Program-made: the position numbers and the translations under genes
NCBI RefSeq assembly: GCF_900142775.1
Contig: NZ_FRCC01000001.1
Location: 434,001-498,000, forward strand
DNA: 64,000 nucleotides
Direction: 5' to 3'
Source: Flavobacterium flevense
GTDB lineage: Bacteria > Bacteroidota > Bacteroidia > Flavobacteriales > Flavobacteriaceae
In this document: positions 1 through 64,000 of the stretch, piece by piece
How the letters are laid out: the number at the start of each line of letters is the position of its first letter
How positions within the stretch are numbered: position 1 is the stretch's first letter
The notes under the pieces: model-generated
Told to the model about the DNA's origin: nothing
Database searches by the model: none
Seen by the model: the letters and a program-made list of their open reading frames with translations, nothing else

Positions 1-1056
1 AAATCAGGGAAAAATTACATTCAGCAATTAGAAAATTATATTGCTGCTACTCCTGTAAAAATTGCTTCGGTAATAGGTCGTTATTATGCAATGGATCGTG
101 ATAAACGCTGGGAAAGAGTAAAACTTGCTTATGATTTAGTTGTTAACGGAGCAGGAACACCTACACATGATATCGTTACATCAATAGCAACCAGCTACGG
201 AAATGACATTACGGATGAGTTTATCCAGCCTCTTGTTGCAGTAGATGCTAATGAAAAACCACTAGCTACTATTCAGGAAGACGATGTGGTTATTTTCTTT
301 AACTTCAGAACCGACAGAGGTCGTGAATTGACTGAAGCGCTGTCGCAACAGGATTTCCACGAGCAAAACATGCACAAACTAAACTTGTATTATGTAACCT
401 TGACAAATTATGATGAAACCTATCAAAATGTCAAAGTAGTTTACAACAAAGACAATATTACCGAAACACTTGGTGAAGTTTTAGAAAAAGCAGGCAAAAA
501 ACAAATTCGTATTGCCGAGACAGAAAAATATCCGCACGTAACCTTCTTCTTTTCAGGAGGACGAGAAACTCCTTTTGAAGGAGAAAGCCGTATTTTGAGA
601 AATTCTCCTAAAGTTGCTACTTACGACTTGCAGCCTGAAATGAGTGCTTATGAATTAACCGATGCGCTTTGTCCTGAATTAGAAAAAGGCGATGTAGATT
701 TTGTATGTCTTAATTTTGCCAATGGTGATATGGTAGGACACACCGGAATTATGGAAGCAGCCATCAAAGCCTGTGAAGCTGTAGATAAATGTGTCGAAAA
801 AGTAATTACTACCGCCTTAGCACATGGCTATTCGACTATAGTCATTGCTGACCACGGGAACTGTGAAACGATGATTAATCCTGACGGAAGCCCTAACACA
901 GCACATACTACTAACCCTGTACCTTTTATATTAGTGGATAATGACCAAATTAAGATTCATGACGGAGTGCTTGGTGATATTGCACCAACCATTTTAGATT
1001 TAATGGGAGTAGCTCAACCTGTTGTAATGTCAAGTCATTCTTTATTAATGAGATAA
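1..1056 (+). CDS. gpmI: 2,3-bisphosphoglycerate-independent phosphoglycerate mutase, 3' part (5' end outside window)
   Basis: This glycolytic enzyme interconverts 3- and 2-phosphoglycerate in the cytoplasm using two Mn ions and a phosphoserine. The reading frame is open from base 1, so the gene starts upstream; about 351 of the usual roughly 505 residues are present. Visible family motifs are GRYYAMDRDKRWERV (substrate-binding arginines), NFANGDMVGHTG and ADHGNCETM (metal ligands), and the C-terminal GDIAPTIL. The N-terminal part with the catalytic serine lies outside the window. The ATG at 91 is internal (it is the M of YAMDRD) and is not the true start. A strong hairpin terminator follows 25 bases after the stop. 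Confidence 0.97.
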   Translation, partial: KSGKNYIQQLENYIAATPVKIASVIGRYYAMDRDKRWERVKLAYDLVVNGAGTPTHDIVTSIATSYGNDITDEFIQPLVAVDANEKPLATIQEDDVVIFFNFRTDRGRELTEALSQQDFHEQNMHKLNLYYVTLTNYDETYQNVKVVYNKDNITETLGEVLEKAGKKQIRIAETEKYPHVTFFFSGGRETPFEGESRILRNSPKVATYDLQPEMSAYELTDALCPELEKGDVDFVCLNFANGDMVGHTGIMEAAIKACEAVDKCVEKVITTALAHGYSTIVIADHGNCETMINPDGSPNTAHTTNPVPFILVDNDQIKIHDGVLGDIAPTILDLMGVAQPVVMSSHSLLMR

Positions 1057-1078
1057 AGTTGAAACAATAATCATTTAA

Positions 1079-1117
1079 GAAAAGCTATTCGATTTTTTTC
1101 GGATAGCTTTTTTTTTA
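1079..1117. terminator. Bidirectional hairpin terminator between gpmI and the DUF445 gene
   Basis: The arms AAAGCTATTCGA and TCGGATAGCTTT pair around a T-rich loop and are followed by a T run on the plus strand and preceded by A residues, so the hairpin can end both convergent genes. It overlaps the stop codon of the minus-strand gene. Confidence 0.8.
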
Positions 1118-2341
1118 CATCATTTGTTCGATAAAATAAATAAAAAGCCCCACAATTCCACCTACAACCGTCCCATTGATTCGGATAAACTGCAGATCTT
1201 TTCCAACTTCTAATTCTAATTTATCAGCAATTTCTTTTTTATCCCAACTTTGTACTGAAGTGGCAATTAAATCTCCAATAGCTTTTTTATTTCTAAGCAA
1301 AATACCTAGTAAATCAACCTTTATAAAATTATTTATTTTGGTGGTCATCACCACATCATTTTGAATATTGGAACCAAAATTCCGAATCATATTGGTCAGA
1401 TTTAATTTTATTTCAGATTCCTCTCCTTTTTCTAAATCTGTGAGAACTGCTTTTTTTAATTCCTGCCAAATCGAACCAATGTAATCCTGAACTTCTTCTT
1501 TTTGTGTAAATTCGAGAATTACAGTAGTAATTTTTTGTTGCATTTCAGGTGATTTTTTCAACTCTTCGATAAAATTAAGAACATACGAATTAATTTTTTT
1601 TCGAATAGAACTCTCCGGTTGTTTTGCCATATCCAGAAATTCGTAAAGTCCGTTAAAAACGCCGTCAGCAATTTTTTTATCAGCAACACCTAAGGTGTAC
1701 CAAGGCGTAGCATTTTTAACCTTTTCCCGGATTTCCTTTCTGTTGGCTTCTAATTCTGCTGACAAAATAGAAAGCACATTGGTTATTAATTGTGCTTGTT
1801 TATCATCTTTCGATAAAGATTCCAAACCGATTGCAATCCACTCACCAAAATTCAATTCTTTCAGTTTGATTTCGAATTGCTGCTGAATAAACTTTTTTAC
1901 ATTTGCATCATCTATTGTTTTCAAAACTCCGGGAATCACATTTTCTACCACTAATGAAGATATTATGGCAGCATTTTTCTCCTCTTTTAACCAATTAGTT
2001 GCTTTAGTTGCAAAGTCAAATTCGTCCAGTTTGACTTCGAGTTTTTCTTTAATTAAAAATTCGTCTGAAACGAAAGTACCTAGGTTCTGCCCTATAGCAT
2101 CTTTATTATTAGGAATTAAAGCAGTATGCGGAATCGGGATTCCTAAAGGATGTTTGAATAAAGCCACAACCGCAAACCAATCGGCAATTCCACCCACCAT
2201 CGCGGCCTCACTAAATGCTTTGAGCCAGCCTATTTTATAATAAAATCCAACGAAAAAACAGATTACTGCCACTCCTAAAACACTAAGAGCTACACTTTTC
2301 ATTTTAATTAAATCGGTCTTTTTAATTTGAGTATTGTCCAT
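1115..2341 (-). CDS. DUF445 family membrane protein
   Basis: This 408-residue protein matches the DUF445 (YjiN-like) family of inner-membrane proteins, whose function is unknown. A hydrophobic segment lies at about residues 16-34. It is followed by the family's conserved core (AAMVGGIADWFAVVALFKHP, then IPHTALIPNNKDAIGQNLG), a long helical charged middle, and a C-terminal hydrophobic segment (VVGGIVGLFIYFIEQMM) with the family ending INGTVVGGIVG. Both ends therefore probably sit in the membrane with a large soluble part between them. It is a single gene, convergent with gpmI. The family assignment is firm; the role cannot be read from sequence. Confidence 0.9.
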   Translation of the reverse strand: MDNTQIKKTDLIKMKSVALSVLGVAVICFFVGFYYKIGWLKAFSEAAMVGGIADWFAVVALFKHPLGIPIPHTALIPNNKDAIGQNLGTFVSDEFLIKEKLEVKLDEFDFATKATNWLKEEKNAAIISSLVVENVIPGVLKTIDDANVKKFIQQQFEIKLKELNFGEWIAIGLESLSKDDKQAQLITNVLSILSAELEANRKEIREKVKNATPWYTLGVADKKIADGVFNGLYEFLDMAKQPESSIRKKINSYVLNFIEELKKSPEMQQKITTVILEFTQKEEVQDYIGSIWQELKKAVLTDLEKGEESEIKLNLTNMIRNFGSNIQNDVVMTTKINNFIKVDLLGILLRNKKAIGDLIATSVQSWDKKEIADKLELEVGKDLQFIRINGTVVGGIVGLFIYFIEQMM

Positions 2342-2524
2342 ATTCCTTTGTTTTATTACAGTTACTAATTTAGTAATTTGTTTTCAGACTGCTTTTCAAT
2401 CCATTCAAAAATCCAATAAGTACCTAAAAAGCTATAAAATTTTCCCAACATTAGAATAACATTAGAATTGCTCCTTTTTTCATATAATTAAATGTTAAAA
2501 TCTCATAATTAAAAGTAACACTAT

Positions 2525-2532
2525 TAAATTTG
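2525..2532 (+). promoter_or_regulatory. Promoter -7 box of the TetR-ABC-HlyD-TolC operon
   Basis: TAAATTTG fits the Bacteroidota -7 consensus TAnnTTTG and lies 16 bases before the TetR start. No clear palindromic operator was found beside it. Confidence 0.55.
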
Positions 2533-2548
2533 TATAAAAAAATGGAGA

Positions 2549-3229
2549 ATGAATAGTTTGTTAGATAATTTCAAAATAATAGTCAACGAAAAACTATACC
2601 TTAAGGATCCCGAAACTTCGGAATTGGGAAAAAAAATAATTCAAAACAGCATCTTATTAATTGATGAAATTGGATTAGAACATTTTACTTTTAAAAAGCT
2701 TGGAGAAAAAATCAAGTCTAATGAAAGTTCTATTTACCGTTATTTTGAAAACAAACACAAACTGGCTATTTATTTATCAGCCTGGTATTGGGGATGGATG
2801 GAGTACAAACTTATCTTTGCTACTAATAATATCCAGAATCCAAATGAAAAATTGGCGAAAGCCATTACCGTAATAACCGAAAAAATTGAAGATGACGATA
2901 GCACCAAACATATTAATGAATCTGTTTTAAACAAAATTATCATATCTGAATTCAATAAAACGCTTTATACTAAAGAAGTTGATGAAGAAAACAAAGAAGG
3001 CTATTTTTTAGTTTATAAAAAAATAATCAATCAGTTAGCCGGTATTATTCATGAAGCTAATCCTGATTATCCTTACCCTAAAAGTCTGGCATCTACAATA
3101 GTAGAAGGAAGTTTGCACCAACATTTTCTTAATGATCATTTAAAGACCATCACAGATTGTAATGAATCAATAAGTGTAACTTCATTTTACTTTGACCTGA
3201 CAAACCGAATATTAAAAAATAAAATATAA
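2549..3229 (+). CDS. TetR/AcrR family transcriptional regulator
   Basis: This 226-residue protein has an N-terminal helix-turn-helix at about residues 30-72 (IDEIGLEHFTFKKLGEKI, then SNESSIYRYFENKHKLAIYL), the typical TetR arrangement ending in the YxxFxxKxxL motif. The C-terminal part is helical and variable, as expected for a ligand-binding or dimerisation domain. It is the first gene of a tight operon: the exporter ATPase starts 8 bases after its stop. TetR proteins in such positions usually repress their own operon in response to a substrate of the exporter; that is inference here. The preceding ATG at 2542 runs into a stop after four codons, which fixes the start at 2549. Confidence 0.9.
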   Translation: MNSLLDNFKIIVNEKLYLKDPETSELGKKIIQNSILLIDEIGLEHFTFKKLGEKIKSNESSIYRYFENKHKLAIYLSAWYWGWMEYKLIFATNNIQNPNEKLAKAITVITEKIEDDDSTKHINESVLNKIIISEFNKTLYTKEVDEENKEGYFLVYKKIINQLAGIIHEANPDYPYPKSLASTIVEGSLHQHFLNDHLKTITDCNESISVTSFYFDLTNRILKNKI

Positions 3230-3237
3230 TTCCTATT

Positions 3238-4896
3238 ATGACACCATTAAAACGATTTTACAATTTACTTCAATTGGATAAAAAAGATGTTGCTCAGATT
3301 TTTTTCTATGCCATCTTTGCCGGATTAATTAGTTTGTCTTTGCCTTTAGGTATTCAGGCGATTATTAATTTTATACAATCGGGTCACGCCAGTGTTTCCT
3401 GGATAGTTTTAATTATTATTGTAATTATAGGGGTAGCACTTGTTGGGATTTTATCTTTGATGCAACTTCGAATCACTGAAAATTTACAACAAAAAATATT
3501 CATTCGCTCCTCGTTTGAATTTGCCAGCCGCTTGCCTAAAATAAAATTTGAAGCACTTTACAATTCTTATCCGCCGGAAATTGCCAATCGTTTTTTTGAT
3601 ACACTAACCATTCAAAAAGGAACATCTAAATTATTAATTGACTTTTCGGCAGCTTTATTACAAATTGCTTTTGGTCTTATCCTTTTATCTTTATACCATC
3701 CGTTTTTTATAGTTTTTGGAATTCTGCTATTCTTTTTATTGTATTTTATTTTCAAATTCTCTTATAAATCCGGAGTAGAAACGAGTTTAAAGGAATCCAA
3801 ATTTAAATATAAAGTAGCTGCCTGGTTACAGGAAATTGCTCGGAATAATTTTAGTTTCAGAAACGATCTGAATTACAATTATGCATTACAAAAGAACGAT
3901 TCCATTGTGTCGCATTATACTGATTATCGTGAAAAACATTTCGATGTTATCAAAAAACAATTTATCCAGCTAATTGCCTTTAAAGTTTTAATTACAGCAA
4001 CATTATTATCGGTTGGGGGTTATTTAGTTTTGTCCCAAAAAATGAATATTGGACAGTTTGTCGCTGCCGAAATCATTATTTTGTTAGTCATCAATTCTGT
4101 TGAAAAAATCATTCTAGGATTAGAAACGTTCTATGATGTATTAACTGCTGTAGAAAAAATAGGTCAGGTTGCCGATATGGAACTTGAAGAAGAAACAACA
4201 GATGTTCTGGACAATTGTTATGCGAATATCAGTTTAGAAACTGAAAATATGATGTTTAGATTTCCTGACTCCAAACAAAAAACACTGAGCATGATTAATT
4301 TAAAAATTGATCAGGGAGAACGTATCTTTCTGGATGGGAAAAACGGTTCGGGAAAAACAACACTCATTAGGGTTCTTTCCGGATTATTACAGCATAGTGC
4401 CGGGTCTTTTTACATCAATGACGATACCTTTAAAAAAATCAATCTTAAACAATATCGTTCTCAGATAGGATGTATTATTTATGGAGAAACACCATTTGAA
4501 GGTAGCATTTTAGACAACATTACTTTCAACAATAAATCTGTAAGTCAGGAAAATTTAAAATGGGCTATTAACGGATTACAACTGAACGGTTTGATTAAAT
4601 CATTACCGGAAGGGCTTGAAACCACCATTTTCCCTGAAGCAAGACAACTAACTTCTTCAAATGTTCAAAAGATATTATTAGCCAGAAGTATCATCAACAA
4701 GCCCAAAATTCTTTTTTACGAAGATCCTACTGATACGATGGACGAAAATGTTGCTAATGAAATTATTGACTTTTTAACCGCTGAACAGCATAAGTGGACA
4801 ATAATTGTTTCTTCTAAAAACCCTTATTGGAAAACGAAGAGCAATCGCATCATTACAATGGAAGATGGTAAAATAATGGCAGACTTAAAAAAATAA
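3238..4896 (+). CDS. ABC transporter, fused membrane and ATP-binding domains, with degenerate ATPase motifs
   Basis: This 552-residue half-transporter resembles the HlyB/PrtD group: an N-terminal membrane domain with hydrophobic segments near residues 20-42, 55-78, 135-175 and 245-290, then an ATPase domain from about 335. Walker A is intact (GKNGSGKT, about residue 368). The other motifs are abnormal: the Q-loop glutamine is absent (CIIYGETPFEGS), the signature reads LTSSNVQ instead of LSGGQ, Walker B ends YED instead of DE, and the H-loop histidine is replaced (VSSKNP). There is no N-terminal peptidase domain. It sits 3 bases before a HlyD-type adaptor and upstream of a TolC-type channel, so a type I-like export complex is likely. 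Substrate unknown. Confidence 0.9.
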   Translation: MTPLKRFYNLLQLDKKDVAQIFFYAIFAGLISLSLPLGIQAIINFIQSGHASVSWIVLIIIVIIGVALVGILSLMQLRITENLQQKIFIRSSFEFASRLPKIKFEALYNSYPPEIANRFFDTLTIQKGTSKLLIDFSAALLQIAFGLILLSLYHPFFIVFGILLFFLLYFIFKFSYKSGVETSLKESKFKYKVAAWLQEIARNNFSFRNDLNYNYALQKNDSIVSHYTDYREKHFDVIKKQFIQLIAFKVLITATLLSVGGYLVLSQKMNIGQFVAAEIIILLVINSVEKIILGLETFYDVLTAVEKIGQVADMELEEETTDVLDNCYANISLETENMMFRFPDSKQKTLSMINLKIDQGERIFLDGKNGSGKTTLIRVLSGLLQHSAGSFYINDDTFKKINLKQYRSQIGCIIYGETPFEGSILDNITFNNKSVSQENLKWAINGLQLNGLIKSLPEGLETTIFPEARQLTSSNVQKILLARSIINKPKILFYEDPTDTMDENVANEIIDFLTAEQHKWTIIVSSKNPYWKTKSNRIITMEDGKIMADLKK

Positions 4897-4899
4897 AAA

Positions 4900-6246
4900 A
4901 TGCTAAACATTTCAAATAACAACAAGCCTAAACAATCCTTAGCGCAGTTTAAATCGGTTAGAACGCTTGAAAGCAAAGTGCATTATAAGATTCTGAATAA
5001 AATTATCGTTGGTATTTCGATACTTGGAATCGCCATGTTGTTTTTACCCTGGACCCAAAATATTTCGGGATCCGGTGCCGTAACGACTTTAAAACCCAAC
5101 CAGCGTCCGCAATCTATACAAAGTGTTATTTCCGGACGTATCGAAAAATGGTATGTACAAGAAGGAGATTTTGTTCAAAAAGGTGATACCATCTTATTTA
5201 TCTCAGAGATAAAAGAAGATTACATGGATCCTAATTTAGTTCAGAATACCAAAAATCAGGTAGATGCTAAAAAAAGTGCCGTTAACTCTTATGAATCTAA
5301 AGTAGAAAGCTTAGAAAATCAATTAAAAGCAATTGAAGCCGAGAAAAATTTAAAACTGGAACAAGCGTATAATAAAATCAAACAGGCACATCTTAAAATT
5401 AAAAGTGACAGTATTGACTTAGTTGCCGCACATACGCAGCTTAAAATTGCTACCACCCAATTTAATCGTGCCATAAAATTAAACAGTGAAGGACTGAAAC
5501 CTCTGACTGATGTGGAAGAGAAAAAACTTAAACTTCAGGAAACAGAAGCTAAAATCATTAATCAGGAAAACAAATTATTAACCAGTAAAAATGATTTAAT
5601 CAATGCTAAAGTAGAAATAAACCGAATCAAAGCAGAATATGCTGAAAAGGTTTCTAAATCTCAAAGTGATAAATTTACCGCTTTAAGCAGTCAATATGAC
5701 ACAAAAGCTCAGGTTAGAAAACTGGAAAATCAATATGCTAATTACAGTATCCGTAACGATATGTATTATATCAAAGCGGCACAAAGTGGCTATATCAACA
5801 GGGCTTTACAATCAGGAATAGGCGAAACAGTTAAAGAAGGAACAGCTATAGTAACGATTATGCCAGCTGCTTATGAAATTGCTGTAGAAACGTATGTTGA
5901 TCCAATAGACTTACCATTAATTCACAGAGGAGAGAAAGTAAGGGTTTGGTTTGATGGATGGCCAACAATTGTTTTTACAGGATGGCCTGATATTTCTTAT
6001 GGAACTTTTGGAGGAACTATTGTTGCAATAGAAAATTTTATCAGCCCTAATGGAAAATACAGAGTACTGATTGCTCCTGATAAAGAAGAAGCCAAATGGC
6101 CTAAAGAATTAAGTATTGGTTCCGGTGCACAAACTCTGGCTTTATTGGATACTGTTCCTATCTGGTTCGAAATCTGGCGAATTCTAAACGGATTCCCGCC
6201 TAATTATTACAAACAAGAAACACTAACAACCAAAGAAAAGAAATAA
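4900..6246 (+). CDS. HlyD family membrane fusion (periplasmic adaptor) protein
   Basis: This 448-residue adaptor would bridge the inner-membrane ABC transporter and the outer-membrane TolC-like channel. It has a short cytoplasmic N-terminus and one membrane segment at about residues 35-53 (IIVGISILGIAMLFLPW). A split lipoyl half follows (ISGRIEKWYVQEGDFVQKGD), then a long coiled coil of about residues 120-275 rich in E, K and Q, a second lipoyl half (AQSGYINRALQSGIGETVKEG), and beta-barrel and membrane-proximal parts. A C-terminal segment rich in W and P (WFDGWPTIVFTGWPD) is distinctive. The gene overlaps the next one by one base, which suggests translational coupling. Confidence 0.92.
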   Translation: MLNISNNNKPKQSLAQFKSVRTLESKVHYKILNKIIVGISILGIAMLFLPWTQNISGSGAVTTLKPNQRPQSIQSVISGRIEKWYVQEGDFVQKGDTILFISEIKEDYMDPNLVQNTKNQVDAKKSAVNSYESKVESLENQLKAIEAEKNLKLEQAYNKIKQAHLKIKSDSIDLVAAHTQLKIATTQFNRAIKLNSEGLKPLTDVEEKKLKLQETEAKIINQENKLLTSKNDLINAKVEINRIKAEYAEKVSKSQSDKFTALSSQYDTKAQVRKLENQYANYSIRNDMYYIKAAQSGYINRALQSGIGETVKEGTAIVTIMPAAYEIAVETYVDPIDLPLIHRGEKVRVWFDGWPTIVFTGWPDISYGTFGGTIVAIENFISPNGKYRVLIAPDKEEAKWPKELSIGSGAQTLALLDTVPIWFEIWRILNGFPPNYYKQETLTTKEKK

Positions 6247-7637
6247 TGAAAAAACTTTTCTACATCTTATTATTTTTTCCGCTGACGGTTCTCATGGGTC
6301 AGGAATCTGTTCCCAAAGAGCTGAGCTACAATGAGTTTTTAGGGTATGTTAAAAAGTACCATCCTCTGGTAAAAAATGCCCAGCTGACTCTCAATAAAGC
6401 GCAAGCCGATTTGATGATGGCAAGAGGTGCTTTTGACCCTAAAATTGAAGTGGATTATGCTAAAAAACAGTTCAAAGACAAAGAATATTATTCCCTGCTG
6501 AACAGTAGTTTCAAAATCCCAACCTGGTACGGAATTGAAATCAAAGCAGGATTTGAAAACAATGAAGGCTATTATCTGAACCCTGAACACACTACTCCTA
6601 TGGACGGATTAGCTTCTCTGGGAATTAGTGTTCCCGTGGGACAAGGTTTATGGATTAACAAAAGAATGGCCGACTTAAGCAAAGCAAAAACACAAATCAA
6701 ACTAAGTGAAGCCGAAGTTAAACTCGAGGCAATTGCTGTTTTATATGATGCTTCATTGGCTTATTTTAATTGGAAAAAAAATTATGAAGAAGTACAATTG
6801 TATCAAAATTATATTCAAAATGCACAATCCAGATACAAAGGAATTCAATCGTTAATTGAACAGGGAGATAAACCTGCCATTGATAGCATTGAAGCGGGAA
6901 TTACTATTAAAAACAGACTTTTAAGTCTCGAAGATTCGAATCTTAAATTAGCAAAAGCTAAATTAGAATTATCCAATTATTTGTGGCTGGACAATGCTGT
7001 TCCTATGGAAATCTCCGATGCATTAATTCCTGAAACACAACTCGAAAGTACGATTCAGGAAACTCTGAAAACCAACAGCTTACTTACAGAATCGAATACA
7101 CTGGAAAATCATCCTAAGATTAATGCGCTACAAAGTAAGATTGACATTTTAAACATAGAACGAAAACTGAATGCTAATGAACTGCTTCCTAAAATTAATT
7201 TAGGCTATTCGTATCTGTCCGATGCTAATTATCTAAAGGATTTCGATAGAGAAAATTACAAAGTGGGCGTTGATTTTTCTTTTCCTTTATTTTTAAGAAA
7301 AGAACGGGGTAAATTAAAATTAACCAAATATAAAATACAGGAAGCCGAATATATCATGGATGTGGAAAGACAACAACTTTCGAATAAAATTCAGGCACAA
7401 AAAACAGAAATCCAATCGCTGGAGAGACAATTAGCAATCATTAGAAAATTGGCTCAGGATAATAAAACCATGCTGGATTCAGAAGAACGACTATTTTCTT
7501 TTGGCGAAAGTTCCCTGTTTTTAATCAATACCCGGGAAAATAATTTGGTTAGTGCTAAACTGGCTCAAATAAGTTTGTCCAACCGCTTTTATGTTTCCAA
7601 TTCCGAACTTTTTAAAATTATGGCGAATCCAAATTAA
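6246..7637 (+). CDS. TolC family outer-membrane efflux protein
   Basis: This 463-residue protein begins with a signal peptide (MKKLFYILLFFPLTVLMGQ) and has the two-fold repeated helical layout of TolC proteins: LSYNEFLGYVKKYHPLVKNA near the start and ENHPKINALQSKIDILNIE in the second half. Between these, beta-strand stretches rich in aromatic residues would form the outer-membrane barrel. It closes the regulator-ATPase-adaptor-channel operon. Its start codon shares the final A of the adaptor gene's stop (TAATGA). No sorting domain or lipobox is visible. Confidence 0.92.
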   Translation: MKKLFYILLFFPLTVLMGQESVPKELSYNEFLGYVKKYHPLVKNAQLTLNKAQADLMMARGAFDPKIEVDYAKKQFKDKEYYSLLNSSFKIPTWYGIEIKAGFENNEGYYLNPEHTTPMDGLASLGISVPVGQGLWINKRMADLSKAKTQIKLSEAEVKLEAIAVLYDASLAYFNWKKNYEEVQLYQNYIQNAQSRYKGIQSLIEQGDKPAIDSIEAGITIKNRLLSLEDSNLKLAKAKLELSNYLWLDNAVPMEISDALIPETQLESTIQETLKTNSLLTESNTLENHPKINALQSKIDILNIERKLNANELLPKINLGYSYLSDANYLKDFDRENYKVGVDFSFPLFLRKERGKLKLTKYKIQEAEYIMDVERQQLSNKIQAQKTEIQSLERQLAIIRKLAQDNKTMLDSEERLFSFGESSLFLINTRENNLVSAKLAQISLSNRFYVSNSELFKIMANPN

Positions 7638-7652
7638 ATAATTTTAAAATTG

Positions 7653-7660
7653 TACTTTTG
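7653..7660 (+). promoter_or_regulatory. Promoter -7 box of map
   Basis: TACTTTTG matches TAnnTTTG and lies 20 bases before the map start codon, 15 bases after the efflux-protein stop, so map probably has its own promoter. Confidence 0.55.
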
Positions 7661-7680
7661 CGGACTGAAAATCCGAAATT

Positions 7681-8499
7681 ATGATTATAGTAAAATCACG
7701 TGAAGAAATAGAGTTAATGCGCGAAAGTGCCTTAATCGTATCAAAAACATTAGGAATGCTGGCTTCTGAAGTCAAAGAAGGAGTAACCACTTTACACCTT
7801 GACAAACTGGCTGAAACTTTTATTCGTGATCATGGAGCAGTTCCAAGTTTCCTTGGTTTATACGGTTTCCCAAATTCACTTTGCATGAGCCCCAACGCTC
7901 AGGTAGTACACGGAATCCCGAACAATACTCCTCTCGTTAGCGGTGATATTATTTCTATTGATTGTGGTGCTTATAAAAATGGCTATCACGGTGATCATGC
8001 CTACACTTTTGAAGTGGGCGAAGTAGCTCCGGAAACTAAGAAATTATTACAGGTTACTAAAGAATCCTTATATGTGGGAATCCGTGAGTTTAAAGCGGGT
8101 AACCGCGTTGAAGATGTGGGGAATGCTATCCAGAAATACACTGAAGGACATGGCTACGGAGTAGTTCGTGAATTAGTAGGTCACGGTCTTGGACAAAAAA
8201 TGCACGAAGATCCTGAGATGCCTAACTATGGTAAAAAAGGACGCGGAAAACTTTTTGTAGAAGGAATGGTCGTTGCACTGGAACCCATGATTAATCAGGG
8301 CACCCGAAATATCAAACAACTTAAAGACGGCTGGACAATCCTGACCGCTGACGGAAAACCTTCGGCTCATTTTGAACACGACGTTGCTCTCGTTGACGGA
8401 AAACCGGAATTGCTTTCTACTTTTGCATACATCTATAAAGCCTTAGGAATTGAGAGTAATGAAGAAGATGAATTTAGAAAAGTGCCGTTAGTGCTTTAG
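7681..8499 (+). CDS. map: Type I methionine aminopeptidase
   Basis: The enzyme removes the initiator methionine from nascent proteins in the cytoplasm with a two-metal centre. At 272 residues it is close to the usual 250-270. The five metal ligands are visible: the Asp pair in SIDCGAYKNGYHGDHAYTF, the His in GHGLGQKMHEDP, the Glu in ALEPMI and the Glu in HFEHDVAL. The substrate-pocket histidine is in QVVHGIPN. A separate promoter box lies upstream. It follows the export operon but has no obvious functional link to it. Confidence 0.97.
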   Translation: MIIVKSREEIELMRESALIVSKTLGMLASEVKEGVTTLHLDKLAETFIRDHGAVPSFLGLYGFPNSLCMSPNAQVVHGIPNNTPLVSGDIISIDCGAYKNGYHGDHAYTFEVGEVAPETKKLLQVTKESLYVGIREFKAGNRVEDVGNAIQKYTEGHGYGVVRELVGHGLGQKMHEDPEMPNYGKKGRGKLFVEGMVVALEPMINQGTRNIKQLKDGWTILTADGKPSAHFEHDVALVDGKPELLSTFAYIYKALGIESNEEDEFRKVPLVL

Positions 8500-8559
8500 A
8501 TTATTTCGCAAAGCTACTCTAAGAATTCTCAGAGATTCACAAAGTTTTAATTACAAATT

Positions 8560-8724
8560 ATGGAAAATGATACTTTAGAATTTAGAGAAGAACTGAATTT
8601 GCTTTCCTATAAAGTAATTGGATTAGCCATTGAAGTACATCGCCAGCTTGGCCCGGGTCTTTTAGAATCTGCTTATCAAGCATGTTTAATAACCGACACA
8701 CAAATATTTAGCGAATCTCTGTGA
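8560..8724 (+). pseudogene. Truncated GxxExxY family protein
   Basis: Only 54 codons remain of a gene whose family members usually have about 125. The start (NLLSYKVIGLAIEVHRQLGP then GLLESAYQACL) is a clear GxxExxY N-terminus, but after ACL the sequence switches to ITDTQIFSESL and stops, so the conserved C-terminal half is lost. Short inverted repeats (CAGAGATTC at 8530 and GAATCTCTG at 8713) flank the fragment. The family is common and often multicopy in Flavobacterium; its function is not established. This copy is probably non-functional. Confidence 0.7.
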
Positions 8725-8732
8725 AATAAATT

Positions 8733-9497
8733 ATGAAAAAACTTTTCAAACTCGTCTTAAATACTATTCCCCGTCCCTTATTAATTCGTTTGAGTTATGT
8801 GGCGCGTCCTGTTATTGCTTTTTCATTAAAAGGCAATAAATATACTGATCCTATTGATGGAAAAAGTTTTAAATCGATGTTGCCGTACGGATACGAAAAA
8901 CAAAGACCCAATGTGCTTTCGCCAAGTACACTTTCACTGGAAAGACATCGTTTATTATGGTTGTATTTAAACGAAGAAACTGATTTTTTTACAGCTCCAA
9001 AAAAAGTATTGCATTTTGCTCCGGAACAGGCTTTTTACAAATTGTTTCGAAAGCAAAAAAACTTAGATTACACCACAACCGATTTATTTTCGCCTTTGGC
9101 AGATGTAAAAGCGGATATTTGTAATCTCCCTTTTGAAGACAATCAATATGATGTCATTCTATGCAATCACGTTTTAGAACACATTCCTGATGATACTAAA
9201 GCGATGCAGGAATTGTATCGGGTGTTAAAACCCGGCGGAATGGCAATTCTTCAAATTCCACAAGATCTGAATCGAGACGTTACTTTTGCAGATGACAGTA
9301 TTACTGATCAAAAAGAACGTGCTAAAATTTTCGGTCAATACGACCACGTACGCATTTACGGTCGTGATTATTTTGCCAAATTAAGAAGTATTGGTTTTAA
9401 AGTCATCGAAGAAGATTATACCAATAAAATTAGTCCGGAATTAGTAGAGAAATATTGTCTGGCTAAAGGAGAAATAATTCCTGTTTGTTTCAAATAA
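8733..9497 (+). CDS. Class I SAM-dependent methyltransferase
   Basis: This 254-residue protein has a methyltransferase fold of the Methyltransf_11 type. KVLHFAPEQAFYKLF is motif I (the glycine-rich loop is replaced by a FAPEQ form seen in some relatives), then ADICNLPFEDNQYDVILCNHVLEHIPDD (in two parts) and RVLKPGGMAILQIP. The first 60 residues, with conserved RPNVLSPSTLSLERHRLLWL, precede the fold. It starts 8 bases after the broken GxxExxY fragment. The substrate cannot be deduced; similar proteins act on small molecules or cell-surface glycans. Confidence 0.85.
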   Translation: MKKLFKLVLNTIPRPLLIRLSYVARPVIAFSLKGNKYTDPIDGKSFKSMLPYGYEKQRPNVLSPSTLSLERHRLLWLYLNEETDFFTAPKKVLHFAPEQAFYKLFRKQKNLDYTTTDLFSPLADVKADICNLPFEDNQYDVILCNHVLEHIPDDTKAMQELYRVLKPGGMAILQIPQDLNRDVTFADDSITDQKERAKIFGQYDHVRIYGRDYFAKLRSIGFKVIEEDYTNKISPELVEKYCLAKGEIIPVCFK

Positions 9498-9574
9498 AAC
9501 AATAAAAGACTACCCTGACTACATAATAATTCATTGCTTAATTTGTTATATTTACACCATAGCAATTAAAAATT

Positions 9575-10831
9575 ATGTCTAAATCTTTTGTTTTTGGAGT
9601 TTTCTTCGTTTTCTTTTTGACTTTAGCAACTGCTCAGGTACAAAACGAGATGGTTCCGCCCTATAACATCAAGACCGTTTCTTTTGTCAGAAACAATGAA
9701 AATATTGTTCCAATTTTTGAATTAGGCAGCACTTTCGAGTTTCAATTTGATGATCTTTTTGGTAATGAAGCTAATTATTATTACGAAATCATTCATTGTG
9801 ATTACAATTGGGTTCCCTCTAATATTCCTAAAAACGAGTACTTACAAGGATTTGACAATCAAAGAATTCAGAATTACTCTAATTCTTTTAATACTTTACA
9901 ACTATATTCCCATTATAATTTAAGTATCCCAAACCAGTTTACCCAACAATTGCGTTTAAGCGGAAATTACATTCTTAAAATATTAAACGACGATAAAGAA
10001 GTTGTTTTTTCGAGGAAATTCAGGCTTTATGAAGATATTGCAACAGTCCCTTTACAAATAAAAAGAGCCCGGAATGTTAGTGTTATTGAGTACAAACACA
10101 ACTTAGATTTTGCAATAAAATCAAGTAATCTTACTTTTCAAAATCCGGTGAAAAACATAAAGGTAATCTTGATTCAAAATGGAAATTTCAATACCGAAAT
10201 AAAAGATATCAAACCACAATATACCATTGGGAATGATTTAATTTACAAATATGATACTGAAACTCAATTTTGGGCAGGAAATGAATTTTTGTATTTTGAA
10301 AATAAAGATATTAGAGTAGCCAACAATTATGTAGCCCGTGTAGACGCCAGTACAGATATTTATAATTGCCTGCTTTATACGAACAACGCCCGAAAAAATC
10401 TTCCATACACCTTATTTCAGGACATCAACGGGAATTTTGCGGTTAAGAATTTAAATGCAGCTAATAACGACATTGAAGCCGATTATGCCTGGGGTTATTT
10501 TAGTCTTTCGGCACCTTCATATCGCCTCGATAAAGGAATTTATGTAAGCGGAATGTTTAATAATTACCTTTTATCTCCGGAAAACAAGATGGATTACAAT
10601 GAAAAGAAAGGTATTTATGAAAAAGCCATTTTAATAAAACAAGGTTTTACAAACTATCATTACGTAATTGCTGACAGTAAAGGAGTCATTGATAATGAGA
10701 ATGCCATAGACGGAAATTTTTATCAAACAGAGAATGAATACAACGTTTTAGTGTACTATAGAGAAAACACAGGACGCTATGACAGAATCATCGGAAAAGG
10801 CACTGCTAACTCCCTGAACATCATTAATTAA
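9575..10831 (+). CDS. DUF5103 family protein, type IX secretion plug-type protein
   Basis: This 418-residue protein has a signal peptide (KSFVFGVFFVFFLTLATAQ) and then a beta-rich body. It matches what I recall as DUF5103, since renamed for the plug that closes the SprA translocon of the type IX secretion system in Flavobacterium. Supporting stretches are VPPYNIKTVSF, FDDLFGNEANYYYEIIHCDY, WVPSNIPKNEYLQGFDNQRI and the end region VYYRENTGRYDRIIGKG. It is the first gene of the conserved run plug-apaG-pruA. The family call is good; the plug role follows the family and is not shown here. A T9SS cargo occurs further on in this window. Confidence 0.82.
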   Translation: MSKSFVFGVFFVFFLTLATAQVQNEMVPPYNIKTVSFVRNNENIVPIFELGSTFEFQFDDLFGNEANYYYEIIHCDYNWVPSNIPKNEYLQGFDNQRIQNYSNSFNTLQLYSHYNLSIPNQFTQQLRLSGNYILKILNDDKEVVFSRKFRLYEDIATVPLQIKRARNVSVIEYKHNLDFAIKSSNLTFQNPVKNIKVILIQNGNFNTEIKDIKPQYTIGNDLIYKYDTETQFWAGNEFLYFENKDIRVANNYVARVDASTDIYNCLLYTNNARKNLPYTLFQDINGNFAVKNLNAANNDIEADYAWGYFSLSAPSYRLDKGIYVSGMFNNYLLSPENKMDYNEKKGIYEKAILIKQGFTNYHYVIADSKGVIDNENAIDGNFYQTENEYNVLVYYRENTGRYDRIIGKGTANSLNIIN

Positions 10832-10871
10832 AAAAAGTTTTAAAAATAAGGAATACGAAATGAAAATTTTG

Positions 10872-10879
10872 TAATTTTG
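10872..10879 (+). promoter_or_regulatory. Promoter -7 box of apaG
   Basis: TAATTTTG fits TAnnTTTG and lies 31 bases before the apaG start. Confidence 0.5.
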
Positions 10880-10910
10880 CACGTATTAAACATAGATTTA
10901 ATATATTACT

Positions 10911-11297
10911 ATGGTTTCTCAAATAACAAGAGGCATAAAAATAACAGTTTTGACTAGTTTTGAAGGTACTTACTTCAAAAACTACAAGATTCACTTTGCC
11001 TTTAGTTACCACATCACCATTGAAAACCACAGTAAAGACTCCGTACAACTTACTTCACGTCACTGGGAAATATTTGATTCTTTAAATAATATTGAAGTTG
11101 TAGATGGAGAAGGGATCATCGGTAAAAAACCTGTTTTAAAACCCGGAGAAAATCATACTTACAGTTCAGGTTGTTTGCTTTCATCTCCTTATGGCGCTAT
11201 GAAAGGTCATTTCAACATGATCAATTTTACAAACACCAAGACTTTTAAGGTAATCATCCCTACTTTTAGATTATGCGCTCCATTTGCATTAAATTAA
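10911..11297 (+). CDS. apaG: ApaG (Co2+/Mg2+ efflux-associated) domain protein
   Basis: This 128-residue single-domain protein shows the ApaG beta-sandwich signatures FAFSYHITIENHSKDSVQLT, SRHWEIFDSLNNIEVVDGEG, VIG-like IIGKKPVLKPGENHTYSSG and the end PTFRLCAPFALN. Enterobacterial ApaG has been linked to Co2+ resistance and Mg2+ efflux, but its molecular action is unknown. The usual length is about 125-130. It has its own promoter box and lies 157 bases before pruA. Confidence 0.93.
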   Translation: MVSQITRGIKITVLTSFEGTYFKNYKIHFAFSYHITIENHSKDSVQLTSRHWEIFDSLNNIEVVDGEGIIGKKPVLKPGENHTYSSGCLLSSPYGAMKGHFNMINFTNTKTFKVIIPTFRLCAPFALN

Positions 11298-11362
11298 CAT
11301 TTAACCGCATGATTTTACAACTTATTATAGCTTCATTATAAAAGTTTTAAATTCTCCTTTTG

Positions 11363-11370
11363 TAATTTTG
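11363..11370 (+). promoter_or_regulatory. Promoter -7 box of pruA
   Basis: TAATTTTG matches TAnnTTTG; it lies 84 bases before the pruA ATG, implying a leader of about 75 bases. Confidence 0.5.
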
Positions 11371-11453
11371 TTAGCATACCTGATTATTCGCAACTTTCGA
11401 ATATATTTTTCTAACCTATCTGAAACGCTTTTAGATAAATAAAATACAACAAT

Positions 11454-13082
11454 ATGTTAAAAGGATTTTTTAAAGTACCCAAAGCTATCAACGAACCCGT
11501 AAAAGGATATGCTCCTGATTCTCCCGAAAAAGAAGCCGTTTTATCTGCTTACAAAAAAATGTGGAATGCTAAAATTGACGTTCCGCTATACATTGGAAAA
11601 GAAGAAATCAGAACCGGAAATACTCAAAACATTACTCCTCCGCACGATCATAAACATATAGTAGGAACTTATCATCTTGCCGAAAAAAAACATGTTGAAA
11701 GTGCTATTAGTAACGCATTAGAATCTAGACAAGCATGGGTTAATATGGCTTGGGAACAGCGTGCCGCTATTTTCCTGAAAGCAGCCGAATTAATTGCAGG
11801 ACCTTACAGAGCCCGAATTAATGCCGCAACGATGATTGGTCAGTCTAAAAATATTCATCAGGCAGAAATTGATGCTTCCTGTGAGTTAATTGACTTCTTG
11901 CGTTTTAATGTCGAATTCATGACACAAATATATGCTGACCAGCCTACTTCGGATTCCAGCATTTGGAACAGACTCGAATACCGTCCGCTGGAAGGTTTTA
12001 TTTATGCCATCACCCCTTTTAACTTTACGGCTATTGCTGCTAACTTGCCTGCAAGTGCTGCTATGATGGGAAATGTGGTAGTATGGAAACCGAGTGACAG
12101 TCAGGTTTTTTCGGCAAAAATTATTATCGAAGTTTTCAAAGAAGCAGGCCTTCCTGATGGTGTTATTAATGTAGTTTTTGGTGATGCTGCCATGATTACG
12201 GATACCATTTTAGCAAGCCGTGATTTTGCAGGATTGCATTTTACCGGTTCCACTCATGTGTTTAAAGATTTGTGGGCAAAAATTGGAGCTAACATTCATC
12301 ATTACAAAACTTATCCAAGAATTGTAGGTGAAACAGGTGGAAAAGACTTTATTATGGTTCATCCAAGTGCCAATGTAAAGCAAGCCGTTACCGGAATGGT
12401 ACGTGGTGCATTTGAATTTCAGGGGCAAAAATGTTCCGCCGCATCCAGAGTTTATGTTCCAAAAAGTTTATGGCCTGCCATTAAAGACCAATTGACAACG
12501 GATATTAAATCGCTAAAAATGGGTTCTCCGGAAGATTTTGGGAATTTTATCACAGCTGTAATCCACGAAGGCTCTTTTGATAAATTAGCCGGATATATTG
12601 ACAGAGCTAAAAATGATGCCGATGCCGAAATTATCATCGGAGGGAATTATGACAAATCAATTGGTTATTTTATTGAGCCAACCGTTATCCTAACCACAAA
12701 TCCAAAATACGTTACGATGAAAACCGAATTATTTGGTCCTGTTTTAACTATTTACATTTATGAAGATGCTCATTGGGCAGAAACCTTAAAACTTATCGAC
12801 GAAACATCTGATTATGCACTTACGGGAGCTATTTTTAGTCAGGATCGTTATGCTATTGAAGAAGCGACTGTAAAATTACAAAATGCATCAGGGAATTTAT
12901 ACATCAATGATAAACCTACGGGAGCCGTTGTGGGACAACAACCTTTTGGTGGTGCCAGAGCATCGGGAACGAATGATAAAGCAGGTTCTGTTTTAAACTT
13001 ATTGCGTTGGGTTTCGCCAAGAACGATTAAAGAAGTTTTTGTCTCTCCGGAAGATTACAGATATCCGTTTTTAGGAGAATAA
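11454..13082 (+). CDS. pruA: L-glutamate gamma-semialdehyde dehydrogenase (1-pyrroline-5-carboxylate dehydrogenase)
   Basis: The enzyme oxidises glutamate semialdehyde, from proline breakdown, to glutamate with NAD+. The 542-residue length is that of the stand-alone long form common in Bacteroidota and eukaryotes. Aldehyde-dehydrogenase motifs are present: FTGSTHVFK (NAD-binding glycine), VGETGGKDFIMVHP with the general-base Glu, the nucleophile Cys in EFQGQKCSAASRVYVP, and ELFGPVLTIYIYED. The end PFGGARASGTNDKAGSVLNL is typical of P5C dehydrogenases. No proline dehydrogenase gene is adjacent. A strong hairpin terminator follows. Confidence 0.96.
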   Translation: MLKGFFKVPKAINEPVKGYAPDSPEKEAVLSAYKKMWNAKIDVPLYIGKEEIRTGNTQNITPPHDHKHIVGTYHLAEKKHVESAISNALESRQAWVNMAWEQRAAIFLKAAELIAGPYRARINAATMIGQSKNIHQAEIDASCELIDFLRFNVEFMTQIYADQPTSDSSIWNRLEYRPLEGFIYAITPFNFTAIAANLPASAAMMGNVVVWKPSDSQVFSAKIIIEVFKEAGLPDGVINVVFGDAAMITDTILASRDFAGLHFTGSTHVFKDLWAKIGANIHHYKTYPRIVGETGGKDFIMVHPSANVKQAVTGMVRGAFEFQGQKCSAASRVYVPKSLWPAIKDQLTTDIKSLKMGSPEDFGNFITAVIHEGSFDKLAGYIDRAKNDADAEIIIGGNYDKSIGYFIEPTVILTTNPKYVTMKTELFGPVLTIYIYEDAHWAETLKLIDETSDYALTGAIFSQDRYAIEEATVKLQNASGNLYINDKPTGAVVGQQPFGGARASGTNDKAGSVLNLLRWVSPRTIKEVFVSPEDYRYPFLGE

Positions 13083-13123
13083 TACGAAGTTAGTACGAAG
13101 TTGGAAGTACTAAAATGATAATC

Positions 13124-13176
13124 AAAAACGCCACAGAATTCAATTACTTGAATTCTGTGGCGTTTTATTTTTTTTA
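13124..13176. terminator. Strong bidirectional terminator between pruA and the DUF2490 gene
   Basis: The perfect arms AACGCCACAGAATTCAA and TTGAATTCTGTGGCGTT surround a four-base loop and are flanked by A and T runs on the two sides. It can end both convergent genes. Confidence 0.9.
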
Positions 13177-13183
13177 TGAAAAT

Positions 13184-13855
13184 CTAAAAAGGCAGACTAT
13201 TAAAAACCATAATCTGAAATTGTGCTCTGCTGTTATTGGCCATCATTTGCGACATAATGCCCGCTTCAACTTTTATACTTTTGTTAAAACAATAACCAAT
13301 TCCGCCATAAAGTCGATTTCGATCAAACTGATTCTGCTCAGTATTCAGGAAGATTTCATTGTATGCAGAAGCATAAATGGCATTTTTTTCCATCTCTTTT
13401 TTATTAATAGGAATATTCAAAGAAAGGAAATAACGCAATCGCAATTTGAAATCATCTTTTACAAATCGCTCTTCAACGCGGTAACGATGCTGAATATTGA
13501 TTCTGCCAAATTGTTGTTTGCTAATAAACTGTTGAAAAATGCGATGCTCATCAGTTTCCAGTTTATCATCCGTTCCTGCCACATAAGGTTCGGAATGAAT
13601 GTAAGCATATCCTAATAAAAGATTATTATTGTTTTCGGATAAATTATAGCCAATACCTGTTCGCAATAATAATTGTTCCAGATCTCCGGCAAAATTATAG
13701 TTTCGATATTGCACTTCGTTATGCCAGTTCCAGCGATTGTTTATTTTTTGATTGCCAAAATATAAAAACCAGTTTCCAGTATCTGTTTTTTGTGCGTTTA
13801 CATTAGCAGCTAAAAGCAATACTAACAAAAAGCAGCATGATTGTAATTTATTCAT
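13184..13855 (-). CDS. DUF2490 family outer-membrane beta-barrel-like protein
   Basis: This 223-residue protein has a signal peptide (CCFLLVLLLAANVNAQ) followed by WFLYFGNQKINNRWNWHNEV, RTGIGYNLSENNNNLLLGYA and HRIFQQFISKQQFGRINIQH. These are characteristic of DUF2490, a family of predicted small outer-membrane barrels in Bacteroidota. Alternating aromatic and polar residues and the final NSLPF, ending in an aromatic residue, fit a barrel. The function is unknown. It is a single gene between a shared terminator and a palindromic intergenic element. Confidence 0.85.
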   Translation of the reverse strand: MNKLQSCCFLLVLLLAANVNAQKTDTGNWFLYFGNQKINNRWNWHNEVQYRNYNFAGDLEQLLLRTGIGYNLSENNNNLLLGYAYIHSEPYVAGTDDKLETDEHRIFQQFISKQQFGRINIQHRYRVEERFVKDDFKLRLRYFLSLNIPINKKEMEKNAIYASAYNEIFLNTEQNQFDRNRLYGGIGYCFNKSIKVEAGIMSQMMANNSRAQFQIMVFNSLPF

Positions 13856-13920
13856 CTTTATAATTTTGAAATATTTAAAGTTAAAATCCTTGAAGCTTGT
13901 TTTAAATTCATAAAAATTAA

Positions 13921-13993
13921 TTTTCCCGAACCCTAAAGGATGTAATTTTGATGAATTTTCAAGAAATTTTTCACCCTTTAGGGATGGGGAAAA
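13921..13993. repeat. Long imperfect inverted repeat (REP-like) between two minus-strand genes
   Basis: The left arm has TTTTCCC followed by CCCTAAAGG and the right arm has CCTTTAGGG followed by GGGGAAAA, about 18 paired bases around a 30-40 base AT-rich middle. It lies between rsmG and the DUF2490 gene. It lacks a good T run on the minus strand, so it looks more like a dispersed palindrome than a terminator. Confidence 0.6.
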
Positions 13994-14019
13994 GAAAATT
14001 TATTTTTTTATTATAAATT

Positions 14020-14649
14020 TTAAACCACAAATTTTAATGGCAAATGCACTACTTTTTTGGTTTCAAAAAATTCGTCTTTAAAAAAATCAACTAAATCATA
14101 TTGGGTTGCTTTGGGAAAATCAGCCAATTCTTCGGTTAAATCGCCGCCTTTAAGATACAGAATTCCGTTTTTTAACTCGTGTTTTTGTTGTTTTTTGATT
14201 TTGGTTTTTACCCAGGAAACAAAATCCGGCATGTTCGTAACCGCACGGCTTACAATAAAATCAAAATCGCCTTTTACATTTTCGGCACGAATTTGCTCTG
14301 CTTTTACATTTTTCAAACCCAGAGCATCAGCAACACCTTGTACTACTTTTATTTTTTTTGCAATCACATCAATCAGATAAAAACGGGTTTCGGGAAATAA
14401 GATTGCCAATGGAATTCCAGGAAATCCGCCGCCGGTTCCCACATCGAGCACATAACTTCCGGGTTCAAATTTCATAATTTTAGCAATCCCTAGAGAATGC
14501 AAAACGTGTTTAGTGTATAAGGAATCAATATCTTTTCGGGAGATTACATTTATTTTTTCGTTCCAATCGTGGTATAAAAAATCTAGTTTTTGAAATTGTT
14601 CTTTTTGAATATCGGTCAAATCCGGAAAATAGCGCAATATTTCGTCCAT
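14020..14649 (-). CDS. rsmG: 16S rRNA (guanine-527-N7)-methyltransferase RsmG
   Basis: The enzyme methylates G527 of 16S rRNA. At 209 residues it has the usual length. It shows the family SAM-binding motif VLDVGTGGGFPGIPLAI, then FYLIDVIAKKIKVVQGVADA, VKAEQIRAENVKGDFDFIVS with RAVTNMP, and LYLKGGDL. The N-terminal helical part (FLYHDWNEKINVISRKDID) is also typical. A minus-strand -7 box TACTTTTG (plus-strand 14666-14673) lies 17 bases upstream of the start. The divergent desaturase gene starts 109 bases away. Confidence 0.96.
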   Translation of the reverse strand: MDEILRYFPDLTDIQKEQFQKLDFLYHDWNEKINVISRKDIDSLYTKHVLHSLGIAKIMKFEPGSYVLDVGTGGGFPGIPLAILFPETRFYLIDVIAKKIKVVQGVADALGLKNVKAEQIRAENVKGDFDFIVSRAVTNMPDFVSWVKTKIKKQQKHELKNGILYLKGGDLTEELADFPKATQYDLVDFFKDEFFETKKVVHLPLKFVV

Positions 14650-14665
14650 CGTTTTATTTTTTTAA

Positions 14666-14673
14666 CAAAAGTA
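14666..14673 (-). promoter_or_regulatory. Promoter -7 box of rsmG
   Basis: On the minus strand the sequence reads TACTTTTG, matching TAnnTTTG, 17 bases before the start codon. Confidence 0.5.
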
Positions 14674-14731
14674 CTATTTTTAAGTTTGAAATATTTAACT
14701 CAATTTTGCAGAGTTAAAATTTATAAATAAT

Positions 14732-14739
14732 TATCTTTG
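14732..14739 (+). promoter_or_regulatory. Promoter -7 box of the desaturase gene
   Basis: TATCTTTG matches TAnnTTTG, 20 bases before the ATG at 14759. A transcript beginning here would leave almost no leader for the alternative TTG at 14750, which supports the ATG as the start. Confidence 0.55.
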
Positions 14740-14758
14740 AACGCTATTTTTGAATTAT

Positions 14759-15853
14759 ATGAATACAACCGCACCTACATTTGCTAAGCAAGACAAACTA
14801 AAGTTTTTTAGAACGCTTAACTCGCGGGTAAACAATTACTTCAAAGAAAATAATATTTCAAAAGCAGGTAATTGGAAACTCCATTTAAAAGCGATTATAC
14901 TTTTTACTATTTTCCTTGTTCCTTATTTTTTAATTCTCACAAGTGATATGCCTTTTTGGGTGCATCTGCTTTTAACTATTGTTATGGGAATTGGTATGGC
15001 CGGACTGGGAATGAATGTAATGCATGATGGGAATCATGGATCTTATTCGAATAAAAACTGGGTCAACAAAATCATGGGTGGAACCATTTATGTTTTAGCC
15101 GGAAATGTCTATAACTGGCAGGTACAACATAATGTGTTGCACCATACCTACACCAATATTCCCGGTCATGATGAAGATTTAGACGCCGGAAGAATCATTC
15201 GTTTTACTAAAAGTGCTAAATGGCATAGTTTCCATCGTTTTCAACATTATTATTCAGTTTTTCTATATGGATTACTGACTTTTAATTGGGCAATTACAAC
15301 TGATTTTAAGCAAATGAGGAACTATCTGAAAAGAAAATTATCTTATGGAGAACCTAAAAGTCCTAAAATTTTATGGACTACTTTAATCATCACTAAGATT
15401 ATTTATGTTGCTATCTGGATTGTTTTACCTATTGTTATTGGAATTGTCTGGTGGAAAGTATTAATTGGATTTTTCATCATGCACTATACTGCCGGATTAA
15501 TTTTAAGCATTGTATTCCAATTGGCTCACGTGGTTGAAGAAACCGAAAATCCTTCACCAAATGAGTTAGGCGAAATGGAAAATACCTGGGCAATTCACCA
15601 ATTGTTTACTACAACGAATTTTGCTCCTAAAAATCGATTGGTAAACTGGTACACCGGAGGCTTAAACCATCAGATAGAGCATCATATTTTTCCAAATATC
15701 AGTCACATTCATTATGGTAAAATTGCAAAAATTGTTCGCGAAACCGCACAGGAATGCAACTTACCTTATTACGAATACAAAACAATGCGAGATGCTGTCA
15801 TTGCACATTTCAGGCATTTAAAAGAATTAGGAATGAAACCAGAAATGGCTTAA
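14759..15853 (+). CDS. Membrane fatty-acid desaturase (acyl-CoA/acyl-lipid type)
   Basis: This 364-residue di-iron membrane desaturase introduces double bonds into acyl chains. The three histidine boxes are clear: HDGNHGS, HNVLHHTY and the C-terminal HQIEHHIFP (QxxHH form, typical of front-end and acyl-lipid desaturases). A further His lies in FQLAHVVEE. Hydrophobic segments occur at about residues 40-60, 65-85, 160-180 and 210-260. I place the start at the ATG at 14759 rather than the TTG three codons earlier. The regiospecificity cannot be told from sequence; a role in membrane fluidity is likely. Confidence 0.92.
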   Translation: MNTTAPTFAKQDKLKFFRTLNSRVNNYFKENNISKAGNWKLHLKAIILFTIFLVPYFLILTSDMPFWVHLLLTIVMGIGMAGLGMNVMHDGNHGSYSNKNWVNKIMGGTIYVLAGNVYNWQVQHNVLHHTYTNIPGHDEDLDAGRIIRFTKSAKWHSFHRFQHYYSVFLYGLLTFNWAITTDFKQMRNYLKRKLSYGEPKSPKILWTTLIITKIIYVAIWIVLPIVIGIVWWKVLIGFFIMHYTAGLILSIVFQLAHVVEETENPSPNELGEMENTWAIHQLFTTTNFAPKNRLVNWYTGGLNHQIEHHIFPNISHIHYGKIAKIVRETAQECNLPYYEYKTMRDAVIAHFRHLKELGMKPEMA

Positions 15854-15956
15854 CAATAAACAAGTACTTTGGTACTTTTGAATAATAATTAATTAAAATA
15901 AATAATTAACCACCCTGTATTCCATAAAGATCTTCAGGGCTATCAACACTTTATTA

Positions 15957-17147
15957 ATGAGTAATCCACTTTCAGACAGAATTAACAATCTTGCTACATC
16001 ACAAACATTAGCAATGGCAGCTTTGGCTAGAGAATTAAAAGCGCAAGGTAAAGACATTATCAGTTTAAGTTTAGGAGAACCTGACTTTAACACGCCTGAT
16101 TTCATCAAAGAAGCCGCTAAAAAAGCGATTGACGAAAACTACAGCACGTATTCTCCGGTTGACGGATATGCTGAATTGAAAGATGCTATCTGCAGAAAAT
16201 TCAAAAGAGACAACGATTTAGATTACAAACCAGCAAACATTGTAGTTTCAACAGGAGCAAAACAATCTTTATACAACATTGCACAGGTAATGTTAAACGA
16301 TGGTGACGAAGTAATCTTGCCAGCACCTTACTGGGTTTCTTACTTCGAAATCGTAAAATTATCAGGTGGTGTTCCTGTAGAAGTTCCCACTTCTGTAGAA
16401 ACTGATTTCAAAATCACACCAGAACAATTAGAGGCAGCTATCACACCAAAAACAAAAATGATGTGGTTTTCTTCTCCTTGTAATCCTTCAGGATCTGTTT
16501 ACAGCCGTGAAGAATTAACTGCACTTGGTAAAGTTTTAGAAAAATATCCAAACATATATATCGTTGCTGATGAAATCTATGAGCACATTAATTTCTCAGG
16601 AACTTTCTGTAGTATCGCTTCTATTCCAGGATTATTCGACAGAACAATTACTGTAAACGGAGTTGCAAAAGCTTTCGCAATGACAGGATACAGAATTGGA
16701 TACATTGGAGCACCTGAATTTATTGCAAAAGCTTGTACTAAAATTCAAGGTCAGGTAACTTCAGGAGCTAATTCAGTGGCACAACGTGCTACAATTACCG
16801 CTGTAGATGCTGATCCATCTGTATTGAACCACATGGTTCAAGCTTTCCACAGCCGTAGAGATTTAGTTGTTGGATTATTGAAAGAAATTCCAGGAGTAAA
16901 AATTAACGTTCCAGAAGGTGCATTTTATGTATTCCCAGACGTTTCTTCTTTCTTTGGAAAAACACTAAAAGGAACTGAAATTAAAGATGCAAACGATGTT
17001 TCTATGTATCTTTTGGCTGAAGCCAATGTAGCAACCGTAACTGGTGACGCTTTTGGTAATCCAAACTGTATCCGTTTCTCTTATGCTACTAGCGACGAAT
17101 TGTTGAAAGAAGCATTAAAAAGAATTAAAGACGCTTTAGCAGGATAG
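15957..17147 (+). CDS. Pyridoxal-phosphate aminotransferase, aspartate aminotransferase type
   Basis: This 396-residue class I aminotransferase probably transfers the amino group between aspartate and 2-oxoglutarate in the cytoplasm. Fold type I motifs are visible: SLGEPDFNTPDFI near the N-terminus, VSTGAKQSLYNIAQVM, SSPCNPSGSVYSREEL with the cofactor Asn, VADEIYEHINF with Asp and Tyr, the Schiff-base Lys in TVNGVAKAFAMTGYRIGY, and the substrate-carboxylate Arg in CIRFSYATS. This layout is the Ig-subfamily (Thermus-like AspB) form. It is followed by a run of 7-base tandem repeats and a terminator. Confidence 0.92.
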   Translation: MSNPLSDRINNLATSQTLAMAALARELKAQGKDIISLSLGEPDFNTPDFIKEAAKKAIDENYSTYSPVDGYAELKDAICRKFKRDNDLDYKPANIVVSTGAKQSLYNIAQVMLNDGDEVILPAPYWVSYFEIVKLSGGVPVEVPTSVETDFKITPEQLEAAITPKTKMMWFSSPCNPSGSVYSREELTALGKVLEKYPNIYIVADEIYEHINFSGTFCSIASIPGLFDRTITVNGVAKAFAMTGYRIGYIGAPEFIAKACTKIQGQVTSGANSVAQRATITAVDADPSVLNHMVQAFHSRRDLVVGLLKEIPGVKINVPEGAFYVFPDVSSFFGKTLKGTEIKDANDVSMYLLAEANVATVTGDAFGNPNCIRFSYATSDELLKEALKRIKDALAG

Positions 17148-17154
17148 TCTAAAA

Positions 17155-17197
17155 TTAGAAGTCAGGAGTTAGAAGTTAGAAGTTAGAAGTTAGAAAG
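17155..17197. repeat. Tandem 7-base repeat after the aminotransferase gene
   Basis: The unit AGAAGTT occurs about four times in a row, preceded by diverged copies. It begins within ten bases of the stop codon and is followed by a terminator hairpin. No function is evident. Confidence 0.6.
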
Positions 17198-17218
17198 CTA
17201 ACTCCAAATTATACAATC

Positions 17219-17249
17219 AGCCTCAAGGAAACTTGGGGCTTTTTTTTTG
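17219..17249 (+). terminator. Terminator hairpin, copy 1 of a three-copy family
   Basis: GCCTCAAG and CTTGGGGC pair around GAAA and are followed by nine T. Almost the same 24-27 bases recur at 19223 and 21365. Confidence 0.85.
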
Positions 17250-17302
17250 ACTATAACTATTTAAAAACCTTAACATTAGAACATATTTTCAATAAATTTA
17301 AT

Positions 17303-17330
17303 TAAATTTGCAATTCGCGAATCGCAAATT
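17303..17330 (+). promoter_or_regulatory. Promoter -7 box overlapped by a 26-base palindromic operator
   Basis: TAAATTTG (17303-17310) matches TAnnTTTG. Overlapping it, bases 17305-17330 form a 26-base palindrome centred between 17317 and 17318 with one mismatched pair (A17312/C17323); the core is ATTCGCGAAT and the ends AATTTGC/GCAAATT. It covers the expected transcription start, 13 bases before the ATG at 17343, as expected of an autorepressor site for the winged-helix protein that follows. Confidence 0.65.
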
Positions 17331-17342
17331 AAAAATTAACCT

Positions 17343-17855
17343 ATGAAAAAGCACAATGGAATGAGACCACATGACATTGTAGTTTTATTAAAAATAATAA
17401 GCTACAATCACGATAATTGGTTGATGAAAGATTTAAGTTTTGATTTACTTATAAGCTCAAGTGAAATTAGCGAATCGTTGAACCGAAGTGTTTTGAGTGG
17501 CTTACTCTCCAACAACAAAAAAAGAATTATGAAATCTTCTCTTTTAGATTTTCTGACATTTGGATTAAAATATGTTTTTCCTCAAAAACCAGGCTCCATC
17601 GTTAGAGGCATTAAAACATCACATAGCACTTTACCATTATCAAATATAATTTTAAGTGATGAAATTTATGTTTGGCCTTACTTTGAAGGTGATAGCAGAG
17701 GATTTTCTATCGAGCCATTACATCCTAATGTACCCAAAGCTTGTTTAAATGATCCCAAATTACATGAATTATTATCTTTAGTAGATGCTATAAGATTAGG
17801 GAATAAAAGAGAATACACTATTGCTGTTGAAGAACTAAAGCGAAGATTAGAATAA
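17343..17855 (+). CDS. Winged-helix-like partner (antitoxin-type) of the nucleotidyltransferase gene
   Basis: This 170-residue protein begins with a helix-turn-helix-like region (PHDIVVLLKIISYNHDNW, then LMKDLSFDLLISSSEISESL, residues about 9-55). A conserved-looking middle follows (LLDFLTFGLKYVFPQKPGSI, VRGIKTSHSTLPLS, then YVWPYFEGDSRGFSIEPLHP). I recognise it as the usual companion of AbiEii-type nucleotidyltransferases in many Bacteroidota, although it is shorter than classical AbiEi. Its stop overlaps the next start by one base, so the two are translationally coupled. A palindrome over the promoter suggests it represses its own operon. Antitoxin function is inferred from context and not demonstrated. 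Confidence 0.75.
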   Translation: MKKHNGMRPHDIVVLLKIISYNHDNWLMKDLSFDLLISSSEISESLNRSVLSGLLSNNKKRIMKSSLLDFLTFGLKYVFPQKPGSIVRGIKTSHSTLPLSNIILSDEIYVWPYFEGDSRGFSIEPLHPNVPKACLNDPKLHELLSLVDAIRLGNKREYTIAVEELKRRLE

Positions 17856-18553
17856 TGAAAAACACTATTATAAATAGACAAATTATCCAAAAAATAGCCA
17901 AAGCTCTAGGAGAATTAAATAAAGAAGTTATTTATGTTGGCGGGGCAACAGTAAGTCTATACATAAATGATTCGGCAGCAGAAGATGTTCGTCCAACTAA
18001 GGATATAGACATTAGCCTGAGTGTAGCAACAATAAATGAGTTGGAAGATGTTAGAGAAAAACTCACTTCAAAAGGATTTTTACAATCATCAGAATTAGAT
18101 GTGATTTGCAGATTCAAATTCGAAGACATTCTGGTAGATGTAATGAATACAAACCCCATCTCATGGGCTCCAGCAAATCCATGGTTTAAGAAAGGATTTG
18201 AAAATTTAGAAGAAATTAAAATCGACCAATCAATAATTAGAATAATGCCTTTCAATTATTTTTTGGCTAGTAAATTTTCAGCTTACGAAAACCGAGGAGG
18301 AAATGATCCAAGATTCAGTCATGATATAGAAGACATCACTTATATTTTAGACAATAGAACTGATTGGCATCAATTTTTGATAAACGAAAAAGATAAAATT
18401 GTTAAAAACTATATTATCGAAAAGCTTGAATTAATAAAAAATAATTCAAAATTTCAAGAAGCTATATTGGGAAATTTATTCTACGAATCATCCGAAGAAA
18501 GATTTCAATTAATTCTAAATAAAATTGATTTAATCTTAAATAATAATTTATAG
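17855..18553 (+). CDS. AbiEii/AbiGii-like nucleotidyltransferase (putative toxin)
   Basis: This 232-residue protein has the polymerase-beta-type nucleotidyltransferase signature: VIYVGGATVSLYI (GG before the helix, about residues 26-38) and TKDIDISLS with the two metal-binding aspartates (about residues 49-55). A third acidic site is likely in DILVDVMNT. The C-terminal half (SRxHDxxD-like FSHDIEDITYIL) resembles the AbiEii/DUF1814 group. AbiEii proteins form a toxin-antitoxin and phage-abortive system in which nucleotide addition inactivates tRNA or another target. Both catalytic motifs look intact. The gene is coupled to the upstream winged-helix gene. Confidence 0.82.
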   Translation: MKNTIINRQIIQKIAKALGELNKEVIYVGGATVSLYINDSAAEDVRPTKDIDISLSVATINELEDVREKLTSKGFLQSSELDVICRFKFEDILVDVMNTNPISWAPANPWFKKGFENLEEIKIDQSIIRIMPFNYFLASKFSAYENRGGNDPRFSHDIEDITYILDNRTDWHQFLINEKDKIVKNYIIEKLELIKNNSKFQEAILGNLFYESSEERFQLILNKIDLILNNNL

Positions 18554-18586
18554 GTAATTCTCTATTTTTTCTCAAATAGTAAATCT

Positions 18587-18594
18587 TATTTTTG
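18587..18594 (+). promoter_or_regulatory. Promoter -7 box of the outer-membrane barrel gene
   Basis: TATTTTTG matches TAnnTTTG, 32 bases before the ATG at 18627. Confidence 0.45.
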
Positions 18595-18626
18595 CTGAAA
18601 TTTTTATAAATCCAAAAACTTTTTTC

Positions 18627-19202
18627 ATGCCGAATTATACCCGATATATTGTAACCCTTACTCTTTTTACCCTATTCTATTCGAATATTCTAAAAGCCCA
18701 ACCCAAAAAAGGAGAATACATTAATGCTTCTATTGGTTTAGGACTTAACACTTCCTATTACGAAGAAGACGGTGGAGGAACTGGTTTTTACGCTCAGGCT
18801 GAATATGCAAAAGGTATAACAAAATGGATTGGCATAAGATCCTACGCAGGAATTTTACTTACCTCAGGAGACAAAACTAATGAGAATGGAAACCCAACCG
18901 AATACAGAATAAGCTCTAAAGCTTTTTCTGTTGGTGGAAAAATCCGTATTGCAGCACCTATCCCCTATATCGCTCCGTTTATCGAGTCAGGAATTGGGGC
19001 TTCTATTGGTTCTTTTCAAACTTATACGCCATCCACAAATCTCAAAAAAAATGGTGTTTTGATGCACATTCCTGTTTCTTTAGGATTAGCAGTCGGCCGT
19101 AAACATAGTGTAGACATCGGATTTAGCTATTATTTCTATCCTTCGATGAAACAAATTTCAGGTGCTATTGCTGCAGGAGTTGCAATTCCTATAAACAACT
19201 AA
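18627..19202 (+). CDS. Small outer-membrane beta-barrel protein
   Basis: This 191-residue protein begins with a signal peptide (YIVTLTLFTLFYSNILKAQP). It continues with alternating glycine- and aromatic-rich strands (YINASIGLGLNTSYYEE, GGTGFYAQAEYAKGITKWIG, APFIESGIGASIGSFQTY) typical of an eight-strand porin-fold or OmpA-like barrel. No periplasmic peptidoglycan-binding domain follows. It carries its own promoter and terminator. The specific function is unknown; it is unlikely to belong to the toxin-antitoxin pair before it. Confidence 0.75.
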   Translation: MPNYTRYIVTLTLFTLFYSNILKAQPKKGEYINASIGLGLNTSYYEEDGGGTGFYAQAEYAKGITKWIGIRSYAGILLTSGDKTNENGNPTEYRISSKAFSVGGKIRIAAPIPYIAPFIESGIGASIGSFQTYTPSTNLKKNGVLMHIPVSLGLAVGRKHSVDIGFSYYFYPSMKQISGAIAAGVAIPINN

Positions 19203-19222
19203 TTTCATGTCTGATATCAAAA

Positions 19223-19250
19223 CGCCTCAAGGAAACTTGGGGCTTTTTTT
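19223..19250 (+). terminator. Terminator hairpin, copy 2 of a three-copy family
   Basis: GCCTCAAGGAAACTTGGGGC followed by seven T is identical over the hairpin to the copy at 17219. Confidence 0.85.
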
Positions 19251-19255
19251 GGCAT

Positions 19256-19263
19256 TAATTTTG
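19256..19263 (+). promoter_or_regulatory. Promoter -7 box of the rhamnogalacturonan lyase gene
   Basis: TAATTTTG matches TAnnTTTG. Its last base is the first base of the in-frame GTG at 19263, so that GTG cannot be in the transcript and the start must be the ATG at 19302. Confidence 0.55.
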
Positions 19264-19301
19264 TGACAAATGCACCCAATCAACCAACCCTAAAACCCAT
19301 T

Positions 19302-21155
19302 ATGAATAAACCAACTACTTTAAATTTTTCAAGAAAATTATCGATTCTTTTTTTGCTGCTATTTGGAATTAGCACCCAAATTCAGGCACAACGCACCGTT
19401 GAAAAACTCAATCGCGGACTGGTAGCTACACGTTTAAATGCAGAACAAGTCTATATCAATTGGCGAATGCTGGGAACTGAACCTACCAATGTAAGCTACA
19501 ATTTGTATTGCAATGGCAAAAAAGTAGCAGGAAGTCCATTTACTACAACTACTAATTTCACGCACCAAACTAACACAGACTGCAACTATTATATACGTGC
19601 GATTATTAATGGTGTCGAAGAAACCGCTTCAGAAACCGCTACCGTTTGGGCAAATCAATATTTAGATATTCCTATGCAAATTCCCGCTGGTGGAACTACT
19701 CCGGACGGTCGTACCTACACTTACAACGTAAACGATTCTAGCGTGGGCGATGTAGATGGTGACGGACAATATGAAATCTTTGTAAAATGGGATCCTTCCA
19801 ATGCTCATGACAATTCGCATAAAGGCTATACTGGAAATGTATTTATTGATTGTTATCGTTTAGACGGCACTTTACTTTGGAGAATTGACTTAGGAAAAAA
19901 CATTCGTGCCGGAGCCCATTACACTCAATTTATGGTCTATGATTTAGATTCTGATGGCAAAGCCGAAATTGCCTGTAAAACTGCCGATGGAACTATAGAC
20001 GGAACAGGAACTGTAATAGGATCAGCTGATGCTGATTATAGAAATGAAAAAGGATTTATATTATCAGGTCCTGAATTCTTAACTGTTTTTAATGGATTAA
20101 CTGGTAAAGCGATGGCTTCTACTGATTATTTACCTGCCCGTGGCGGCGATGGTATGGGTTGGGGAGATAATCACGGGAATCGTGTGGATCGATTTATTGC
20201 TGCTGTTGCTTATCTGGATGGGAAAAATCCAAGCTTGGTAATGGGACGCGGTTATTACACCAGACTTGTTCGAGTGGCTTGGGACTGGAGAGACAACAAA
20301 CTTTCTAAACGATGGATTTTTGACAGTGACGATGCTGAAAACAGAGATGCTCGTGGACAAGGCAATCACCAAATGACTGTGGGCGATGTCGATGGAGACG
20401 GTAAAGATGAAGTATGTAATGGCAGCAACGCCATTGACGACGATGGCAAAAAATTATATTCGAATGGTTTAGGACATGGCGACTCCTTACACATGACCGA
20501 TATGGATCCTGATCGTCCCGGACAGGAAGTATGGCAATGTCATGAAAGTCCCAGAAGTTACGGTCAATACGGACTTGAATTTAGAGATGCCAAAACCGGA
20601 GAACCATTATGGGGTGTTAACGGAGAAGGAATTGACGTAGGCCGTGGTCTGGCCGCTGATATTGATCCTCGCCACAAAGGCTATGAATTTTGGGGTTCAG
20701 TAGGAAATTTGTACAATTGCAAAGGAAACGAAATTGGTACCGCTAAACCTACCATGAATTTCGCTGTCTGGTGGGATGGTGATTTAAGCCGAGAATTATT
20801 AAATTCAAATAGAATTGACAAATGGGATTATACCAATGCAAAAAGCATCAATTTACTTACTGCCACAGGCTACAGATCAAACAATGGAACAAAGTCAACG
20901 CCTTGTTTAAGCGCCGATCTTTTTGGCGATTGGCGTGAAGAAGTTATCTTCCGAAAAGAGGACAACTCTGCTATTCGAATTTACACCACTAACATCCCTA
21001 CTAATCATAAGTTGTACACTTTAATGCACGATACGCAATATCGAGTAGCGATAGCCTGGCAAAACTCGGCTTACAATCAGCCACCTCATCCTGGTTTTTA
21101 TTTAGGAACAGATATGGTGCCGCAAACAAAACCAAATGTAGTTACGGCTAAATAA
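19302..21155 (+). CDS. Secreted rhamnogalacturonan lyase (polysaccharide lyase family 11)
   Basis: This 617-residue enzyme would cleave the rhamnose-galacturonate backbone of pectin rhamnogalacturonan I by beta-elimination. From the ATG at 19302 there is a signal peptide (KLSILFLLLFGISTQIQAQ). A fibronectin-like N-terminal part follows (TVEKLNRGLVATRLNAEQVY, NWRMLGTEPTNVSYNLY). The PL11 propeller then shows repeated acidic calcium-binding loops (DVDGDGQYEIFVKWDPSN, YDLDSDGKAEIACKTADGT, GDVDGDGKDEVCNG) and HPGFYLGTDM near the end. No type IX sorting domain is present, so it is probably periplasmic or surface-held. No SusC/D pair is adjacent. Confidence 0.93.
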   Translation: MNKPTTLNFSRKLSILFLLLFGISTQIQAQRTVEKLNRGLVATRLNAEQVYINWRMLGTEPTNVSYNLYCNGKKVAGSPFTTTTNFTHQTNTDCNYYIRAIINGVEETASETATVWANQYLDIPMQIPAGGTTPDGRTYTYNVNDSSVGDVDGDGQYEIFVKWDPSNAHDNSHKGYTGNVFIDCYRLDGTLLWRIDLGKNIRAGAHYTQFMVYDLDSDGKAEIACKTADGTIDGTGTVIGSADADYRNEKGFILSGPEFLTVFNGLTGKAMASTDYLPARGGDGMGWGDNHGNRVDRFIAAVAYLDGKNPSLVMGRGYYTRLVRVAWDWRDNKLSKRWIFDSDDAENRDARGQGNHQMTVGDVDGDGKDEVCNGSNAIDDDGKKLYSNGLGHGDSLHMTDMDPDRPGQEVWQCHESPRSYGQYGLEFRDAKTGEPLWGVNGEGIDVGRGLAADIDPRHKGYEFWGSVGNLYNCKGNEIGTAKPTMNFAVWWDGDLSRELLNSNRIDKWDYTNAKSINLLTATGYRSNNGTKSTPCLSADLFGDWREEVIFRKEDNSAIRIYTTNIPTNHKLYTLMHDTQYRVAIAWQNSAYNQPPHPGFYLGTDMVPQTKPNVVTAK

Positions 21156-21199
21156 TTTTCGAATAAAAATAAAGACAACTATCCGTTTCTTTTATACCA

Positions 21200-21345
21200 A
21201 TTATTAAGAATGGCACACAGATGAAACTGATTTTAAAGGATTATCGCAGATTATAATTTACAAAGCACTATGAAAAATCCGTTTTTATCTGTTCGATCCG
21301 TATTATCTGTGATCTATTTTTTATTTAGTCCGCTTAGTTGGCAGT
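21200..21345. repeat. Degenerate intergenic repeat after the PL11 gene
   Basis: This stretch carries CACAGAT near its start and ATCTGTG near its end, with runs such as GGATTATCGCAGATT and ATCCGTATTATCTGTGATC. It resembles the palindromic remnants often seen around GxxExxY genes in Flavobacterium. No open frame of note lies in it. The assignment to a repeat family is from memory. Confidence 0.4.
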
Positions 21346-21364
21346 CATAAAACTAAAATACAAA

Positions 21365-21388
21365 GCCTCAATGAAACTTGGGGCTTTT
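21365..21388 (+). terminator. Terminator-like hairpin, copy 3 of a three-copy family
   Basis: GCCTCAATGAAACTTGGGGCTTTT differs from copies 1 and 2 by one base in the stem and has a weaker T run. It follows the PL11 gene and lies just before the stop of the minus-strand gene ending at 21403. Confidence 0.65.
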
Positions 21389-21402
21389 GTTGGTAATAAT
21401 TG

Positions 21403-22167
21403 TTATTGTTGAGTCTCACACAGAATTATTTCATTGTATTCCAATGCCAATTTTGCCATCAAAAACTCAATATTAGTTTTGTTTTTCGATTTTAAAACAC
21501 TTCTATTTTTTTCATCTTCCACACAGTAAAATTGAAATCCTTTGATGTATTCTTTAGGAATATTTAGCTTTTTTGTATAATATTCTTCGTCAAAAAGAAA
21601 TTCTATTTGATTTAATAAACTAGATTTTTTTTCGATTTCAATCATCTTTTTAATCGATTTAGTCCTACCATTTATAGCATTTAAAATAGGATCAATTTGT
21701 AAACTCCCACCCAAAAGTCCTAGTAAATGTATTGGTTTAAAATCGCCCGCCGTGTACAATTGCCTTTCCATCTGCGTGAGATTTTTTACTTTTTTAGAAA
21801 CAATTCCCATCGAAACGGCATTTATTTCAGGATGCTTATTGACAATTACTTCATCAAGCTGATTGATTTTATCAAACATTTTAATGGTTAAAAACTCTAA
21901 TTTCAAATCTTCTTCTTCAATAAGTTTTCGATGGATTTCTAAATTCGAAGAAGAAAAAACTAATAAATTTTCAGCTTTTGCTAAAATATAAAATTCGCCT
22001 TTACTGTCACTTACAGTGGACTTTTCGTTTACCAAATTAACAACTATAACCCCTTCAACATTACCTGAAGGCGCCACTATTTTTCCATGAATTACTTTCC
22101 CATCGACAGATTGTCCAAAACTCAATTGAGATAAAAACAACAATAGCAATGGTAAAATTCCTTTCAT
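21403..22167 (-). CDS. Carboxypeptidase-regulatory-like domain protein
   Basis: This 254-residue protein has a signal peptide (GILPLLLLFLSQLSFGQS). A CarboxypepD_reg-like beta-sandwich covers about residues 25-105 (VIHGKIVAPSGNVEGVIVVN, TVSDSKGEFYILAKAENLLVF, with LEEVIV-like INQLDEVIVNKHPE). The rest is helical and charged. This fold is also the N-terminal plug-preceding domain of SusC-type receptors, but no barrel follows here. Free-standing members are common in Bacteroidota, and their function is unknown. It has its own upstream region, separated from the YkgJ-like gene by about 95 bases. Confidence 0.82.
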   Translation of the reverse strand: MKGILPLLLLFLSQLSFGQSVDGKVIHGKIVAPSGNVEGVIVVNLVNEKSTVSDSKGEFYILAKAENLLVFSSSNLEIHRKLIEEEDLKLEFLTIKMFDKINQLDEVIVNKHPEINAVSMGIVSKKVKNLTQMERQLYTAGDFKPIHLLGLLGGSLQIDPILNAINGRTKSIKKMIEIEKKSSLLNQIEFLFDEEYYTKKLNIPKEYIKGFQFYCVEDEKNRSVLKSKNKTNIEFLMAKLALEYNEIILCETQQ

Positions 22168-22262
22168 GTGTAAATAAATTATTTCTTACTTATAAAAGTA
22201 TTACAAAAGCTATATAACTCATTGTTAAAAACTTGGTAAATTTTCATTGGAAGAAAAATTCA

Positions 22263-22871
22263 TTATGCACAATTGTTATAACCATTCGGCATGGGTCGAT
22301 ACGCATAATAATGCAAGACTTCTTCAATGGCAAAAACCAGCGCTTGGTTTATGGGCAGAATTATGTTTCCTAATTTAAAATCTATTTGAGAAAGATTCAT
22401 GTAATAATCTGTAAAAACAGGAATGGAAAGTCCGGCATTAATGGCTTTTGAAGTTTTTTCAAAAGCTTCTTTTTGGTTGTCTTTGATTATTTTGCAAGTA
22501 GACATTCGGTATTGTCCGTATTTATCTTTGTTAGCTCCAAAACCAAATAGTCGACAAATTAATCCCCGATATCGGTACGCACTGCAATTTCCTTTATTGC
22601 TATCGAGTAACGAAAGTGGATTGTAAATATAACAGCGACTTGTACTGCTGCTTTTTAAGGCCAATAATACATTTTCAGCATTTCCGTTTAAGAAAAGATG
22701 AAACGCCCAGGGTAAAAATTCGAGTGGAGAAGCATCAATTTCAGGATTAGTACAGCATTTTCCGCAACCCGCCACACAACCTAAAGTCGAGCTTTCCTTA
22801 AAGAGTGCAATTTCTAGTTCTAATTTGGCAAACAAAGCTTCAACAAGAACAACACGATGGGCTATAGACAT
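22263..22871 (-). CDS. YkgJ-type cysteine cluster protein (zinc/iron-chelating domain)
   Basis: This 202-residue protein has the cysteine signature of the CxxCxxCC family: GCVAGCGKCCTNPEID at about residues 30-45, then CSAYRYRGLICRLFGFG and CKIIK further on. Such proteins probably bind iron-sulfur or zinc; the cysteine spacing looks complete. The acid-containing stretch ASPLEFLPWAFHLF follows the first cluster, as in relatives. It is a single gene between the AraC regulator and the carboxypeptidase-regulatory-like gene. The role is not known. Confidence 0.82.
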   Translation of the reverse strand: MSIAHRVVLVEALFAKLELEIALFKESSTLGCVAGCGKCCTNPEIDASPLEFLPWAFHLFLNGNAENVLLALKSSSTSRCYIYNPLSLLDSNKGNCSAYRYRGLICRLFGFGANKDKYGQYRMSTCKIIKDNQKEAFEKTSKAINAGLSIPVFTDYYMNLSQIDFKLGNIILPINQALVFAIEEVLHYYAYRPMPNGYNNCA

Positions 22872-22936
22872 GGATTTTTACACAAGGTAGTCTTTATAAT
22901 TCCGTTTGCGGCCGGATTGGAAAGTTTAACTAAAAA

Positions 22937-23788
22937 CTAAATATCCCGATACATTTTTCGGTATTTAGAAGGCGACATTTTTACAAATTTATTGAACTGC
23001 CGGTTAAAAAAACTCAAATTATTATAACCCACTTCGTAACCAATTTCAGAAGCTGTTAAATCAGTATTGATAAGCATTTTGGTCGCCATACTGATTTTGT
23101 ATTCGTTGATAAATTCAAAAAAAGACTTGCGGAACGTTTTCTTAAAAAAACGACAAAAGGATTCTTTGTTCATCGCTATTTTTTTAGAAACATCGTCCAG
23201 ACTAATTTGCTGGTTGTAATATTCCTTGACATAATTGTAAATCAAATTCACACGCTCACTTTCTTTAACGGTCAAATTAGTCGTAAAACCTTCGCCAGCC
23301 AAAAAATGATGATTCGCATTCACAGCCAATTCCTGTAATATTTGCAAAAAAGACAAAAGCCGTTCAAAAGGCGGCAAATCAACCAAGGCTAACAATTTAT
23401 TCTCGACCTTCAGAGCCGTTTCAAAGTCAAATCGAATTCCTCTGGAAGCCAAAGCAAGGAGTTGTTTAATGTGCTGAAATTCTTTTTTCTCTAACCAGTC
23501 TTCGAGCATTTCTTCATCCCATTGCACAATAATACAGCGTACTTCTTCTTTTTGTTCGCCAATGGTTTTCCAGCAATGCGGCAAATTCGAACCAACCAAA
23601 ACCAAGTCGCCGTATTCAAAATTTCCCATATTGTCACCCACATATCTGATTCCGCTACTCCCCAGAATATAAGTCAGCTCATACTGCGGATGAAAATGCC
23701 AGGAAGCAATAAATTCTTTGCCCTCAAAAAGAGTCGTACTAAAAGAACTGCCCGGCGACGGACTGATACTGCGGTATTCTGCTTTCAT
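22937..23788 (-). CDS. AraC family transcriptional regulator with N-terminal cupin domain
   Basis: This 283-residue regulator has a sugar-sensing cupin at about residues 20-95 (WHFHPQYELTYILGSSG, then YGDLVLVGSNLPHCWKT) and two helix-turn-helix motifs at the C-terminus (ISLDDVSKKIAMNKESFCRF and LTASEIGYEVGYNNLSFFNR, then FNKFVKMSPSKYRK). I choose the ATG at 23788; the longer frame opens with a TTG at 23839 inside the presumed operator. It is divergent from the enolase-superfamily gene, and four matching sites between them mark it as the likely regulator. A sugar acid is the probable effector class, by inference. Confidence 0.9.
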   Translation of the reverse strand: MKAEYRSISPSPGSSFSTTLFEGKEFIASWHFHPQYELTYILGSSGIRYVGDNMGNFEYGDLVLVGSNLPHCWKTIGEQKEEVRCIIVQWDEEMLEDWLEKKEFQHIKQLLALASRGIRFDFETALKVENKLLALVDLPPFERLLSFLQILQELAVNANHHFLAGEGFTTNLTVKESERVNLIYNYVKEYYNQQISLDDVSKKIAMNKESFCRFFKKTFRKSFFEFINEYKISMATKMLINTDLTASEIGYEVGYNNLSFFNRQFNKFVKMSPSKYRKMYRDI

Positions 23789-23791
23789 TGC

Positions 23792-23878
23792 TACACTAAA
23801 TGGTTTAAGAAGTTTTAAAAATACACTATTCTTTATCAATATAGTGTTTAAAAATCCATTTATTGTGTAAATAGTGTT
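23792..23878. promoter_or_regulatory. Four-site symmetric operator between AraC regulator and enolase-superfamily gene
   Basis: TACACTA at 23792 and 23822 and its complement form TAGTGTT at 23842 and 23872 give four copies of TAGTGTW. The two on each side are exactly 30 bases apart, and both inverted pairs share one centre at 23835. A weak -7 box (TAATATTG, 23892-23899) follows, placing the last site near -30 of the enolase-superfamily gene. Confidence 0.7.
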
Positions 23879-23920
23879 GGTTTTAGAGTTGTAATATTGT
23901 AATTCTAAAAACTACATAGC

Positions 23921-25009
23921 ATGAATACAGATACAGCCATCAGAGACGTCAAATTATACAAGGCTTCCACAACACTAAAAAAACCAATCTCGGATGCCAC
24001 ACACACGCTAACCGAAATCGCTTTTATCGTCATGCGAATCCAACTGGAAAACGGAGTCATTGGCGAATCCTATTTGTTGTCTTTTCAATATTCTCCTAAT
24101 GCGATTGTTGGTGCATTAAAAGATATCATTCCGGTTATCAAAGGATATAAAGCCAATGAAACTGCGGCAGTTTACCAAAAACTGGATGAATTAGCCGAAT
24201 ATTTTGGAAACCAGGGCGTATTGCGTTGGGCACAAGCTGCTATCAATATTGCCATGTGGGATGCCTGGGGAAAAACTTTGGGACAACCTATTCATAAAAT
24301 CCTTGGCACACACAAAGAAAAAGTATCCATTTACGGAAGCGGCGGTTGGATTTCCTATTCTATTGACGAATTGATTGAAGAAGTGACCAATTATGCCGAT
24401 AGAGGTTTCAAAGCCGTAAAAATAAAAGTAGGTTCGCCAAAAGTCAGCACCGATGTGGAGCGTTTGCGTTTAGTGCGTGAAGCCGTGGGCGACAAAGTCG
24501 ATATTATGATGGATGCCAATCAGGGAATGGATTTGCCATCGGCAATGAAATTAGCACGAGAAGCCCGGGATTTAAACATCAACTGGTTTGAAGAACCCAT
24601 CCATCACCAAAATTTCCAGGGTTACGAAATCCTGAAAAACCAAACCGGAATTTCACTCGCTATGGGAGAAAGAGAATTTGATACTTTACCGCTTAGAGAA
24701 TTAGCCACCAGAAATGCTCTGGACATTTGGCAACCCGATATTTTGAGAATTGGTGGTGTCGAAGCCTGGCGCGAAAGTGCGGCTTTGGCAAAAAGTTTCC
24801 ACCTGCCTGTGCTCCCGCATTATTATAAAGATTATGATGTTCCGTTGTTGTGTACCATTTCAAATGGCGTGGGCGTGGAATCTTTTGACTGGGTCGATCC
24901 CTTAATTGACAATCCTATGGTTATTCAGGATGGTTTTGCAAAACCACACGATTTACCAGGCTGGGGATTCAGTTTTATCGATGATCGAATGACTGAAATT
25001 AAGTTGTAA
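23921..25009 (+). CDS. Enolase-superfamily enzyme, mandelate racemase/muconate lactonizing type
   Basis: This 362-residue enzyme has the complete superfamily active site: the KxK pair in GFKAVKIKVGS (about residues 163-173), metal ligands in MMDANQG, NWFEEPIHH and AMGEREFD, and a C-terminal Asp/His pair in WQPDILRIGGVEAW and LPVLPHYYKDY. These features place it in the mandelate racemase subgroup, whose members abstract the alpha-proton of carboxylates and are often sugar-acid dehydratases. The substrate cannot be settled; a pectin-derived sugar acid is possible given the PL11 lyase 2.8 kb away. The divergent AraC gene and the symmetric operator suggest substrate-dependent induction. Confidence 0.88.
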   Translation: MNTDTAIRDVKLYKASTTLKKPISDATHTLTEIAFIVMRIQLENGVIGESYLLSFQYSPNAIVGALKDIIPVIKGYKANETAAVYQKLDELAEYFGNQGVLRWAQAAINIAMWDAWGKTLGQPIHKILGTHKEKVSIYGSGGWISYSIDELIEEVTNYADRGFKAVKIKVGSPKVSTDVERLRLVREAVGDKVDIMMDANQGMDLPSAMKLAREARDLNINWFEEPIHHQNFQGYEILKNQTGISLAMGEREFDTLPLRELATRNALDIWQPDILRIGGVEAWRESAALAKSFHLPVLPHYYKDYDVPLLCTISNGVGVESFDWVDPLIDNPMVIQDGFAKPHDLPGWGFSFIDDRMTEIKL

Positions 25010-25025
25010 CGTTGTTTAATCCACT

Positions 25026-25050
25026 GATGTCACACTGAGCTTGTCGAAGT
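25026..25050. repeat. Dispersed REP-like sequence
   Basis: TGTCACACTGAGCTTGTCGA with AAGTG after it closely matches the sequence at 46045 (TGTCACCCTGAGCACAGTCG then AAGGG). It lies in the gap after the enolase-superfamily gene. Confidence 0.55.
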
Positions 25051-25075
25051 GCTTTTACCCACTAAACGAGGTGTT

Positions 25076-25096
25076 CGATCCCGAAACTTCGGGATA
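25076..25096. repeat. Short palindrome TCCCGAAACTTCGGGA
   Basis: The arms TCCCGAA and TTCGGGA form a small hairpin; a relative, TCCCGAAGCATCGGGA, lies at 28434. It is probably a dispersed intergenic palindrome. Confidence 0.55.
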
Positions 25097-25108
25097 GACT
25101 GACAGCAG

Positions 25109-25163
25109 AAAATAGTTTAAAATTTGAAGTAGTAATACTCCAAATTTTAAACTATTTTTTTTT
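25109..25163 (+). terminator. Hairpin terminator H1, left member of a near-identical pair
   Basis: AAATAGTTTAAAATTTG and CAAATTTTAAACTATTT form a long stem followed by a T run, ending the enolase-superfamily transcript. Bases 25110-25159 match 26825-26874 at 47 of 50 positions. Confidence 0.8.
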
Positions 25164-25275
25164 GGGGTTCCCTTGTCTCGTCAAAAAGACGAGACGAGGT
25201 CGGGCTATCCGCTATATCTTTGTCTCGTTTTAAAGAACGAGACAAAGGATGCCGCTGCTATCCCTAACCCACAAT
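25164..25275. repeat. Structured double-hairpin element
   Basis: Two hairpins lie in tandem: GTCTCGTC/GACGAGAC at 25175-25195, extended by CCTT/GAGG, and a perfect 12-base stem CTTTGTCTCGTT/AACGAGACAAAG at 25218-25247 with a 6-base loop. Both share the arm GTCTCGT. Between and after them are GGGCTATCCGC and GGATGCCGCTGCTATCCC. It resembles a dispersed Bacteroidota intergenic element I remember, but I cannot name it. No gene is supported in 25010-25525. Confidence 0.55.
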
Positions 25276-25525
25276 CCCGTTACTACAATAGCGTTGGATT
25301 TACCTCAACACCAAATAAAAAAAATACAAATCCAGCTGAAAACCTCAAAGGAAAATTATTGGGAAAGTAAACGAGTTGCAAAAATATTTTGTAGGATATT
25401 TTTATATATTTGAGAAATAAATAAAAAAGCTTGCTTATGGCACAAAGCCACCCAAAATTGGGCAGATTGGAGCCGTTTTATGGCACCTATGAACGAGTTG
25501 TACGACACTTTAGAAAAAATCATCG

Positions 25526-26521
25526 ATGATAAGAAAAAAACAGAGAGTACTTCAACATATAATGGAAGATGAATCATACGAAATTATAAAAAGACAAATT
25601 CCAAAACATTGGGTAATACGGGAATTTAATAGACCTGATTATGGTATCGACTTGGTCATTGAACTTTTTGAAATCGTAAATGAAAATGTTGCTGAAACAT
25701 TAGGAGAATTTATCTACATACAAGTAAAATCTGTTAAAGAATTAGACACTAAAGTTGAAAAAATATTTGAAGTAGGAAATGTTGCCAAAGGAGTTTGGAT
25801 TGAAAACAAAAAAACGTACACAAATGTTGAAGTTATTAAATTCCCATTTGATACAACTTCAATATATACATTCCAATCTTTGGGAGGAAGTGTTTCAGTA
25901 TTACTATTTGTAGTAGATATAAAAAATGAAGAAGTATATTTTGTTTCTCTTAATGATTATATTGATAAAATAATATTACCAAAAACACCAAATTATACAG
26001 AACAGAGTTCACTGACTATTACTATTCCAGTTTTAAATAAATTATCTAACCAAGACATAACAAATAATGCTCTTAAATTCTACGGAAAAAGAGCAAAATT
26101 ACTCGCTTTATTTTCAAAAGTTTCATACCAAAAGAATGAAATAAATCACTTATTTGGATTTAAAAATTATCCTGTATGGACTTATCGAGATGAAATTGAA
26201 AAAGACAAAAAATATGAAAAAGAAGAAGTAAAAACTCAACTATTATATTTTATATCACAGATAGATGAACTTGACATTTGGGAACATAATGAATGGATTG
26301 TATTACCAGAAGCAAAAAAAGATATTTTGATTATCAAAGATTTGTTAATAAAGGACGAAATAGAATGGAATGAAATAAAAAACAAAGTAATTATTCTTTG
26401 GCATCAATTAACTAATTTAGGAACAATGTACGAAGATATCTGTCGAGAATGGTATTTGCCAAAAATCATTGGTTTAATGACATCATATCCAACAATGCCT
26501 GAAATTATAAATGAAAAATAA
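25526..26521 (+). CDS. DUF4365 domain protein (restriction-endonuclease-like fold)
   Basis: This 331-residue protein matches DUF4365 over about residues 8-150: HIMEDESYEIIKRQIPKHWV, FNRPDYGIDLVIELFEI and GEFIYIQVKSVKELD give the E...D...ExxQxK pattern of PD-(D/E)XK nuclease folds. The C-terminal half is a helical region rich in lysine and glutamate with no motif I recognise. DUF4365 proteins are frequent in accessory and defence-gene neighbourhoods; a nuclease role is plausible but not shown. It stands alone inside a 1.7-kb segment bracketed by near-identical hairpins, and an attC-like palindrome starts within ten bases of its stop. Base composition is even more AT-rich than the neighbours. 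Confidence 0.8.
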   Translation: MIRKKQRVLQHIMEDESYEIIKRQIPKHWVIREFNRPDYGIDLVIELFEIVNENVAETLGEFIYIQVKSVKELDTKVEKIFEVGNVAKGVWIENKKTYTNVEVIKFPFDTTSIYTFQSLGGSVSVLLFVVDIKNEEVYFVSLNDYIDKIILPKTPNYTEQSSLTITIPVLNKLSNQDITNNALKFYGKRAKLLALFSKVSYQKNEINHLFGFKNYPVWTYRDEIEKDKKYEKEEVKTQLLYFISQIDELDIWEHNEWIVLPEAKKDILIIKDLLIKDEIEWNEIKNKVIILWHQLTNLGTMYEDICREWYLPKIIGLMTSYPTMPEIINEK

Positions 26522-26529
26522 AAGCGATC

Positions 26530-26662
26530 GCACAACAGGCGTTTGGCAAGATTGCGAATTTTGTAGTAAATTCACGTTCACGTTTCGTAAGAAATTTTTA
26601 TCTTTAACAGAAAATAATCGGTTCCGAAGCTCGCAACCTCGCCAAGCGCCGGAACGTTAGCA
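26530..26662. repeat. attC-like long imperfect palindrome
   Basis: GGCGTTTGGCAAGATTGCGA (26538-26557) pairs with TCGCAACCTCGCCAAGCGCC (26631-26650) at 17 of 20 positions. Outer flanks GCACAAC and GTTAGCA loosely resemble integron core sites RYYYAAC and GTTRRRY. The total of about 133 bases lies in the size range of long attC sites. No integrase is in the window. Confidence 0.5.
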
Positions 26663-26683
26663 ACTATATCATCAAATCTGCAC

Positions 26684-26806
26684 ATGAAGAAGAATCGGAT
26701 TTTAAAAATCATATTAATTGCTATTACAGGAACAGTCATCCCCACTGGTGCCCTTACTGATAAAACACAAAACGAAGCGTTTGTAACGCGACTCATTTGT
26801 ACTTAG
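26684..26806 (+). CDS. Small hypothetical protein, possible remnant with signal-like N-terminus
   Basis: This 40-codon frame opens 22 bases after the attC-like palindrome, where a cassette gene would begin. It encodes a basic start and a hydrophobic run (MKKNRILKIILIAITGTVIP) like a signal peptide, then TGALTDKTQNEAF and a stop. It may be the broken 5' end of a longer exported protein. Coding is uncertain because of its length and lack of recognisable relatives. Confidence 0.3.
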   Translation: MKKNRILKIILIAITGTVIPTGALTDKTQNEAFVTRLICT

Positions 26807-26824
26807 AGTTGATCCACTTGCTGT

Positions 26825-26878
26825 AAATAGTTTGAAATTTGAAGTAGCAACACTCCAAATTTTAAACTATTTTTGTTT
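26825..26878 (+). terminator. Hairpin terminator H2, right member of a near-identical pair
   Basis: The stem is the same as H1 (25109) with three substitutions in 50 bases, two of them in the loop. It is followed by TTTTTGTTTTT. Confidence 0.75.
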
Positions 26879-26911
26879 TTCAAAATTTTGGGCGTAACCT
26901 CTAAAAAAATA

Positions 26912-26971
26912 AAACCATTAAGTAAATTTAAATTGTAGCTTTCTTAAATCTCTTAATTTACTTAATGGTTT
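26912..26971 (+). repeat. 17-base perfect inverted repeat in the purT leader
   Basis: AAACCATTAAGTAAATT (26912-26928) and its exact complement (26955-26971) flank a 26-base AT-rich loop. The right arm ends 13 bases before the purT ATG. It may be a leader structure or a dispersed palindrome; no T run argues for termination. Confidence 0.65.
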
Positions 26972-26984
26972 AAAAAAATATAAA

Positions 26985-28145
26985 ATGGCAAAAATCCTTC
27001 TTCTCGGCTCAGGCGAACTTGGTAAAGAATTTGTAATCGCAGCACAACGCATCGGGCAAACTGTTATTGCGGTTGACAGTTATGAAAATGCTCCTGCTAT
27101 GCAAGTCGCTCATGATTTTGAAGTGATTAATATGTTAGATGGCGACGCTTTAGATAAAATTGTAGCCAAACACAATCCTGATTTTATCGTTCCTGAAATA
27201 GAAGCCATTAGAACCGAACGCTTTTACGATTACGAAAAACAAGGAATTACCGTAGTTCCATCGGCTAAAGCGGCCAACTTTACGATGAATCGCAAAGCCA
27301 TTCGTGACTTAGCTTCTAAAGAATTAGGATTAAAAACTGCTGAGTACCGCTATGCCACAACTGCCGAGGAATTACAAAAAGGCGTTCTCGAAGTTGGGAT
27401 TCCTTGTGTGGTAAAACCATTAATGTCTTCGTCAGGAAAAGGACAATCTACTATAAAAACCGAAGATGACATCGAGAAAGCATGGGAATATGCTGTTGCA
27501 GGTTCTCGTGGTGATGTTGTGGAAGTAATTGTAGAAGCTTTTGTAAAATTCAATTCGGAGATTACTTTATTGACCGTAACACAAAACAATAATCCTACTT
27601 TATTTTGTGCGCCAATTGGTCACAGACAAGAACGCGGCGATTATCAGGAAAGCTGGCAACCCGCCCGAATTTCTGATAAAGATTTATACGAAGCCCAAGA
27701 CATGGCCGAAAAAGTGACCGAAGCCTTAGGTGGAGCAGGACTTTTTGGTGTTGAATTTTTCATAGCCGATGATGGTGTTTATTTCTCTGAACTTTCTCCT
27801 CGCCCACACGATACCGGAATGGTAACATTGGCTGGAACCCAAAATTTTAATGAATTCGAATTGCATCTTAGAGCGATTTTAAGCTTACCCATTTTCGAAA
27901 TTACCTTAGAAAAAGCAGGTGCAAGTGCTGTAATCTTGGCTTCGGAAAACAGTTCAAATCCAACTTATACCGGAATTGAAAAAATTGCTGCCTTACCCAA
28001 AACTGATTTCAGAATCTTTGGCAAACCATCCTCAAGACCTTACCGAAGAATGGGTGTGGCTTTAACAAACGACACATTGGAAACGCCAATTGAAGAAGTT
28101 GTAGAAAAGGCGGTAAAAGCGGCGAGTTTAGTTACTGTAAAGTAA
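26985..28145 (+). CDS. purT: Formate-dependent phosphoribosylglycinamide formyltransferase
   Basis: PurT makes formyl-GAR from GAR, formate and ATP, the folate-independent route for the third step of purine synthesis. At 386 residues it has the family length. ATP-grasp features are visible: an N-terminal Rossmann-like part ([20 protein letters not shown]), [40 protein letters not shown] with the ATP lysine, [17 protein letters not shown], and [18 protein letters not shown] with metal-binding Glu residues. It is monocistronic, preceded by a 17-base inverted repeat. Confidence 0.96.
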
Positions 28146-28580
28146 TTTTTATTTTTTTCAGCTGATAAAAATTAACTAATCAAATGTCTCATCTATAACG
28201 GTTCTCGATACATTTTTCATTTCATTGCATTACGTAAAAAACATTACCAATGGCGTTTTTAATAAAAGTAAAATTATGGTTTACCAATTTTCTTTTTTGC
28301 TTGATCAAAAAAGAAACAAAAAAATATTCATGCGCTTATATTTTTTTTTTGGTATTCATGAATCTTCGATTTCAAGTCTTACACTTCCTCGTCGGTCAAA
28401 TTAGTTTTCAAATGCTAAAAGAAAAGAACTCGTCCCGAAGCATCGGGACTCAAACAACTTTTCTTTTTACGCATTCTTCAAACATTTGACACTCGACTGC
28501 GGAAGCTAAGGACAATGAAGTAATTTGAGAAAATTTGTGCAATTTGCGGTTAAAAAAACATTTCACAAAAGAAATAGTTC
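28146..28580. other. Gene-free stretch after purT
   Basis: No convincing gene is visible. The longest frame (28250-28489, plus) has no signal, motif or plausible composition. The stretch contains runs of T and the palindrome TCCCGAAGCATCGGGA at 28434-28449, related to the one near 25076. Confidence 0.5.
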
Positions 28581-29447
28581 CTACTCTTTCTTCAATAATC
28601 GAAAATTTGTTGGTGTCGTTCTACTGTGTTTTTTAAACAAACGGCTGAAATAAGAGTAATCGTCATAGCCTAACTCAGTGGCAATTTCATTTACCGTCCA
28701 GTTTTTGTCGAGTAACATTCGTTTGGCTTCCAGCATCACCCGGTCAATAATTACTTCGGTGGTTGTTTTTTTTAAGATATCCTTGCAAATCCGATTCAAG
28801 TGTTTCAAACTAACATTCAATGCAGAAGCATAAAACGCCGCCGATTTTTCTTCTTTGAATTTCTTCTCTAAAAGCTGCTCCAGACTTTTAATTTTCACAT
28901 TGTACGAATGCGCTTCGTGAATATAAATTTCGTTGTACTTTCGAGCAAGTTCAATGTGAATTATATCCAATAGATTCATTATTTTATCCCGTTTCAATAC
29001 TTTATGGGTTTGCATTTCGGCAATCAAATTTTCGAAATAAGGCAAAATGGATTTTATTTCGGCCTCTTCTAATACAATTTCAGGGCTATTTTGTATCGAA
29101 AAATAAAACGGATAATCTTCGATAGTCTTATTTCCAAAGTACAAATTGTACATTTCGGCAGTATAAAAAACAATAAATCCCTCAATATCTTCGGATAAAA
29201 CCCAATGGTGCATTTGCCCGGGCTGCAAAACAAAAACACTTCCCGGATGAATCTCAAATCGGTCAAAATCGACTTCGTGAATCCCGGAACCATTGGTAAA
29301 AAAAACCAATAAGTAAAAATTATGACGATGTGGTTTTTCTACAAAACTATGATTAACCAGATGATTTTTAAACGTATTGATATACAAATCCCCCGTAACC
29401 GAATTGCAATTAAACTGCTCAATGCTATAAATGGGATATTTTTTCAT
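28581..29447 (-). CDS. AraC family transcriptional regulator
   Basis: This 288-residue regulator has an N-terminal cupin region (HNFYLLVFFTNGSGIHEVDF, IHPGSVFVLQPGQMHHWVLS) and C-terminal paired helix-turn-helix motifs (AAFYASALNVSLKHLNRICK, then WTVNEIATELGYDDYSYFSR with FKKHSRTTPTNFR). It belongs to the large group of Bacteroidota AraC regulators that sense small molecules. It is divergent from the DUF983 gene, 91 bases away, but no shared operator was recognised. The target genes are unknown. Confidence 0.9.
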   Translation of the reverse strand: MKKYPIYSIEQFNCNSVTGDLYINTFKNHLVNHSFVEKPHRHNFYLLVFFTNGSGIHEVDFDRFEIHPGSVFVLQPGQMHHWVLSEDIEGFIVFYTAEMYNLYFGNKTIEDYPFYFSIQNSPEIVLEEAEIKSILPYFENLIAEMQTHKVLKRDKIMNLLDIIHIELARKYNEIYIHEAHSYNVKIKSLEQLLEKKFKEEKSAAFYASALNVSLKHLNRICKDILKKTTTEVIIDRVMLEAKRMLLDKNWTVNEIATELGYDDYSYFSRLFKKHSRTTPTNFRLLKKE

Positions 29448-29538
29448 CTTAAGAATGTCTTTTTTGTCCTATAATAAGCGAATATAGAAAATAGCTGGCA
29501 GATGGATAATAAATACCTTTGAAAAAAAAATAGAAATC

Positions 29539-29901
29539 ATGTCAAATACACTACTCCATATTCTGAAAAATGATTGTCCGCATTGTCATCAGGGGAAAAT
29601 TTTTAAAGAAAAAAGTATTTTCTTCCAGTTTAGTTTTCCAAAAATGAATGAATACTGCCCACATTGTCATTATAAATTCAAAAAAGAACCGGGTTATTTT
29701 TTTGGTGCCATGTATGTCAGTTACGGATTAACCGTTGCGCAGGGAATTACGACTTATGTGATAGCCAGTTTCTTTTTTCAGGAAACTTTCGACTTAAGAA
29801 TCATCCCGATTATTATGGCGGTAATAGTGGCATTAGCTCCATTAAACATTCGGTTATCCAGATTGTTATGGATTTATATGTTTAAAAATTATTCGAATTA
29901 A
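29539..29901 (+). CDS. DUF983 family membrane protein with paired CPHC motifs
   Basis: This 120-residue protein has two CPHC motifs (NDCPHCHQGKIFKE at about residues 14-25 and EYCPHCHYKFKKEPGYFFGA at about 38-57) that probably form a zinc-ribbon-like site. Two membrane segments follow (about residues 60-80 and 87-106, IIPIIMAVIVALAPLNIRLS). DUF983 proteins are widespread and uncharacterised. It stands alone; a small hairpin with arms CCGTCT/AGACGG lies downstream at 29964. Confidence 0.85.
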   Translation: MSNTLLHILKNDCPHCHQGKIFKEKSIFFQFSFPKMNEYCPHCHYKFKKEPGYFFGAMYVSYGLTVAQGITTYVIASFFFQETFDLRIIPIIMAVIVALAPLNIRLSRLLWIYMFKNYSN

Positions 29902-29986
29902 AAAATTGCTCAGAATTCGATTATTGTTTGTAAAAAGTCGATAGGAATAACAAACAATCCACCCCGTCTTTCAGACGGATTGGAAT

Positions 29987-30033
29987 AAAAAAAGACCGCT
30001 CCCTAGTCTATTTGACAAGGAAACGGTCTCTTC
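29987..30033 (-). terminator. Terminator of the SusC-SusD operon
   Basis: On the minus strand AGACCGTTTCC and GGAGCGGTCT pair and are followed by seven T, 30 bases after the susD stop. Confidence 0.8.
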
Positions 30034-30062
30034 AACTAACTAACCACTAACACAAATATTTT

Positions 30063-31472
30063 CTATTTATAAGCCTCATTTTGAGTCATCACATCCGGAT
30101 TCTGGTTGATTACTAAAAACGGAATAGGCAATACTAATTCTTCTTCAGTTATGGTGATATTTTTACTGCTGTTTTTAATCACCTGAATTGCTCTTCCGGT
30201 TCTTATTAAATCAAACCAACGATGAAATTCGGATGCAAATTCTACCTGTCTTTCATGTTCTAAAGCTAATTCGACTGTATTGTACTGAGCCGGATAACCT
30301 ACAGCGCCATAAAGAGGTAATCCTACACGTGTACGTACTTCGTTCAAATATTTGGGATCAGAAGTTGCTTCAGTCAACATTAAAAGAACATCTGCATAGC
30401 GAAGAATCATAAAATTATTATTTGAAGCTTCTCTTAAACCGGCAACCGGAGCAGCCGCATCTTTCCACTTGATGGGGAATTTCACATCAACATAAGAATT
30501 ATTAGCTGTCGTGTATCCATTTTGAATAGAAATAGCTTTTCTTGGATCAGTTGGTTCATAAGCATTCCACAAATCCTCAGTAATTTGATTAAATCCTCCT
30601 CCCCAGGCTGTTACTACCCGATTATCAACCGGCGTGAACATCGCCCAATACAAACTGTACGGACTGGATACACCACCTTTATATTGGATTTCAAAAATAG
30701 AAGATGCTCCATTTTTCTTAGTCAAATTCCATAAATCAGCATAAGGAACCAGAGTAAACTTGCCATAAACTTTCAACAAAGCTTCAGAAGCTTTAGTTTT
30801 ATTTCCCATTGTCAGATACACTTTTCCTAACAAAGTATTAGCCGCTTCCTGGCTGGCTGCACCTACAAAACGCTGACTGGTTTTCACCGGTAATTTTGCG
30901 GCAGCAAAATCAAGATCGGCAATAATTTGTGCATAAACCTGATCTTTAGGTGTACGTCCCTGCGAATAAGCATTAGCCACACTTAAAGGAGTAGTAACTA
31001 AGGGCACATCTCCCCAGGCGCGAACCATATCGAAATAATACAATGCACGTAAAAACTTAGCTTCGCCAATTAAGGCATCACGATTAGAAAAATCGAGTTT
31101 TTCAGCACTCACAATGATATTATTTACAATATAAATTGCTTTGTAATAATTGTTCCAGAAATTAAAAACCAATTCGTTATCAATTGCCATGGTGTGCAAT
31201 TCAAAGCTTTCATAATCCTGTATTCTTCCGGCAGCATTATCGCTATAGGCGTTATCCGACATTAATTCGCCATAAAAAGACGGTAAACTTTCAGGTCCGT
31301 ACAAGGTATAAAGGGAATTATAAGCAGACCATAACGCCGTTTGAATATCTTCCTGAGATTTATAGAATTCTACTTCATTGGCATTGGAAATAGGCGCTTT
31401 GTCCAAAAAATCGGAACTACATCCTAACAGGAATAAGTTGCAAAAAAGTGTTATATATAGTATCTTTTTCAT
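30063..31472 (-). CDS. SusD/RagB family nutrient-uptake lipoprotein
   Basis: This 469-residue surface lipoprotein would bind an oligosaccharide or other nutrient and cap the SusC channel. It has a lipoprotein signal (ILYITLFCNLFLLGCSSDF, Cys at about 18). The SusD N-terminal region follows (YKSQEDIQTALWSAYNSLY), then tetratricopeptide-like helices (FLRALYYFDMVRAWGDVPLV, EAANTLLGKVYLTMGNKTKA). The C-terminal signature is RYADVLLMLTEA, LALEHERQVEFASEFHRWFD and LIRTGRA. The cysteine plus acidic residues fit surface export. It is 31 bases behind the SusC gene and closes the operon. The ligand is unknown. Confidence 0.95.
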   Translation of the reverse strand: MKKILYITLFCNLFLLGCSSDFLDKAPISNANEVEFYKSQEDIQTALWSAYNSLYTLYGPESLPSFYGELMSDNAYSDNAAGRIQDYESFELHTMAIDNELVFNFWNNYYKAIYIVNNIIVSAEKLDFSNRDALIGEAKFLRALYYFDMVRAWGDVPLVTTPLSVANAYSQGRTPKDQVYAQIIADLDFAAAKLPVKTSQRFVGAASQEAANTLLGKVYLTMGNKTKASEALLKVYGKFTLVPYADLWNLTKKNGASSIFEIQYKGGVSSPYSLYWAMFTPVDNRVVTAWGGGFNQITEDLWNAYEPTDPRKAISIQNGYTTANNSYVDVKFPIKWKDAAAPVAGLREASNNNFMILRYADVLLMLTEATSDPKYLNEVRTRVGLPLYGAVGYPAQYNTVELALEHERQVEFASEFHRWFDLIRTGRAIQVIKNSSKNITITEEELVLPIPFLVINQNPDVMTQNEAYK

Positions 31473-31503
31473 TTTTCTTATTTTTTAATGGTTGGTATCG
31501 TTT

Positions 31504-34500
31504 TTAGAAACTAATATTTAATCCGGCAGTAGCTGTAAAAGGATTTGGATATGCTCCATAATCAAAACCTACCATAACACCGGATTGATACGTACTACCT
31601 TCAGGATCGAAACCTAAATAATCGGAGAATACATGTACATTTTCCATATTCAGATATAATTTCACATTGCTTAATTTTAGTTTTTCAACTAATTTTTTTG
31701 GCAAATTATATCCCAGACGTATGTTTTGAATACGAACAAATGAACCGTCTTCTACCCAGTAACTTGATCCAAAATCACGAACAGTAGTTGGCAGCATACG
31801 TGGTTTAGGAATCATTCCGTTACCCGGTTCTGCTTCTGATTTCCAGTAATTATTTACTACTGCATACATGTTACGGTTACCGCCTCCTACACCTGATTTC
31901 AGGTAACGGGCATTATGGTTAAGGATTTCTCCACCTTGTGAACCACGTAACAAAACTGAAAGTTCAAATCCTGAATAAGAAAAATTGTTAGTCAGACCCC
32001 ATTGAAAATCAGCCTGATTATTTCCAAGATAGGTACGGTCATTAGAATCTATTTTACCATCACTATTGACATCTCTTACTCTTGGATCTCCTGCTTCACT
32101 GCCAGGCCATACCGGATAAGCATTGCTGTTTAACTCAGCCTGTGACATAATTACACCATCGATAACATATCCATAATACATCCCAATAGGTTTTCCTACC
32201 GCTGTACGGGAAGTCATACTACTCACATTAATGTCTATTGGAGCATCACTTACACCCAGTTTTATAACTTTATTTCGATTAGCAAAAATATTAAAATCAG
32301 TACTCCACTTAAAATCACTATCAATGTTTTGTGTGCTAAGATTAAGTTCAAATCCTCTGTTTTCCAGTTCTCCAATATTGGTTAAAGTAGAAGAGAATCC
32401 GGAAAGAATTGGAATAGGTACATTAAGTAATAAATCTTTTGTTTTCGAATAATAAATATCTCCGGTAAATTTTACGCGACCATTAAAAACACTGAAATCA
32501 ATTCCAAAATTGGTCTGACCTGTTTTTTCCCATTTCAGATTTTTATCTGCAAAATTCGACGTGTAAATCCCCTGATTTACCGTACCTGAACTTACATAAG
32601 GGCTATAAGCTAACACCCCGATGGAACCGTAATTAGGAATCTGGTTATTACCCGTTGCTCCATAACTTAATCTGGCTTTCAGGTTACTAATCCAGGAAAC
32701 ATCTTTTAAGAATGCTTCTTCAGATATACGCCATGCCAGCGATCCTGATGGGAAATATCCCCATCGGTTATTGTTCCCAAAACGGGAAGAACCATCGGCT
32801 CTGATAGCTGCAGATGCCAGATATTTTCCTTTATAAGAATAATTGGCTCTTGCCAAATAAGAAACCAGCGACCATTCTTCTGAAAAAGTATTCCCGGAAT
32901 TCACCACACCTGCATTCAGGGTATGTACTAAATCATTTGGGAAATTCCCTGCTGTCATACTGCTCAAATCAGTAGTTTGCTCCTGAGCAGAATAACCTGC
33001 TAATAAATTTAAATTATGATCTTTATTAAATGTTTTATTATACGTTAATGTAGTTTCTGAAATCCAGTTATTAGATTGTAACGTTTTAAAATCAGCCTGA
33101 GCGGGAACCCATCCGGAGTATCCCCAGTTTTGGCCAGCATTCCAGTAAAAATTATGAACGGTATTTTCAATATTAGAACTTGCAGAAGTTTTAATCGTTA
33201 AGTCTTTAATAATATCCCATTCCAAATAGGAAGTAACGGTAGCTATATTAGTTACTTTTTTAGCTGTTGCTTCTCTTGTTAATGAATAAGGATGCCAAAG
33301 TTGGAAACCATATTTTGCAAACGTATTCCAGATGGAAGTAGGATCTTTAAACCCAAGACTTCCTGTTTCAACATAGAGTGGAAAAAACGGATCACTTTGC
33401 AAAGCCAGACTCACTACATCACTTTTTCCTCCGGTTCCATAAGGAGCTTCATTGGCACGACTAAGTCCAACATTTAAACCCATACGTACTTTATCATTAA
33501 ACTTATGCTTAATATTTGATCTTAAATTAATTCGGTCATAGGTATTTCTGTCTACTACACCTTCTGAATCCAAATAACCTAAAGACACCATAAACTGTGT
33601 TTTCTCGCTACCACCCGATGCTGATAATTGAAAATTACTGTTTTTTGCCGTTCTAAACGTCACATCCTGCCAGTCCGTTCCGTTTCCTATTCTTTCAATC
33701 CATGCCGGATCAGAGAATTCTGTAGGTACCAATAAGTTAACGCCTCTTGTAGCCGATGGATTTGCAGCCACCACGGTTGCCCATGAATTGTTTCTTGCAG
33801 CGGTATTAAAAGCAATAAATTCGGAAGCATTCATCATATCCGTTTTACGGTTGACACGTGAAAAACCGGTTTCGAAAGTGGCATCAATCTTAGTTTTCCC
33901 TGCTTTTCCCTGTTTGGTAGTAATAATAACAACCCCATTTGCTCCTCGGGAACCATAAATAGCTGCAGAAGAGGCATCTTTCAAGATATCAATAGATTCA
34001 ATATCATTAGGATTAATAAAATTCAATGGGTTACGGTTAAAACTTAAATTACTTCCGGTACTGATACCTGTATCGGTTGAATTTGTTGTATTATCTTCCA
34101 GCGGAATACCATCAATAACATACAACGGAGTAGTTCCTGCATTGATGGAAGAAGCACCACGGACTTTCACTGTAGGCGCCATTCCCGGTGCACCCTGAGA
34201 CTGGGTAATTTGTACTCCGGTTGCCTGTCCTGCCAGTGATTGCAGTACATTGCTGTTAGACCTGCCTTCTAATTTATCAGAACCAACAGAAACTACTGAG
34301 CCTGTCAAATCTTTTTTCTTGACAGAACCGTAACCTACCACTACAACTTCCTCTAATTTAGCGGAGTCTTCTTCTAATTTAATGACTAGATTAGTTTCTC
34401 CGTTTAACTGAATTTCTTTGGTTGCAAAACCAATAAAAGAAACCACTAATACGGATTTTCCGCTGGTTACTTTTATTGAAAAGTTACCATCAAAATCGGT

Positions 34501-34983
34501 TTGGATTCCGTTTTTAGTTCCTTTTTCAACAACATTTACTCCCGGTATAGGCTGTCCTGAATTATCAGTAACTTTACCGTTTATTACTTGCTGCTGTACA
34601 TAATTGGTTTTCGTTACAGGCTTTTCTTTAATTAAAATGGTATGATCGTCTGTAAGCTCAAAATTGAGATTATTAGCTGAAAGACATTGCCCTAACAACG
34701 TAGACACTGCAATTTTACCTTTTTTAAGCGCTACATCCGGCATGTCTTTAAAAACTTTTCGGGGATAGATAAAATTTAAATCTGTCTGTTGTTTTATAAT
34801 TTTAAATACTTCGTAAATAGTTACAGACTGATCCTTTTCAATGGTGACATTCACTTGTGCAAATGTGCTGTGTACATTAAGGCAAAAAACATTGGTACAC
34901 CATAAAAAGACAAATGCTCTCATAACAGTTTTAATTAGCCGTTCTTTAAAGAAATCAAAAACATTCAATACTTTAATTTTCAT
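31504..34983 (-). CDS. SusC/RagA family TonB-dependent receptor with N-terminal STN signalling domain
   Basis: This 1159-residue outer-membrane receptor imports large nutrients with its SusD partner. In order: a signal region (about residues 20-42), an STN domain (VNVTIEKDQSVTIYEVFKII, about 45-115), a CarboxypepD_reg domain (INGKVTDNSGQPIPGVNVVE), the SusC marker LEEVVVVGYGSVKKKDLTGS, a plug (NVLQSLAGQATGVQITQSQG, SAAIYGSRGANGVVIITTKQ) and a long beta-barrel ending GLNISF. The STN domain fits contact with the FecR protein encoded next to it. The start is the ATG at 34983; the longer frame opens with TTG. Confidence 0.95.
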   Translation of the reverse strand: MKIKVLNVFDFFKERLIKTVMRAFVFLWCTNVFCLNVHSTFAQVNVTIEKDQSVTIYEVFKIIKQQTDLNFIYPRKVFKDMPDVALKKGKIAVSTLLGQCLSANNLNFELTDDHTILIKEKPVTKTNYVQQQVINGKVTDNSGQPIPGVNVVEKGTKNGIQTDFDGNFSIKVTSGKSVLVVSFIGFATKEIQLNGETNLVIKLEEDSAKLEEVVVVGYGSVKKKDLTGSVVSVGSDKLEGRSNSNVLQSLAGQATGVQITQSQGAPGMAPTVKVRGASSINAGTTPLYVIDGIPLEDNTTNSTDTGISTGSNLSFNRNPLNFINPNDIESIDILKDASSAAIYGSRGANGVVIITTKQGKAGKTKIDATFETGFSRVNRKTDMMNASEFIAFNTAARNNSWATVVAANPSATRGVNLLVPTEFSDPAWIERIGNGTDWQDVTFRTAKNSNFQLSASGGSEKTQFMVSLGYLDSEGVVDRNTYDRINLRSNIKHKFNDKVRMGLNVGLSRANEAPYGTGGKSDVVSLALQSDPFFPLYVETGSLGFKDPTSIWNTFAKYGFQLWHPYSLTREATAKKVTNIATVTSYLEWDIIKDLTIKTSASSNIENTVHNFYWNAGQNWGYSGWVPAQADFKTLQSNNWISETTLTYNKTFNKDHNLNLLAGYSAQEQTTDLSSMTAGNFPNDLVHTLNAGVVNSGNTFSEEWSLVSYLARANYSYKGKYLASAAIRADGSSRFGNNNRWGYFPSGSLAWRISEEAFLKDVSWISNLKARLSYGATGNNQIPNYGSIGVLAYSPYVSSGTVNQGIYTSNFADKNLKWEKTGQTNFGIDFSVFNGRVKFTGDIYYSKTKDLLLNVPIPILSGFSSTLTNIGELENRGFELNLSTQNIDSDFKWSTDFNIFANRNKVIKLGVSDAPIDINVSSMTSRTAVGKPIGMYYGYVIDGVIMSQAELNSNAYPVWPGSEAGDPRVRDVNSDGKIDSNDRTYLGNNQADFQWGLTNNFSYSGFELSVLLRGSQGGEILNHNARYLKSGVGGGNRNMYAVVNNYWKSEAEPGNGMIPKPRMLPTTVRDFGSSYWVEDGSFVRIQNIRLGYNLPKKLVEKLKLSNVKLYLNMENVHVFSDYLGFDPEGSTYQSGVMVGFDYGAYPNPFTATAGLNISF

Positions 34984-35069
34984 AATTTTTTGGTTTGCTT
35001 GGTTATACAATAGGTAATAAATAAATGTGCGGAATAAAGTGAGAATTCATAAATCCTTACTTTGTGGTT

Positions 35070-36248
35070 TTATTCCAGGATTACTTGTTGGTCTTTTATT
35101 TCATAGTTTTTTATAATTTTAAAATTTTTAATACTCTTCAAAATCTCATCTAAGGTTTGGGTTTTTCTTAATACACCATCAAAAATTTCGTTTTCGATTG
35201 CTTTGTTTTTGAATACAAAATCAACATCATACCAGCGCGATAAAACTTTCATCATATCCTTCAGTGTTATTTTTTCAAAACTGAAAACACCTTCTTTCCA
35301 TGATATTTCATTATATACATCTACATTTTTCACAACCGGATTGCTTGTTTCGGTGTTTAAGCTTAATTGTTGATTTGGCGTTAATTTTAGCTTTCGGGCT
35401 CCAATATTCACAGCTACTTTCCCTTCGACTAAGGTGGTATAGCTATTGACTTCATCTTTATAAGCTTTAATATTAAATTCGGTACCTATTACATCTACCA
35501 GCTGTTTATTACTAAGCACTTTAAAGTGAGCTCCTTTATGCTTAGTACTAGGTGATACTGCAAAATAAGCTTCGCCATACACTAATTCTACTTCTCGGGG
35601 TTGCCCTTCTATAAAAGCGACAGGAAATTTTAATTTAGTTTCAGAATTTAGCCAAACCTGAGTTCCATCGGATAGTTTAATAAAGAATTTACCGCCTCTG
35701 GGAATGGTCAAATAGTTGTAAACTATTTTATTGGTGTTTTCATTGGCATCATAAACAATTCCGGCACCGTTACTTTTAGCATTTTGTGTTTTGAGCGAAG
35801 TTCCGTTTACCAAAGCTATCTGAGAACCATTTGCCAGCGTAAGTGTTGCTTTATCAGTACCTGATTCCGTAGCTTTTTTGTCCTGTTTAACTATTGGAGC
35901 AGTAACCTGAACCGGCTTGTTGAAAATCGCATCTTTCAATAAATAAGTAGTGCCAAAAAGTCCCACAAGAATTGCTGCAGCGGCGTATTTTACAAAATGA
36001 AATTTTCTTTTTATTGTCTTTTTTTGTTTTTGTGGCGTTGCCAATATGCTGTCCTGAATGCGAATAGCATCCTCCTGAGCCATCACGGGTTTCTCGTCTA
36101 AAATTGCCAGTACCTCTTCTACGGTTGGCAGCCCGGTTGATTCCGTTAAATCCTGAACATACTGTACCACTTGATCAATCTCCTCTTTTGAACATTGATT
36201 CAGGATAAACTTTTTTAATAAATTTTGGATATGATTATTGTCTTGCAT
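35070..36248 (-). CDS. FecR family anti-sigma factor
   Basis: This 392-residue inner-membrane protein relays a signal from the SusC-type receptor to the sigma factor. The N-terminal cytoplasmic part (ILNQCSKEEIDQVVQYVQDL) is followed by one membrane segment at about residues 88-108 (YAAAAILVGLFGTTYLL). The periplasmic FecR domain comes next (TIPRGGKFFIKLSDGTQVWL, VYGEAYFAV, VDVIGTEFNIKAY), and then a C-terminal STN-like secretin domain (ITLKDMMKVLSRWYDVDFVF) ending in QQVILE. This order is typical of Bacteroidota anti-sigma factors. Confidence 0.94.
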   Translation of the reverse strand: MQDNNHIQNLLKKFILNQCSKEEIDQVVQYVQDLTESTGLPTVEEVLAILDEKPVMAQEDAIRIQDSILATPQKQKKTIKRKFHFVKYAAAAILVGLFGTTYLLKDAIFNKPVQVTAPIVKQDKKATESGTDKATLTLANGSQIALVNGTSLKTQNAKSNGAGIVYDANENTNKIVYNYLTIPRGGKFFIKLSDGTQVWLNSETKLKFPVAFIEGQPREVELVYGEAYFAVSPSTKHKGAHFKVLSNKQLVDVIGTEFNIKAYKDEVNSYTTLVEGKVAVNIGARKLKLTPNQQLSLNTETSNPVVKNVDVYNEISWKEGVFSFEKITLKDMMKVLSRWYDVDFVFKNKAIENEIFDGVLRKTQTLDEILKSIKNFKIIKNYEIKDQQVILE

Positions 36249-36402
36249 AATATATGTTCTTATATATAATACAGATGAGAAAAGGAAAAGTACTATCGAG
36301 TATTATTATTTTTTTTGAAAATTAAAAAAATAATAACTAAAAAGAAACAAATAAAAAGAAATAGAAAGTAAAAAAGAAATAAAAACAATACCTATCAGAG
36401 AA

Positions 36403-37002
36403 TTACTCTAACCAACGGGATGAAATAAGCGTTATAAGAAGAGCCACGTCTCCATGAGTTTCTAAAAAAGTTCTAATTTCTGCTAAGGCCTTACTCATTT
36501 GACCTTTTACAGTACTCACAGAAATATTTAATTCCTTGCTTATTTCTTCGTAACTCATTTCTTTATTGCGCGACATTTCAAAAATAATTCGGCGCTTAGG
36601 AGGCAATTGTTCAATAGCTTTATTCTTTATAATGTCATAATCAGCATCAGCAATACTGTCCTCAACCGGGCTGTAAGATTTCTGGCTGTTGTAAAACACC
36701 TCTTCTTTAAACTTATGATTATTGGCTATTTTACTAATGAGATTAAAAGTTAAGTTACGGGTAATGGTAAACACATACGACTTAAAGGACAGCTCAGGAT
36801 TAAGCCGTTCTCTGTGCAGCCAGATATTTAAAAATACATCCTGGACAATTTCTTCTGCAAAAACCTGATTTTTAAGCATACTTAAACTATAAGCATAAAC
36901 ATCATTATGATAGCTGCTAAAAAGCTCACTAAAGGCTTTTTCATTACCCTCCATAAGCTTTATAACCAGCAGTTTATTATTTATTGTTTTAGTTTCAGAC
37001 AT
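36403..37002 (-). CDS. ECF RNA polymerase sigma factor (FecI-like, Bacteroidota type)
   Basis: This 199-residue sigma factor has region 2 (EKAFSELFSSYHNDVYAYSL, AEEIVQDVFLNIWLHRERL, FKSYVFTITRNLTFNLI; about residues 18-85) and region 4 (LPPKRRIIFEMSRNKEMSYE, EISKELNISVSTVKGQMSKA; about 125-175). It heads the sigma-FecR-SusC-SusD run, 154 bases before FecR, and would activate the SusC-SusD genes when the receptor binds ligand. The C-terminal tail (LLITLISSRWLE) is hydrophobic, as in many relatives. Confidence 0.95.
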   Translation of the reverse strand: MSETKTINNKLLVIKLMEGNEKAFSELFSSYHNDVYAYSLSMLKNQVFAEEIVQDVFLNIWLHRERLNPELSFKSYVFTITRNLTFNLISKIANNHKFKEEVFYNSQKSYSPVEDSIADADYDIIKNKAIEQLPPKRRIIFEMSRNKEMSYEEISKELNISVSTVKGQMSKALAEIRTFLETHGDVALLITLISSRWLE

Positions 37003-37245
37003 TACAAAAAATTACTACACATGAAATTATCGATTTATTAAAAATCCTTCTGTTTTGAGTCAGAATTCTTACTTAGCCTCACATTAAATGCTAATATAAA
37101 AATTTTAACAACATCCTATTGCATTTAGTATCTATAAAAAAACGAGATATTATATTTAGAATTTATATGAATTATTCAAAATTAGAAAAAGAACAAAACC
37201 TGAAAAATAACTATATTGCAGAATCAAATTTTTTAAAGAAGAAAG

Positions 37246-37821
37246 ATGTCCCTGATCATTAACAACATAGAAAAAATTGTCTCGCTTACCCCCGAAGAAA
37301 AAGAACTTTTCCTGAGTAAAACTGAAATTCAACACTACAAATCCAAAAGTATTTTATTGAATTCAGGGGAAATTTGCAAATGTTCCTACTTTGTAAATTC
37401 GGGTATTTTAAGAAGTTTTAATATCAATGATAATATTGTCGAACATGTATTAAACTTTGCCTGCGAAGGATGGTGGATGGGAGATATGTACAGTTTGATT
37501 TCGCAAAAACCCGGAAATCTTTTTATAGAAGTAATAGAAGATGCCGAAGTGGTATTACTTTCTAAAGAAAATCAGGAGCTCTTATATACTGAAATTCCTA
37601 AACTGGAACGTTTTTTCAGAATTCTTACCGAAAATTCATTAGTAGCTAATCAGGAAAGGCTAATGGACAATTTAAGTCTATCGGCAGAAGAACGTTTTGA
37701 TAAATTCAATAAAAGATATGGCAATCTGAGTCATAAAATTCCACAAAAACAAATTGCTTCCTATATAGGTGTAACGCCTGAATTTTTTAGTAAAATGAAA
37801 GCCAAGTTACTTCGAAAGTAG
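37246..37821 (+). CDS. Crp/Fnr family transcriptional regulator
   Basis: This 191-residue regulator has a cyclic-nucleotide-binding-type beta-roll at about residues 25-115 (ILLNSGEICKCSYFVNSGIL, WWMGDMYSLISQKPGNLFIE) and a C-terminal helix-turn-helix (KIPQKQIASYIGVTPEFFSK). It lacks the Cys cluster of Fnr and the cAMP contacts of Crp, so its effector is unknown. The pirin operon begins 90 bases downstream, and a palindrome near -42 of that promoter, repeated at the yceI promoter, is a good candidate for its binding site. Confidence 0.9.
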   Translation: MSLIINNIEKIVSLTPEEKELFLSKTEIQHYKSKSILLNSGEICKCSYFVNSGILRSFNINDNIVEHVLNFACEGWWMGDMYSLISQKPGNLFIEVIEDAEVVLLSKENQELLYTEIPKLERFFRILTENSLVANQERLMDNLSLSAEERFDKFNKRYGNLSHKIPQKQIASYIGVTPEFFSKMKAKLLRK

Positions 37822-37833
37822 TTTAGTAATCAC

Positions 37834-37881
37834 TTCTTAATCTAGGTTAAGTACTAAATGCTGATGACGGATGTATCTTTG
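37834..37881 (+). promoter_or_regulatory. Pirin operon promoter with palindromic activator site
   Basis: TTCTTAATCTAGGTTAAGT (37834-37852) contains the near-palindrome TTAATCTAGGTTAA, centre 37843.5. The -7 box TATCTTTG is at 37874-37881. The same 19 bases with the same spacing recur at 45293, before yceI. The centre lies at about -43 of the expected start, a Crp/Fnr activator position. Confidence 0.7.
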
Positions 37882-37910
37882 TAATGTAATAATCAATAAA
37901 ACAAAAAATC

Positions 37911-38627
37911 ATGGCAACTACAGTTTTTCACAAAGCAGATACAAGAGGACACGCAGATCACGGTTGGTTAAATGCCTACCATAGTTTTAGTTTTGCCAGC
38001 TGGTATAATCCGGATAGAGTACAATTTGGTGCACTTCGTGTTTTAAATGATGACACCGTTGCTGCGGGAATGGGTTTTGGAACACATCCGCATGACAATA
38101 TGGAAATCATTACTATCCCGCTAGAAGGAGATTTAGCTCATAAAGACAGTATGGGAAATGAATCTACTATCAAAAACGGAGATGTACAGGTAATGAGTGC
38201 CGGTTCAGGAATCAGACACAGTGAATTTAATCCAAATGCTGACCAGAGAACAAAATTATTTCAAATTTGGGTTTTCCCAAAACAAAGAGATGTTACTCCT
38301 AGATACCAACAAATTACATTAAATAAATCATTGGAAAAAAATGATTTTGCCCAAATTCTATCTCCTGATGCGGATGATGCAGGAGTTTGGATCCACCAGG
38401 ATGCCTGGTTCTATTTAAGTGATTTTGATGCTGATTTTTCTAAAAAACTAGCTCTTAAAAAAGAAGGTAACGGTTTTTACATCATGAATATAGAAGGAGA
38501 GATCGAAGTAAATGGCGAAAAATTAGAAACAAGAGACGCAATAGGAATCTGGGAAACTACTGAAATTGAAATTAAAGCAACTACTGCTTCTAAATTTTTA
38601 GTAATGGAAATCCCAATGAAATATTAA
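37911..38627 (+). CDS. Pirin family protein (YhhW-like)
   Basis: This 238-residue bicupin protein matches the YhhW/pirin group: DTRGHADHGWLNAYHSFSFA, FGALRVLNDDTVAAGMGFG, THPHDNMEIITIPLEGDLAH (metal-binding histidines and Glu) and MSAGSGIRHSEFNPN. Related proteins bind iron or other metals, and some are quercetinases. It is the first gene of a run with GNAT, OsmC, YjdI-like and FMN-reductase genes, suggesting a stress or detoxification operon. Expression is probably under the Crp/Fnr-type regulator encoded just upstream. Confidence 0.93.
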   Translation: MATTVFHKADTRGHADHGWLNAYHSFSFASWYNPDRVQFGALRVLNDDTVAAGMGFGTHPHDNMEIITIPLEGDLAHKDSMGNESTIKNGDVQVMSAGSGIRHSEFNPNADQRTKLFQIWVFPKQRDVTPRYQQITLNKSLEKNDFAQILSPDADDAGVWIHQDAWFYLSDFDADFSKKLALKKEGNGFYIMNIEGEIEVNGEKLETRDAIGIWETTEIEIKATTASKFLVMEIPMKY

Positions 38628-38638
38628 GAAATACAATC

Positions 38639-38923
38639 ATGGAAGAAACTATTGGATTAGAATACGACGAAAGAAAAGGTTATTTTTACGTAGCGGTGAA
38701 CAATACTAAAGTTGCAAAAATGACCTTTGTTTTTGCCGGACCACACAAAATAATCATTGATCATACTGAGGTAAATCCGGAATATAACGGCAAAGGATTT
38801 GGACAAAAAATGGTTGAAAAAGCCGTTTCATTCGCCAGAGAAAAAGAAATAAAAATTCTTCCTTTGTGTCCGTTTGCAAAAAAAGTATTTGATAAAACTC
38901 CTGAATTTAGTGATGTTTTATAA
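38639..38923 (+). CDS. Small GNAT family N-acetyltransferase (YjdJ-like)
   Basis: This 94-residue short GNAT protein shows IDHTEVNPEYNGKGFGQKMV, which contains the acetyl-CoA loop (GKGFGQK), and IKILPLCPFAKKVFDK, matching the COG2388 group of minimal acetyltransferases. It starts 11 bases after the pirin stop. Its pairing with a YjdI-like ferredoxin gene three positions on recalls the yjdI-yjdJ neighbourhood of other bacteria. The substrate is unknown. Confidence 0.88.
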   Translation: MEETIGLEYDERKGYFYVAVNNTKVAKMTFVFAGPHKIIIDHTEVNPEYNGKGFGQKMVEKAVSFAREKEIKILPLCPFAKKVFDKTPEFSDVL

Positions 38924-38955
38924 TTTATAAAAAGGTTTACAATCCTTATTACATC

Positions 38956-39363
38956 ATGAAAAACATATTTGAAAAAGACATTACGGGACATATTGGGACT
39001 CAAAAATATTTATGTACCATAAGCTGGCGTAACGGTCAGTTTGTTATGGATGAGCCAGCAAGCATAGGCGGACAAGATTTAGGTCCGGATCCTTACACGG
39101 CTCTTTTAGCATCATTAGCCAGCTGTACCATTGCTACTTTACGAATGTATATTGACCGAAAAGGCTGGGATATTCCTGAAATAAACATTGCCGTAAATGC
39201 AGCACAACAGCAAGAGGGCGAATTTGAAACTATTTTTTCCAGACATATCACTTTTTCTAATGATGTAACTACCGAACAAAAGGAAAAATTAATACTCATT
39301 GCAAATAAATGTCCTGTTTCTAAAATTTTAAAAGGAAAAATAACCATTAAAACCCAACTCTGA
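38956..39363 (+). CDS. OsmC family protein
   Basis: This 135-residue OsmC-fold protein is probably a cysteine-dependent peroxidase or related enzyme. Key stretches are the first cysteine in ALLASLASCTIATLRMYIDR (about residue 56) and the second in LILIANKCPVSKILKGKITI (about residue 119). The family reduces organic peroxides with this cysteine pair. It lies in the pirin operon, 32 bases after the GNAT gene and 2 bases before the next gene. Confidence 0.93.
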   Translation: MKNIFEKDITGHIGTQKYLCTISWRNGQFVMDEPASIGGQDLGPDPYTALLASLASCTIATLRMYIDRKGWDIPEINIAVNAAQQQEGEFETIFSRHITFSNDVTTEQKEKLILIANKCPVSKILKGKITIKTQL

Positions 39364-39365
39364 TT

Positions 39366-39590
39366 ATGAATCCGGAAGACATCACAAAAGAATATACGAA
39401 TGGGGAAGTTACCATTGTGTGGCAATCAGGAAAGTGCATTCATTCAGCAAATTGTGTTCGCAATAATCCTGATGTATTCCAACCCAAAGAAAAGCCATGG
39501 ATAAAACCGGAAGGTTCAACAACAGAAAAAATTATTGACACGGTAAAGAAATGTCCTTCGGGAGCTTTGACTTACTTTTTAAACACATAA
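39366..39590 (+). CDS. YjdI-type mono-cluster iron-sulfur protein
   Basis: This 74-residue protein matches the YjdI/Fer4_19 family: WQSGKCIHSANCVRNNPDVF followed by VKKCPSGALTYF, which supplies cysteines for one Fe-S cluster. It is probably an electron-transfer protein. The neighbouring flavin reductase gene starts one base after its stop, so the two may work together; that is inference from context. Confidence 0.9.
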   Translation: MNPEDITKEYTNGEVTIVWQSGKCIHSANCVRNNPDVFQPKEKPWIKPEGSTTEKIIDTVKKCPSGALTYFLNT

Positions 39591-39591
39591 A

Positions 39592-40122
39592 ATGACTAAA
39601 AAAATTATTGCTTTTGGAGCTTCATCAAGCACCAATTCTATCAACAAACAATTAGCTGCTTATGCAGCCTCACAATTTGAAAACGCTGATGTAGAAGTAC
39701 TGGATTTAAATGATTACGAAATGCCTATTTTTTCATTAGACAGAGAAGCAAAAAGCGGGATTCCGGAATTAGCTCATCGTTTTTTTGAAAAACTGGGAAC
39801 TGCTGACCTGATTATTGTTTCGCTTGCGGAGCATAACGGAGCTTATTCTACGGCTTTTAAAAATATTTTTGACTGGACTTCCAGAATAAACCCTAAGTTT
39901 TTTCAAGGGAAACAAACGCTTATTTTAGCTACTTCTCCGGGACCAAGAGGCGGACTTACGGTTTTAGAAATTGCAAAAAATCGTTTCCCTTTTCAGGGTG
40001 CTGTTATCAATGGTAGTTTTTCATTACCAAGTTTTAATGATAACTTTAATACTAATGAAGGAATTACTAATGAGCAGTTAAAAAGCGATTTACTTGAAAT
40101 TATAGCATCTATCGAAATTTAA
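39592..40122 (+). CDS. NADPH-dependent FMN reductase family protein
   Basis: This 176-residue flavodoxin-fold protein has an FMN phosphate loop near the start (IIAFGASSSTNSINKQLAAY), the family's PIFSLD region and SLAEHNGAYSTAFKNIFDWT, and ATSPGPRGG. Family members reduce quinones, azo dyes or chromate with NAD(P)H. It closes the pirin-GNAT-OsmC-YjdI operon, and a hairpin terminator follows at once. Confidence 0.92.
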   Translation: MTKKIIAFGASSSTNSINKQLAAYAASQFENADVEVLDLNDYEMPIFSLDREAKSGIPELAHRFFEKLGTADLIIVSLAEHNGAYSTAFKNIFDWTSRINPKFFQGKQTLILATSPGPRGGLTVLEIAKNRFPFQGAVINGSFSLPSFNDNFNTNEGITNEQLKSDLLEIIASIEI

Positions 40123-40141
40123 AATAATTCAAACCCTATTG

Positions 40142-40172
40142 AAAGGCGTCGCATTTTGTGACGCTTTTTTTA
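40142..40172 (+). terminator. Terminator of the pirin operon
   Basis: GCGTCGC and GTGACGC pair around ATTTT and are followed by seven T, 20 bases after the last stop of the operon. Confidence 0.8.
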
Positions 40173-40224
40173 TTGAAAGTAAATTAATTCGTGATTTACA
40201 GAAACAAATAGAAAATCATTTTTT

Positions 40225-40290
40225 TGCCTGTATCGGCAAGAAAAAGCACAAATTCTTCCTTTTTTAGCCCTATATTTGCCGGTAACGGCA
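40225..40290 (+). promoter_or_regulatory. Fic promoter with two 14-base operators
   Basis: TGCCTGTATCGGCA (40225-40238) and TGCCGGTAACGGCA (40277-40290) are both TGCC-N6-GGCA, with centres exactly 52 bases apart. The second overlaps the -7 box TATATTTG (40271-40278). The Fic protein's own N-terminal DNA-binding domain is the obvious candidate to bind them. Confidence 0.65.
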
Positions 40291-40304
40291 TTTACACAGC
40301 AATT

Positions 40305-41198
40305 ATGAAGTATATTTCAGTAAGTGAATTTTCGAAAAAATGGAATATTTCCGAAAGGACTATCCGTAATTACTGTGCAACAGCAAGGATTAAAGGAGCT
40401 TTTTTAACGGGTAAAACATGGAACATCCCTGAAGATGCAACATTACCTGAAAAAGGAAATAAAAAAAAGCTTAGCAAAAATCCTTTACTCCATCATCTTA
40501 AAGAACAAAAAGAGATGAAACTTCATGGTGGAATTTACCATCGTACTCAAATTGACCTTACTTACAATTCAAATCGTATTGAAGGAAGCAAATTAACCCA
40601 CGACCAAACCCGTTACATTTTCGAAACCAATACCATTGGAACAATTAAAGAAAATATCAATGTAGATGATATTATAGAAACAACAAACCATTTTCGTTGT
40701 ATTGATTTTATTATTGATAAAGCCACGGCAAAACTAAGTGAATCTTTCATTAAAGAATTACACTTTTTATTAAAATCCGGAACATCTGATAGTCAAAAAG
40801 ATTGGTTTCATGTTGGCGACTATAAAAAACTCCCGAACGAAGTTGGAGGTAATCCAACTTGTCCGCCTAAAGAGGTTAAAACAAAAATAGCAGCATTATT
40901 ATCTGAATACCACAGCATTGAAAAGAAAACTTTTGAAGATATTATTGACTTTCATTATCAATTTGAAATTATTCATGCTTTTCAGGACGGCAATGGTCGT
41001 GTAGGTCGATTAATCATTTTTAAAGAATGCCTTGCCAACAATATTGTTCCTTTTATTATCGATGAAGAATTAAAGTTTTTTTATTACAGAGGTTTACAGG
41101 AATGGCTTCATGTAAAAGAATATCTTTTGGATACTTGTCTTAGTGCTCAGGATCATTACAAAAGCATTCTTCAGTATTTTGAAATAGAATTCGAATGA
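40305..41198 (+). CDS. Fic family protein with N-terminal DNA-binding domain and inhibitory motif
   Basis: This 297-residue protein begins with an excisionase-type helix-turn-helix (YISVSEFSKKWNISERTIRN, about residues 3-45, ending TWNIPEDA). The Fic inhibitory motif SNRIEG follows, in YNSNRIEGSKLT at about residue 92. The Fic core has the intact catalytic motif IHAFQDGNGRVGRL at about residue 232 (HxFxDGNGRxGR), so AMP transfer from ATP to a target hydroxyl is expected. The inhibitory helix before the core makes it class II. I choose the ATG at 40305, since the earlier frame opens with TTG inside an operator. It may be both enzyme and autorepressor. Confidence 0.92.
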   Translation: MKYISVSEFSKKWNISERTIRNYCATARIKGAFLTGKTWNIPEDATLPEKGNKKKLSKNPLLHHLKEQKEMKLHGGIYHRTQIDLTYNSNRIEGSKLTHDQTRYIFETNTIGTIKENINVDDIIETTNHFRCIDFIIDKATAKLSESFIKELHFLLKSGTSDSQKDWFHVGDYKKLPNEVGGNPTCPPKEVKTKIAALLSEYHSIEKKTFEDIIDFHYQFEIIHAFQDGNGRVGRLIIFKECLANNIVPFIIDEELKFFYYRGLQEWLHVKEYLLDTCLSAQDHYKSILQYFEIEFE

Positions 41199-41348
41199 TG
41201 ATTTTAAAGATTCTCATTATTGATATCATTTACTGCTTGTTAAATACCCCAATTTACAAATAAGCCATAAAACAAGACCGTAAAATATAATATTCACAAA
41301 ACGAAAAATTTAAAAAATAATTTTGCAAAATTTTAAGAAGACAATATC

Positions 41349-41356
41349 TATTTTTG
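41349..41356 (+). promoter_or_regulatory. Promoter -7 box of the two-component operon
   Basis: TATTTTTG matches TAnnTTTG, 22 bases before the response-regulator start. Confidence 0.5.
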
Positions 41357-41378
41357 GTACACTATAAAAAATCATTTT

Positions 41379-42053
41379 ATGAAACTACTTATTGTTGAAG
41401 ACGAACCCAACCTTCTATCTATTATACGAAAAGGACTTTCGGAGAAAAACAATGAAGTAAGTGTTGCTCTTGACGGAACTACTGCACTGGAAATGATTTT
41501 GAACCATAATTTTGATGTAGTCATTTTAGACATCATGCTTCCGGACATTAACGGAATCGAAATTTGCAGACGCCTGAGAGCTGCTAAAAATTTTGTGCCC
41601 ATTTTACTTTTGACTGCTTTAGGAACCACCGAAAATATTGTTACCGGATTAAATTCCGGTGCTGATGATTATCTGGTAAAACCATTTAAATTTTCCGAAT
41701 TAGAAGCCCGAATTTCTGCTTTAGCAAGAAGATCAAGTCAGGAACACAAACCAAATGATTTGATTAAAATTGATGATTTGGAAATTGACAGCAGGGCAAA
41801 ATCAGTAAAAAGAAACGGCGAACTTATACAATTAACCGCTAAAGAATTTAAATTATTGCATTATTTAGCCCGCCATTCCGAAACTATATTATCCAGAGAA
41901 AAAATTTTAGATAACGTTTGGGACATTAATTTTGACATGAATACAAACGTAGTTGATGTATACATTAATTATTTAAGAAATAAAATAGACAAGCCGTATC
42001 AAAACAAATTAATCCATACTATCAAAGGCTTAGGCTATATTATAAAATCATAA
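41379..42053 (+). CDS. OmpR/PhoB family response regulator
   Basis: This 224-residue regulator has a receiver domain at about residues 1-115 (LLIVEDEPNLLSIIRKGLSE, phospho-acceptor Asp in FDVVILDIMLPDINGIEI, Thr/Lys in LLTALG and DDYLVKPFKFSEL). A winged-helix output domain covers about 130-224 (LIQLTAKEFKLLHYLARHSE, VVDVYINYLRNKIDKPYQNK, IHTIKGLGYIIK). The sensor kinase starts 3 bases after its stop. The resemblance is to the CusR/CopR-like group. Targets may include the two genes downstream, but no binding site was recognised. Confidence 0.95.
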   Translation: MKLLIVEDEPNLLSIIRKGLSEKNNEVSVALDGTTALEMILNHNFDVVILDIMLPDINGIEICRRLRAAKNFVPILLLTALGTTENIVTGLNSGADDYLVKPFKFSELEARISALARRSSQEHKPNDLIKIDDLEIDSRAKSVKRNGELIQLTAKEFKLLHYLARHSETILSREKILDNVWDINFDMNTNVVDVYINYLRNKIDKPYQNKLIHTIKGLGYIIKS

Positions 42054-42056
42054 TTT

Positions 42057-43424
42057 ATGCAAATCAGAAAGAAAATAACCATTACCTATATAGCATTATC
42101 GTGTTTTAGCACCTCGCTATTATGCCTCGTTATTTTTTCTCTATTCAAGCAAAACAACGAATATTATTTTATAAAAAGACTTCAGGACAGAGCTAAAATT
42201 GCCTCATCAGCTCATTCTCAACAATCGCCTGAAAAAAAGAATTATTACAAGCAATTCAAAAAAGACGGACTGGAAGAACTTATAGAAGAGAAAGATTATG
42301 TATTAAAAGTAAAAGGAAAAAACACCTTTGAATACAATACTGATTTGAATTTGCCACCGGAATTCTATAACAATATAATGAAAAAGGGATCCAGCTGGTT
42401 TGAAGAGGATTACCGCTATTATTACGGACAAATTTTTGGTACAGGAGATCAAAAACATATTGTAATTGTTACTGCAAAAGACCGTCGTGGCAATACAAGT
42501 GCTATTTATATTTTACAAATTTTACTTTTTGGAGGAGTTGGTTTCTTTATTCTGGCGTATTTCTTTGGCCATTTTTTTGCACGAAGAGTAATTAATCCGA
42601 TTGCGCGAATTACAAAAGAAGTACAAAGAATCAGCGCTTCAAACCTTCACAACCGATTAGCTGACACCAATGGAAAAGACGAAATATCCGATTTGACGAA
42701 AACCTTCAACGATATGCTGGACAGGTTAGAAACCTCATTTGAAATCCAGGCCAATTTTATTAATAATGCGTCCCATGAATTAAAAACTCCTATCACAACT
42801 ATTATTGCCGAAACGGAAATCATGCTCTTAAAGGACAGAGACAAAGAAGAATACATTAATTCCTTAGAAAATATTAATAAACAGGCTTCTAAATTAGGAA
42901 ACCTTACTGAAAGTCTTTTAAAATTAACCCAAACAGGCTATGACGGCACTAAGCAGGTGCTGGATATTGCCCGAATGGACGAAATACTTTTAGAAGCTAA
43001 AGCCTCTATTGATACGCTCTTTCCGGATAACCGCGTGAATATTAAATTAAAATCTATACCGGATGACGAATCCTTACTGACTATTCCCTGCAACCGCCCT
43101 TTATTAGAGTTGGCGTTGAATAATATTATTTCGAATGCTGTAAAATATTCGAATAATGATGAAGTATTTGTAATTTTGTCTGTTGATAAATCAAAGATTA
43201 AAATTGCCATTACGGATATCGGAATCGGAATTCCGCCGGAAGATATTCCTTATTTATACGAACCTTTCTTTAGAGGAAAAATTGCATCTAAATACAATGG
43301 ATACGGACTGGGATTACCATTAGCCATGAAAATAATCAGGATGCATAACGGGGAACTTCAAATTCAGTCAGAAACCGGAAAAGGAACGGTTGTAAACATC
43401 ACTTTTGATAAAAAACAACATTAG
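42057..43424 (+). CDS. Membrane sensor histidine kinase
   Basis: This 455-residue kinase has two membrane segments (about residues 8-28 and 155-178) around a periplasmic sensor of about 125 residues, then a HAMP region (RRVINPIARITKEVQRISAS). The dimerisation helix carries the phosphorylated His (NNASHELKTPITTIIAETEI, about residue 240). The ATPase boxes are NNIISNAVKYSN, ITDIGIGIPPEDIPYLYEPF and GYGLGLPLAMKI. It works with the response regulator 3 bases upstream. The signal sensed is unknown. Confidence 0.95.
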   Translation: MQIRKKITITYIALSCFSTSLLCLVIFSLFKQNNEYYFIKRLQDRAKIASSAHSQQSPEKKNYYKQFKKDGLEELIEEKDYVLKVKGKNTFEYNTDLNLPPEFYNNIMKKGSSWFEEDYRYYYGQIFGTGDQKHIVIVTAKDRRGNTSAIYILQILLFGGVGFFILAYFFGHFFARRVINPIARITKEVQRISASNLHNRLADTNGKDEISDLTKTFNDMLDRLETSFEIQANFINNASHELKTPITTIIAETEIMLLKDRDKEEYINSLENINKQASKLGNLTESLLKLTQTGYDGTKQVLDIARMDEILLEAKASIDTLFPDNRVNIKLKSIPDDESLLTIPCNRPLLELALNNIISNAVKYSNNDEVFVILSVDKSKIKIAITDIGIGIPPEDIPYLYEPFFRGKIASKYNGYGLGLPLAMKIIRMHNGELQIQSETGKGTVVNITFDKKQH

Positions 43425-43519
43425 AAATTCTAATTTATATTCTTAGGGAATTTTAATTTAAATCAAAGAGCATTCTAATACTCAACAACTTATTTTGTAT
43501 GTATACTTAAATAATACAT

Positions 43520-44242
43520 ATGAAAAATTTATTGATACCCTCCACTTTAGAATTAGATACTATAAATGCCGTTAAAGTTGCTATTCAGCAATCTAAAGGT
43601 AAAAGCTGTACCTTATTCCTGGCTTTAGTTAGTGAAATTCCTGATACTTATTCTACTGCCACTTTCCTGAGAAACATGAAAAGTGAGCTGACTGCTTCAC
43701 AAAAAAATGTATTGGAATATTGCAGAGAACTGGTTACTATTTCGCAAAATTGCAGTCTTAAAATCCATTATCAATATGGGATTTCGACTCCTTTGGTAAA
43801 AAATTTAATTGAGCATCTGGGTATCGACTTAACCATCCTTACTCCTTCTTACAGAAATGCTGAAAAAAGAATCCACAATCAGTTTGTACAAATTCTCAGT
43901 AATTGTAAAAATCCCATTTTACATCTAAGCTCTAATTTTGAAGAACAGGATTTGACGAAAGCGATGTATCTGGAGCAAACAAAATCCAGATTACAAATTG
44001 AAGATTTACAAGAACTAATCCCGGCTCATTTTGATTTCAGAATTGTAAGTCAGGCTAAAATTTTTAATGATCAAAATCCTGAAGATCTTGAATTATTGCT
44101 AAATGAAGCCATTACTAAGAACAAAATCAATCTTTTAATAGAAACCCGAAAACCAAAAAAGATTAAACTTAGAAAGAAGAACATAAATACCACCGAAGAT
44201 TTTGGATTACCTATTTTATCGCTGTATGAAGAAATTGCGTAG
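43520..44242 (+). CDS. Universal-stress-protein-like protein of unknown function
   Basis: This 240-residue protein resembles the universal stress protein fold in its first 135 residues: MKNLLIPSTLELDTINAVKV at the start, a TLFLALVSEIP strand, and GISTPLVKNLIEHLGIDLTI followed by LTPSY. The nucleotide-binding G-2x-G-9x-G(S/T) motif is absent. The rest (EDLQELIPAHFDFRIVSQ, NLLIETRKPKKIKLRKKN) is not recognisable. It lies between a two-component system and a bestrophin gene; expression with either is possible. The functional call is weak. Confidence 0.6.
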   Translation: MKNLLIPSTLELDTINAVKVAIQQSKGKSCTLFLALVSEIPDTYSTATFLRNMKSELTASQKNVLEYCRELVTISQNCSLKIHYQYGISTPLVKNLIEHLGIDLTILTPSYRNAEKRIHNQFVQILSNCKNPILHLSSNFEEQDLTKAMYLEQTKSRLQIEDLQELIPAHFDFRIVSQAKIFNDQNPEDLELLLNEAITKNKINLLIETRKPKKIKLRKKNINTTEDFGLPILSLYEEIA

Positions 44243-44275
44243 TATATAAAAATTATTAATTATAAAAAGAAAAGC

Positions 44276-45226
44276 ATGTTATTAAAAAAGAAAATCCCGA
44301 TGAAATATGTTTTGGGAAAAATTAAAACGGAGCTTTTTCTGGTCATTTTATACGCCATAACCTTTGAAGCATTTAATACGTATTATGATAATGAGGCCAT
44401 AAATATTCCTATTGCCATTCCTACAATTGTGGGAACTATTATTTCATTATTACTTGCATTCAAATCTAATCAGGCTTATGATCGCTGGTGGGAAGCCCGA
44501 ATTGTCTGGGGTGCTATCGTTAATGACTCCCGAACATTGATACGACAGGTTACTACTTTCTACAAAGATCCTGATTTTTCGGTAGAGGCTAATGATTTTA
44601 AAGAAAATTTTGCCAAAAGGCAGGTTGCCTGGTGTTATAGTCTGAGCCAGTCGCTTAGAGAAAAAGATCCTTACAAACCGATTAAGAAAATTCTAAACGA
44701 AAATGATTTTCAATATGTAAAAAAACACAAGCATGTGCCTAATGCCATCTTAATGTTACACTCAAAAGATTTGAAAAAAGCCTATGAAAACGAAAAAATC
44801 AATACTTATCAACAGGTAGAAATTGACAATACACTTACCCGTTTATGTGATTATATGGGGAAATGCGAGCGAATAAAAAACACCATATTTCCCACCACTT
44901 ACAGTATGTATATGAGATTCACACTTTGTCTTTTTATTATCTTATTGCCTTTTTCTTTAACTGACTTATTAGGCTGGTTGCAAATTCCATTAGTAACAAC
45001 AATTGGAGCTGCGTTTTTTCTTATCGAAAAAATGGCAATTCATTTGCAGGATCCGTTTGAAAATAAACCAACAGATACTCCTATGACTACTATTTGTGGA
45101 ACTATTGAAAAAAACTTAATCCAGATGGTTCATGAATTCCGTGATGAATTTGAGTTTTCGAATAAAAAATCAGAAACGGAGCTTCAGGATATTCGCCTGG
45201 AGAAAAACCCGTATTTTGTTCTCTAA
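44276..45226 (+). CDS. Bestrophin family anion channel protein
   Basis: This 316-residue membrane protein matches the bacterial bestrophin (RFP-TM) family. Hydrophobic segments lie at about residues 18-38, 43-62, 205-225 and 230-250. The family motif is present (LLAFKSNQAYDRWWEARIVW, then GAIVNDSRTLIRQV), and the closing AIHLQDPFENKPTDTPMT region carries the conserved DPF. Bacterial members form pentameric ion channels. The gene is followed by a hairpin terminator and then the yceI promoter. Confidence 0.93.
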   Translation: MLLKKKIPMKYVLGKIKTELFLVILYAITFEAFNTYYDNEAINIPIAIPTIVGTIISLLLAFKSNQAYDRWWEARIVWGAIVNDSRTLIRQVTTFYKDPDFSVEANDFKENFAKRQVAWCYSLSQSLREKDPYKPIKKILNENDFQYVKKHKHVPNAILMLHSKDLKKAYENEKINTYQQVEIDNTLTRLCDYMGKCERIKNTIFPTTYSMYMRFTLCLFIILLPFSLTDLLGWLQIPLVTTIGAAFFLIEKMAIHLQDPFENKPTDTPMTTICGTIEKNLIQMVHEFRDEFEFSNKKSETELQDIRLEKNPYFVL

Positions 45227-45252
45227 TAAAACATTTGGTTTAAATCAATATA

Positions 45253-45291
45253 AAAACAGATAGTATCACAGGCATAACTATCTGTTTTTTA
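45253..45291 (+). terminator. Terminator after the bestrophin gene
   Basis: AACAGATAGT and ACTATCTGTT pair around a 12-base loop and are followed by T residues. Confidence 0.8.
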
Positions 45292-45292
45292 T

Positions 45293-45340
45293 TTCTTAAT
45301 CTAGGTTAAGTGCTGCTTCCTTATCGTTGCTGTAAATTTG
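45293..45340 (+). promoter_or_regulatory. yceI promoter with palindromic activator site
   Basis: TTCTTAATCTAGGTTAAGT (45293-45311) is identical to 37834-37852. The -7 box TAAATTTG is at 45333-45340, so the centre-to-box distance of 30.5 bases equals that at the pirin promoter. Confidence 0.7.
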
Positions 45341-45379
45341 TAATATCAAAATGAAATAGTAATTAAAAACATAAAAATT

Positions 45380-45907
45380 ATGGCAACAATTAAATGGGCA
45401 ATTGACCCTACACATTCAGAAATTGGATTTAAAGTAAAACACATGATGTTTACAAATGTTTCAGGAAAATTTGATACTTATGAAGCATCAGTTACTACTG
45501 AAGACGATAATTTTGAAAATGCGACTATCGAATTTTCGGCTGACATTAATTCCATCAGCACTAACAATGCAGACAGAGATGATCATTTGAAAAGCGGTGA
45601 TTTTTTTGATGCAGAAAACCATCCAAAACTGACTTTTAAATCTACTTCGGTTACTAAAGATGGAGATGATTATAAATTAACCGGTGATTTAAGTATAAGA
45701 GGCGTAAGTAAACCGGTTACACTGGCAACTGAATTTAGCGGATTCATGAAAGATCCATGGGGGAATACGAAAGCAGGATTGAATATCTCCGGTAAAATAA
45801 ACCGAAAAGACTGGGGATTAAACTGGAATTCTGCTCTTGAAACAGGAGGTGTTCTGGTAGGTGAAGAAGTACGTTTAAACATTGAAGTACAATTAATCCA
45901 GGAGTAA
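45380..45907 (+). CDS. YceI family lipid-binding-like protein
   Basis: This 175-residue lipocalin-like beta-barrel shows YceI signatures: WAIDPTHSEIGFKVKHMMFT, NVSGKFDTYEASVTTEDDNF, NNADRDDHLKSGDFFDAENH, LTGDLSIRGVSKPVTLATEF and ISGKINRKDWGLNWNSALET. There is no signal peptide, so it is probably cytoplasmic, unlike E. coli YceI. Related proteins bind polyisoprenoid chains. Its promoter shares a palindrome with the pirin operon, implying common control. Confidence 0.95.
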   Translation: MATIKWAIDPTHSEIGFKVKHMMFTNVSGKFDTYEASVTTEDDNFENATIEFSADINSISTNNADRDDHLKSGDFFDAENHPKLTFKSTSVTKDGDDYKLTGDLSIRGVSKPVTLATEFSGFMKDPWGNTKAGLNISGKINRKDWGLNWNSALETGGVLVGEEVRLNIEVQLIQE

Positions 45908-45932
45908 GATTAACATCAACTCTTTTTAACAT

Positions 45933-45974
45933 AAAAACGGCTAAATTTCGTATCGAAGTTTAGCCGTTTTTATC
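45933..45974. terminator. Strong terminator after yceI
   Basis: AAAAACGGCTAAA..CG and CG..TTTAGCCGTTTTT form a long stem that is flanked by A and T runs on the two strands. Confidence 0.85.
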
Positions 45975-46000
45975 TTTCCTGATAAATCCTAAAAAAATAC

Positions 46001-46008
46001 TACTTTTG
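46001..46008 (+). promoter_or_regulatory. Promoter -7 box before fabD
   Basis: TACTTTTG matches TAnnTTTG. It lies 86 bases before fabD, so the leader would contain the REP-like sequence at 46045. Confidence 0.45.
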
Positions 46009-46044
46009 CATCCCGATTGAATGTAATTTTTCAATCTTTTAAAC

Positions 46045-46072
46045 CATGTCACCCTGAGCACAGTCGAAGGGT
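46045..46072. repeat. Dispersed REP-like sequence
   Basis: TGTCACCCTGAGCACAGTCG followed by AAGGG is the second copy of the sequence near 25028. It lies within the presumed fabD leader. Confidence 0.55.
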
Positions 46073-46093
46073 TAATCTTTTAAATTAAAAAAT

Positions 46094-46966
46094 ATGAAGG
46101 CATACGTATTTCCGGGTCAGGGAGCACAGTTTACAGGAATGGGCAAAGACTTATATGAAAACGCTCCATTAGCTAAAGAATTATTCGAAAAAGCAAACGA
46201 AATATTAGGTTTCCGTATTACAGATATCATGTTTGAAGGAACTGCCGAAGAGTTGAAAGAAACTAAAGTGACACAACCGGCTGTATTTTTACACTCGGTA
46301 ATTTTAGCTAAAACATTAGAAGATTTCAAACCGGAAATGGTAGCAGGACATTCTTTAGGAGAATTTTCAGCTTTAGTGGCTAATGGTGTTTTGTCTTTTG
46401 AAGACGGATTAAAATTAGTTTCTCAACGTGCTTTAGCAATGCAAAAAGCCTGCGAAATCACTCCTTCCACAATGGCTGCCGTTTTAGGATTAGCTGATAA
46501 CATTGTAGAAGAAGTTTGTGCTTCTATCGATGGTGTTGTGGTTGCTGCAAACTACAACTGTCCGGGACAATTAGTAATTTCAGGTGAATTTAAAGCAGTA
46601 GAATTAGCCTGCGAAAAAATGAAAGAAGCAGGTGCTAAACGTGCTTTATTATTGCCTGTAGGTGGTGCTTTCCACTCGCCTATGATGGAACCGGCAAGAG
46701 AAGAACTGGCTGCAGCTATTGAAGCAACTACTTTTGCAACTCCTATTTGTCCGGTTTATCAAAACGTAACTGCAAGTGCGGTCTCGGATGCTAACGAAAT
46801 CAAGAAAAACTTAATTATTCAGTTGACTGCTCCTGTAAAATGGACACAATCGGTTCAACAAATGATTGCTGATGGTGCTACTTTATTTACCGAAGTTGGT
46901 CCCGGAAAAGTATTAGCCGGACTAATTGGAAAAATTGATAAAGAAGCAGCTACTGCAAATGCTTAA
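46094..46966 (+). CDS. fabD: Malonyl-CoA:ACP transacylase
   Basis: FabD loads malonyl groups onto acyl carrier protein for fatty-acid synthesis. The 290-residue protein has the N-terminal FPGQGAQFTGMG, the nucleophile Ser in VAGHSLGEFSALVANG, the Arg in QRALAMQKACEI and the catalytic His in GGAFHSPMMEPAR. The end FTEVGPGKVLAGLIGKI is typical. It is monocistronic; a hairpin with arms CCTCA/TGAGG and a T run follows. Confidence 0.97.
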   Translation: MKAYVFPGQGAQFTGMGKDLYENAPLAKELFEKANEILGFRITDIMFEGTAEELKETKVTQPAVFLHSVILAKTLEDFKPEMVAGHSLGEFSALVANGVLSFEDGLKLVSQRALAMQKACEITPSTMAAVLGLADNIVEEVCASIDGVVVAANYNCPGQLVISGEFKAVELACEKMKEAGAKRALLLPVGGAFHSPMMEPAREELAAAIEATTFATPICPVYQNVTASAVSDANEIKKNLIIQLTAPVKWTQSVQQMIADGATLFTEVGPGKVLAGLIGKIDKEAATANA

Positions 46967-47017
46967 TTAGACATTAGATTGCAGATTTTAGATTACAGAA
47001 AACAGTACTATCATAGA

Positions 47018-47049
47018 ATCCTCATGAACTTAGTTTTGTGAGGGTTTTT
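47018..47049 (+). terminator. Terminator after fabD
   Basis: CCTCA..AACT and AGTT..TGAGG pair, followed by GTTTTTTG. Confidence 0.65.
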
Positions 47050-47097
47050 TGTTTCGAAAAAGAAATTGGCTATTATGAAATAACAACTGGTATTAGC

Positions 47098-47105
47098 TAT
47101 CTTTG
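47098..47105 (+). promoter_or_regulatory. Promoter -7 box of the HipA-like/DUF3037 pair
   Basis: TATCTTTG matches TAnnTTTG, 19 bases before the HipA-like start. Confidence 0.5.
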
Positions 47106-47124
47106 TTTTTAAGAATTTCTTTCT

Positions 47125-47913
47125 ATGGATTTAAATTTACGAACCGTAAACGTTACCCGATACATCACTCCGCTACGGGAAGGTGGCTCATTACCTGCTT
47201 TGGCGGAAGCCGATGATGATTTTAAATACGTATTAAAATTCAGAGGTGCAGGTCATGGTGTCAAAGCGTTGATTGCTGAGTTTTTAGGTGGTCAAATTGC
47301 AAAAATTTTAGGCTTACCCGTTCCTGAATTGGTTTTTGCGCAACTGGATGAAGCCTTTGGCAGAACAGAAGCCGATGAAGAAATTCAGGATTTATTAAAA
47401 TTCAGCCAGGGATTAAATTTAGGGTTGCATTATTTATCCGGAGCCATTACGTATGATGCTGCCGCCAATGATTGTGAAGCTTTACTGGCGTCAAAAATTG
47501 TATGGCTGGATGCATTTATTACCAATGTTGATCGGACTTTTAAAAATACCAATCTTTTAATCTGGAAAAAAGAACTTTGGTTAATTGACCATGGTGCTTC
47601 GTTTTATTTTCATCACTCCTGGATTAACTGGGAAAAAACAGCCGTAACGCCATTTGCGTTAATCAAAGATCATGTTTTATTACCAAAGGCTTCAAAACTG
47701 GAAGAAGCGCATCAGCAATGTATTTCAGCATTGAATGATTCGATTCTAAGCGAAATTGTAAATCAAATTCCGGAAGACTGGCTGCAATGGGAAGACCAAG
47801 CAATAACTGCCGACGAAATTAAAGCAATCTATTTTCAATTTTTAAGCTTACGCTTACAAAACGCCGAAATCTTTTTAAAACAAGCTCAGGATGCACGAAC
47901 AACACTTATATGA
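47125..47913 (+). CDS. HipA-like kinase (HipA_2 type)
   Basis: This 262-residue protein resembles the short, HipB-independent HipA-like kinases. The N-terminal lobe (KYVLKFRGAGHGVKALIAEF) has a Lys for ATP and a family GxGxxxK-like loop, followed by GLPVPELVF. The catalytic region WLDAFITNVDRTFKNTNLLI has the Asp and Asn expected of the active site, and LWLIDHGASFYFHH supplies the metal-binding Asp. It lacks the N-terminal domain of full HipA. It overlaps the next gene by 23 bases. Targets are unknown, and calling it a toxin would go beyond the evidence. Confidence 0.82.
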   Translation: MDLNLRTVNVTRYITPLREGGSLPALAEADDDFKYVLKFRGAGHGVKALIAEFLGGQIAKILGLPVPELVFAQLDEAFGRTEADEEIQDLLKFSQGLNLGLHYLSGAITYDAAANDCEALLASKIVWLDAFITNVDRTFKNTNLLIWKKELWLIDHGASFYFHHSWINWEKTAVTPFALIKDHVLLPKASKLEEAHQQCISALNDSILSEIVNQIPEDWLQWEDQAITADEIKAIYFQFLSLRLQNAEIFLKQAQDARTTLI

Positions 47914-48274
47914 TTATGCTGTCATTCGTGTGGTACCAAGAGTAGAACGCGAAGAATTCGTAAATGTAGGTTTGATGCTTTATTGCAAGCGTCAGAAATA
48001 TTTACGCATTAAATATCACATTCCTGTTAATAAAATCAGTGCTTTTTGCAAAGAATTCGATTTGGACCAACTCAAAATAAATCTGGATTCTTTTGTAGCC
48101 ATTTGCGAAGGCAAAAAAAATGCGGGTCCTATCGCTCAATTTGAAAAAGACGAACGCTTTAGATGGCTTACAGCTATTAAAAGTTCCAGTATTCAAACCT
48201 CAAGACCGCATTCAGGATTCAGTACTGATTTAGATAAAACTTTCGAAAAATTATATACTGAATTAGTTTTATAA
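47891..48274 (+). CDS. DUF3037 family protein
   Basis: This 127-residue protein matches DUF3037: YDYAVIRVVPRVEREEFVNV, GLMLYCKRQKYLRIKY, then a central acidic helix and FRWLTAIKSSSIQTSRPHSG with a TDLDKTFEKLYTELVL end. The family is nearly always seen beside a HipA-like kinase, as here, with the start 23 bases inside the kinase gene in another frame. No function is established. The start MHEQHLYDYAVI fits relatives. Confidence 0.85.
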   Translation: MHEQHLYDYAVIRVVPRVEREEFVNVGLMLYCKRQKYLRIKYHIPVNKISAFCKEFDLDQLKINLDSFVAICEGKKNAGPIAQFEKDERFRWLTAIKSSSIQTSRPHSGFSTDLDKTFEKLYTELVL

Positions 48275-48308
48275 TAAGAATTTTCCGTGCACTGTAAAGG
48301 ATTTTTTT

Positions 48309-48316
48309 TACATTTG
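48309..48316 (+). promoter_or_regulatory. Promoter -7 box of the small lipoprotein gene
   Basis: TACATTTG matches TAnnTTTG, 42 bases before the start. Confidence 0.45.
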
Positions 48317-48358
48317 GAAGACAGAATTAAACAAACAATCATTAAATAAAAACACAAA

Positions 48359-48610
48359 ATGAAAAAAACGATTTTAGCAATGGCTTTTATGGCGGTTGCA
48401 TTGGTTTCTTGCCAGGACAAAACAAAAGATAAGATTGAAGAAGCTCATCAAGCAGTGGGGGATGAATTAGAGCAAAAATTAGATACTGTATCTCAAAAAT
48501 TGGAAAAAGCTATTGATACAACCCAATCTAAAACCGGAAAATTACTTGAAAAAGGAGCACAAAATCTGGATAAAGCCGCTGACAAATTAAAAGAAGCAGC
48601 TAAAGAGTAA
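48359..48610 (+). CDS. Small lipoprotein with amphipathic helical repeats
   Basis: This 83-residue protein has a lipoprotein signal (ILAMAFMAVALVSC, Cys at residue 19). A charged helical stretch follows with repeating heptad-like units (VGDELEQKLDTVSQKLEKAI, KLLEKGAQNLDKAADKLKEA). It resembles apolipophorin-like or YtxH-like helical proteins and is probably anchored in the outer or inner membrane facing the periplasm. The function is unknown. It ends 6 bases before a bidirectional terminator. Confidence 0.8.
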   Translation: MKKTILAMAFMAVALVSCQDKTKDKIEEAHQAVGDELEQKLDTVSQKLEKAIDTTQSKTGKLLEKGAQNLDKAADKLKEAAKE

Positions 48611-48616
48611 GCAAAC

Positions 48617-48658
48617 AAAAAATCCCAAATTATCTCTTTTGACAATTTGGGATTTTTT
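48617..48658. terminator. Bidirectional terminator, copy A of a duplicated pair
   Basis: AATCCCAAATT and AATTTGGGATT pair, with A and T runs on either side. It can end the lipoprotein transcript and the minus-strand toxin transcript. It matches 49210-49250 at 39 of 41 positions. Confidence 0.85.
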
Positions 48659-48984
48659 TATAAATTCTTCGCTTGTTCACAATGGTTGTTAATAATCCCT
48701 GTAACTAAGTAATTACTATTCTTTTTTTCGAAGAAAATATACCAAGTGGTTCTTTTATTGGATTTATAAAAAATATAATTAGACCCTAAGTATTTTAATT
48801 TTTGAGGTGTCGTTTTGTGTGTACTTAATTTGATATTCTCATCAAGAATATCATAAATCTTTGACACATAATCTTCAGCGGATTCAATAAATCCAAAATA
48901 CTCTTTTTTATACAATATTTGAACTAAATCATCCAGATAAATAATAACTTTGGGAGTAATAATTATCTTTATTTTCCCCACCAT
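48658..48984 (-). CDS. RelE/ParE-type toxin of a toxin-antitoxin pair
   Basis: This 108-residue basic protein resembles the ParE/RelE fold: KIIITPKVIIYLDDLVQILY, a helical pair (FIESAEDYVSKIYDILDENI), then strands NYIFYKSNKRTTWYIFFEKK and YLVTGIINNHCEQAKNL. The R/K-rich central strands fit toxins of this fold, but the sequence is divergent, and RNase or gyrase activity cannot be told apart. Its start lies 16 bases inside the antitoxin gene. The pair is bracketed by duplicated terminators. Confidence 0.72.
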   Translation of the reverse strand: MVGKIKIIITPKVIIYLDDLVQILYKKEYFGFIESAEDYVSKIYDILDENIKLSTHKTTPQKLKYLGSNYIFYKSNKRTTWYIFFEKKNSNYLVTGIINNHCEQAKNL

Positions 48985-49163
48985 TCTCTAATACGTCTTA
49001 TTGATTCTGCCTTTGCTTCTTCCGGAGTGTATCCATTTGCAAATTCAGCATCAAAATCAAATGTTGCATGATCGATACCTTGCTGTTCCGGTTTAGAAAC
49101 CTCATAATTAACAGCTGGTTCTTCAGCTTTATCTATTTTAGATTTTTTTCCTTTAGCATTCAT
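48969..49163 (-). CDS. Antitoxin-type small protein preceding the RelE/ParE toxin
   Basis: This 64-residue charged protein (AEEPAVNYEVSKPEQQGIDH, then FANGYTPEEAKAESIRRIRE and WWGK) has the size, composition and position of a toxin-neutralising partner: first gene, overlapping the toxin gene by 16 bases. No DNA-binding helix-turn-helix or ribbon-helix-helix was recognised, so autoregulation is uncertain. The C-terminal helical segment could be the toxin-binding part. Confidence 0.65.
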   Translation of the reverse strand: MNAKGKKSKIDKAEEPAVNYEVSKPEQQGIDHATFDFDAEFANGYTPEEAKAESIRRIREWWGK

Positions 49164-49209
49164 AATCTTATTTTTTCTTCTAACGAATTTACAACTAATA
49201 CTTTAAAGC

Positions 49210-49250
49210 AAAAAATCCCAAACTATCTATTTTGACAATTTGGGATTTTT
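49210..49250. terminator. Bidirectional terminator, copy B of a duplicated pair
   Basis: This is the same hairpin as copy A at 48617 with two substitutions. It lies between the antitoxin start and the stop of the minus-strand NTF2-like gene and can end the latter. Confidence 0.85.
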
Positions 49251-49267
49251 CGCTGTAAAAATGTATC

Positions 49268-49711
49268 TTATTGTGGCAGTTTAAAAGCTTGTCTGGCTAT
49301 TAGCAGCCATTTTCCTTTTTGTTTTTGCCAAACTAACATAATACCAATTTTAATGTCTTTTTCAACACCACTATCTTTAGTATGTGCTGCCAGATGATGT
49401 CTTACTACAGCCACATCACCAATGATTTGGATTGTTTGGTTTTGAAATTCTATGGTTACAAAATCCGATTCTTTATTCAGTAATTTTTCAATAAAAACTT
49501 CCTGATTCTGAAGTACTCCACTGGAATGTCCGTAACTTAAATCCTTTGAAGTCAAAGCTTTCAAGTTGCTTTCTGTTGGATCAATTAGCGCTTTACGAAA
49601 AGCTTCTACTTTATTTGCAACCGCTGTTTCTTCATTAGAAACACTTTTTGTTTGTGCCTGATTCGAAAACGAAATCAATACCAAGGCAAGCCATAAAAAA
49701 TACTTTTTCAT
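49268..49711 (-). CDS. Exported NTF2-like (SnoaL/DUF4440-type) protein
   Basis: This 147-residue protein has a signal peptide (YFLWLALVLISFSNQAQT) and then an NTF2-like fold: VEAFRKALIDPTESNLKALT, LSYGHSSGVLQNQEVFIEKL, IIGDVAVVRHHLAAHTKD and IGIMLVWQKQKGKWLLIARQ. The conserved YGHSSG and RQ(A)FKLP end are typical of DUF4440-type members. It is a small-molecule-binding or catalytic pocket of unknown substrate. The gene lies 2 bases after the sugar aminotransferase gene on the same strand, so the two are probably co-transcribed. Confidence 0.82.
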   Translation of the reverse strand: MKKYFLWLALVLISFSNQAQTKSVSNEETAVANKVEAFRKALIDPTESNLKALTSKDLSYGHSSGVLQNQEVFIEKLLNKESDFVTIEFQNQTIQIIGDVAVVRHHLAAHTKDSGVEKDIKIGIMLVWQKQKGKWLLIARQAFKLPQ

Positions 49712-49713
49712 GA

Positions 49714-50847
49714 TTATTTATCTAAAAATTCTAAAATACTAGCTGTAATAAACTCAATTTGCTCATCCTCTAATTCAGTGTGCATAGGAAGCGAAATCAC
49801 TTCTTGTACTAACTGATTGGTTACCGGAAAATCTTCTTCTTTGTAACGTGAATCAGCATAAGCTTTTTGCGAATGCAACGGAATTGGGTAATAAATAGCA
49901 CAAGGAATGCCTTTATTCAATAAATGTTGCAGCAATGCATTTCTGTCTGCATCAATAATTCTTAATGTATATTGATGAAAAACATGATTGTTTAGGTTAC
50001 TATCAAAGGAAGGCGTAACAATATTTACATGACCCGCCAAAGCAGTATTATATTTGGCTGCCGCTGTACGACGCGCTGTGTTATAATCATTCAGCAAAGG
50101 CAATTTAGCATTTAAAACCGCAGCCTGAATACTGTCTAATCTTGAATTTACCCCTACTACATCATGGTGATAACGCTCATACATTCCGTGATTCACAATT
50201 CCGCGAATAGTATGTGCTAAGTCATCATCATTTGTAAAAATAGCGCCACCATCTCCATAGCATCCCAGGTTTTTAGATGGAAAAAAAGAAGTAGCACCCA
50301 CATGACCAATAGTCCCCACTTTAGCTGTTGTTCCGTGATTAGAAACAAAATCGGCTCCAATAGCCTGAGCATTATCTTCAATTACATATAAATTATGTGC
50401 TGCGGCTAAATCCATAATGGCATCCATATTTGCAGCACGCCCAAACAAATGAACAGGAACAATTGCTTTGGTTTTTGGAGTAATGGCAGCTTTGATTCTT
50501 TCTAATGAAATATTCATATTCACCACATCCACATCTACTAAAACCGGAGTAAGCTGTAATAAAGCAATAACTTCAACAGTAGCAGCAAAGGTAAAATCGG
50601 CAGTGATTACCTCATCTCCGGGCTGTAATCCTAATCCCATCATGGCAATTTGCAAAGCATCCGTACCATTAGCACACGGAATTACATGTTTTACACCCAG
50701 ATATTCTTCCAATGATTTTTGAAACTGATGTACCTGAGGTCCATTAATATAGGTATTCGTATCTAAAACTTCCTGAATAGAAGTATTTACAGTAGTCGCA
50801 ATCTTATCATATTGACTTTTTAAGTCAACCATTTGAATTTTCTTCAT
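49714..50847 (-). CDS. DegT/DnrJ/EryC1/StrS family aminotransferase (sugar aminotransferase)
   Basis: This 377-residue PLP enzyme probably aminates a nucleotide keto-sugar for surface glycans. Visible motifs are MVDLKSQYDKIATTVNTSIQ, PCANGTDALQIAMMGLG (cofactor phosphate site), VPVHLFGRAANMDAI, VIEDNAQAIGADF with the Asp, the Schiff-base Lys in TSFFPSKNLGCYGDGGAIFT, and GVNSRLDSIQAAVLNAKLPL. The order of motifs matches dTDP/UDP-amino-sugar synthases such as the WlbE/FdtB type. It is divergent from the Kdo transferase gene, consistent with a cell-envelope role. Confidence 0.92.
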   Translation of the reverse strand: MKKIQMVDLKSQYDKIATTVNTSIQEVLDTNTYINGPQVHQFQKSLEEYLGVKHVIPCANGTDALQIAMMGLGLQPGDEVITADFTFAATVEVIALLQLTPVLVDVDVVNMNISLERIKAAITPKTKAIVPVHLFGRAANMDAIMDLAAAHNLYVIEDNAQAIGADFVSNHGTTAKVGTIGHVGATSFFPSKNLGCYGDGGAIFTNDDDLAHTIRGIVNHGMYERYHHDVVGVNSRLDSIQAAVLNAKLPLLNDYNTARRTAAAKYNTALAGHVNIVTPSFDSNLNNHVFHQYTLRIIDADRNALLQHLLNKGIPCAIYYPIPLHSQKAYADSRYKEEDFPVTNQLVQEVISLPMHTELEDEQIEFITASILEFLDK

Positions 50848-51000
50848 TTCAAATTAATTATATAGTTAGAAAGCTGTTGTTTTTACACTTATAGCTAACA
50901 ACAAAACTTTCATAAAAGGGAAACAAAAATAGGTATTATTGATTTCAAACCAATGATTTTAAGCCAAAGAAAATGTATTTTAGCCCCAAAAATTATTCGA

Positions 51001-52230
51001 ATGCTTTTTCTATACAATTTCATCATTACAATTGCCGGATTTTTGCTCAAAATCATTGCGTTATTCAACCCAAAAATGAAACTATTTGTCTCAGGAAGAA
51101 AAATAGTTTTTGAAACGCTTTCGCAAAAAATAAGCAGCAACGACAAAACCATCTGGTTTCATGCTGCCTCCTTGGGAGAGTACGAACAAGGCTTGCCAGT
51201 TATCGAAAAAATCAAAGAAAAATATCCTTCACATAAAATTATTTTGACTTTCTTTTCTCCTTCCGGTTACGAAGTCCGTAAAAACAATGCCGTTGCAGAT
51301 GTTACCGTTTATTTGCCTTTAGACACCAAAAATAATGCGCAAAAATTCCTGAAACTCGTTCATCCCGAAATGGTTTTCTTTATCAAATATGAATATTGGC
51401 CGAATTATCTGAATGAAATTAAGAAATTAAATATTCCTGCTTACTTAATTTCCGGAATATTTCGGGAAAACCAAATTTTCTTTAAATGGTACGGTCAACT
51501 TCACAGAAATGCATTAAATGCTTTCCGTTACTTTTTTGTTCAAAATGAGAATTCAAAAAAACTATTACTTCAATTAGGTAAAACAAATGTGCTGGTTTCA
51601 GGAGATACTCGTTTTGACAGGGTAGCCACTATTCTGGAAAAAGACAATACTTTAGCTTTTATTGCTGAATTCAAAAAGGATACTTTAACCATTGTTGTGG
51701 GAAGTTCATGGCCTAAAGATGAAGAATTATTAATCCAGTACATCAATTCATGCGCTCAAAACGTCAAATTTATCATTGCACCACATAATATTAAAACAGA
51801 TCAAATTGAGCTATTAGAAAAGAGCATCGATAAAAAAACCGTTCTCTTTAGTGAGAAAGAAGACAAAAATCTGGCTGATTTTGATGTTTTCATCATTGAC
51901 ACCATTGGTATTCTGACAAAAATATATAGCTATGCTGATATTGCTTATGTAGGTGGCGGTTTTGGCAATCCCGGAGTGCATAATATATTAGAACCAGCAA
52001 CATTTGGCGTTCCCATAATCATTGGTCCTAATTTCTCTCATTTTGCCGAAGCAACCGCACTTGTTAATCTGGACGGATGCATCAGCATCAACAATAACAA
52101 AGAACTCACGGAGAATTTAGATAAATTGATTTCAGACGAAATACTTCGTAAGAAAAAAGGGAGTATTTGTAATAACTATGTAAATAAAAATAAAGGGGCA
52201 ACACCGCTGATTTTGAGTAAAATTGAGTAG
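51001..52230 (+). CDS. waaA: 3-deoxy-D-manno-octulosonic acid (Kdo) transferase
   Basis: This enzyme adds Kdo from CMP-Kdo to lipid A precursor at the inner membrane. The 409-residue protein (from the ATG at 51001) has an N-terminal membrane anchor (FLYNFIITIAGFLLKIIALF). The family motifs are FHAASLGEYEQGLPVIEKIK, LTFFSPSGYE, FFIKYEYWPNYLNEIKK, VLVSGDTRFDRV, VVGSSWPKDEELLIQY, and GGGFGNPGVHNILEPATFGV with PIIIGPNFSHF. An in-frame ATG at 50953 precedes it, but relatives begin near 51001. Confidence 0.95.
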   Translation: MLFLYNFIITIAGFLLKIIALFNPKMKLFVSGRKIVFETLSQKISSNDKTIWFHAASLGEYEQGLPVIEKIKEKYPSHKIILTFFSPSGYEVRKNNAVADVTVYLPLDTKNNAQKFLKLVHPEMVFFIKYEYWPNYLNEIKKLNIPAYLISGIFRENQIFFKWYGQLHRNALNAFRYFFVQNENSKKLLLQLGKTNVLVSGDTRFDRVATILEKDNTLAFIAEFKKDTLTIVVGSSWPKDEELLIQYINSCAQNVKFIIAPHNIKTDQIELLEKSIDKKTVLFSEKEDKNLADFDVFIIDTIGILTKIYSYADIAYVGGGFGNPGVHNILEPATFGVPIIIGPNFSHFAEATALVNLDGCISINNNKELTENLDKLISDEILRKKKGSICNNYVNKNKGATPLILSKIE

Positions 52231-52653
52231 ATAAAAAAACAACTTTTGGAACAAAAATTAAAATTTGAGGTTTCCACATCTCCTTTTTATTCCCCTAAAA
52301 TGAAAAGACAAACACATTATCTGAATCGCAAAAATCATTGTTTAAAAAAATTTTATTCTTAAAAAACAAACTCGCCTGTTTCAGAATTCATAAATATGCT
52401 GCTTAAACCTGCCTTAAAAAACATAAAGCACTCACAATCAAAACACTAAAAAACCAAGCTGAAGAAACATTTTTCACAGCCATTTAAGAAAAATCTTTTC
52501 AATAAAAACTCAATACTAAATACAAAACTTACATTTTACGGCTCGAAATATAAACGAATAATATTTTAAAAAAAAAATGAAAAAATATTTTACATATCAA
52601 AAATTTTATATCTTTGCCTCGAATTAATAATTAACCTTTTATAATAAAGTAAG
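52231..52653. other. Gene-free AT-rich stretch after waaA
   Basis: No supported gene, repeat or RNA was found here. The stretch is highly AT-rich; a -7 box for the next gene lies at 52609. A 20-codon frame at about 52300 is not credible. Confidence 0.5.
52609..52616 (+). promoter_or_regulatory. Promoter -7 box of the repeat-rich lipoprotein gene
   Basis: TATCTTTG matches TAnnTTTG, 37 bases before the start. Confidence 0.5.
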
Positions 52654-52845
52654 ATGAAAAAAGTATTTTTAAGTTTAGCTGTAGTTGCTGTTTTAACTGT
52701 TGTATCTTGTAAAAAAGCTGAAGCTCCTGCTGAAGAAGTTGCTGCTGACACTACTGCTGTAGCTGTTGACACTGCTGCTGTTGCTGTTGACACTGCTGCT
52801 GTTGCTGTTGATACTGCTGCTGTTGAAGCTCCTGCTGCTGAGTAA
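52654..52845 (+). CDS. Small lipoprotein with tandem VDTAAVA repeats
   Basis: This 63-residue protein has a lipoprotein signal (LSLAVVAVLTVVSC, Cys at 19). A low-complexity tail follows, made of A, V, E, D and T, with three near-perfect copies of VDTAAVA encoded by 21-base tandem repeats (52754-52825). It ends EAPAAE. The tail is acidic and lacks aromatic residues. Its role is unknown. It has a strong promoter box and a hairpin terminator, so it is probably expressed. Confidence 0.75.
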   Translation: MKKVFLSLAVVAVLTVVSCKKAEAPAEEVAADTTAVAVDTAAVAVDTAAVAVDTAAVEAPAAE

Positions 52846-52866
52846 TTTTAAATTACAGTAAAAAAT

Positions 52867-52896
52867 AAGCCGTTACATTGTGACGGCTTTTTTTAT
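52867..52896 (+). terminator. Terminator after the repeat-rich lipoprotein gene
   Basis: AAGCCGTTAC and GTGACGGCTT pair with one mismatch and are followed by six more T. Confidence 0.8.
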
Positions 52897-52934
52897 ACTT
52901 TATATTTTCTTCCTGTTTATAACAATCAGCAAAT

Positions 52935-53282
52935 TTAATCTTCAAATATAAAATCATTATTAGCAAAATCTAATATCTCAGCTTTCGAACCATATTTTAC
53001 TATTTCATCAATTCCTTTCTGAACCATTAATTCAGTACTGTATTTTCTGCTTACAGCAATAACCCTGCCTTCCGTCACAACACGAAAAAAGAACTTACCC
53101 TTAGAAGTCTTAAATTTCACAAACGAACAAGTATCAAACACTGACCGCAAATACTCCGCATCAGCCTCACAATCCATCCTTAATTCATACGCACTACTCG
53201 TAAATATAGTTTTCCCTTTTCTTGAAGTAAATTCAAACTTATAATCTCCGCTAAATCTTTTACTAATAACAAAAGTTCCCAT
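52935..53282 (-). CDS. DUF1508 (YegP-like) protein
   Basis: This 115-residue protein is made of two copies of the short DUF1508 unit: FVISKRFSGDYKFEFTSRKG followed by FTSSAYELRMDCEADAEYLR, and the second FVKFKTSKGKFFFRVVTEGR followed by AVSRKYSTELMVQKGIDEIV. The usual family length is about 110. No enzyme motif is present. It is a single gene next to two tRNAs; the function is unknown. Confidence 0.82.
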   Translation of the reverse strand: MGTFVISKRFSGDYKFEFTSRKGKTIFTSSAYELRMDCEADAEYLRSVFDTCSFVKFKTSKGKFFFRVVTEGRVIAVSRKYSTELMVQKGIDEIVKYGSKAEILDFANNDFIFED

Positions 53283-53379
53283 ATTTTTCTACTCCAACAA
53301 ATTTCAATGATTATCCAAAAATAAACTGATTTGATATAAAATAAAAAAAGCTCCAAACATTAGTTTGAAGCTTTCTTTG

Positions 53380-53465
53380 TACTCAGAGCGGGACTTGAAC
53401 CCGCACGAACATTGCTGTTCACTGGATTTTAAGTCCAGCGTGTCTACCAATTTCACCATCCGAGC
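53380..53465 (-). tRNA. tRNA-Leu (anticodon UAA)
   Basis: On the minus strand an 86-base cloverleaf reads GCTCGGA at the acceptor, pairing with TCTGAGT through two G-T pairs, with discriminator A. The anticodon stem-loop CTGGACTTAAAATCCAG gives TAA, decoding UUA leucine. A long variable arm (GTGAACAGCAATGTTCG) and T loop GGGTTCAAGTCCC fit tRNA-Leu. CCA is not encoded. Confidence 0.96.
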
Positions 53466-53544
53466 ATTACTTTTCGATGTTTTCTTTGACTAACTTTAAA
53501 AAAGTTAATTAAATCGAACACCACCCAAGCATTATGTGATGCAG

Positions 53545-53617
53545 AGCGAAAAACGGGGCTCGAACCCGCGACCTCGACCTTGGCAAGGTCGCGCTCTACC
53601 AGCTGAGCTATTTTCGC
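53545..53617 (-). tRNA. tRNA-Gly (anticodon GCC)
   Basis: On the minus strand a 73-base cloverleaf has acceptor GCGAAAA pairing with TTTTCGC, D-arm AGCTCAGCTGGTAGAGC, anticodon arm CGACCTTGCCAAGGTCG (anticodon GCC) and T arm GCGGGTTCGAGCCCCG, with discriminator T. CCA is not encoded. It lies 79 bases from tRNA-Leu on the same strand. Confidence 0.97.
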
Positions 53618-53762
53618 ATTTTCATTTCTAAAAAGAACCGCAATACTTGTTGTGTATTGCGGATGCAAATTTAAGACTTTTTTCCGCTTACACAAGCCTT
53701 TTTCGAAAAAAAATTCAATATTTTTAGTAAGCTTTTGATTTGCTTTACTTTAAAAGTAAAAA

Positions 53763-56369
53763 TTATTTTCTGCTCAACATTCTTTTAATTTCGTTGAGTT
53801 TCATCAATGCCTCTACCGGTGTAACCGAATTAATATCTATATTCAAAATCTCTTCTTTTATCTCTTCCAGTAAAGGATCATCCAGATTAAAGAAACTCAT
53901 TTGCATTTCCTCCTTCTCCGGTTTAATTCCGTTTAAAGCATCACTGGAATGCTCTTTTTCCAGTTTTTTCAAAATCTTTTGTGCTTTCAAAATCACAATT
54001 TGAGGCATTCCTGCCATTTTTGCCACATGAATACCAAAACTATGTGCGCTTCCGCCTTTGACTAATTTTCGAATAAAAAGCACATTATCCTTTAACTCTT
54101 TCACCGAAACATTGTAATTCTGAATGCGCTTTAAAGACTCACCCATTTCATTCAGCTCATGATAATGCGTTGCAAACAACGTTTTAGGCTTTGAAGGATG
54201 TTCATGCAAAAATTCGGCAATAGCCCAAGCAATCGAAATTCCGTCATACGTACTCGTTCCTCTTCCTATTTCGTCCAGTAAGACTAAACTTCTGTCCGAG
54301 ATATTATTCAGGATTGAAGCGGTTTCATTCATTTCGACCATAAAAGTAGATTCTCCCATCGAAATATTATCACTGGCTCCTACTCTGGTAAATATCTTAT
54401 CTATAACTCCCATTTTCACGCTATCGGCCGGAACAAAACTCCCCATTTGAGCCAGGAGTACAATTAAAGCGGTTTGACGTAAAATAGCCGACTTACCGGA
54501 CATATTAGGTCCCGTAATCATAATTAATTGCTGCGTTTCTCTGTCTAAGAAAACATCATTAGCAATGTAAGGAACTCCCACTGGCAATTGTTTCTCAATA
54601 ACCGGATGCCTTCCGTTCTTAATATCTAATTCGAAAGTTTCATCCAGTTCCGGACAAACATATTTATTTTCAATAGCTAATTGTGTAAACGAACACAAAC
54701 AATCTAATTGTGCCACCAAATTAGCATTCAACTGAACAGGTTTGATATAAGTAGCAATCCAGGCTACTAATTGCTCAAATAGTTCTGTTTCTATTTTATG
54801 AATTTTCTCTTCGGCTCCCAGAATTTTAGACTCATATTCTTTTAACTCTTCGGTAATATAACGTTCAGCATTAACCAGCGTTTGTTTTCGAATCCACTCT
54901 GTGGGAACCTTATCTTTGTGCGTATTTCTAACTTCGATATAATAACCAAAGACATTATTAAAAGATATTTTTAAAGACGAAATCCCTGTTCTTTCGGATT
55001 CTCTTTTTTCTATTCCTTCTAAAAATTCTTTGCCTGAAGTAGAAATTGCACGCAATTCGTCTAATTCTTCATTGACCCCTTTTGCAATAGCATTTCCTTT
55101 AGCAATAGCCACCGGAGCATCCTGATTTAAAGTTGTTCTGATTTTTTCACGCAACAAATCACAGCTGTGCAAATTATCACCTATTACTTTAACAGCCTCT
55201 TGCGGACTTTCCAGCGCCAAAGTTTTTACAGGAATAATCGCGTCCAATGATTCTTTTAAATAAACCACTTCACGAGGAGAAACCTTTCCGGCAGCAATTT
55301 TCGAAATTAAGCGCTCTAAATCGGAAATTTGTTTAACCTGGTATTGTATTTTTTGCAACACCTCCTGATTTTCTTTCAAATAAGAAACCACATCGTGACG
55401 GCTTTTCACTTTCTTAATATCTTTTAGCGGCAAGGCCAACCAGCGCTTTAGCAAACGCCCGCCCATTGGCGAAAGCGTTTTATCAATTACATCCAGAAGC
55501 GTAACCGCATTGGGATTATAACTATGATACAATTCGAGATTTCGTATCGTAAAACGATCCATCCACACATAAGCATCTTCAGCAATACGCTGAATCGCTG
55601 TAATATGTTGCACTCTGTTATGCTGTGTTTCGGATAAATAATATAAGATGGCTCCAGAGGCAATAATACCTTCTTTTAGCTCTTCTACACCAAAGCCTTT
55701 TAAGGAAACAGTTTGGAAATGTTTGGTCAAAGTTTCAAAAGCATAATCCTCTTTATAAATCCAGTCTTCTAAATAAAAACAATGAAAATCTTCGCCAAAA
55801 TGTACTTTAAAATCGTTTTTATTGTTTTTTTGAATCAAAACCTCCGAAGGACTGAAATTTTGTAATAACTTATCAATATACTCAGCATTACCCTGAGCTG
55901 TTAAAAACTCACCTGTAGAAACATCCAAAAAAGAAATTCCAATGCATTTACTGGTAAAATAAACCGATGCCAGAAAATTATTAGTCTTAGAATGTAAAAC
56001 TTCATCGTTCATAGAAACACCGGGAGTAACTAATTCAGTCACACCGCGTTTTACAATTGTTTTAGTCATTTTAGGATCTTCCAGCTGATCACATATAGCA
56101 ACGCGAAGTCCGGCTTTGACTAATTTTGGCAAATAAGTATTAATAGAATGATGTGGAAATCCTGCCAGAGCGGTCTCAGTTTCAGAACCTGCACCACGTT
56201 TCGTTAATGTAATTCCTAATATTTTTGAAGCTCGTATAGCATCCTCACCAAATGTTTCATAAAAATCACCAACCCTAAACAACAAACAAGCATCCGGATA
56301 CTTTCTTTTTATCTCATTATACTGTTTCATTAACGGGGTTTCCTTTACCACTTTATCTTTAGATGCCAA
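53763..56369 (-). CDS. mutS: DNA mismatch repair protein MutS
   Basis: MutS recognises mismatches and starts repair. The 868-residue protein has the N-terminal mismatch-binding domain with the key FYE ([20 protein letters not shown]), connector, core and clamp domains, and the C-terminal ATPase: Walker [36 protein letters not shown], Walker [21 protein letters not shown] and the His in [11 protein letters not shown]. It is the MutS1 form. It ends close to the tRNA genes and is divergent from the DUF1573 gene. Confidence 0.98.
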
Positions 56370-56498
56370 TTTATATTGTGTTTAGTTTATTAGAAAATTA
56401 TGAAAGCGAATTTAAAAATTTTATAACGAATAACTGCCACTTCAAAAATTAAAAAATATTTTTAAGGAAATTTTAAGCGATTGGCATGATTTTTTCTT

Positions 56499-56506
56499 TA
56501 GTTTTG
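56499..56506 (+). promoter_or_regulatory. Promoter -7 box of the DUF1573 gene
   Basis: TAGTTTTG matches TAnnTTTG, 26 bases before the start. Confidence 0.45.
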
Positions 56507-56532
56507 TTCTATAAACAAAAAACTAATTTAAA

Positions 56533-56976
56533 ATGAAAAAGATAATTTTACTTGCTGCACTGGTTGTTTTTGGAGTTACTACTTCTAAAGCACAAGAAAC
56601 AACAAAAAAAATCAAAGCTACTGCTACTAAAATGTCAAAAGTAAACGGAGCAGGAATGGTTTTTGAAAACGAAACTATCGACTACGGGACAATCGCTCAC
56701 AATGCAGACGGAAAGCGTGAATTTGTTTTCACAAATAACGGAAACAAACCTTTGATTATCACAAATGCTGTAGGTTCATGTGGATGTACAGTACCTTCAA
56801 CTCCAAAAGAACCTATTGCTCCGGGAGCTAAAGGTGTAATTGGTGTAAAATATGCAACTGACAGAGTGGGTACTTTTTCAAAAACAGTGACTGTATCTTC
56901 TAATGCTGCAGGACAACCTACAAAAACTTTAACTATAAAAGGAACAGTACTTCCTGATAACGACAAAAAGAGCTAA
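56533..56976 (+). CDS. DUF1573 family exported protein
   Basis: This 147-residue protein has a signal peptide (KKIILLAALVVFGVTTSKAQ) followed by a single immunoglobulin-like DUF1573 domain: FENETIDYGTIAHNADGKRE, FVFTNNGNKPLIITNAVGSC with GCTVPSTP, and KTVTVSSNAAGQPTKTLTIK. The two nearby cysteines (SCGCTVP) are a family mark. It is probably periplasmic; the function is unknown. It has its own terminator. Confidence 0.93.
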   Translation: MKKIILLAALVVFGVTTSKAQETTKKIKATATKMSKVNGAGMVFENETIDYGTIAHNADGKREFVFTNNGNKPLIITNAVGSCGCTVPSTPKEPIAPGAKGVIGVKYATDRVGTFSKTVTVSSNAAGQPTKTLTIKGTVLPDNDKKS

Positions 56977-56999
56977 TTTTTAAATTACATAAATTACCA

Positions 57000-57035
57000 A
57001 AAGCTTCCCTTTCCTAAAATCGGAAGCTTTTTTTA
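57000..57035 (+). terminator. Terminator after the DUF1573 gene
   Basis: AAAAGCTTCC and GGAAGCTTTT pair around a 14-base loop and are followed by further T. Confidence 0.8.
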
Positions 57036-57057
57036 TTTCATAAATTACTTTCTAAAA

Positions 57058-57594
57058 ATGAGAAAACTAGAAAACAGTGAATTAGAACGCAAATCCATTG
57101 AAGATTTTAAAAAATCAGAGAAAACACCACTTATTTTGGTTTTGGACGATGTACGCAGTTTGCACAACATTGGTTCGGTTTTTAGAACAGCAGATGCTTT
57201 TTTGATCGAAAAAATATACTTATGCGGAATCACTGCAACACCTCCAAATAAAGAAATACATAAAACAGCCTTAGGAGCAACTGAGACCGTAAACTGGGAA
57301 CATAACGAAAATGTAATTGATACTATAACTACTTTAAAACAGCAAGGAGTAATCACACTGGCTATCGAACAGGTGGAAAGTGCGGTTTTTTTACAAAATT
57401 TTGAAGTTGAAAAAAATCAAAAATATGCATTGGTTTTTGGAAACGAAGTTCACGGTGTCGCTCAGGAAGCTGTAGCCGCATGTGATGGCTGTATTGAAAT
57501 TCCGCAATTAGGAACCAAACATTCCTTAAATATTTCCGTTAGTGCCGGAATTGTAGTTTGGGATTTATTTCAAAAAATAAATTGGGCAAAATAA
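57058..57594 (+). CDS. TrmH/SpoU family RNA methyltransferase
   Basis: This 178-residue SPOUT enzyme shows the three motifs of 2'-O-methyltransferases: LDDVRSLHNIGSVFRTADAF (motif 1), YALVFGNEVHGVAQEAVAAC (motif 2) and IEIPQLGTKHSLNISVSAGI (motif 3, the knot). A short N-terminal extension precedes the fold. It would methylate ribose in tRNA or rRNA; the exact site is not known. The lectin-domain gene begins 32 bases downstream. Confidence 0.93.
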   Translation: MRKLENSELERKSIEDFKKSEKTPLILVLDDVRSLHNIGSVFRTADAFLIEKIYLCGITATPPNKEIHKTALGATETVNWEHNENVIDTITTLKQQGVITLAIEQVESAVFLQNFEVEKNQKYALVFGNEVHGVAQEAVAACDGCIEIPQLGTKHSLNISVSAGIVVWDLFQKINWAK

Positions 57595-57626
57595 CCCCAT
57601 CTCAAAAAAAACAATACTTTTATAAT

Positions 57627-59777
57627 ATGAGAACCAAGCTTTTGCATATTATAATTTTAATATTATTTATTAAAACCCCATGTCATTCAAGTAGTATTAA
57701 GCTACTAGCTATTGACCCGCCCACTATAACAGCAGACGGAAACACTATTTATTGTCCGCAAACTTATACAAAGATTGCAGAAAATGTTATTATCACTCAT
57801 GATCCATCAGAAACTGCTACAGACGCAGTTTATATTCAAATAGCTTCCGGATATGTAAACGGACAAGATATTCTAAAATTAAATGATGCTTATAGTGCGT
57901 CAAATCCTTCGATAGAAAGTTTTTTTTATCCTTCTGAAGGAAAATTAAAACTATACAATCCTTCCGGCGCTTTAATCCCTTACACTGATTTTACAGAAGC
58001 TATTGAAGCCGTTGAGTTTTTCAATTCATCTGCTACGCCATCCGGATCAAGAAGTTTCTCCATCAGTATTGGGATTGGAAATCTTAGCTACTTACCCCGA
58101 AATGGTCATTACTATGAATATGTTTCTTCTTACGGAATCACCTGGACAAGCGCGAAATATGAGGCTGGTATTCGAAAATATTATGGCTTACAAGGATACT
58201 TAGCGACTTTAACCTCCGCCGATGAAGCTCAATTAGCAGGTGCACAAGCTCCTGGAACAGGATGGATTGGAGGAACAGACGAACAAAGTGAAGGTACCTG
58301 GAGATGGGTCACAGGGCCGGAAGGTCTTGAAAACGGGGGTAATGGCAGAACTTTTTGGATAGGAAGATCAAACGGAACTGCAACAGCACCTGATTTCTTT
58401 GCAAATTGGAATAATAACGAACCCAATCACAACATACAAGCATTTAAACCTAATGGGGAAAATTATGCTCATATTACAGCACCTGTAATCGGAAGACCCG
58501 GAGCCTGGAATGATCTTTCTAATGAAGGTGATCCACCGGGAAATTACCATCCCAGAGGTTACATTGTGGAATATGGCGGGATGCCCGGTGATCCTGTTTT
58601 ACAACTTTCGGCAAGTACGACCCTTACGATACCACAAATTACCGGCACAACACCAGCTTCCAGATGCGGTAGTGGCTCAGTAACTCTAAAAGCGACAGCC
58701 TCGGCCGGAACAATAAGTTGGTATGATGCTCCCGCAGAAGGAAATTTATTAGCAACTGCTGAAAGCTTTACAACTCCGGTTTTATCAACCACAACATCTT
58801 ATTACGCTCAGGTTGCCGACTGTGTCTCTTCAAGAACAGAAGTTACAGCAACTATCCATACGATACCTGTGTTAAACATCACTACCACCACAGTACCACT
58901 ATGTGAAACAGAAAAAGCTACATTAATTGCATCAACTAATGCCGGAATTATAAACTGGTATGCTTCTGAAACCGACACTATTATTTTAGGAACAGGTGCC
59001 CAATTTACTACTCCCGCACTTACTGAAAATACCACTTATTATGCCGAAGGAATTAATAATGGATGCAGCAGCGGAATCAGAATCCCTGTAAACATCATAG
59101 TATATCCCAAACCGGACGTTACTGATGAAACGGTTATTTTATGCAAAGGATCTGAGGCTGAACTAGACGCAGCATCAACAGGAATGCGTTATTTATGGTC
59201 TACAGGAGCAACATCACAACAAATCACTGTTAACACCGCTGGCACTTACACCGTAGTTATTACGAATCAAAACAATTGTAGCAGTAGAAAAACTATCATT
59301 GTTTCTGAACACAATCTTCCTGAAATCAACTATATTGATGTCAATGAAACGACTGTGGTGATTTATCCAAAAAAAGAAGAAAGCTATTTTGAATACTCTA
59401 TTGACGGTATCAATTATCAAAACTCCAATGTGTTTTTTAATGCACCAAGTGGTTTGAATACCGCTTATATCAGAGAAACCAATTTGTGTAGCACAGCGAC
59501 TAAAGAATTTATTGTTTTAGTTGTTCCAAAATTTTTCACTCCTAACAACGACTCTTTTAATGACCGATGGGAAATTAATGGTTTAAGTTTTTACCCCAAA
59601 GCATCTGTAAAAATATTTGATCGGTATGGGAAATTAATCAGTATTTTAAACAGTAACAATCCAGGTTGGGACGGAACCTATCATAAAACGATGCTTCCGG
59701 CTGCTGATTATTGGTATGTATTAAAAATTGATGATTCAGAGACTGAGAAACGAGGTCATTTTTCTTTAAAAAGATAA
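57627..59777 (+). CDS. Secreted C-type-lectin-domain protein with type IX (type B) sorting domain
   Basis: This 716-residue protein starts at the ATG at 57627 with a signal peptide (LLHIIILILFIKTPCHS). In order: an N-terminal cadherin-like part, a C-type-lectin-like domain at about residues 165-320 (GWIGGTDEQSEGTWRWVTG, FANWNNNEPNH, GAWNDLSNEGD), two Ig-like domains typical of T9SS cargo (VTLKATASAGTISWYDAPAE and ATLIASTNAGIINWYASETD), a PKD-like repeat (LDAASTGMRYLWSTGATSQQ), and a C-terminal CHU_C/gliding-type sorting domain (FFTPNNDSFNDRWEINGL, VKIFDRYGKLI, GWDGTYHKTMLPAADYWYVL). It is probably surface-exposed and may bind glycans. Confidence 0.92.
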   Translation: MRTKLLHIIILILFIKTPCHSSSIKLLAIDPPTITADGNTIYCPQTYTKIAENVIITHDPSETATDAVYIQIASGYVNGQDILKLNDAYSASNPSIESFFYPSEGKLKLYNPSGALIPYTDFTEAIEAVEFFNSSATPSGSRSFSISIGIGNLSYLPRNGHYYEYVSSYGITWTSAKYEAGIRKYYGLQGYLATLTSADEAQLAGAQAPGTGWIGGTDEQSEGTWRWVTGPEGLENGGNGRTFWIGRSNGTATAPDFFANWNNNEPNHNIQAFKPNGENYAHITAPVIGRPGAWNDLSNEGDPPGNYHPRGYIVEYGGMPGDPVLQLSASTTLTIPQITGTTPASRCGSGSVTLKATASAGTISWYDAPAEGNLLATAESFTTPVLSTTTSYYAQVADCVSSRTEVTATIHTIPVLNITTTTVPLCETEKATLIASTNAGIINWYASETDTIILGTGAQFTTPALTENTTYYAEGINNGCSSGIRIPVNIIVYPKPDVTDETVILCKGSEAELDAASTGMRYLWSTGATSQQITVNTAGTYTVVITNQNNCSSRKTIIVSEHNLPEINYIDVNETTVVIYPKKEESYFEYSIDGINYQNSNVFFNAPSGLNTAYIRETNLCSTATKEFIVLVVPKFFTPNNDSFNDRWEINGLSFYPKASVKIFDRYGKLISILNSNNPGWDGTYHKTMLPAADYWYVLKIDDSETEKRGHFSLKR

Positions 59778-59778
59778 T

Positions 59779-59816
59779 TCCTCCCCCACCAACCCTCTTC
59801 AAAGGAGAGGGAGTTG
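59779..59816. repeat. Dispersed CCCTC-N-GAGGG type palindrome after the lectin gene
   Basis: ACCCTCTTCAAAGGAGAGGG forms a small hairpin and is part of a larger sequence (CTCCCCCACCAACCCTC before, AGTTG after). It resembles a repeat seen often in Flavobacterium intergenic regions. It may also end transcripts. Confidence 0.5.
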
Positions 59817-59859
59817 AAATTACTTTGTTCTACATATTCTAACTTAAAATTAATTAGTC

Positions 59860-60996
59860 TTAACAACTAATTCTTTTTTGAATTTCGTCTAAAACAAAAA
59901 GATAATCCATTTGGTTATTAACAAAATCCCTGTTACTCACATCAATAATTAAAATGTCTAAATCAGTTTGCAGGCTAAGATAATCCAAATAAGCTGCATT
60001 AATTTTTTCTAAATATTCAACCGAAATTCCCTGCTCATAGCTTCGTCCTCGTTTTTGAATATTTTTTAATAGCTGCTGCGGTTTTTGTAACAAATAAACA
60101 TACAAATCCGGCTTGGGCATTTCTTTATGAATAATTTCAAATAATTTTTTATACAATAAAAACTCCTGTTCTTCCAGTGTTACTTTTGCAAAAATCAATG
60201 ATTTAAAAACATGGTAATCAGCAACCAGAAAATCATTTTGCAAATTCAACAGTTTTAAATTTTCCGAAAGCTGTTCGTATCGGTCAGCTAAAAAAGATAA
60301 TTCTAATGAAAAAGCATAGCGTTCCTGATCTTTGTAAAATTTCTCTAAAAAAGAATTATCTGCAAACCGTTCAAATAGTTTGTTGCCCTCAAAATCTTCG
60401 GCTATTTTAGTTGCCAATGTTGTTTTTCCAGCTCCAATATTTCCTTCAAAGGCAATATATCTCCTCTTTTGGAACAGACTATTTTGCAACGGATTTTCTA
60501 AAGAAGCAACTATAACGCAATTTCCTTCATCGGGACAAACTTCCATTAATTCGGGAATGGTCTTATGAAAAACGGGATGCGTCCAGTTGATTTGCAAATC
60601 CTGAAAAGGCAACAAAACAAACTTTCGATCCTGCATTAACGGATGCGGTATGCTAAGCACTTCGGTTTTGATAATTTCCTCATCAAAAGCTACCATGTCA
60701 ATATCGATAACCCGGGATTGATAACCGCTTTCATTTTTGCGAATGCGTCCTAATTTTTGTTCAATGGATAAGGCTTTAAAAAGGACCTCCTGAGCCGAAA
60801 GATGACTGTGTAAAACTAACGCACAATTATAAAAAGCATCGCTGTCAAAACCCCAGGCAGCCGTTTCATAAACATGGGACAGCCGGATTACGGTTCCTAT
60901 TTCCTGATGTATAAACAAAATACATTTTTTGATTGTTTCGAGCCGGTCGCCCTGATTACTTCCAATGGATAAAATAACCTGATGTTGTGCTTTCAT
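59860..60996 (-). CDS. folK: Bifunctional HPPK-deoxynucleoside kinase
   Basis: This 378-residue fusion has an N-terminal 6-hydroxymethyl-7,8-dihydropterin pyrophosphokinase of folate synthesis (residues about 1-150): SIGSNQGDRLETIKKCILF, YETAAWGFDSDAFYNCALVL, RVIDIDMVAFDEEI and IPHPLMQDRKFVLLPF. The C-terminal deoxynucleoside kinase (about 180-378) has P-loop FEGNIGAGKTTLATKIAEDF, SLELSFLADRYEQLSE, and LID region KRGRSYEQGISVEYLEKINA. The start is the ATG at 60996; the earlier frame opens with GTG. This fusion is common in Bacteroidota and was probably annotated as folK. Confidence 0.93.
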   Translation of the reverse strand: MKAQHQVILSIGSNQGDRLETIKKCILFIHQEIGTVIRLSHVYETAAWGFDSDAFYNCALVLHSHLSAQEVLFKALSIEQKLGRIRKNESGYQSRVIDIDMVAFDEEIIKTEVLSIPHPLMQDRKFVLLPFQDLQINWTHPVFHKTIPELMEVCPDEGNCVIVASLENPLQNSLFQKRRYIAFEGNIGAGKTTLATKIAEDFEGNKLFERFADNSFLEKFYKDQERYAFSLELSFLADRYEQLSENLKLLNLQNDFLVADYHVFKSLIFAKVTLEEQEFLLYKKLFEIIHKEMPKPDLYVYLLQKPQQLLKNIQKRGRSYEQGISVEYLEKINAAYLDYLSLQTDLDILIIDVSNRDFVNNQMDYLFVLDEIQKRISC

Positions 60997-61035
60997 ATTA
61001 AGCACAAATTAACTAAAGAATTTTAGAAATAGCAA

Positions 61036-61043
61036 TATATTTG
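61036..61043 (+). promoter_or_regulatory. Promoter -7 box of sppA
   Basis: TATATTTG matches TAnnTTTG. It lies 34 bases before the ATG at 61077 and 73 before the ATG at 61116. Confidence 0.45.
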
Positions 61044-61115
61044 CACAAAGTGTCGGCATCCCAATTCAAAGAATAAATGAAGATGTTTTTCGCTTATAAA
61101 CCCAAAGCTATTATT

Positions 61116-62876
61116 ATGAAGTTTTTAAGTAATGTTATTGCTACTGTTGTAGGACTGTTTGTATTTATAATGCTGTTTTTCTTCGGGATTATTTTCATCG
61201 CTGCTATTTTTGGCGGAGAATCAGAAACAGAAAGCCTTAAAGATAATTCAGTAATCGAATTAAATCTTGAAGATATACAACATGATTATGCCGGAAAATA
61301 CAAAGATCCTTGGATGAGTTTATTCTCTGAAGAAAAAAATATGGGTCTTTCGGATGTTATAAATGCTATCGATGTGGCTTCAATTGACGATAACATCAAA
61401 GGGATTTCCATCTTAAACAACAATTCCCAATTAGGAATGGCACAAAGTAAGGACTTGCGAAATGCTTTAGAAAACTTTAAAAAATCGGGTAAATTTGTTA
61501 TGGCTTATGCCAATACCTATTCGCAAAAAGAATATTATCTGAACTCTGTCGCTAACAGCATTTATTTAAATCCGGTAGGCGAACTGGATTTTAAAGGATT
61601 ATCTTCTGAAATTATGTTTTTTAAAGATTTACAGGAAAAAACAGGTGTAAAAATGGAAGTGCTGCGACATGGTAAATATAAAAGTGCCGTAGAACCTTTC
61701 TTAGAAGATAAAATGAGTGATGCTAACAGAGAGCAAACAACCGTTTTATTAACTAACATCTGGAATTCGGTTGCTGCTGATATTTCAAAAAGCAGAAATA
61801 TCTCCATTACTAAATTAAATGAAATCGCTACCGGATTGCTGGCACGAACTCCTGAAATGGCTAAAAAAGTAAAGCTAATTGACCACATAGCCTATGAAGA
61901 TGTTTATCATAACGACATCAAGAAAGCCCTAAAAGTAAGTGCTGACAAAGATTATAATAAAATAGCGATTACCGATTATACTAACAAAATGATTACTACT
62001 TCGATTATTACCGAAAGCGATGATAAGATTGCTATTATTTATGCTCAGGGCGAAATTCAAAGTGGCGAAGGAGATGTAAACACTATTGGCGAAGGCTCTA
62101 TGCGCCGTTCATTGCAAGAAGCCCGAAAAGATAAAAAGGTAAAAGCTATTGTATTAAGAATTGACAGTCCCGGTGGAAATGCACTGACTTCGGATTTAAT
62201 CTGGAGAGAAGTTGAACTCACTAAAAAAGTGAAACCGGTAGTGGTTTCAATGGGTAATTATGCCGCTTCTGGAGGTTATTATATTGCTTGTAATGCCAAT
62301 ACTATTTTTGCTCAAAACAACACGATTACAGGTTCTATCGGCGTTTTTGGAATCTTGCCTAACTTTAGTCAGTTATCCCAAAAAACAGGAATTAATACTG
62401 AACAGGTAAAAACACATGAAAATGCGGCAAGTTATAGCCCGTTTGTTCCCATAGATGAAAAATTTAAAGCCGTTACCTTAGAAAGTATTGAACACATCTA
62501 TAAAACTTTTGTACATCATGTTGCCGAAGGACGAAAAATGAGTTTTTCAGCAGTTGATTCCATTGCTCAGGGAAGAGTCTGGTCTGGTTCAGAAGCACTA
62601 AAAATTGGTCTGGTAGATAAAATCGGGGGATTAAACGCTGCTATTGTAGAAGCAGCCCGTTTGTCGAAAACTGAAAATTACAGTACTCAGAATTATCCGG
62701 AATATGAAAAAGATTTTGATGATGTGCTTTCTCAATTCCCCTTTGCAAGCAGCAAAAAGAATATTATAAAAGAAGAAATTGGTGCCGAAAATTACCAGTT
62801 GTTACAACAGCTTAAAAAATTTCAATCCCGAAAAGGCGTTCAGGCTATCCTGCCTTTTGAAATTTCAATACATTAA
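61116..62876 (+). CDS. sppA: Signal peptide peptidase SppA (67K type)
   Basis: SppA cleaves leftover signal peptides in the membrane. The protein of about 586 residues has an N-terminal membrane anchor (FLSNVIATVVGLFVFIMLFF) and two repeated S49 domains. The catalytic Lys is in the first half (EVLRHGKYKSAVEPFLEDKM), and the nucleophile Ser is in the second (MGNYAASGGYYIACNANTIF, TGSIGVFGILPNF). I choose the ATG at 61116 because relatives start MKFLxNV. Upstream in-frame ATGs at 61077 and 61083 would add 13 or 11 residues. A bidirectional terminator follows. Confidence 0.95.
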   Translation: MKFLSNVIATVVGLFVFIMLFFFGIIFIAAIFGGESETESLKDNSVIELNLEDIQHDYAGKYKDPWMSLFSEEKNMGLSDVINAIDVASIDDNIKGISILNNNSQLGMAQSKDLRNALENFKKSGKFVMAYANTYSQKEYYLNSVANSIYLNPVGELDFKGLSSEIMFFKDLQEKTGVKMEVLRHGKYKSAVEPFLEDKMSDANREQTTVLLTNIWNSVAADISKSRNISITKLNEIATGLLARTPEMAKKVKLIDHIAYEDVYHNDIKKALKVSADKDYNKIAITDYTNKMITTSIITESDDKIAIIYAQGEIQSGEGDVNTIGEGSMRRSLQEARKDKKVKAIVLRIDSPGGNALTSDLIWREVELTKKVKPVVVSMGNYAASGGYYIACNANTIFAQNNTITGSIGVFGILPNFSQLSQKTGINTEQVKTHENAASYSPFVPIDEKFKAVTLESIEHIYKTFVHHVAEGRKMSFSAVDSIAQGRVWSGSEALKIGLVDKIGGLNAAIVEAARLSKTENYSTQNYPEYEKDFDDVLSQFPFASSKKNIIKEEIGAENYQLLQQLKKFQSRKGVQAILPFEISIH

Positions 62877-62879
62877 AAA

Positions 62880-62925
62880 AAAAAATCCGTTTAAGTGTTA
62901 CAAACTTAAACGGATTTTTTTTTAA
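62880..62925. terminator. Bidirectional terminator between sppA and the GntR gene
   Basis: AAATCCGTTTAAGT and ACTTAAACGGATTT pair exactly around a 7-base loop, with A run before and T run after. It overlaps the stop of the minus-strand gene. Confidence 0.9.
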
Positions 62926-63998
62926 ATAGAATTTCGATCAATAAAATTAAACGGATTTTTTATTTTGCCCGATTCTTTGTTCAGAATCATACTGGCAGCC
63001 GTGGCTCCCATTACTTTAAAATCAGTTGAAACGACTGTGATTCCCAGTAATTCTTTCAAAGGAGTATCATTATAAGATATCACACCAATTTCTCTTCCTA
63101 ATTCAAAATCTTTATCTCTTATTTGCTTGACAAGATTAACCAAATCTGATTCTTCAATTGTAATAAATAAATCTCCTTTTTTTAATACAATATCATCATA
63201 AACTTCCCTCAAAATCTCGTACTCTAAACCGGAATCAACACAAAAACGTTTAAAACCATTCAAAATCCTTCTTGGGTAAGGATAAACGGAACTTTCGGGA
63301 TAAATCAATATGAGTTTATTATATCTTGAAATCTTTTCGATACCTTGTTTTAAAGCGCCATAAATATCGTTTTCATAATCCTGACAAACTTCAATTATAG
63401 AATCTTCAATTCCTTTATTATTATCTAAAATGACTAATTTTTCTTTTGGAATTTTATTAATAGCCTGTAAAACGCTTTCTCCCGAACTAAAATGGGTTAA
63501 ATTATCAGTTTTAAAATGAGGCATGATTACATAATAATCATAAGCTCCTAAATATTTATCAATTAAATTAAGGAATAAGGTTTGGTCACAATGGTAAATG
63601 TGTAAATCTGTCTGAGAATTCCCTCCAATGTTATTTATAAAGGAATTGTAAATTCTCATTTTATAAGAACTCAGCTTATTGATTAAGAAAAGTACATTAA
63701 CTTTTGCAATTAATTTAGTACGGGTTACATAATAACCTTTACCTCTGATAGGAGTGATTATCTTTCTTTTTTTCAGAATATTGTATGCTTTTTCAACAGT
63801 GTCCCGTGACAGATAAAATTCCTCACTAAGCATATTAATAGAAGGCAGTTTTTGATCCATCTGTAACTTGCCTGTAGAAATACTATCAATTATCGAATCT
63901 ACTATCTGTTTGTACTTTGGGATTCTTGAGTTCTCGCTTAAACTCATTGAAAATGAAACCCCTTCATCAATCATCTCTTTTGTCAAAAACTTTTCCAT
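62922..63998 (-). CDS. GntR family transcriptional regulator with LacI-like ligand-binding domain
   Basis: This 358-residue regulator has a GntR winged helix at about residues 25-90 (RIPKYKQIVDSIIDSISTGK, LPSINMLSEEFYLSRDTVEK, AYNILKKRKIITPIRGKGYY). A periplasmic-binding-protein-like domain follows (KVNVLFLINKLSSYKMRIYN, YYVIMPHF, KLVILDNNKG, and GREIGVISYNDTPLKELLGI with TVVSTDFKVMG). This architecture is typical of Bacteroidota sugar-responsive regulators. The ATG at 63998 is two bases from the window end; relatives often begin near the internal Met at 63947, so the true start is uncertain. The targets are outside the window. Confidence 0.9.
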   Translation of the reverse strand: MEKFLTKEMIDEGVSFSMSLSENSRIPKYKQIVDSIIDSISTGKLQMDQKLPSINMLSEEFYLSRDTVEKAYNILKKRKIITPIRGKGYYVTRTKLIAKVNVLFLINKLSSYKMRIYNSFINNIGGNSQTDLHIYHCDQTLFLNLIDKYLGAYDYYVIMPHFKTDNLTHFSSGESVLQAINKIPKEKLVILDNNKGIEDSIIEVCQDYENDIYGALKQGIEKISRYNKLILIYPESSVYPYPRRILNGFKRFCVDSGLEYEILREVYDDIVLKKGDLFITIEESDLVNLVKQIRDKDFELGREIGVISYNDTPLKELLGITVVSTDFKVMGATAASMILNKESGKIKNPFNFIDRNSI

Positions 63999-64000
63999 TT

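What the first reader, a model, noticed from the sequence alone, without database searches (positions are those of the whole stretch)
25109..26874. Solitary DUF4365 module bracketed by a 50-base hairpin duplication
Bases 25110-25159 and 26825-26874 match at 47 of 50 positions, including the stem. The 1.7 kb between them holds a DUF4365 gene, an attC-like palindrome, a structured repeat and a small broken-looking frame, all absent from the expected simple order of an enolase-superfamily gene, a terminator, then purT. This looks like an insertion that duplicated a terminator.
Basis: partly seen in the sequence, partly recalled or inferred. Interest (0 to 1): 0.65.

Follow-up and report, generated by a model that had tools for sequence, protein, structure and literature searches.

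The report
Integrase-less integron platform with DUF4365 cassette
The stretch between two copies of a terminator hairpin is a small gene-capture platform whose cargo differs even between close relatives, and it belongs to an integron-like system whose recombinase lacks the domain by which integron integrases are normally recognised.

Summary
In detail: the hairpins match 47 of 50 (53 of 59) and occur only as this pair. A close relative (G073) has the predicted empty site: enolase-superfamily gene, one hairpin, purT. But the insert is not a solitary DUF4365 module. In order it holds a Flavo-1 repeat, a promoter-like box plus attI-like site (25396-25500), one gene cassette (25498-26656: DUF4365 gene plus attC), a truncated second cassette, then the second hairpin. 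In another close relative (G045) the same place holds the same head with entirely different cassettes; six shared heads were compared (one of doubtful orthology) and none shares its first cassette. The genome has about 17 such heads and one integrase gene, itself followed by attI and attC cassettes. attC lie downstream of and codirectional with integrases (104 of 110). The integrase lacks the IntI-specific insert and carries an N-terminal domain that may be HARP-like. Relatives occur across Bacteroidota and on a Chryseobacterium plasmid. It works like an integron but fails the standard integrase criterion. Recombination is inferred, not shown. In G045 the direct repeat also includes the enolase-gene 3' end; how a head first enters a new locus is open.

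The parts
23921..25009 (+). enolase-superfamily gene (MR_MLE), left flank
   Evidence: Pfam PF13378/PF02746; 99% identical protein in G045 and G073 at the same locus
25110..25159 (+). left hairpin copy (terminator-like)
25194..25274 (-). Flavo-1 RNA element, dispersed repeat (58 matches in this genome)
   Evidence: RF01705, 61.2 bits against gathering score 42; copy count
25396..25500 (+). attI-like head: TATATTTG box (Bacteroidota -7-like, motif recalled), structured spacer, core TATGAACGAGTT
   Evidence: model R2, 80 bits, built with this site among its 17 members; the same element lies directly 3' of integrase genes
25498..26656 (+). gene cassette 1 (between the two GTT crossover points)
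   Evidence: junctions located; cassette start against attC 5' flank 7 of 13, against the attC's own 3' end 2 of 13
25526..26521 (+). DUF4365 protein, 331 aa
   Evidence: PF14280 66 bits; 190 of 332 aligned columns identical to the G036 cassette protein
26529..26667 (+). attC-like site
   Evidence: model R1 146.4 bits (a member of the model); compensatory pairs; copies mostly 80-95% identical in related genomes
26684..26806 (+). 40-codon remnant of a second, truncated cassette without attC
   Evidence: read from the sequence; starts 28 bases after the attC GTT (26656); that it is a cassette remnant is inference
26825..26874 (+). right hairpin copy, the ancestral one before purT
   Evidence: single copy before purT in G073; a related hairpin before purT in G018
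26985..28145 (+). purT, right flank
   Evidence: PF02222/PF21244

Best explanation
The segment is one of about 17 heads of an integron-like gene-capture system, all but one without an integrase. A promoter-like box and an attI-like site (25396-25500) receive circular gene cassettes, each a gene or two plus an attC site, by recombination at G^TT. The DUF4365 gene is the resident cassette; a second cassette behind it has lost its attC. The likely recombinase is encoded once in the genome, about 180 kb upstream (G000:C14:277882-278925), directly followed by its own attI and cassettes, and would act in trans. It is a tyrosine recombinase with conserved catalytic residues but without the IntI-specific insert, and with an N-terminal extension that may be HARP-like. 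Shown by sequence: anatomy, site homology, codirectional order, cassette-specific junctions, cargo turnover at fixed heads. Inferred: catalysis, action in trans, expression from the head, DUF4365 function. The hairpin repeat comes from the older event that put the head there, which duplicated at least the enolase-gene 3' end plus terminator; its mechanism is not established.
For: Empty site in G073; same head with unrelated cassettes in G045. Six heads with an upstream flank shared with G045 or G073 (one, L190, of doubtful orthology): 0 of 6 share the DNA directly after attI. attC: 21 stem pairs, 14 with changes on both sides, 58 such cells, 0 of 500 shuffles. attC sites lie downstream of and codirectional with the integrase: 51 of 54 at 20 integrase loci (15 with any hit) and 53 of 56 at the 26 of 80 public-record loci with any hit. 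Cassette start matches its own attC's 5' flank at 8.67 of 13 positions against 5.33 for the attC's 3' end; 0 of 5000 permutations (52 rows, 3 of them duplicate places). attI directly after integrase genes. 17 heads in the genome. DUF4365 homologue is also a cassette in G036. Chryseobacterium plasmid NZ_CP041688.1 holds integrase, attI and four attC in this order.
Against: No recombination was observed. The window's own junction match is modest (7 of 13). The integrase lacks the insert described as essential for integron function (PMC8138268, passages). Several genomes with many sites show no integrase at the threshold used (E 1e-20): G009 (one contig, 10 attC, 6 distinct attI matches), G012 (19 attC, 9 distinct attI matches) and G050 (one contig, 15 attC; not scanned for attI). 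At L093 the three attC lie upstream on the other strand although 7.4 kb follow the integrase. Only 10 of 17 own heads have a recognised attC, and some heads have degenerate cores (L193, L194), so many may be relics.
Confidence: 0.87

Rival explanations
1. A stand-alone DUF4365 mobile module (transposon-like) inserted and duplicated a terminator as target site; the hairpins are its ends.
For: Hairpins flank the insert and G073 lacks it.
Against: G045 has the same flanks and head with other genes; its frames between the flanks are not DUF4365. The DUF4365 homologue in G036 follows an attC and has no such hairpin. No frame of 60 aa or more in the insert, apart from DUF4365, was recognised as a transposase (read by eye). 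A repeat that takes in a gene 3' end is longer than usual target duplications (recalled).
Confidence: 0.04
2. Ordinary integron cassettes stranded at secondary sites (CALIN/SALIN) by a classical IntI acting in trans; the Xer-like recombinase next to arrays does something else.
For: Sites have the R-box logic of attC; CALIN arrays without integrase are common in other bacteria (PMC8618304, passages).
Against: 0 of 60 relatives have a TIGR02249 match above cut-off. The insert-less recombinase is followed by codirectional attC at 14 of 20 loci, and five of the other six have only 81-1136 bases of contig left behind the gene. A shared, dedicated attI exists.
Confidence: 0.08
3. Inert dispersed repeats (terminators, palindromes) that mark variable intergenic regions; no site-specific recombination system.
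For: Flavo-1 is an ordinary dispersed repeat and the hairpin a local duplication.
Against: Orientation bias, cassette-specific junction matching and turnover at fixed heads are not expected of inert repeats.
Confidence: 0.03

Closest known systems
Integrons (IntI, attI, attC, gene cassettes)
   Same: Integrase gene, adjacent attI, codirectional array of gene-attC units, palindromic attC with AAC...GTT ends, cassette start complementary to its own attC 5' end, highly variable cargo.
   Different: Integrase lacks the IntI-specific insert and has an N-terminal extension; it reads in the same direction as the cassettes; attI follows the integrase 3' end; the spacer beside the basal pairs of the attC stem is 1 against 5 bases (columns); cassette-specific complementarity reaches well beyond the usual 7 bases (7 is recalled); many attI heads per genome.
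CALIN / SALIN (attC clusters or single attC without integrase)
   Same: The window has a cassette and attC without a nearby integrase.
   Different: It has its own attI-like head and promoter-like box; a second cassette is truncated; the usual CALIN definition needs two or more attC.
Xer / XerA-type tyrosine recombinases (NF040815, PDB 5hxy)
   Same: Best or near-best family for the recombinase; one of six (L078) passes the NF040815 cut-off, a model whose title reads 'site-specific tyrosine recombinase/integron integrase'; 5hxy is the best structure by profile.
   Different: Adjacent attI and attC arrays, N-terminal extension, many genomic heads.
DUF4365 (PF14280)
   Same: Domain over cut-off.
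   Different: Here a cassette cargo; function unknown. The GID...QVK pattern suggests a PD-(D/E)XK-like nuclease (recalled, not tested).

Membership tests
Integron | Integrase with the IntI-specific additional domain | tested here: not met
   0 of 60 relatives over the TIGR02249 cut-off; six proteins 198-214 bits against 265; against IntI4 (2a3v) 19 residues stand where IntI4 has 61; K..R to HxLRH spacing 63-73 aa in 73 of 80 public-record loci, 7 not measured, against 107 counted by hand on the 2a3v alignment
Integron | Catalytic residues of a tyrosine recombinase | tested here: met
   R204, K229, H294, R297, Y329 invariant and H320 at 90% or more in 11 integrases; PF00589 in 4 of 4 scanned
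Integron | attI next to the integrase gene | tested here: met
   attI motif or model directly after integrase stop codons; own genome L094:8927-9034. Not every integrase locus has a match to the model (it is built from one attI type)
Integron | Array of codirectional gene-attC cassettes | tested here: met
   51 of 54 and 53 of 56 attC downstream on the integrase strand
Integron | attC with R boxes and conserved folded structure | tested here: met
   AAC/GTT helix 97.1% of cells paired; 89.3% of all cells paired against 79.7% shuffled
Integron | Cassette promoter Pc at attI | tested here: inconclusive
   a TATATTTG-like box precedes the aligned attI sites, with variants; read as a Bacteroidota -7 box from recalled consensus only
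Integron | Integrase-mediated attC x attI recombination | not testable with these tools
   only comparative evidence: 0 of 6 shared heads keep the first cassette
CALIN | At least two attC less than 4 kb apart without an integrase | tested here: not met
   one attC in the window (its opposite-strand echo left out); another integrase-less head of the genome (L060) has three
Flavo-1 RNA (RF01705) | Score over gathering threshold | tested here: met
   61.2 bits against 42
DUF4365 (PF14280) | Score over gathering threshold | tested here: met
   66 bits against 24.3
HARP domain (PF07443), for the integrase N-terminus | Sequence or fold match | tested here: inconclusive
   Pfam HARP in 3 of 24 members, best E 7.1e-6, DUF5710 in 11 of 24, best 5.1e-4; top PDB profile hit 4o66, E 0.048; Foldseek rank 1 is 4o66 but at E 0.68; 4o66 is not among the 50 entries shown by VIA, whose best is Z 4.2 to aIF1

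The most novel reading that the evidence does not exclude
Bacteroidota carry a separate integron lineage: a HARP-domain tyrosine recombinase without the IntI insert recombines folded attC sites, the HARP-like domain replacing the IntI domain in recognising folded single strands, and one integrase serves many attI heads spread over the chromosome (a distributed integron) and on plasmids.
Probability: 0.5. Interest if true: 0.92.

Novelty: new variant of a known kind. Interest (0 to 1): 0.8.

Why it matters
[quoted passage not shown] If the present reading is right, gene cassettes are common in Flavobacterium-like genomes (attC in 36 of 60 relatives) and escape notice because the integrase lacks the expected domain. 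That makes two questions testable: is the IntI domain needed for attC recombination, and can one integrase serve many dispersed attI heads? It also gives a way to find variable cargo genes, and a plasmid carrier is at hand.

Tried and rejected
Solitary DUF4365 module: rejected by G045 and G036. PADLOC: one weak match, E 0.11. Hairpin as a general end of heads: not found in G036 or in 15 other loci with own heads (best E 0.014). Flavo-1 as part of the machinery: it lies just upstream of five heads or integrases (window, L101, L083, L088, L061) among about 22 heads in the scanned loci by my own count, but the genome has 58 matches, so I keep it as a side note. Whole-integrase structure from a single sequence: pLDDT 37, not used. 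VIA-align of the N-terminal domain: no Z of 5 or more; the 50 entries shown do not include 4o66. The RNA family scan gave no attC family at gathering score. DNA folding of the 150 bases around the attC was not better than shuffles (z -0.4 and -1.5); the case rests on compensatory changes instead. Two more distant relatives with the enolase gene (71%, G161 and G226) had no purT match within the 11 kb fetched, so they say nothing on the site. Paper searches for a published account of this system (also 23 and 112 on Flavo-1 and HARP) listed none that I could recognise; the library holds open-licence papers only, and papers not named with passages were seen only in the listing. PMC8565304 was seen only as one reference-list passage and has no bearing.

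Rows kept, dropped or left out: of the matches, the 20 loci were picked among the strongest; G003, G030 and G037 had comparable matches and were not fetched. One search counts 52 cassettes, of which L065/L077 (twice) and L067/L078 (once) are the same place; rows where an undetected site probably lies in between were kept. One search dropped 1 and 3 same-place opposite-strand echoes; one search also covered five sources that are not integrase loci. In one search the own genome has 19 matches, 2 of them echoes; G009 and G012 have 9 and 12 matches with 3 echoes each. Counts are limited to 54 scored candidates per genome, so 53 in G008 may be a lower bound. One search kept the best 80 of at least 590 loci. 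The L190/L225 pair is of doubtful orthology, as L190's flank also matches other heads. The shuffles were of single letters.

Full report
CHECK OF THE OBSERVATION. Genome-wide they are the only strong copies. The structured repeat is Rfam Flavo-1 at 25194-25274 on the minus strand, the gene is DUF4365, and the palindrome at 26529-26667 is attC-like.

EMPTY AND ALTERNATIVE SITES. Searching 249 genomes of the genus with the enolase-superfamily protein gave two close relatives with 99% identical proteins, and two at 71% that are uninformative here. In G045 the locus holds a half hairpin, Flavo-1, an attI-like site, two short genes (187 and 123 aa), an attC, a 243-aa gene, and an intact hairpin before purT. 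So the same place carries entirely different genes. The right flank in G045 also holds a decayed copy of the end of the enolase-superfamily gene (score 27 against the last 70 bases before the hairpin; 2000 single-letter shuffles reached at most 20.5), so the direct repeat around the insert takes in a gene end plus terminator. The right hairpin is the ancestral one: G018 has a related hairpin before purT too.

THE attC FAMILY. The window's palindrome recurs, mostly at 80-95% identity, across the genus, in same-strand clusters with genes between copies. On 34 aligned members, 21 stem pairs form in 89.3% of cells against 79.7% in shuffles; 14 pairs have changes on both sides (58 cells), each measure beyond all 500 shuffles, and sliding the partner by 1 to 3 columns drops pairing to 26-40%. 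A covariance model finds the site in 36 of 60 relatives, 9 times in this genome and at least 53 times in one other.

INTEGRASE, attI AND ORDER. The integron-integrase model TIGR02249 finds no match over its cut-off in 60 relatives. Its strongest sub-threshold matches are to a tyrosine recombinase, mostly of about 350 residues, hit in two pieces. At the 20 integrase loci fetched, 51 of 54 attC sites lie downstream on the integrase strand; 14 of 20 loci have at least one, five have only 81-1136 bases left behind the gene, and at one (L093) the three attC lie upstream on the other strand. Among 80 public-record loci found with an alignment of the integrases, 26 have attC matches and 53 of 56 sites lie downstream on the same strand; loci with such sites include Flavobacterium aciduliphilum, F. 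enshiense, Algoriphagus ornithinivorans, Arundinibacter roseus and Zunongwangia mangrovi. Shortly after many integrase stop codons comes a conserved element ending in TATRWACNAGTTR. The same element stands at 25396-25500 in the window, 80 bits by its model, of which it is a member. This genome has 17 such heads (19 matches less 2 echoes), some with degenerate cores, and one integrase gene at the threshold used. Of the 17, 10 have a recognised codirectional attC: window, L094, the first L060 head, L059 (damaged attC), and six of the twelve in L188-L199.

CASSETTE JUNCTIONS. In an integron the cassette's attC 5' end is complementary to the cassette's own start, not to the sequence that follows it in the array (recalled). 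Over 52 cassettes (3 duplicate places) the 13 bases after GTT match the cassette start at 8.67 positions and the attC's own 3' end at 5.33, the permutation mean being 5.15 (0 of 5000 permutations reached the observed sum). Of the 49 with both values, 38 favour the start, 3 tie, 8 do not. The window scores 7 against 2. The cassette therefore runs from 25498 to 26656, and the 40-codon frame after it looks like the start of a next cassette that lost its attC.

TURNOVER. Twelve attI matches each were found in G045 and G073. Six heads of this genome have an upstream flank shared with one of them to within about a dozen bases of attI (80-95% identical; the L190 pair is of doubtful orthology); none of the six shares the DNA directly after attI, though one pair matches again at the far host flank and two share only pieces of 36 and 67 bases further on. 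The DUF4365 protein has one close homologue among 395 genomes of the order (58%), in G036 of another family, where it follows an attC. A 222-aa cassette of this genome's own integron also has a homologue close by in G036 (87 of 223 aligned columns identical). A Chryseobacterium plasmid (NZ_CP041688.1) holds an integrase 69% identical to this genome's, an attI and four codirectional attC; a second Chryseobacterium plasmid has integrase and attI but no recognised attC in the 19 kb fetched.

THE RECOMBINASE. By profile it aligns with archaeal XerA in one stretch, but with IntI4 in two, with 19 residues where IntI4 has 61. The spacing between the catalytic lysine motif and HxLRH is 63-73 residues in the 73 of 80 public-record loci that could be measured, against 107 in IntI4 (counted by hand). 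One of six scanned integrases passes NF040815, an XerA-type model whose title also says 'integron integrase'. The N-terminal extension of about 70 residues gave no Pfam match in the whole-protein scans apart from one sub-cut-off overlap. Searched alone it gives weak but converging hits to the HARP domain: Pfam HARP in 3 of 24 members (best 7.1e-6), top PDB profile hit the SMARCAL1 HARP domain at E 0.048, Foldseek rank one the same entry but at E 0.68. VIA-align shows nothing above Z 4.2 and its 50 rows do not list that entry. I treat HARP as a lead. HARP domains bind structured DNA (recalled), which would suit a recombinase of folded attC.

WHAT IS KNOWN. [quoted passage not shown] An earlier survey that required the additional domain lists the Bacteroidetes/Chlorobi group among intI carriers (PMC2426708, passages). 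[quoted passage not shown] Other papers list Bacteroidota among phyla with integrons (PMC8618304, passages; PMC9668308, passages). My searches listed no paper that I could recognise as describing this system; closed-access papers are not in the library.

VERDICT. It works like an integron head with an exchangeable DUF4365 cassette; by the standard integrase criterion the system is not a member of the integron family as defined, hence 'new variant of a known kind'. Weak points: no recombination shown, some genomes with many sites but no recognised integrase, modest junction match in the window, unknown origin of the hairpin repeat.

Noticed in passing
G000 contigs C9, C10, C11, C13, C17, C18, C19, C24 (L188-L199, L059, L060): 15 further integrase-less attI heads with variable small genes behind them; some cargo looks defence-like by eye (a DUF262-like start, a long TIR-like protein); only a few of these cargo genes were scanned for families (L059, L060).
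   Followed up: partly
L094:9773-10462: NERD nuclease-domain protein (PF08378) as the second cassette of the genome's own integrase-bearing array.
   Followed up: partly
L083:6130-6204, L088:6481-6561, L101:5588-5668, L061:3926-4001, window 25194-25274: Flavo-1 lies on the opposite strand just upstream of integrases or attI heads in five loci, although it is a dispersed repeat with 58 matches here.
   Followed up: partly
G009, G012, G050: Many attC (10, 19, 15) but no integrase hit at E 1e-20; G009 and G050 are single-contig assemblies. How these arrays move is unexplained.
   Followed up: no
L076:3268-5010, L077:6691-8349, L172: Long integrases (about 550-580 aa) whose N-terminus seems to hold several repeats of the HARP-like motif (by eye).
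   Followed up: no
window 25310-25395; L059 about 6310-6226; L101 about 5555-5490: A decayed shared stretch (KELEIQLETL... in L059) sits just before the promoter-like box of three heads, perhaps the end of a gene that once preceded attI (read by eye).
   Followed up: no
window 26912-26971: Perfect 17-base inverted repeat just before purT, not seen by eye in the G073 sequence there.
   Followed up: no
L094:13691-13761: A tRNA gene lies about 2.2 kb beyond the last recognised attC of the genome's own integron.
   Followed up: no
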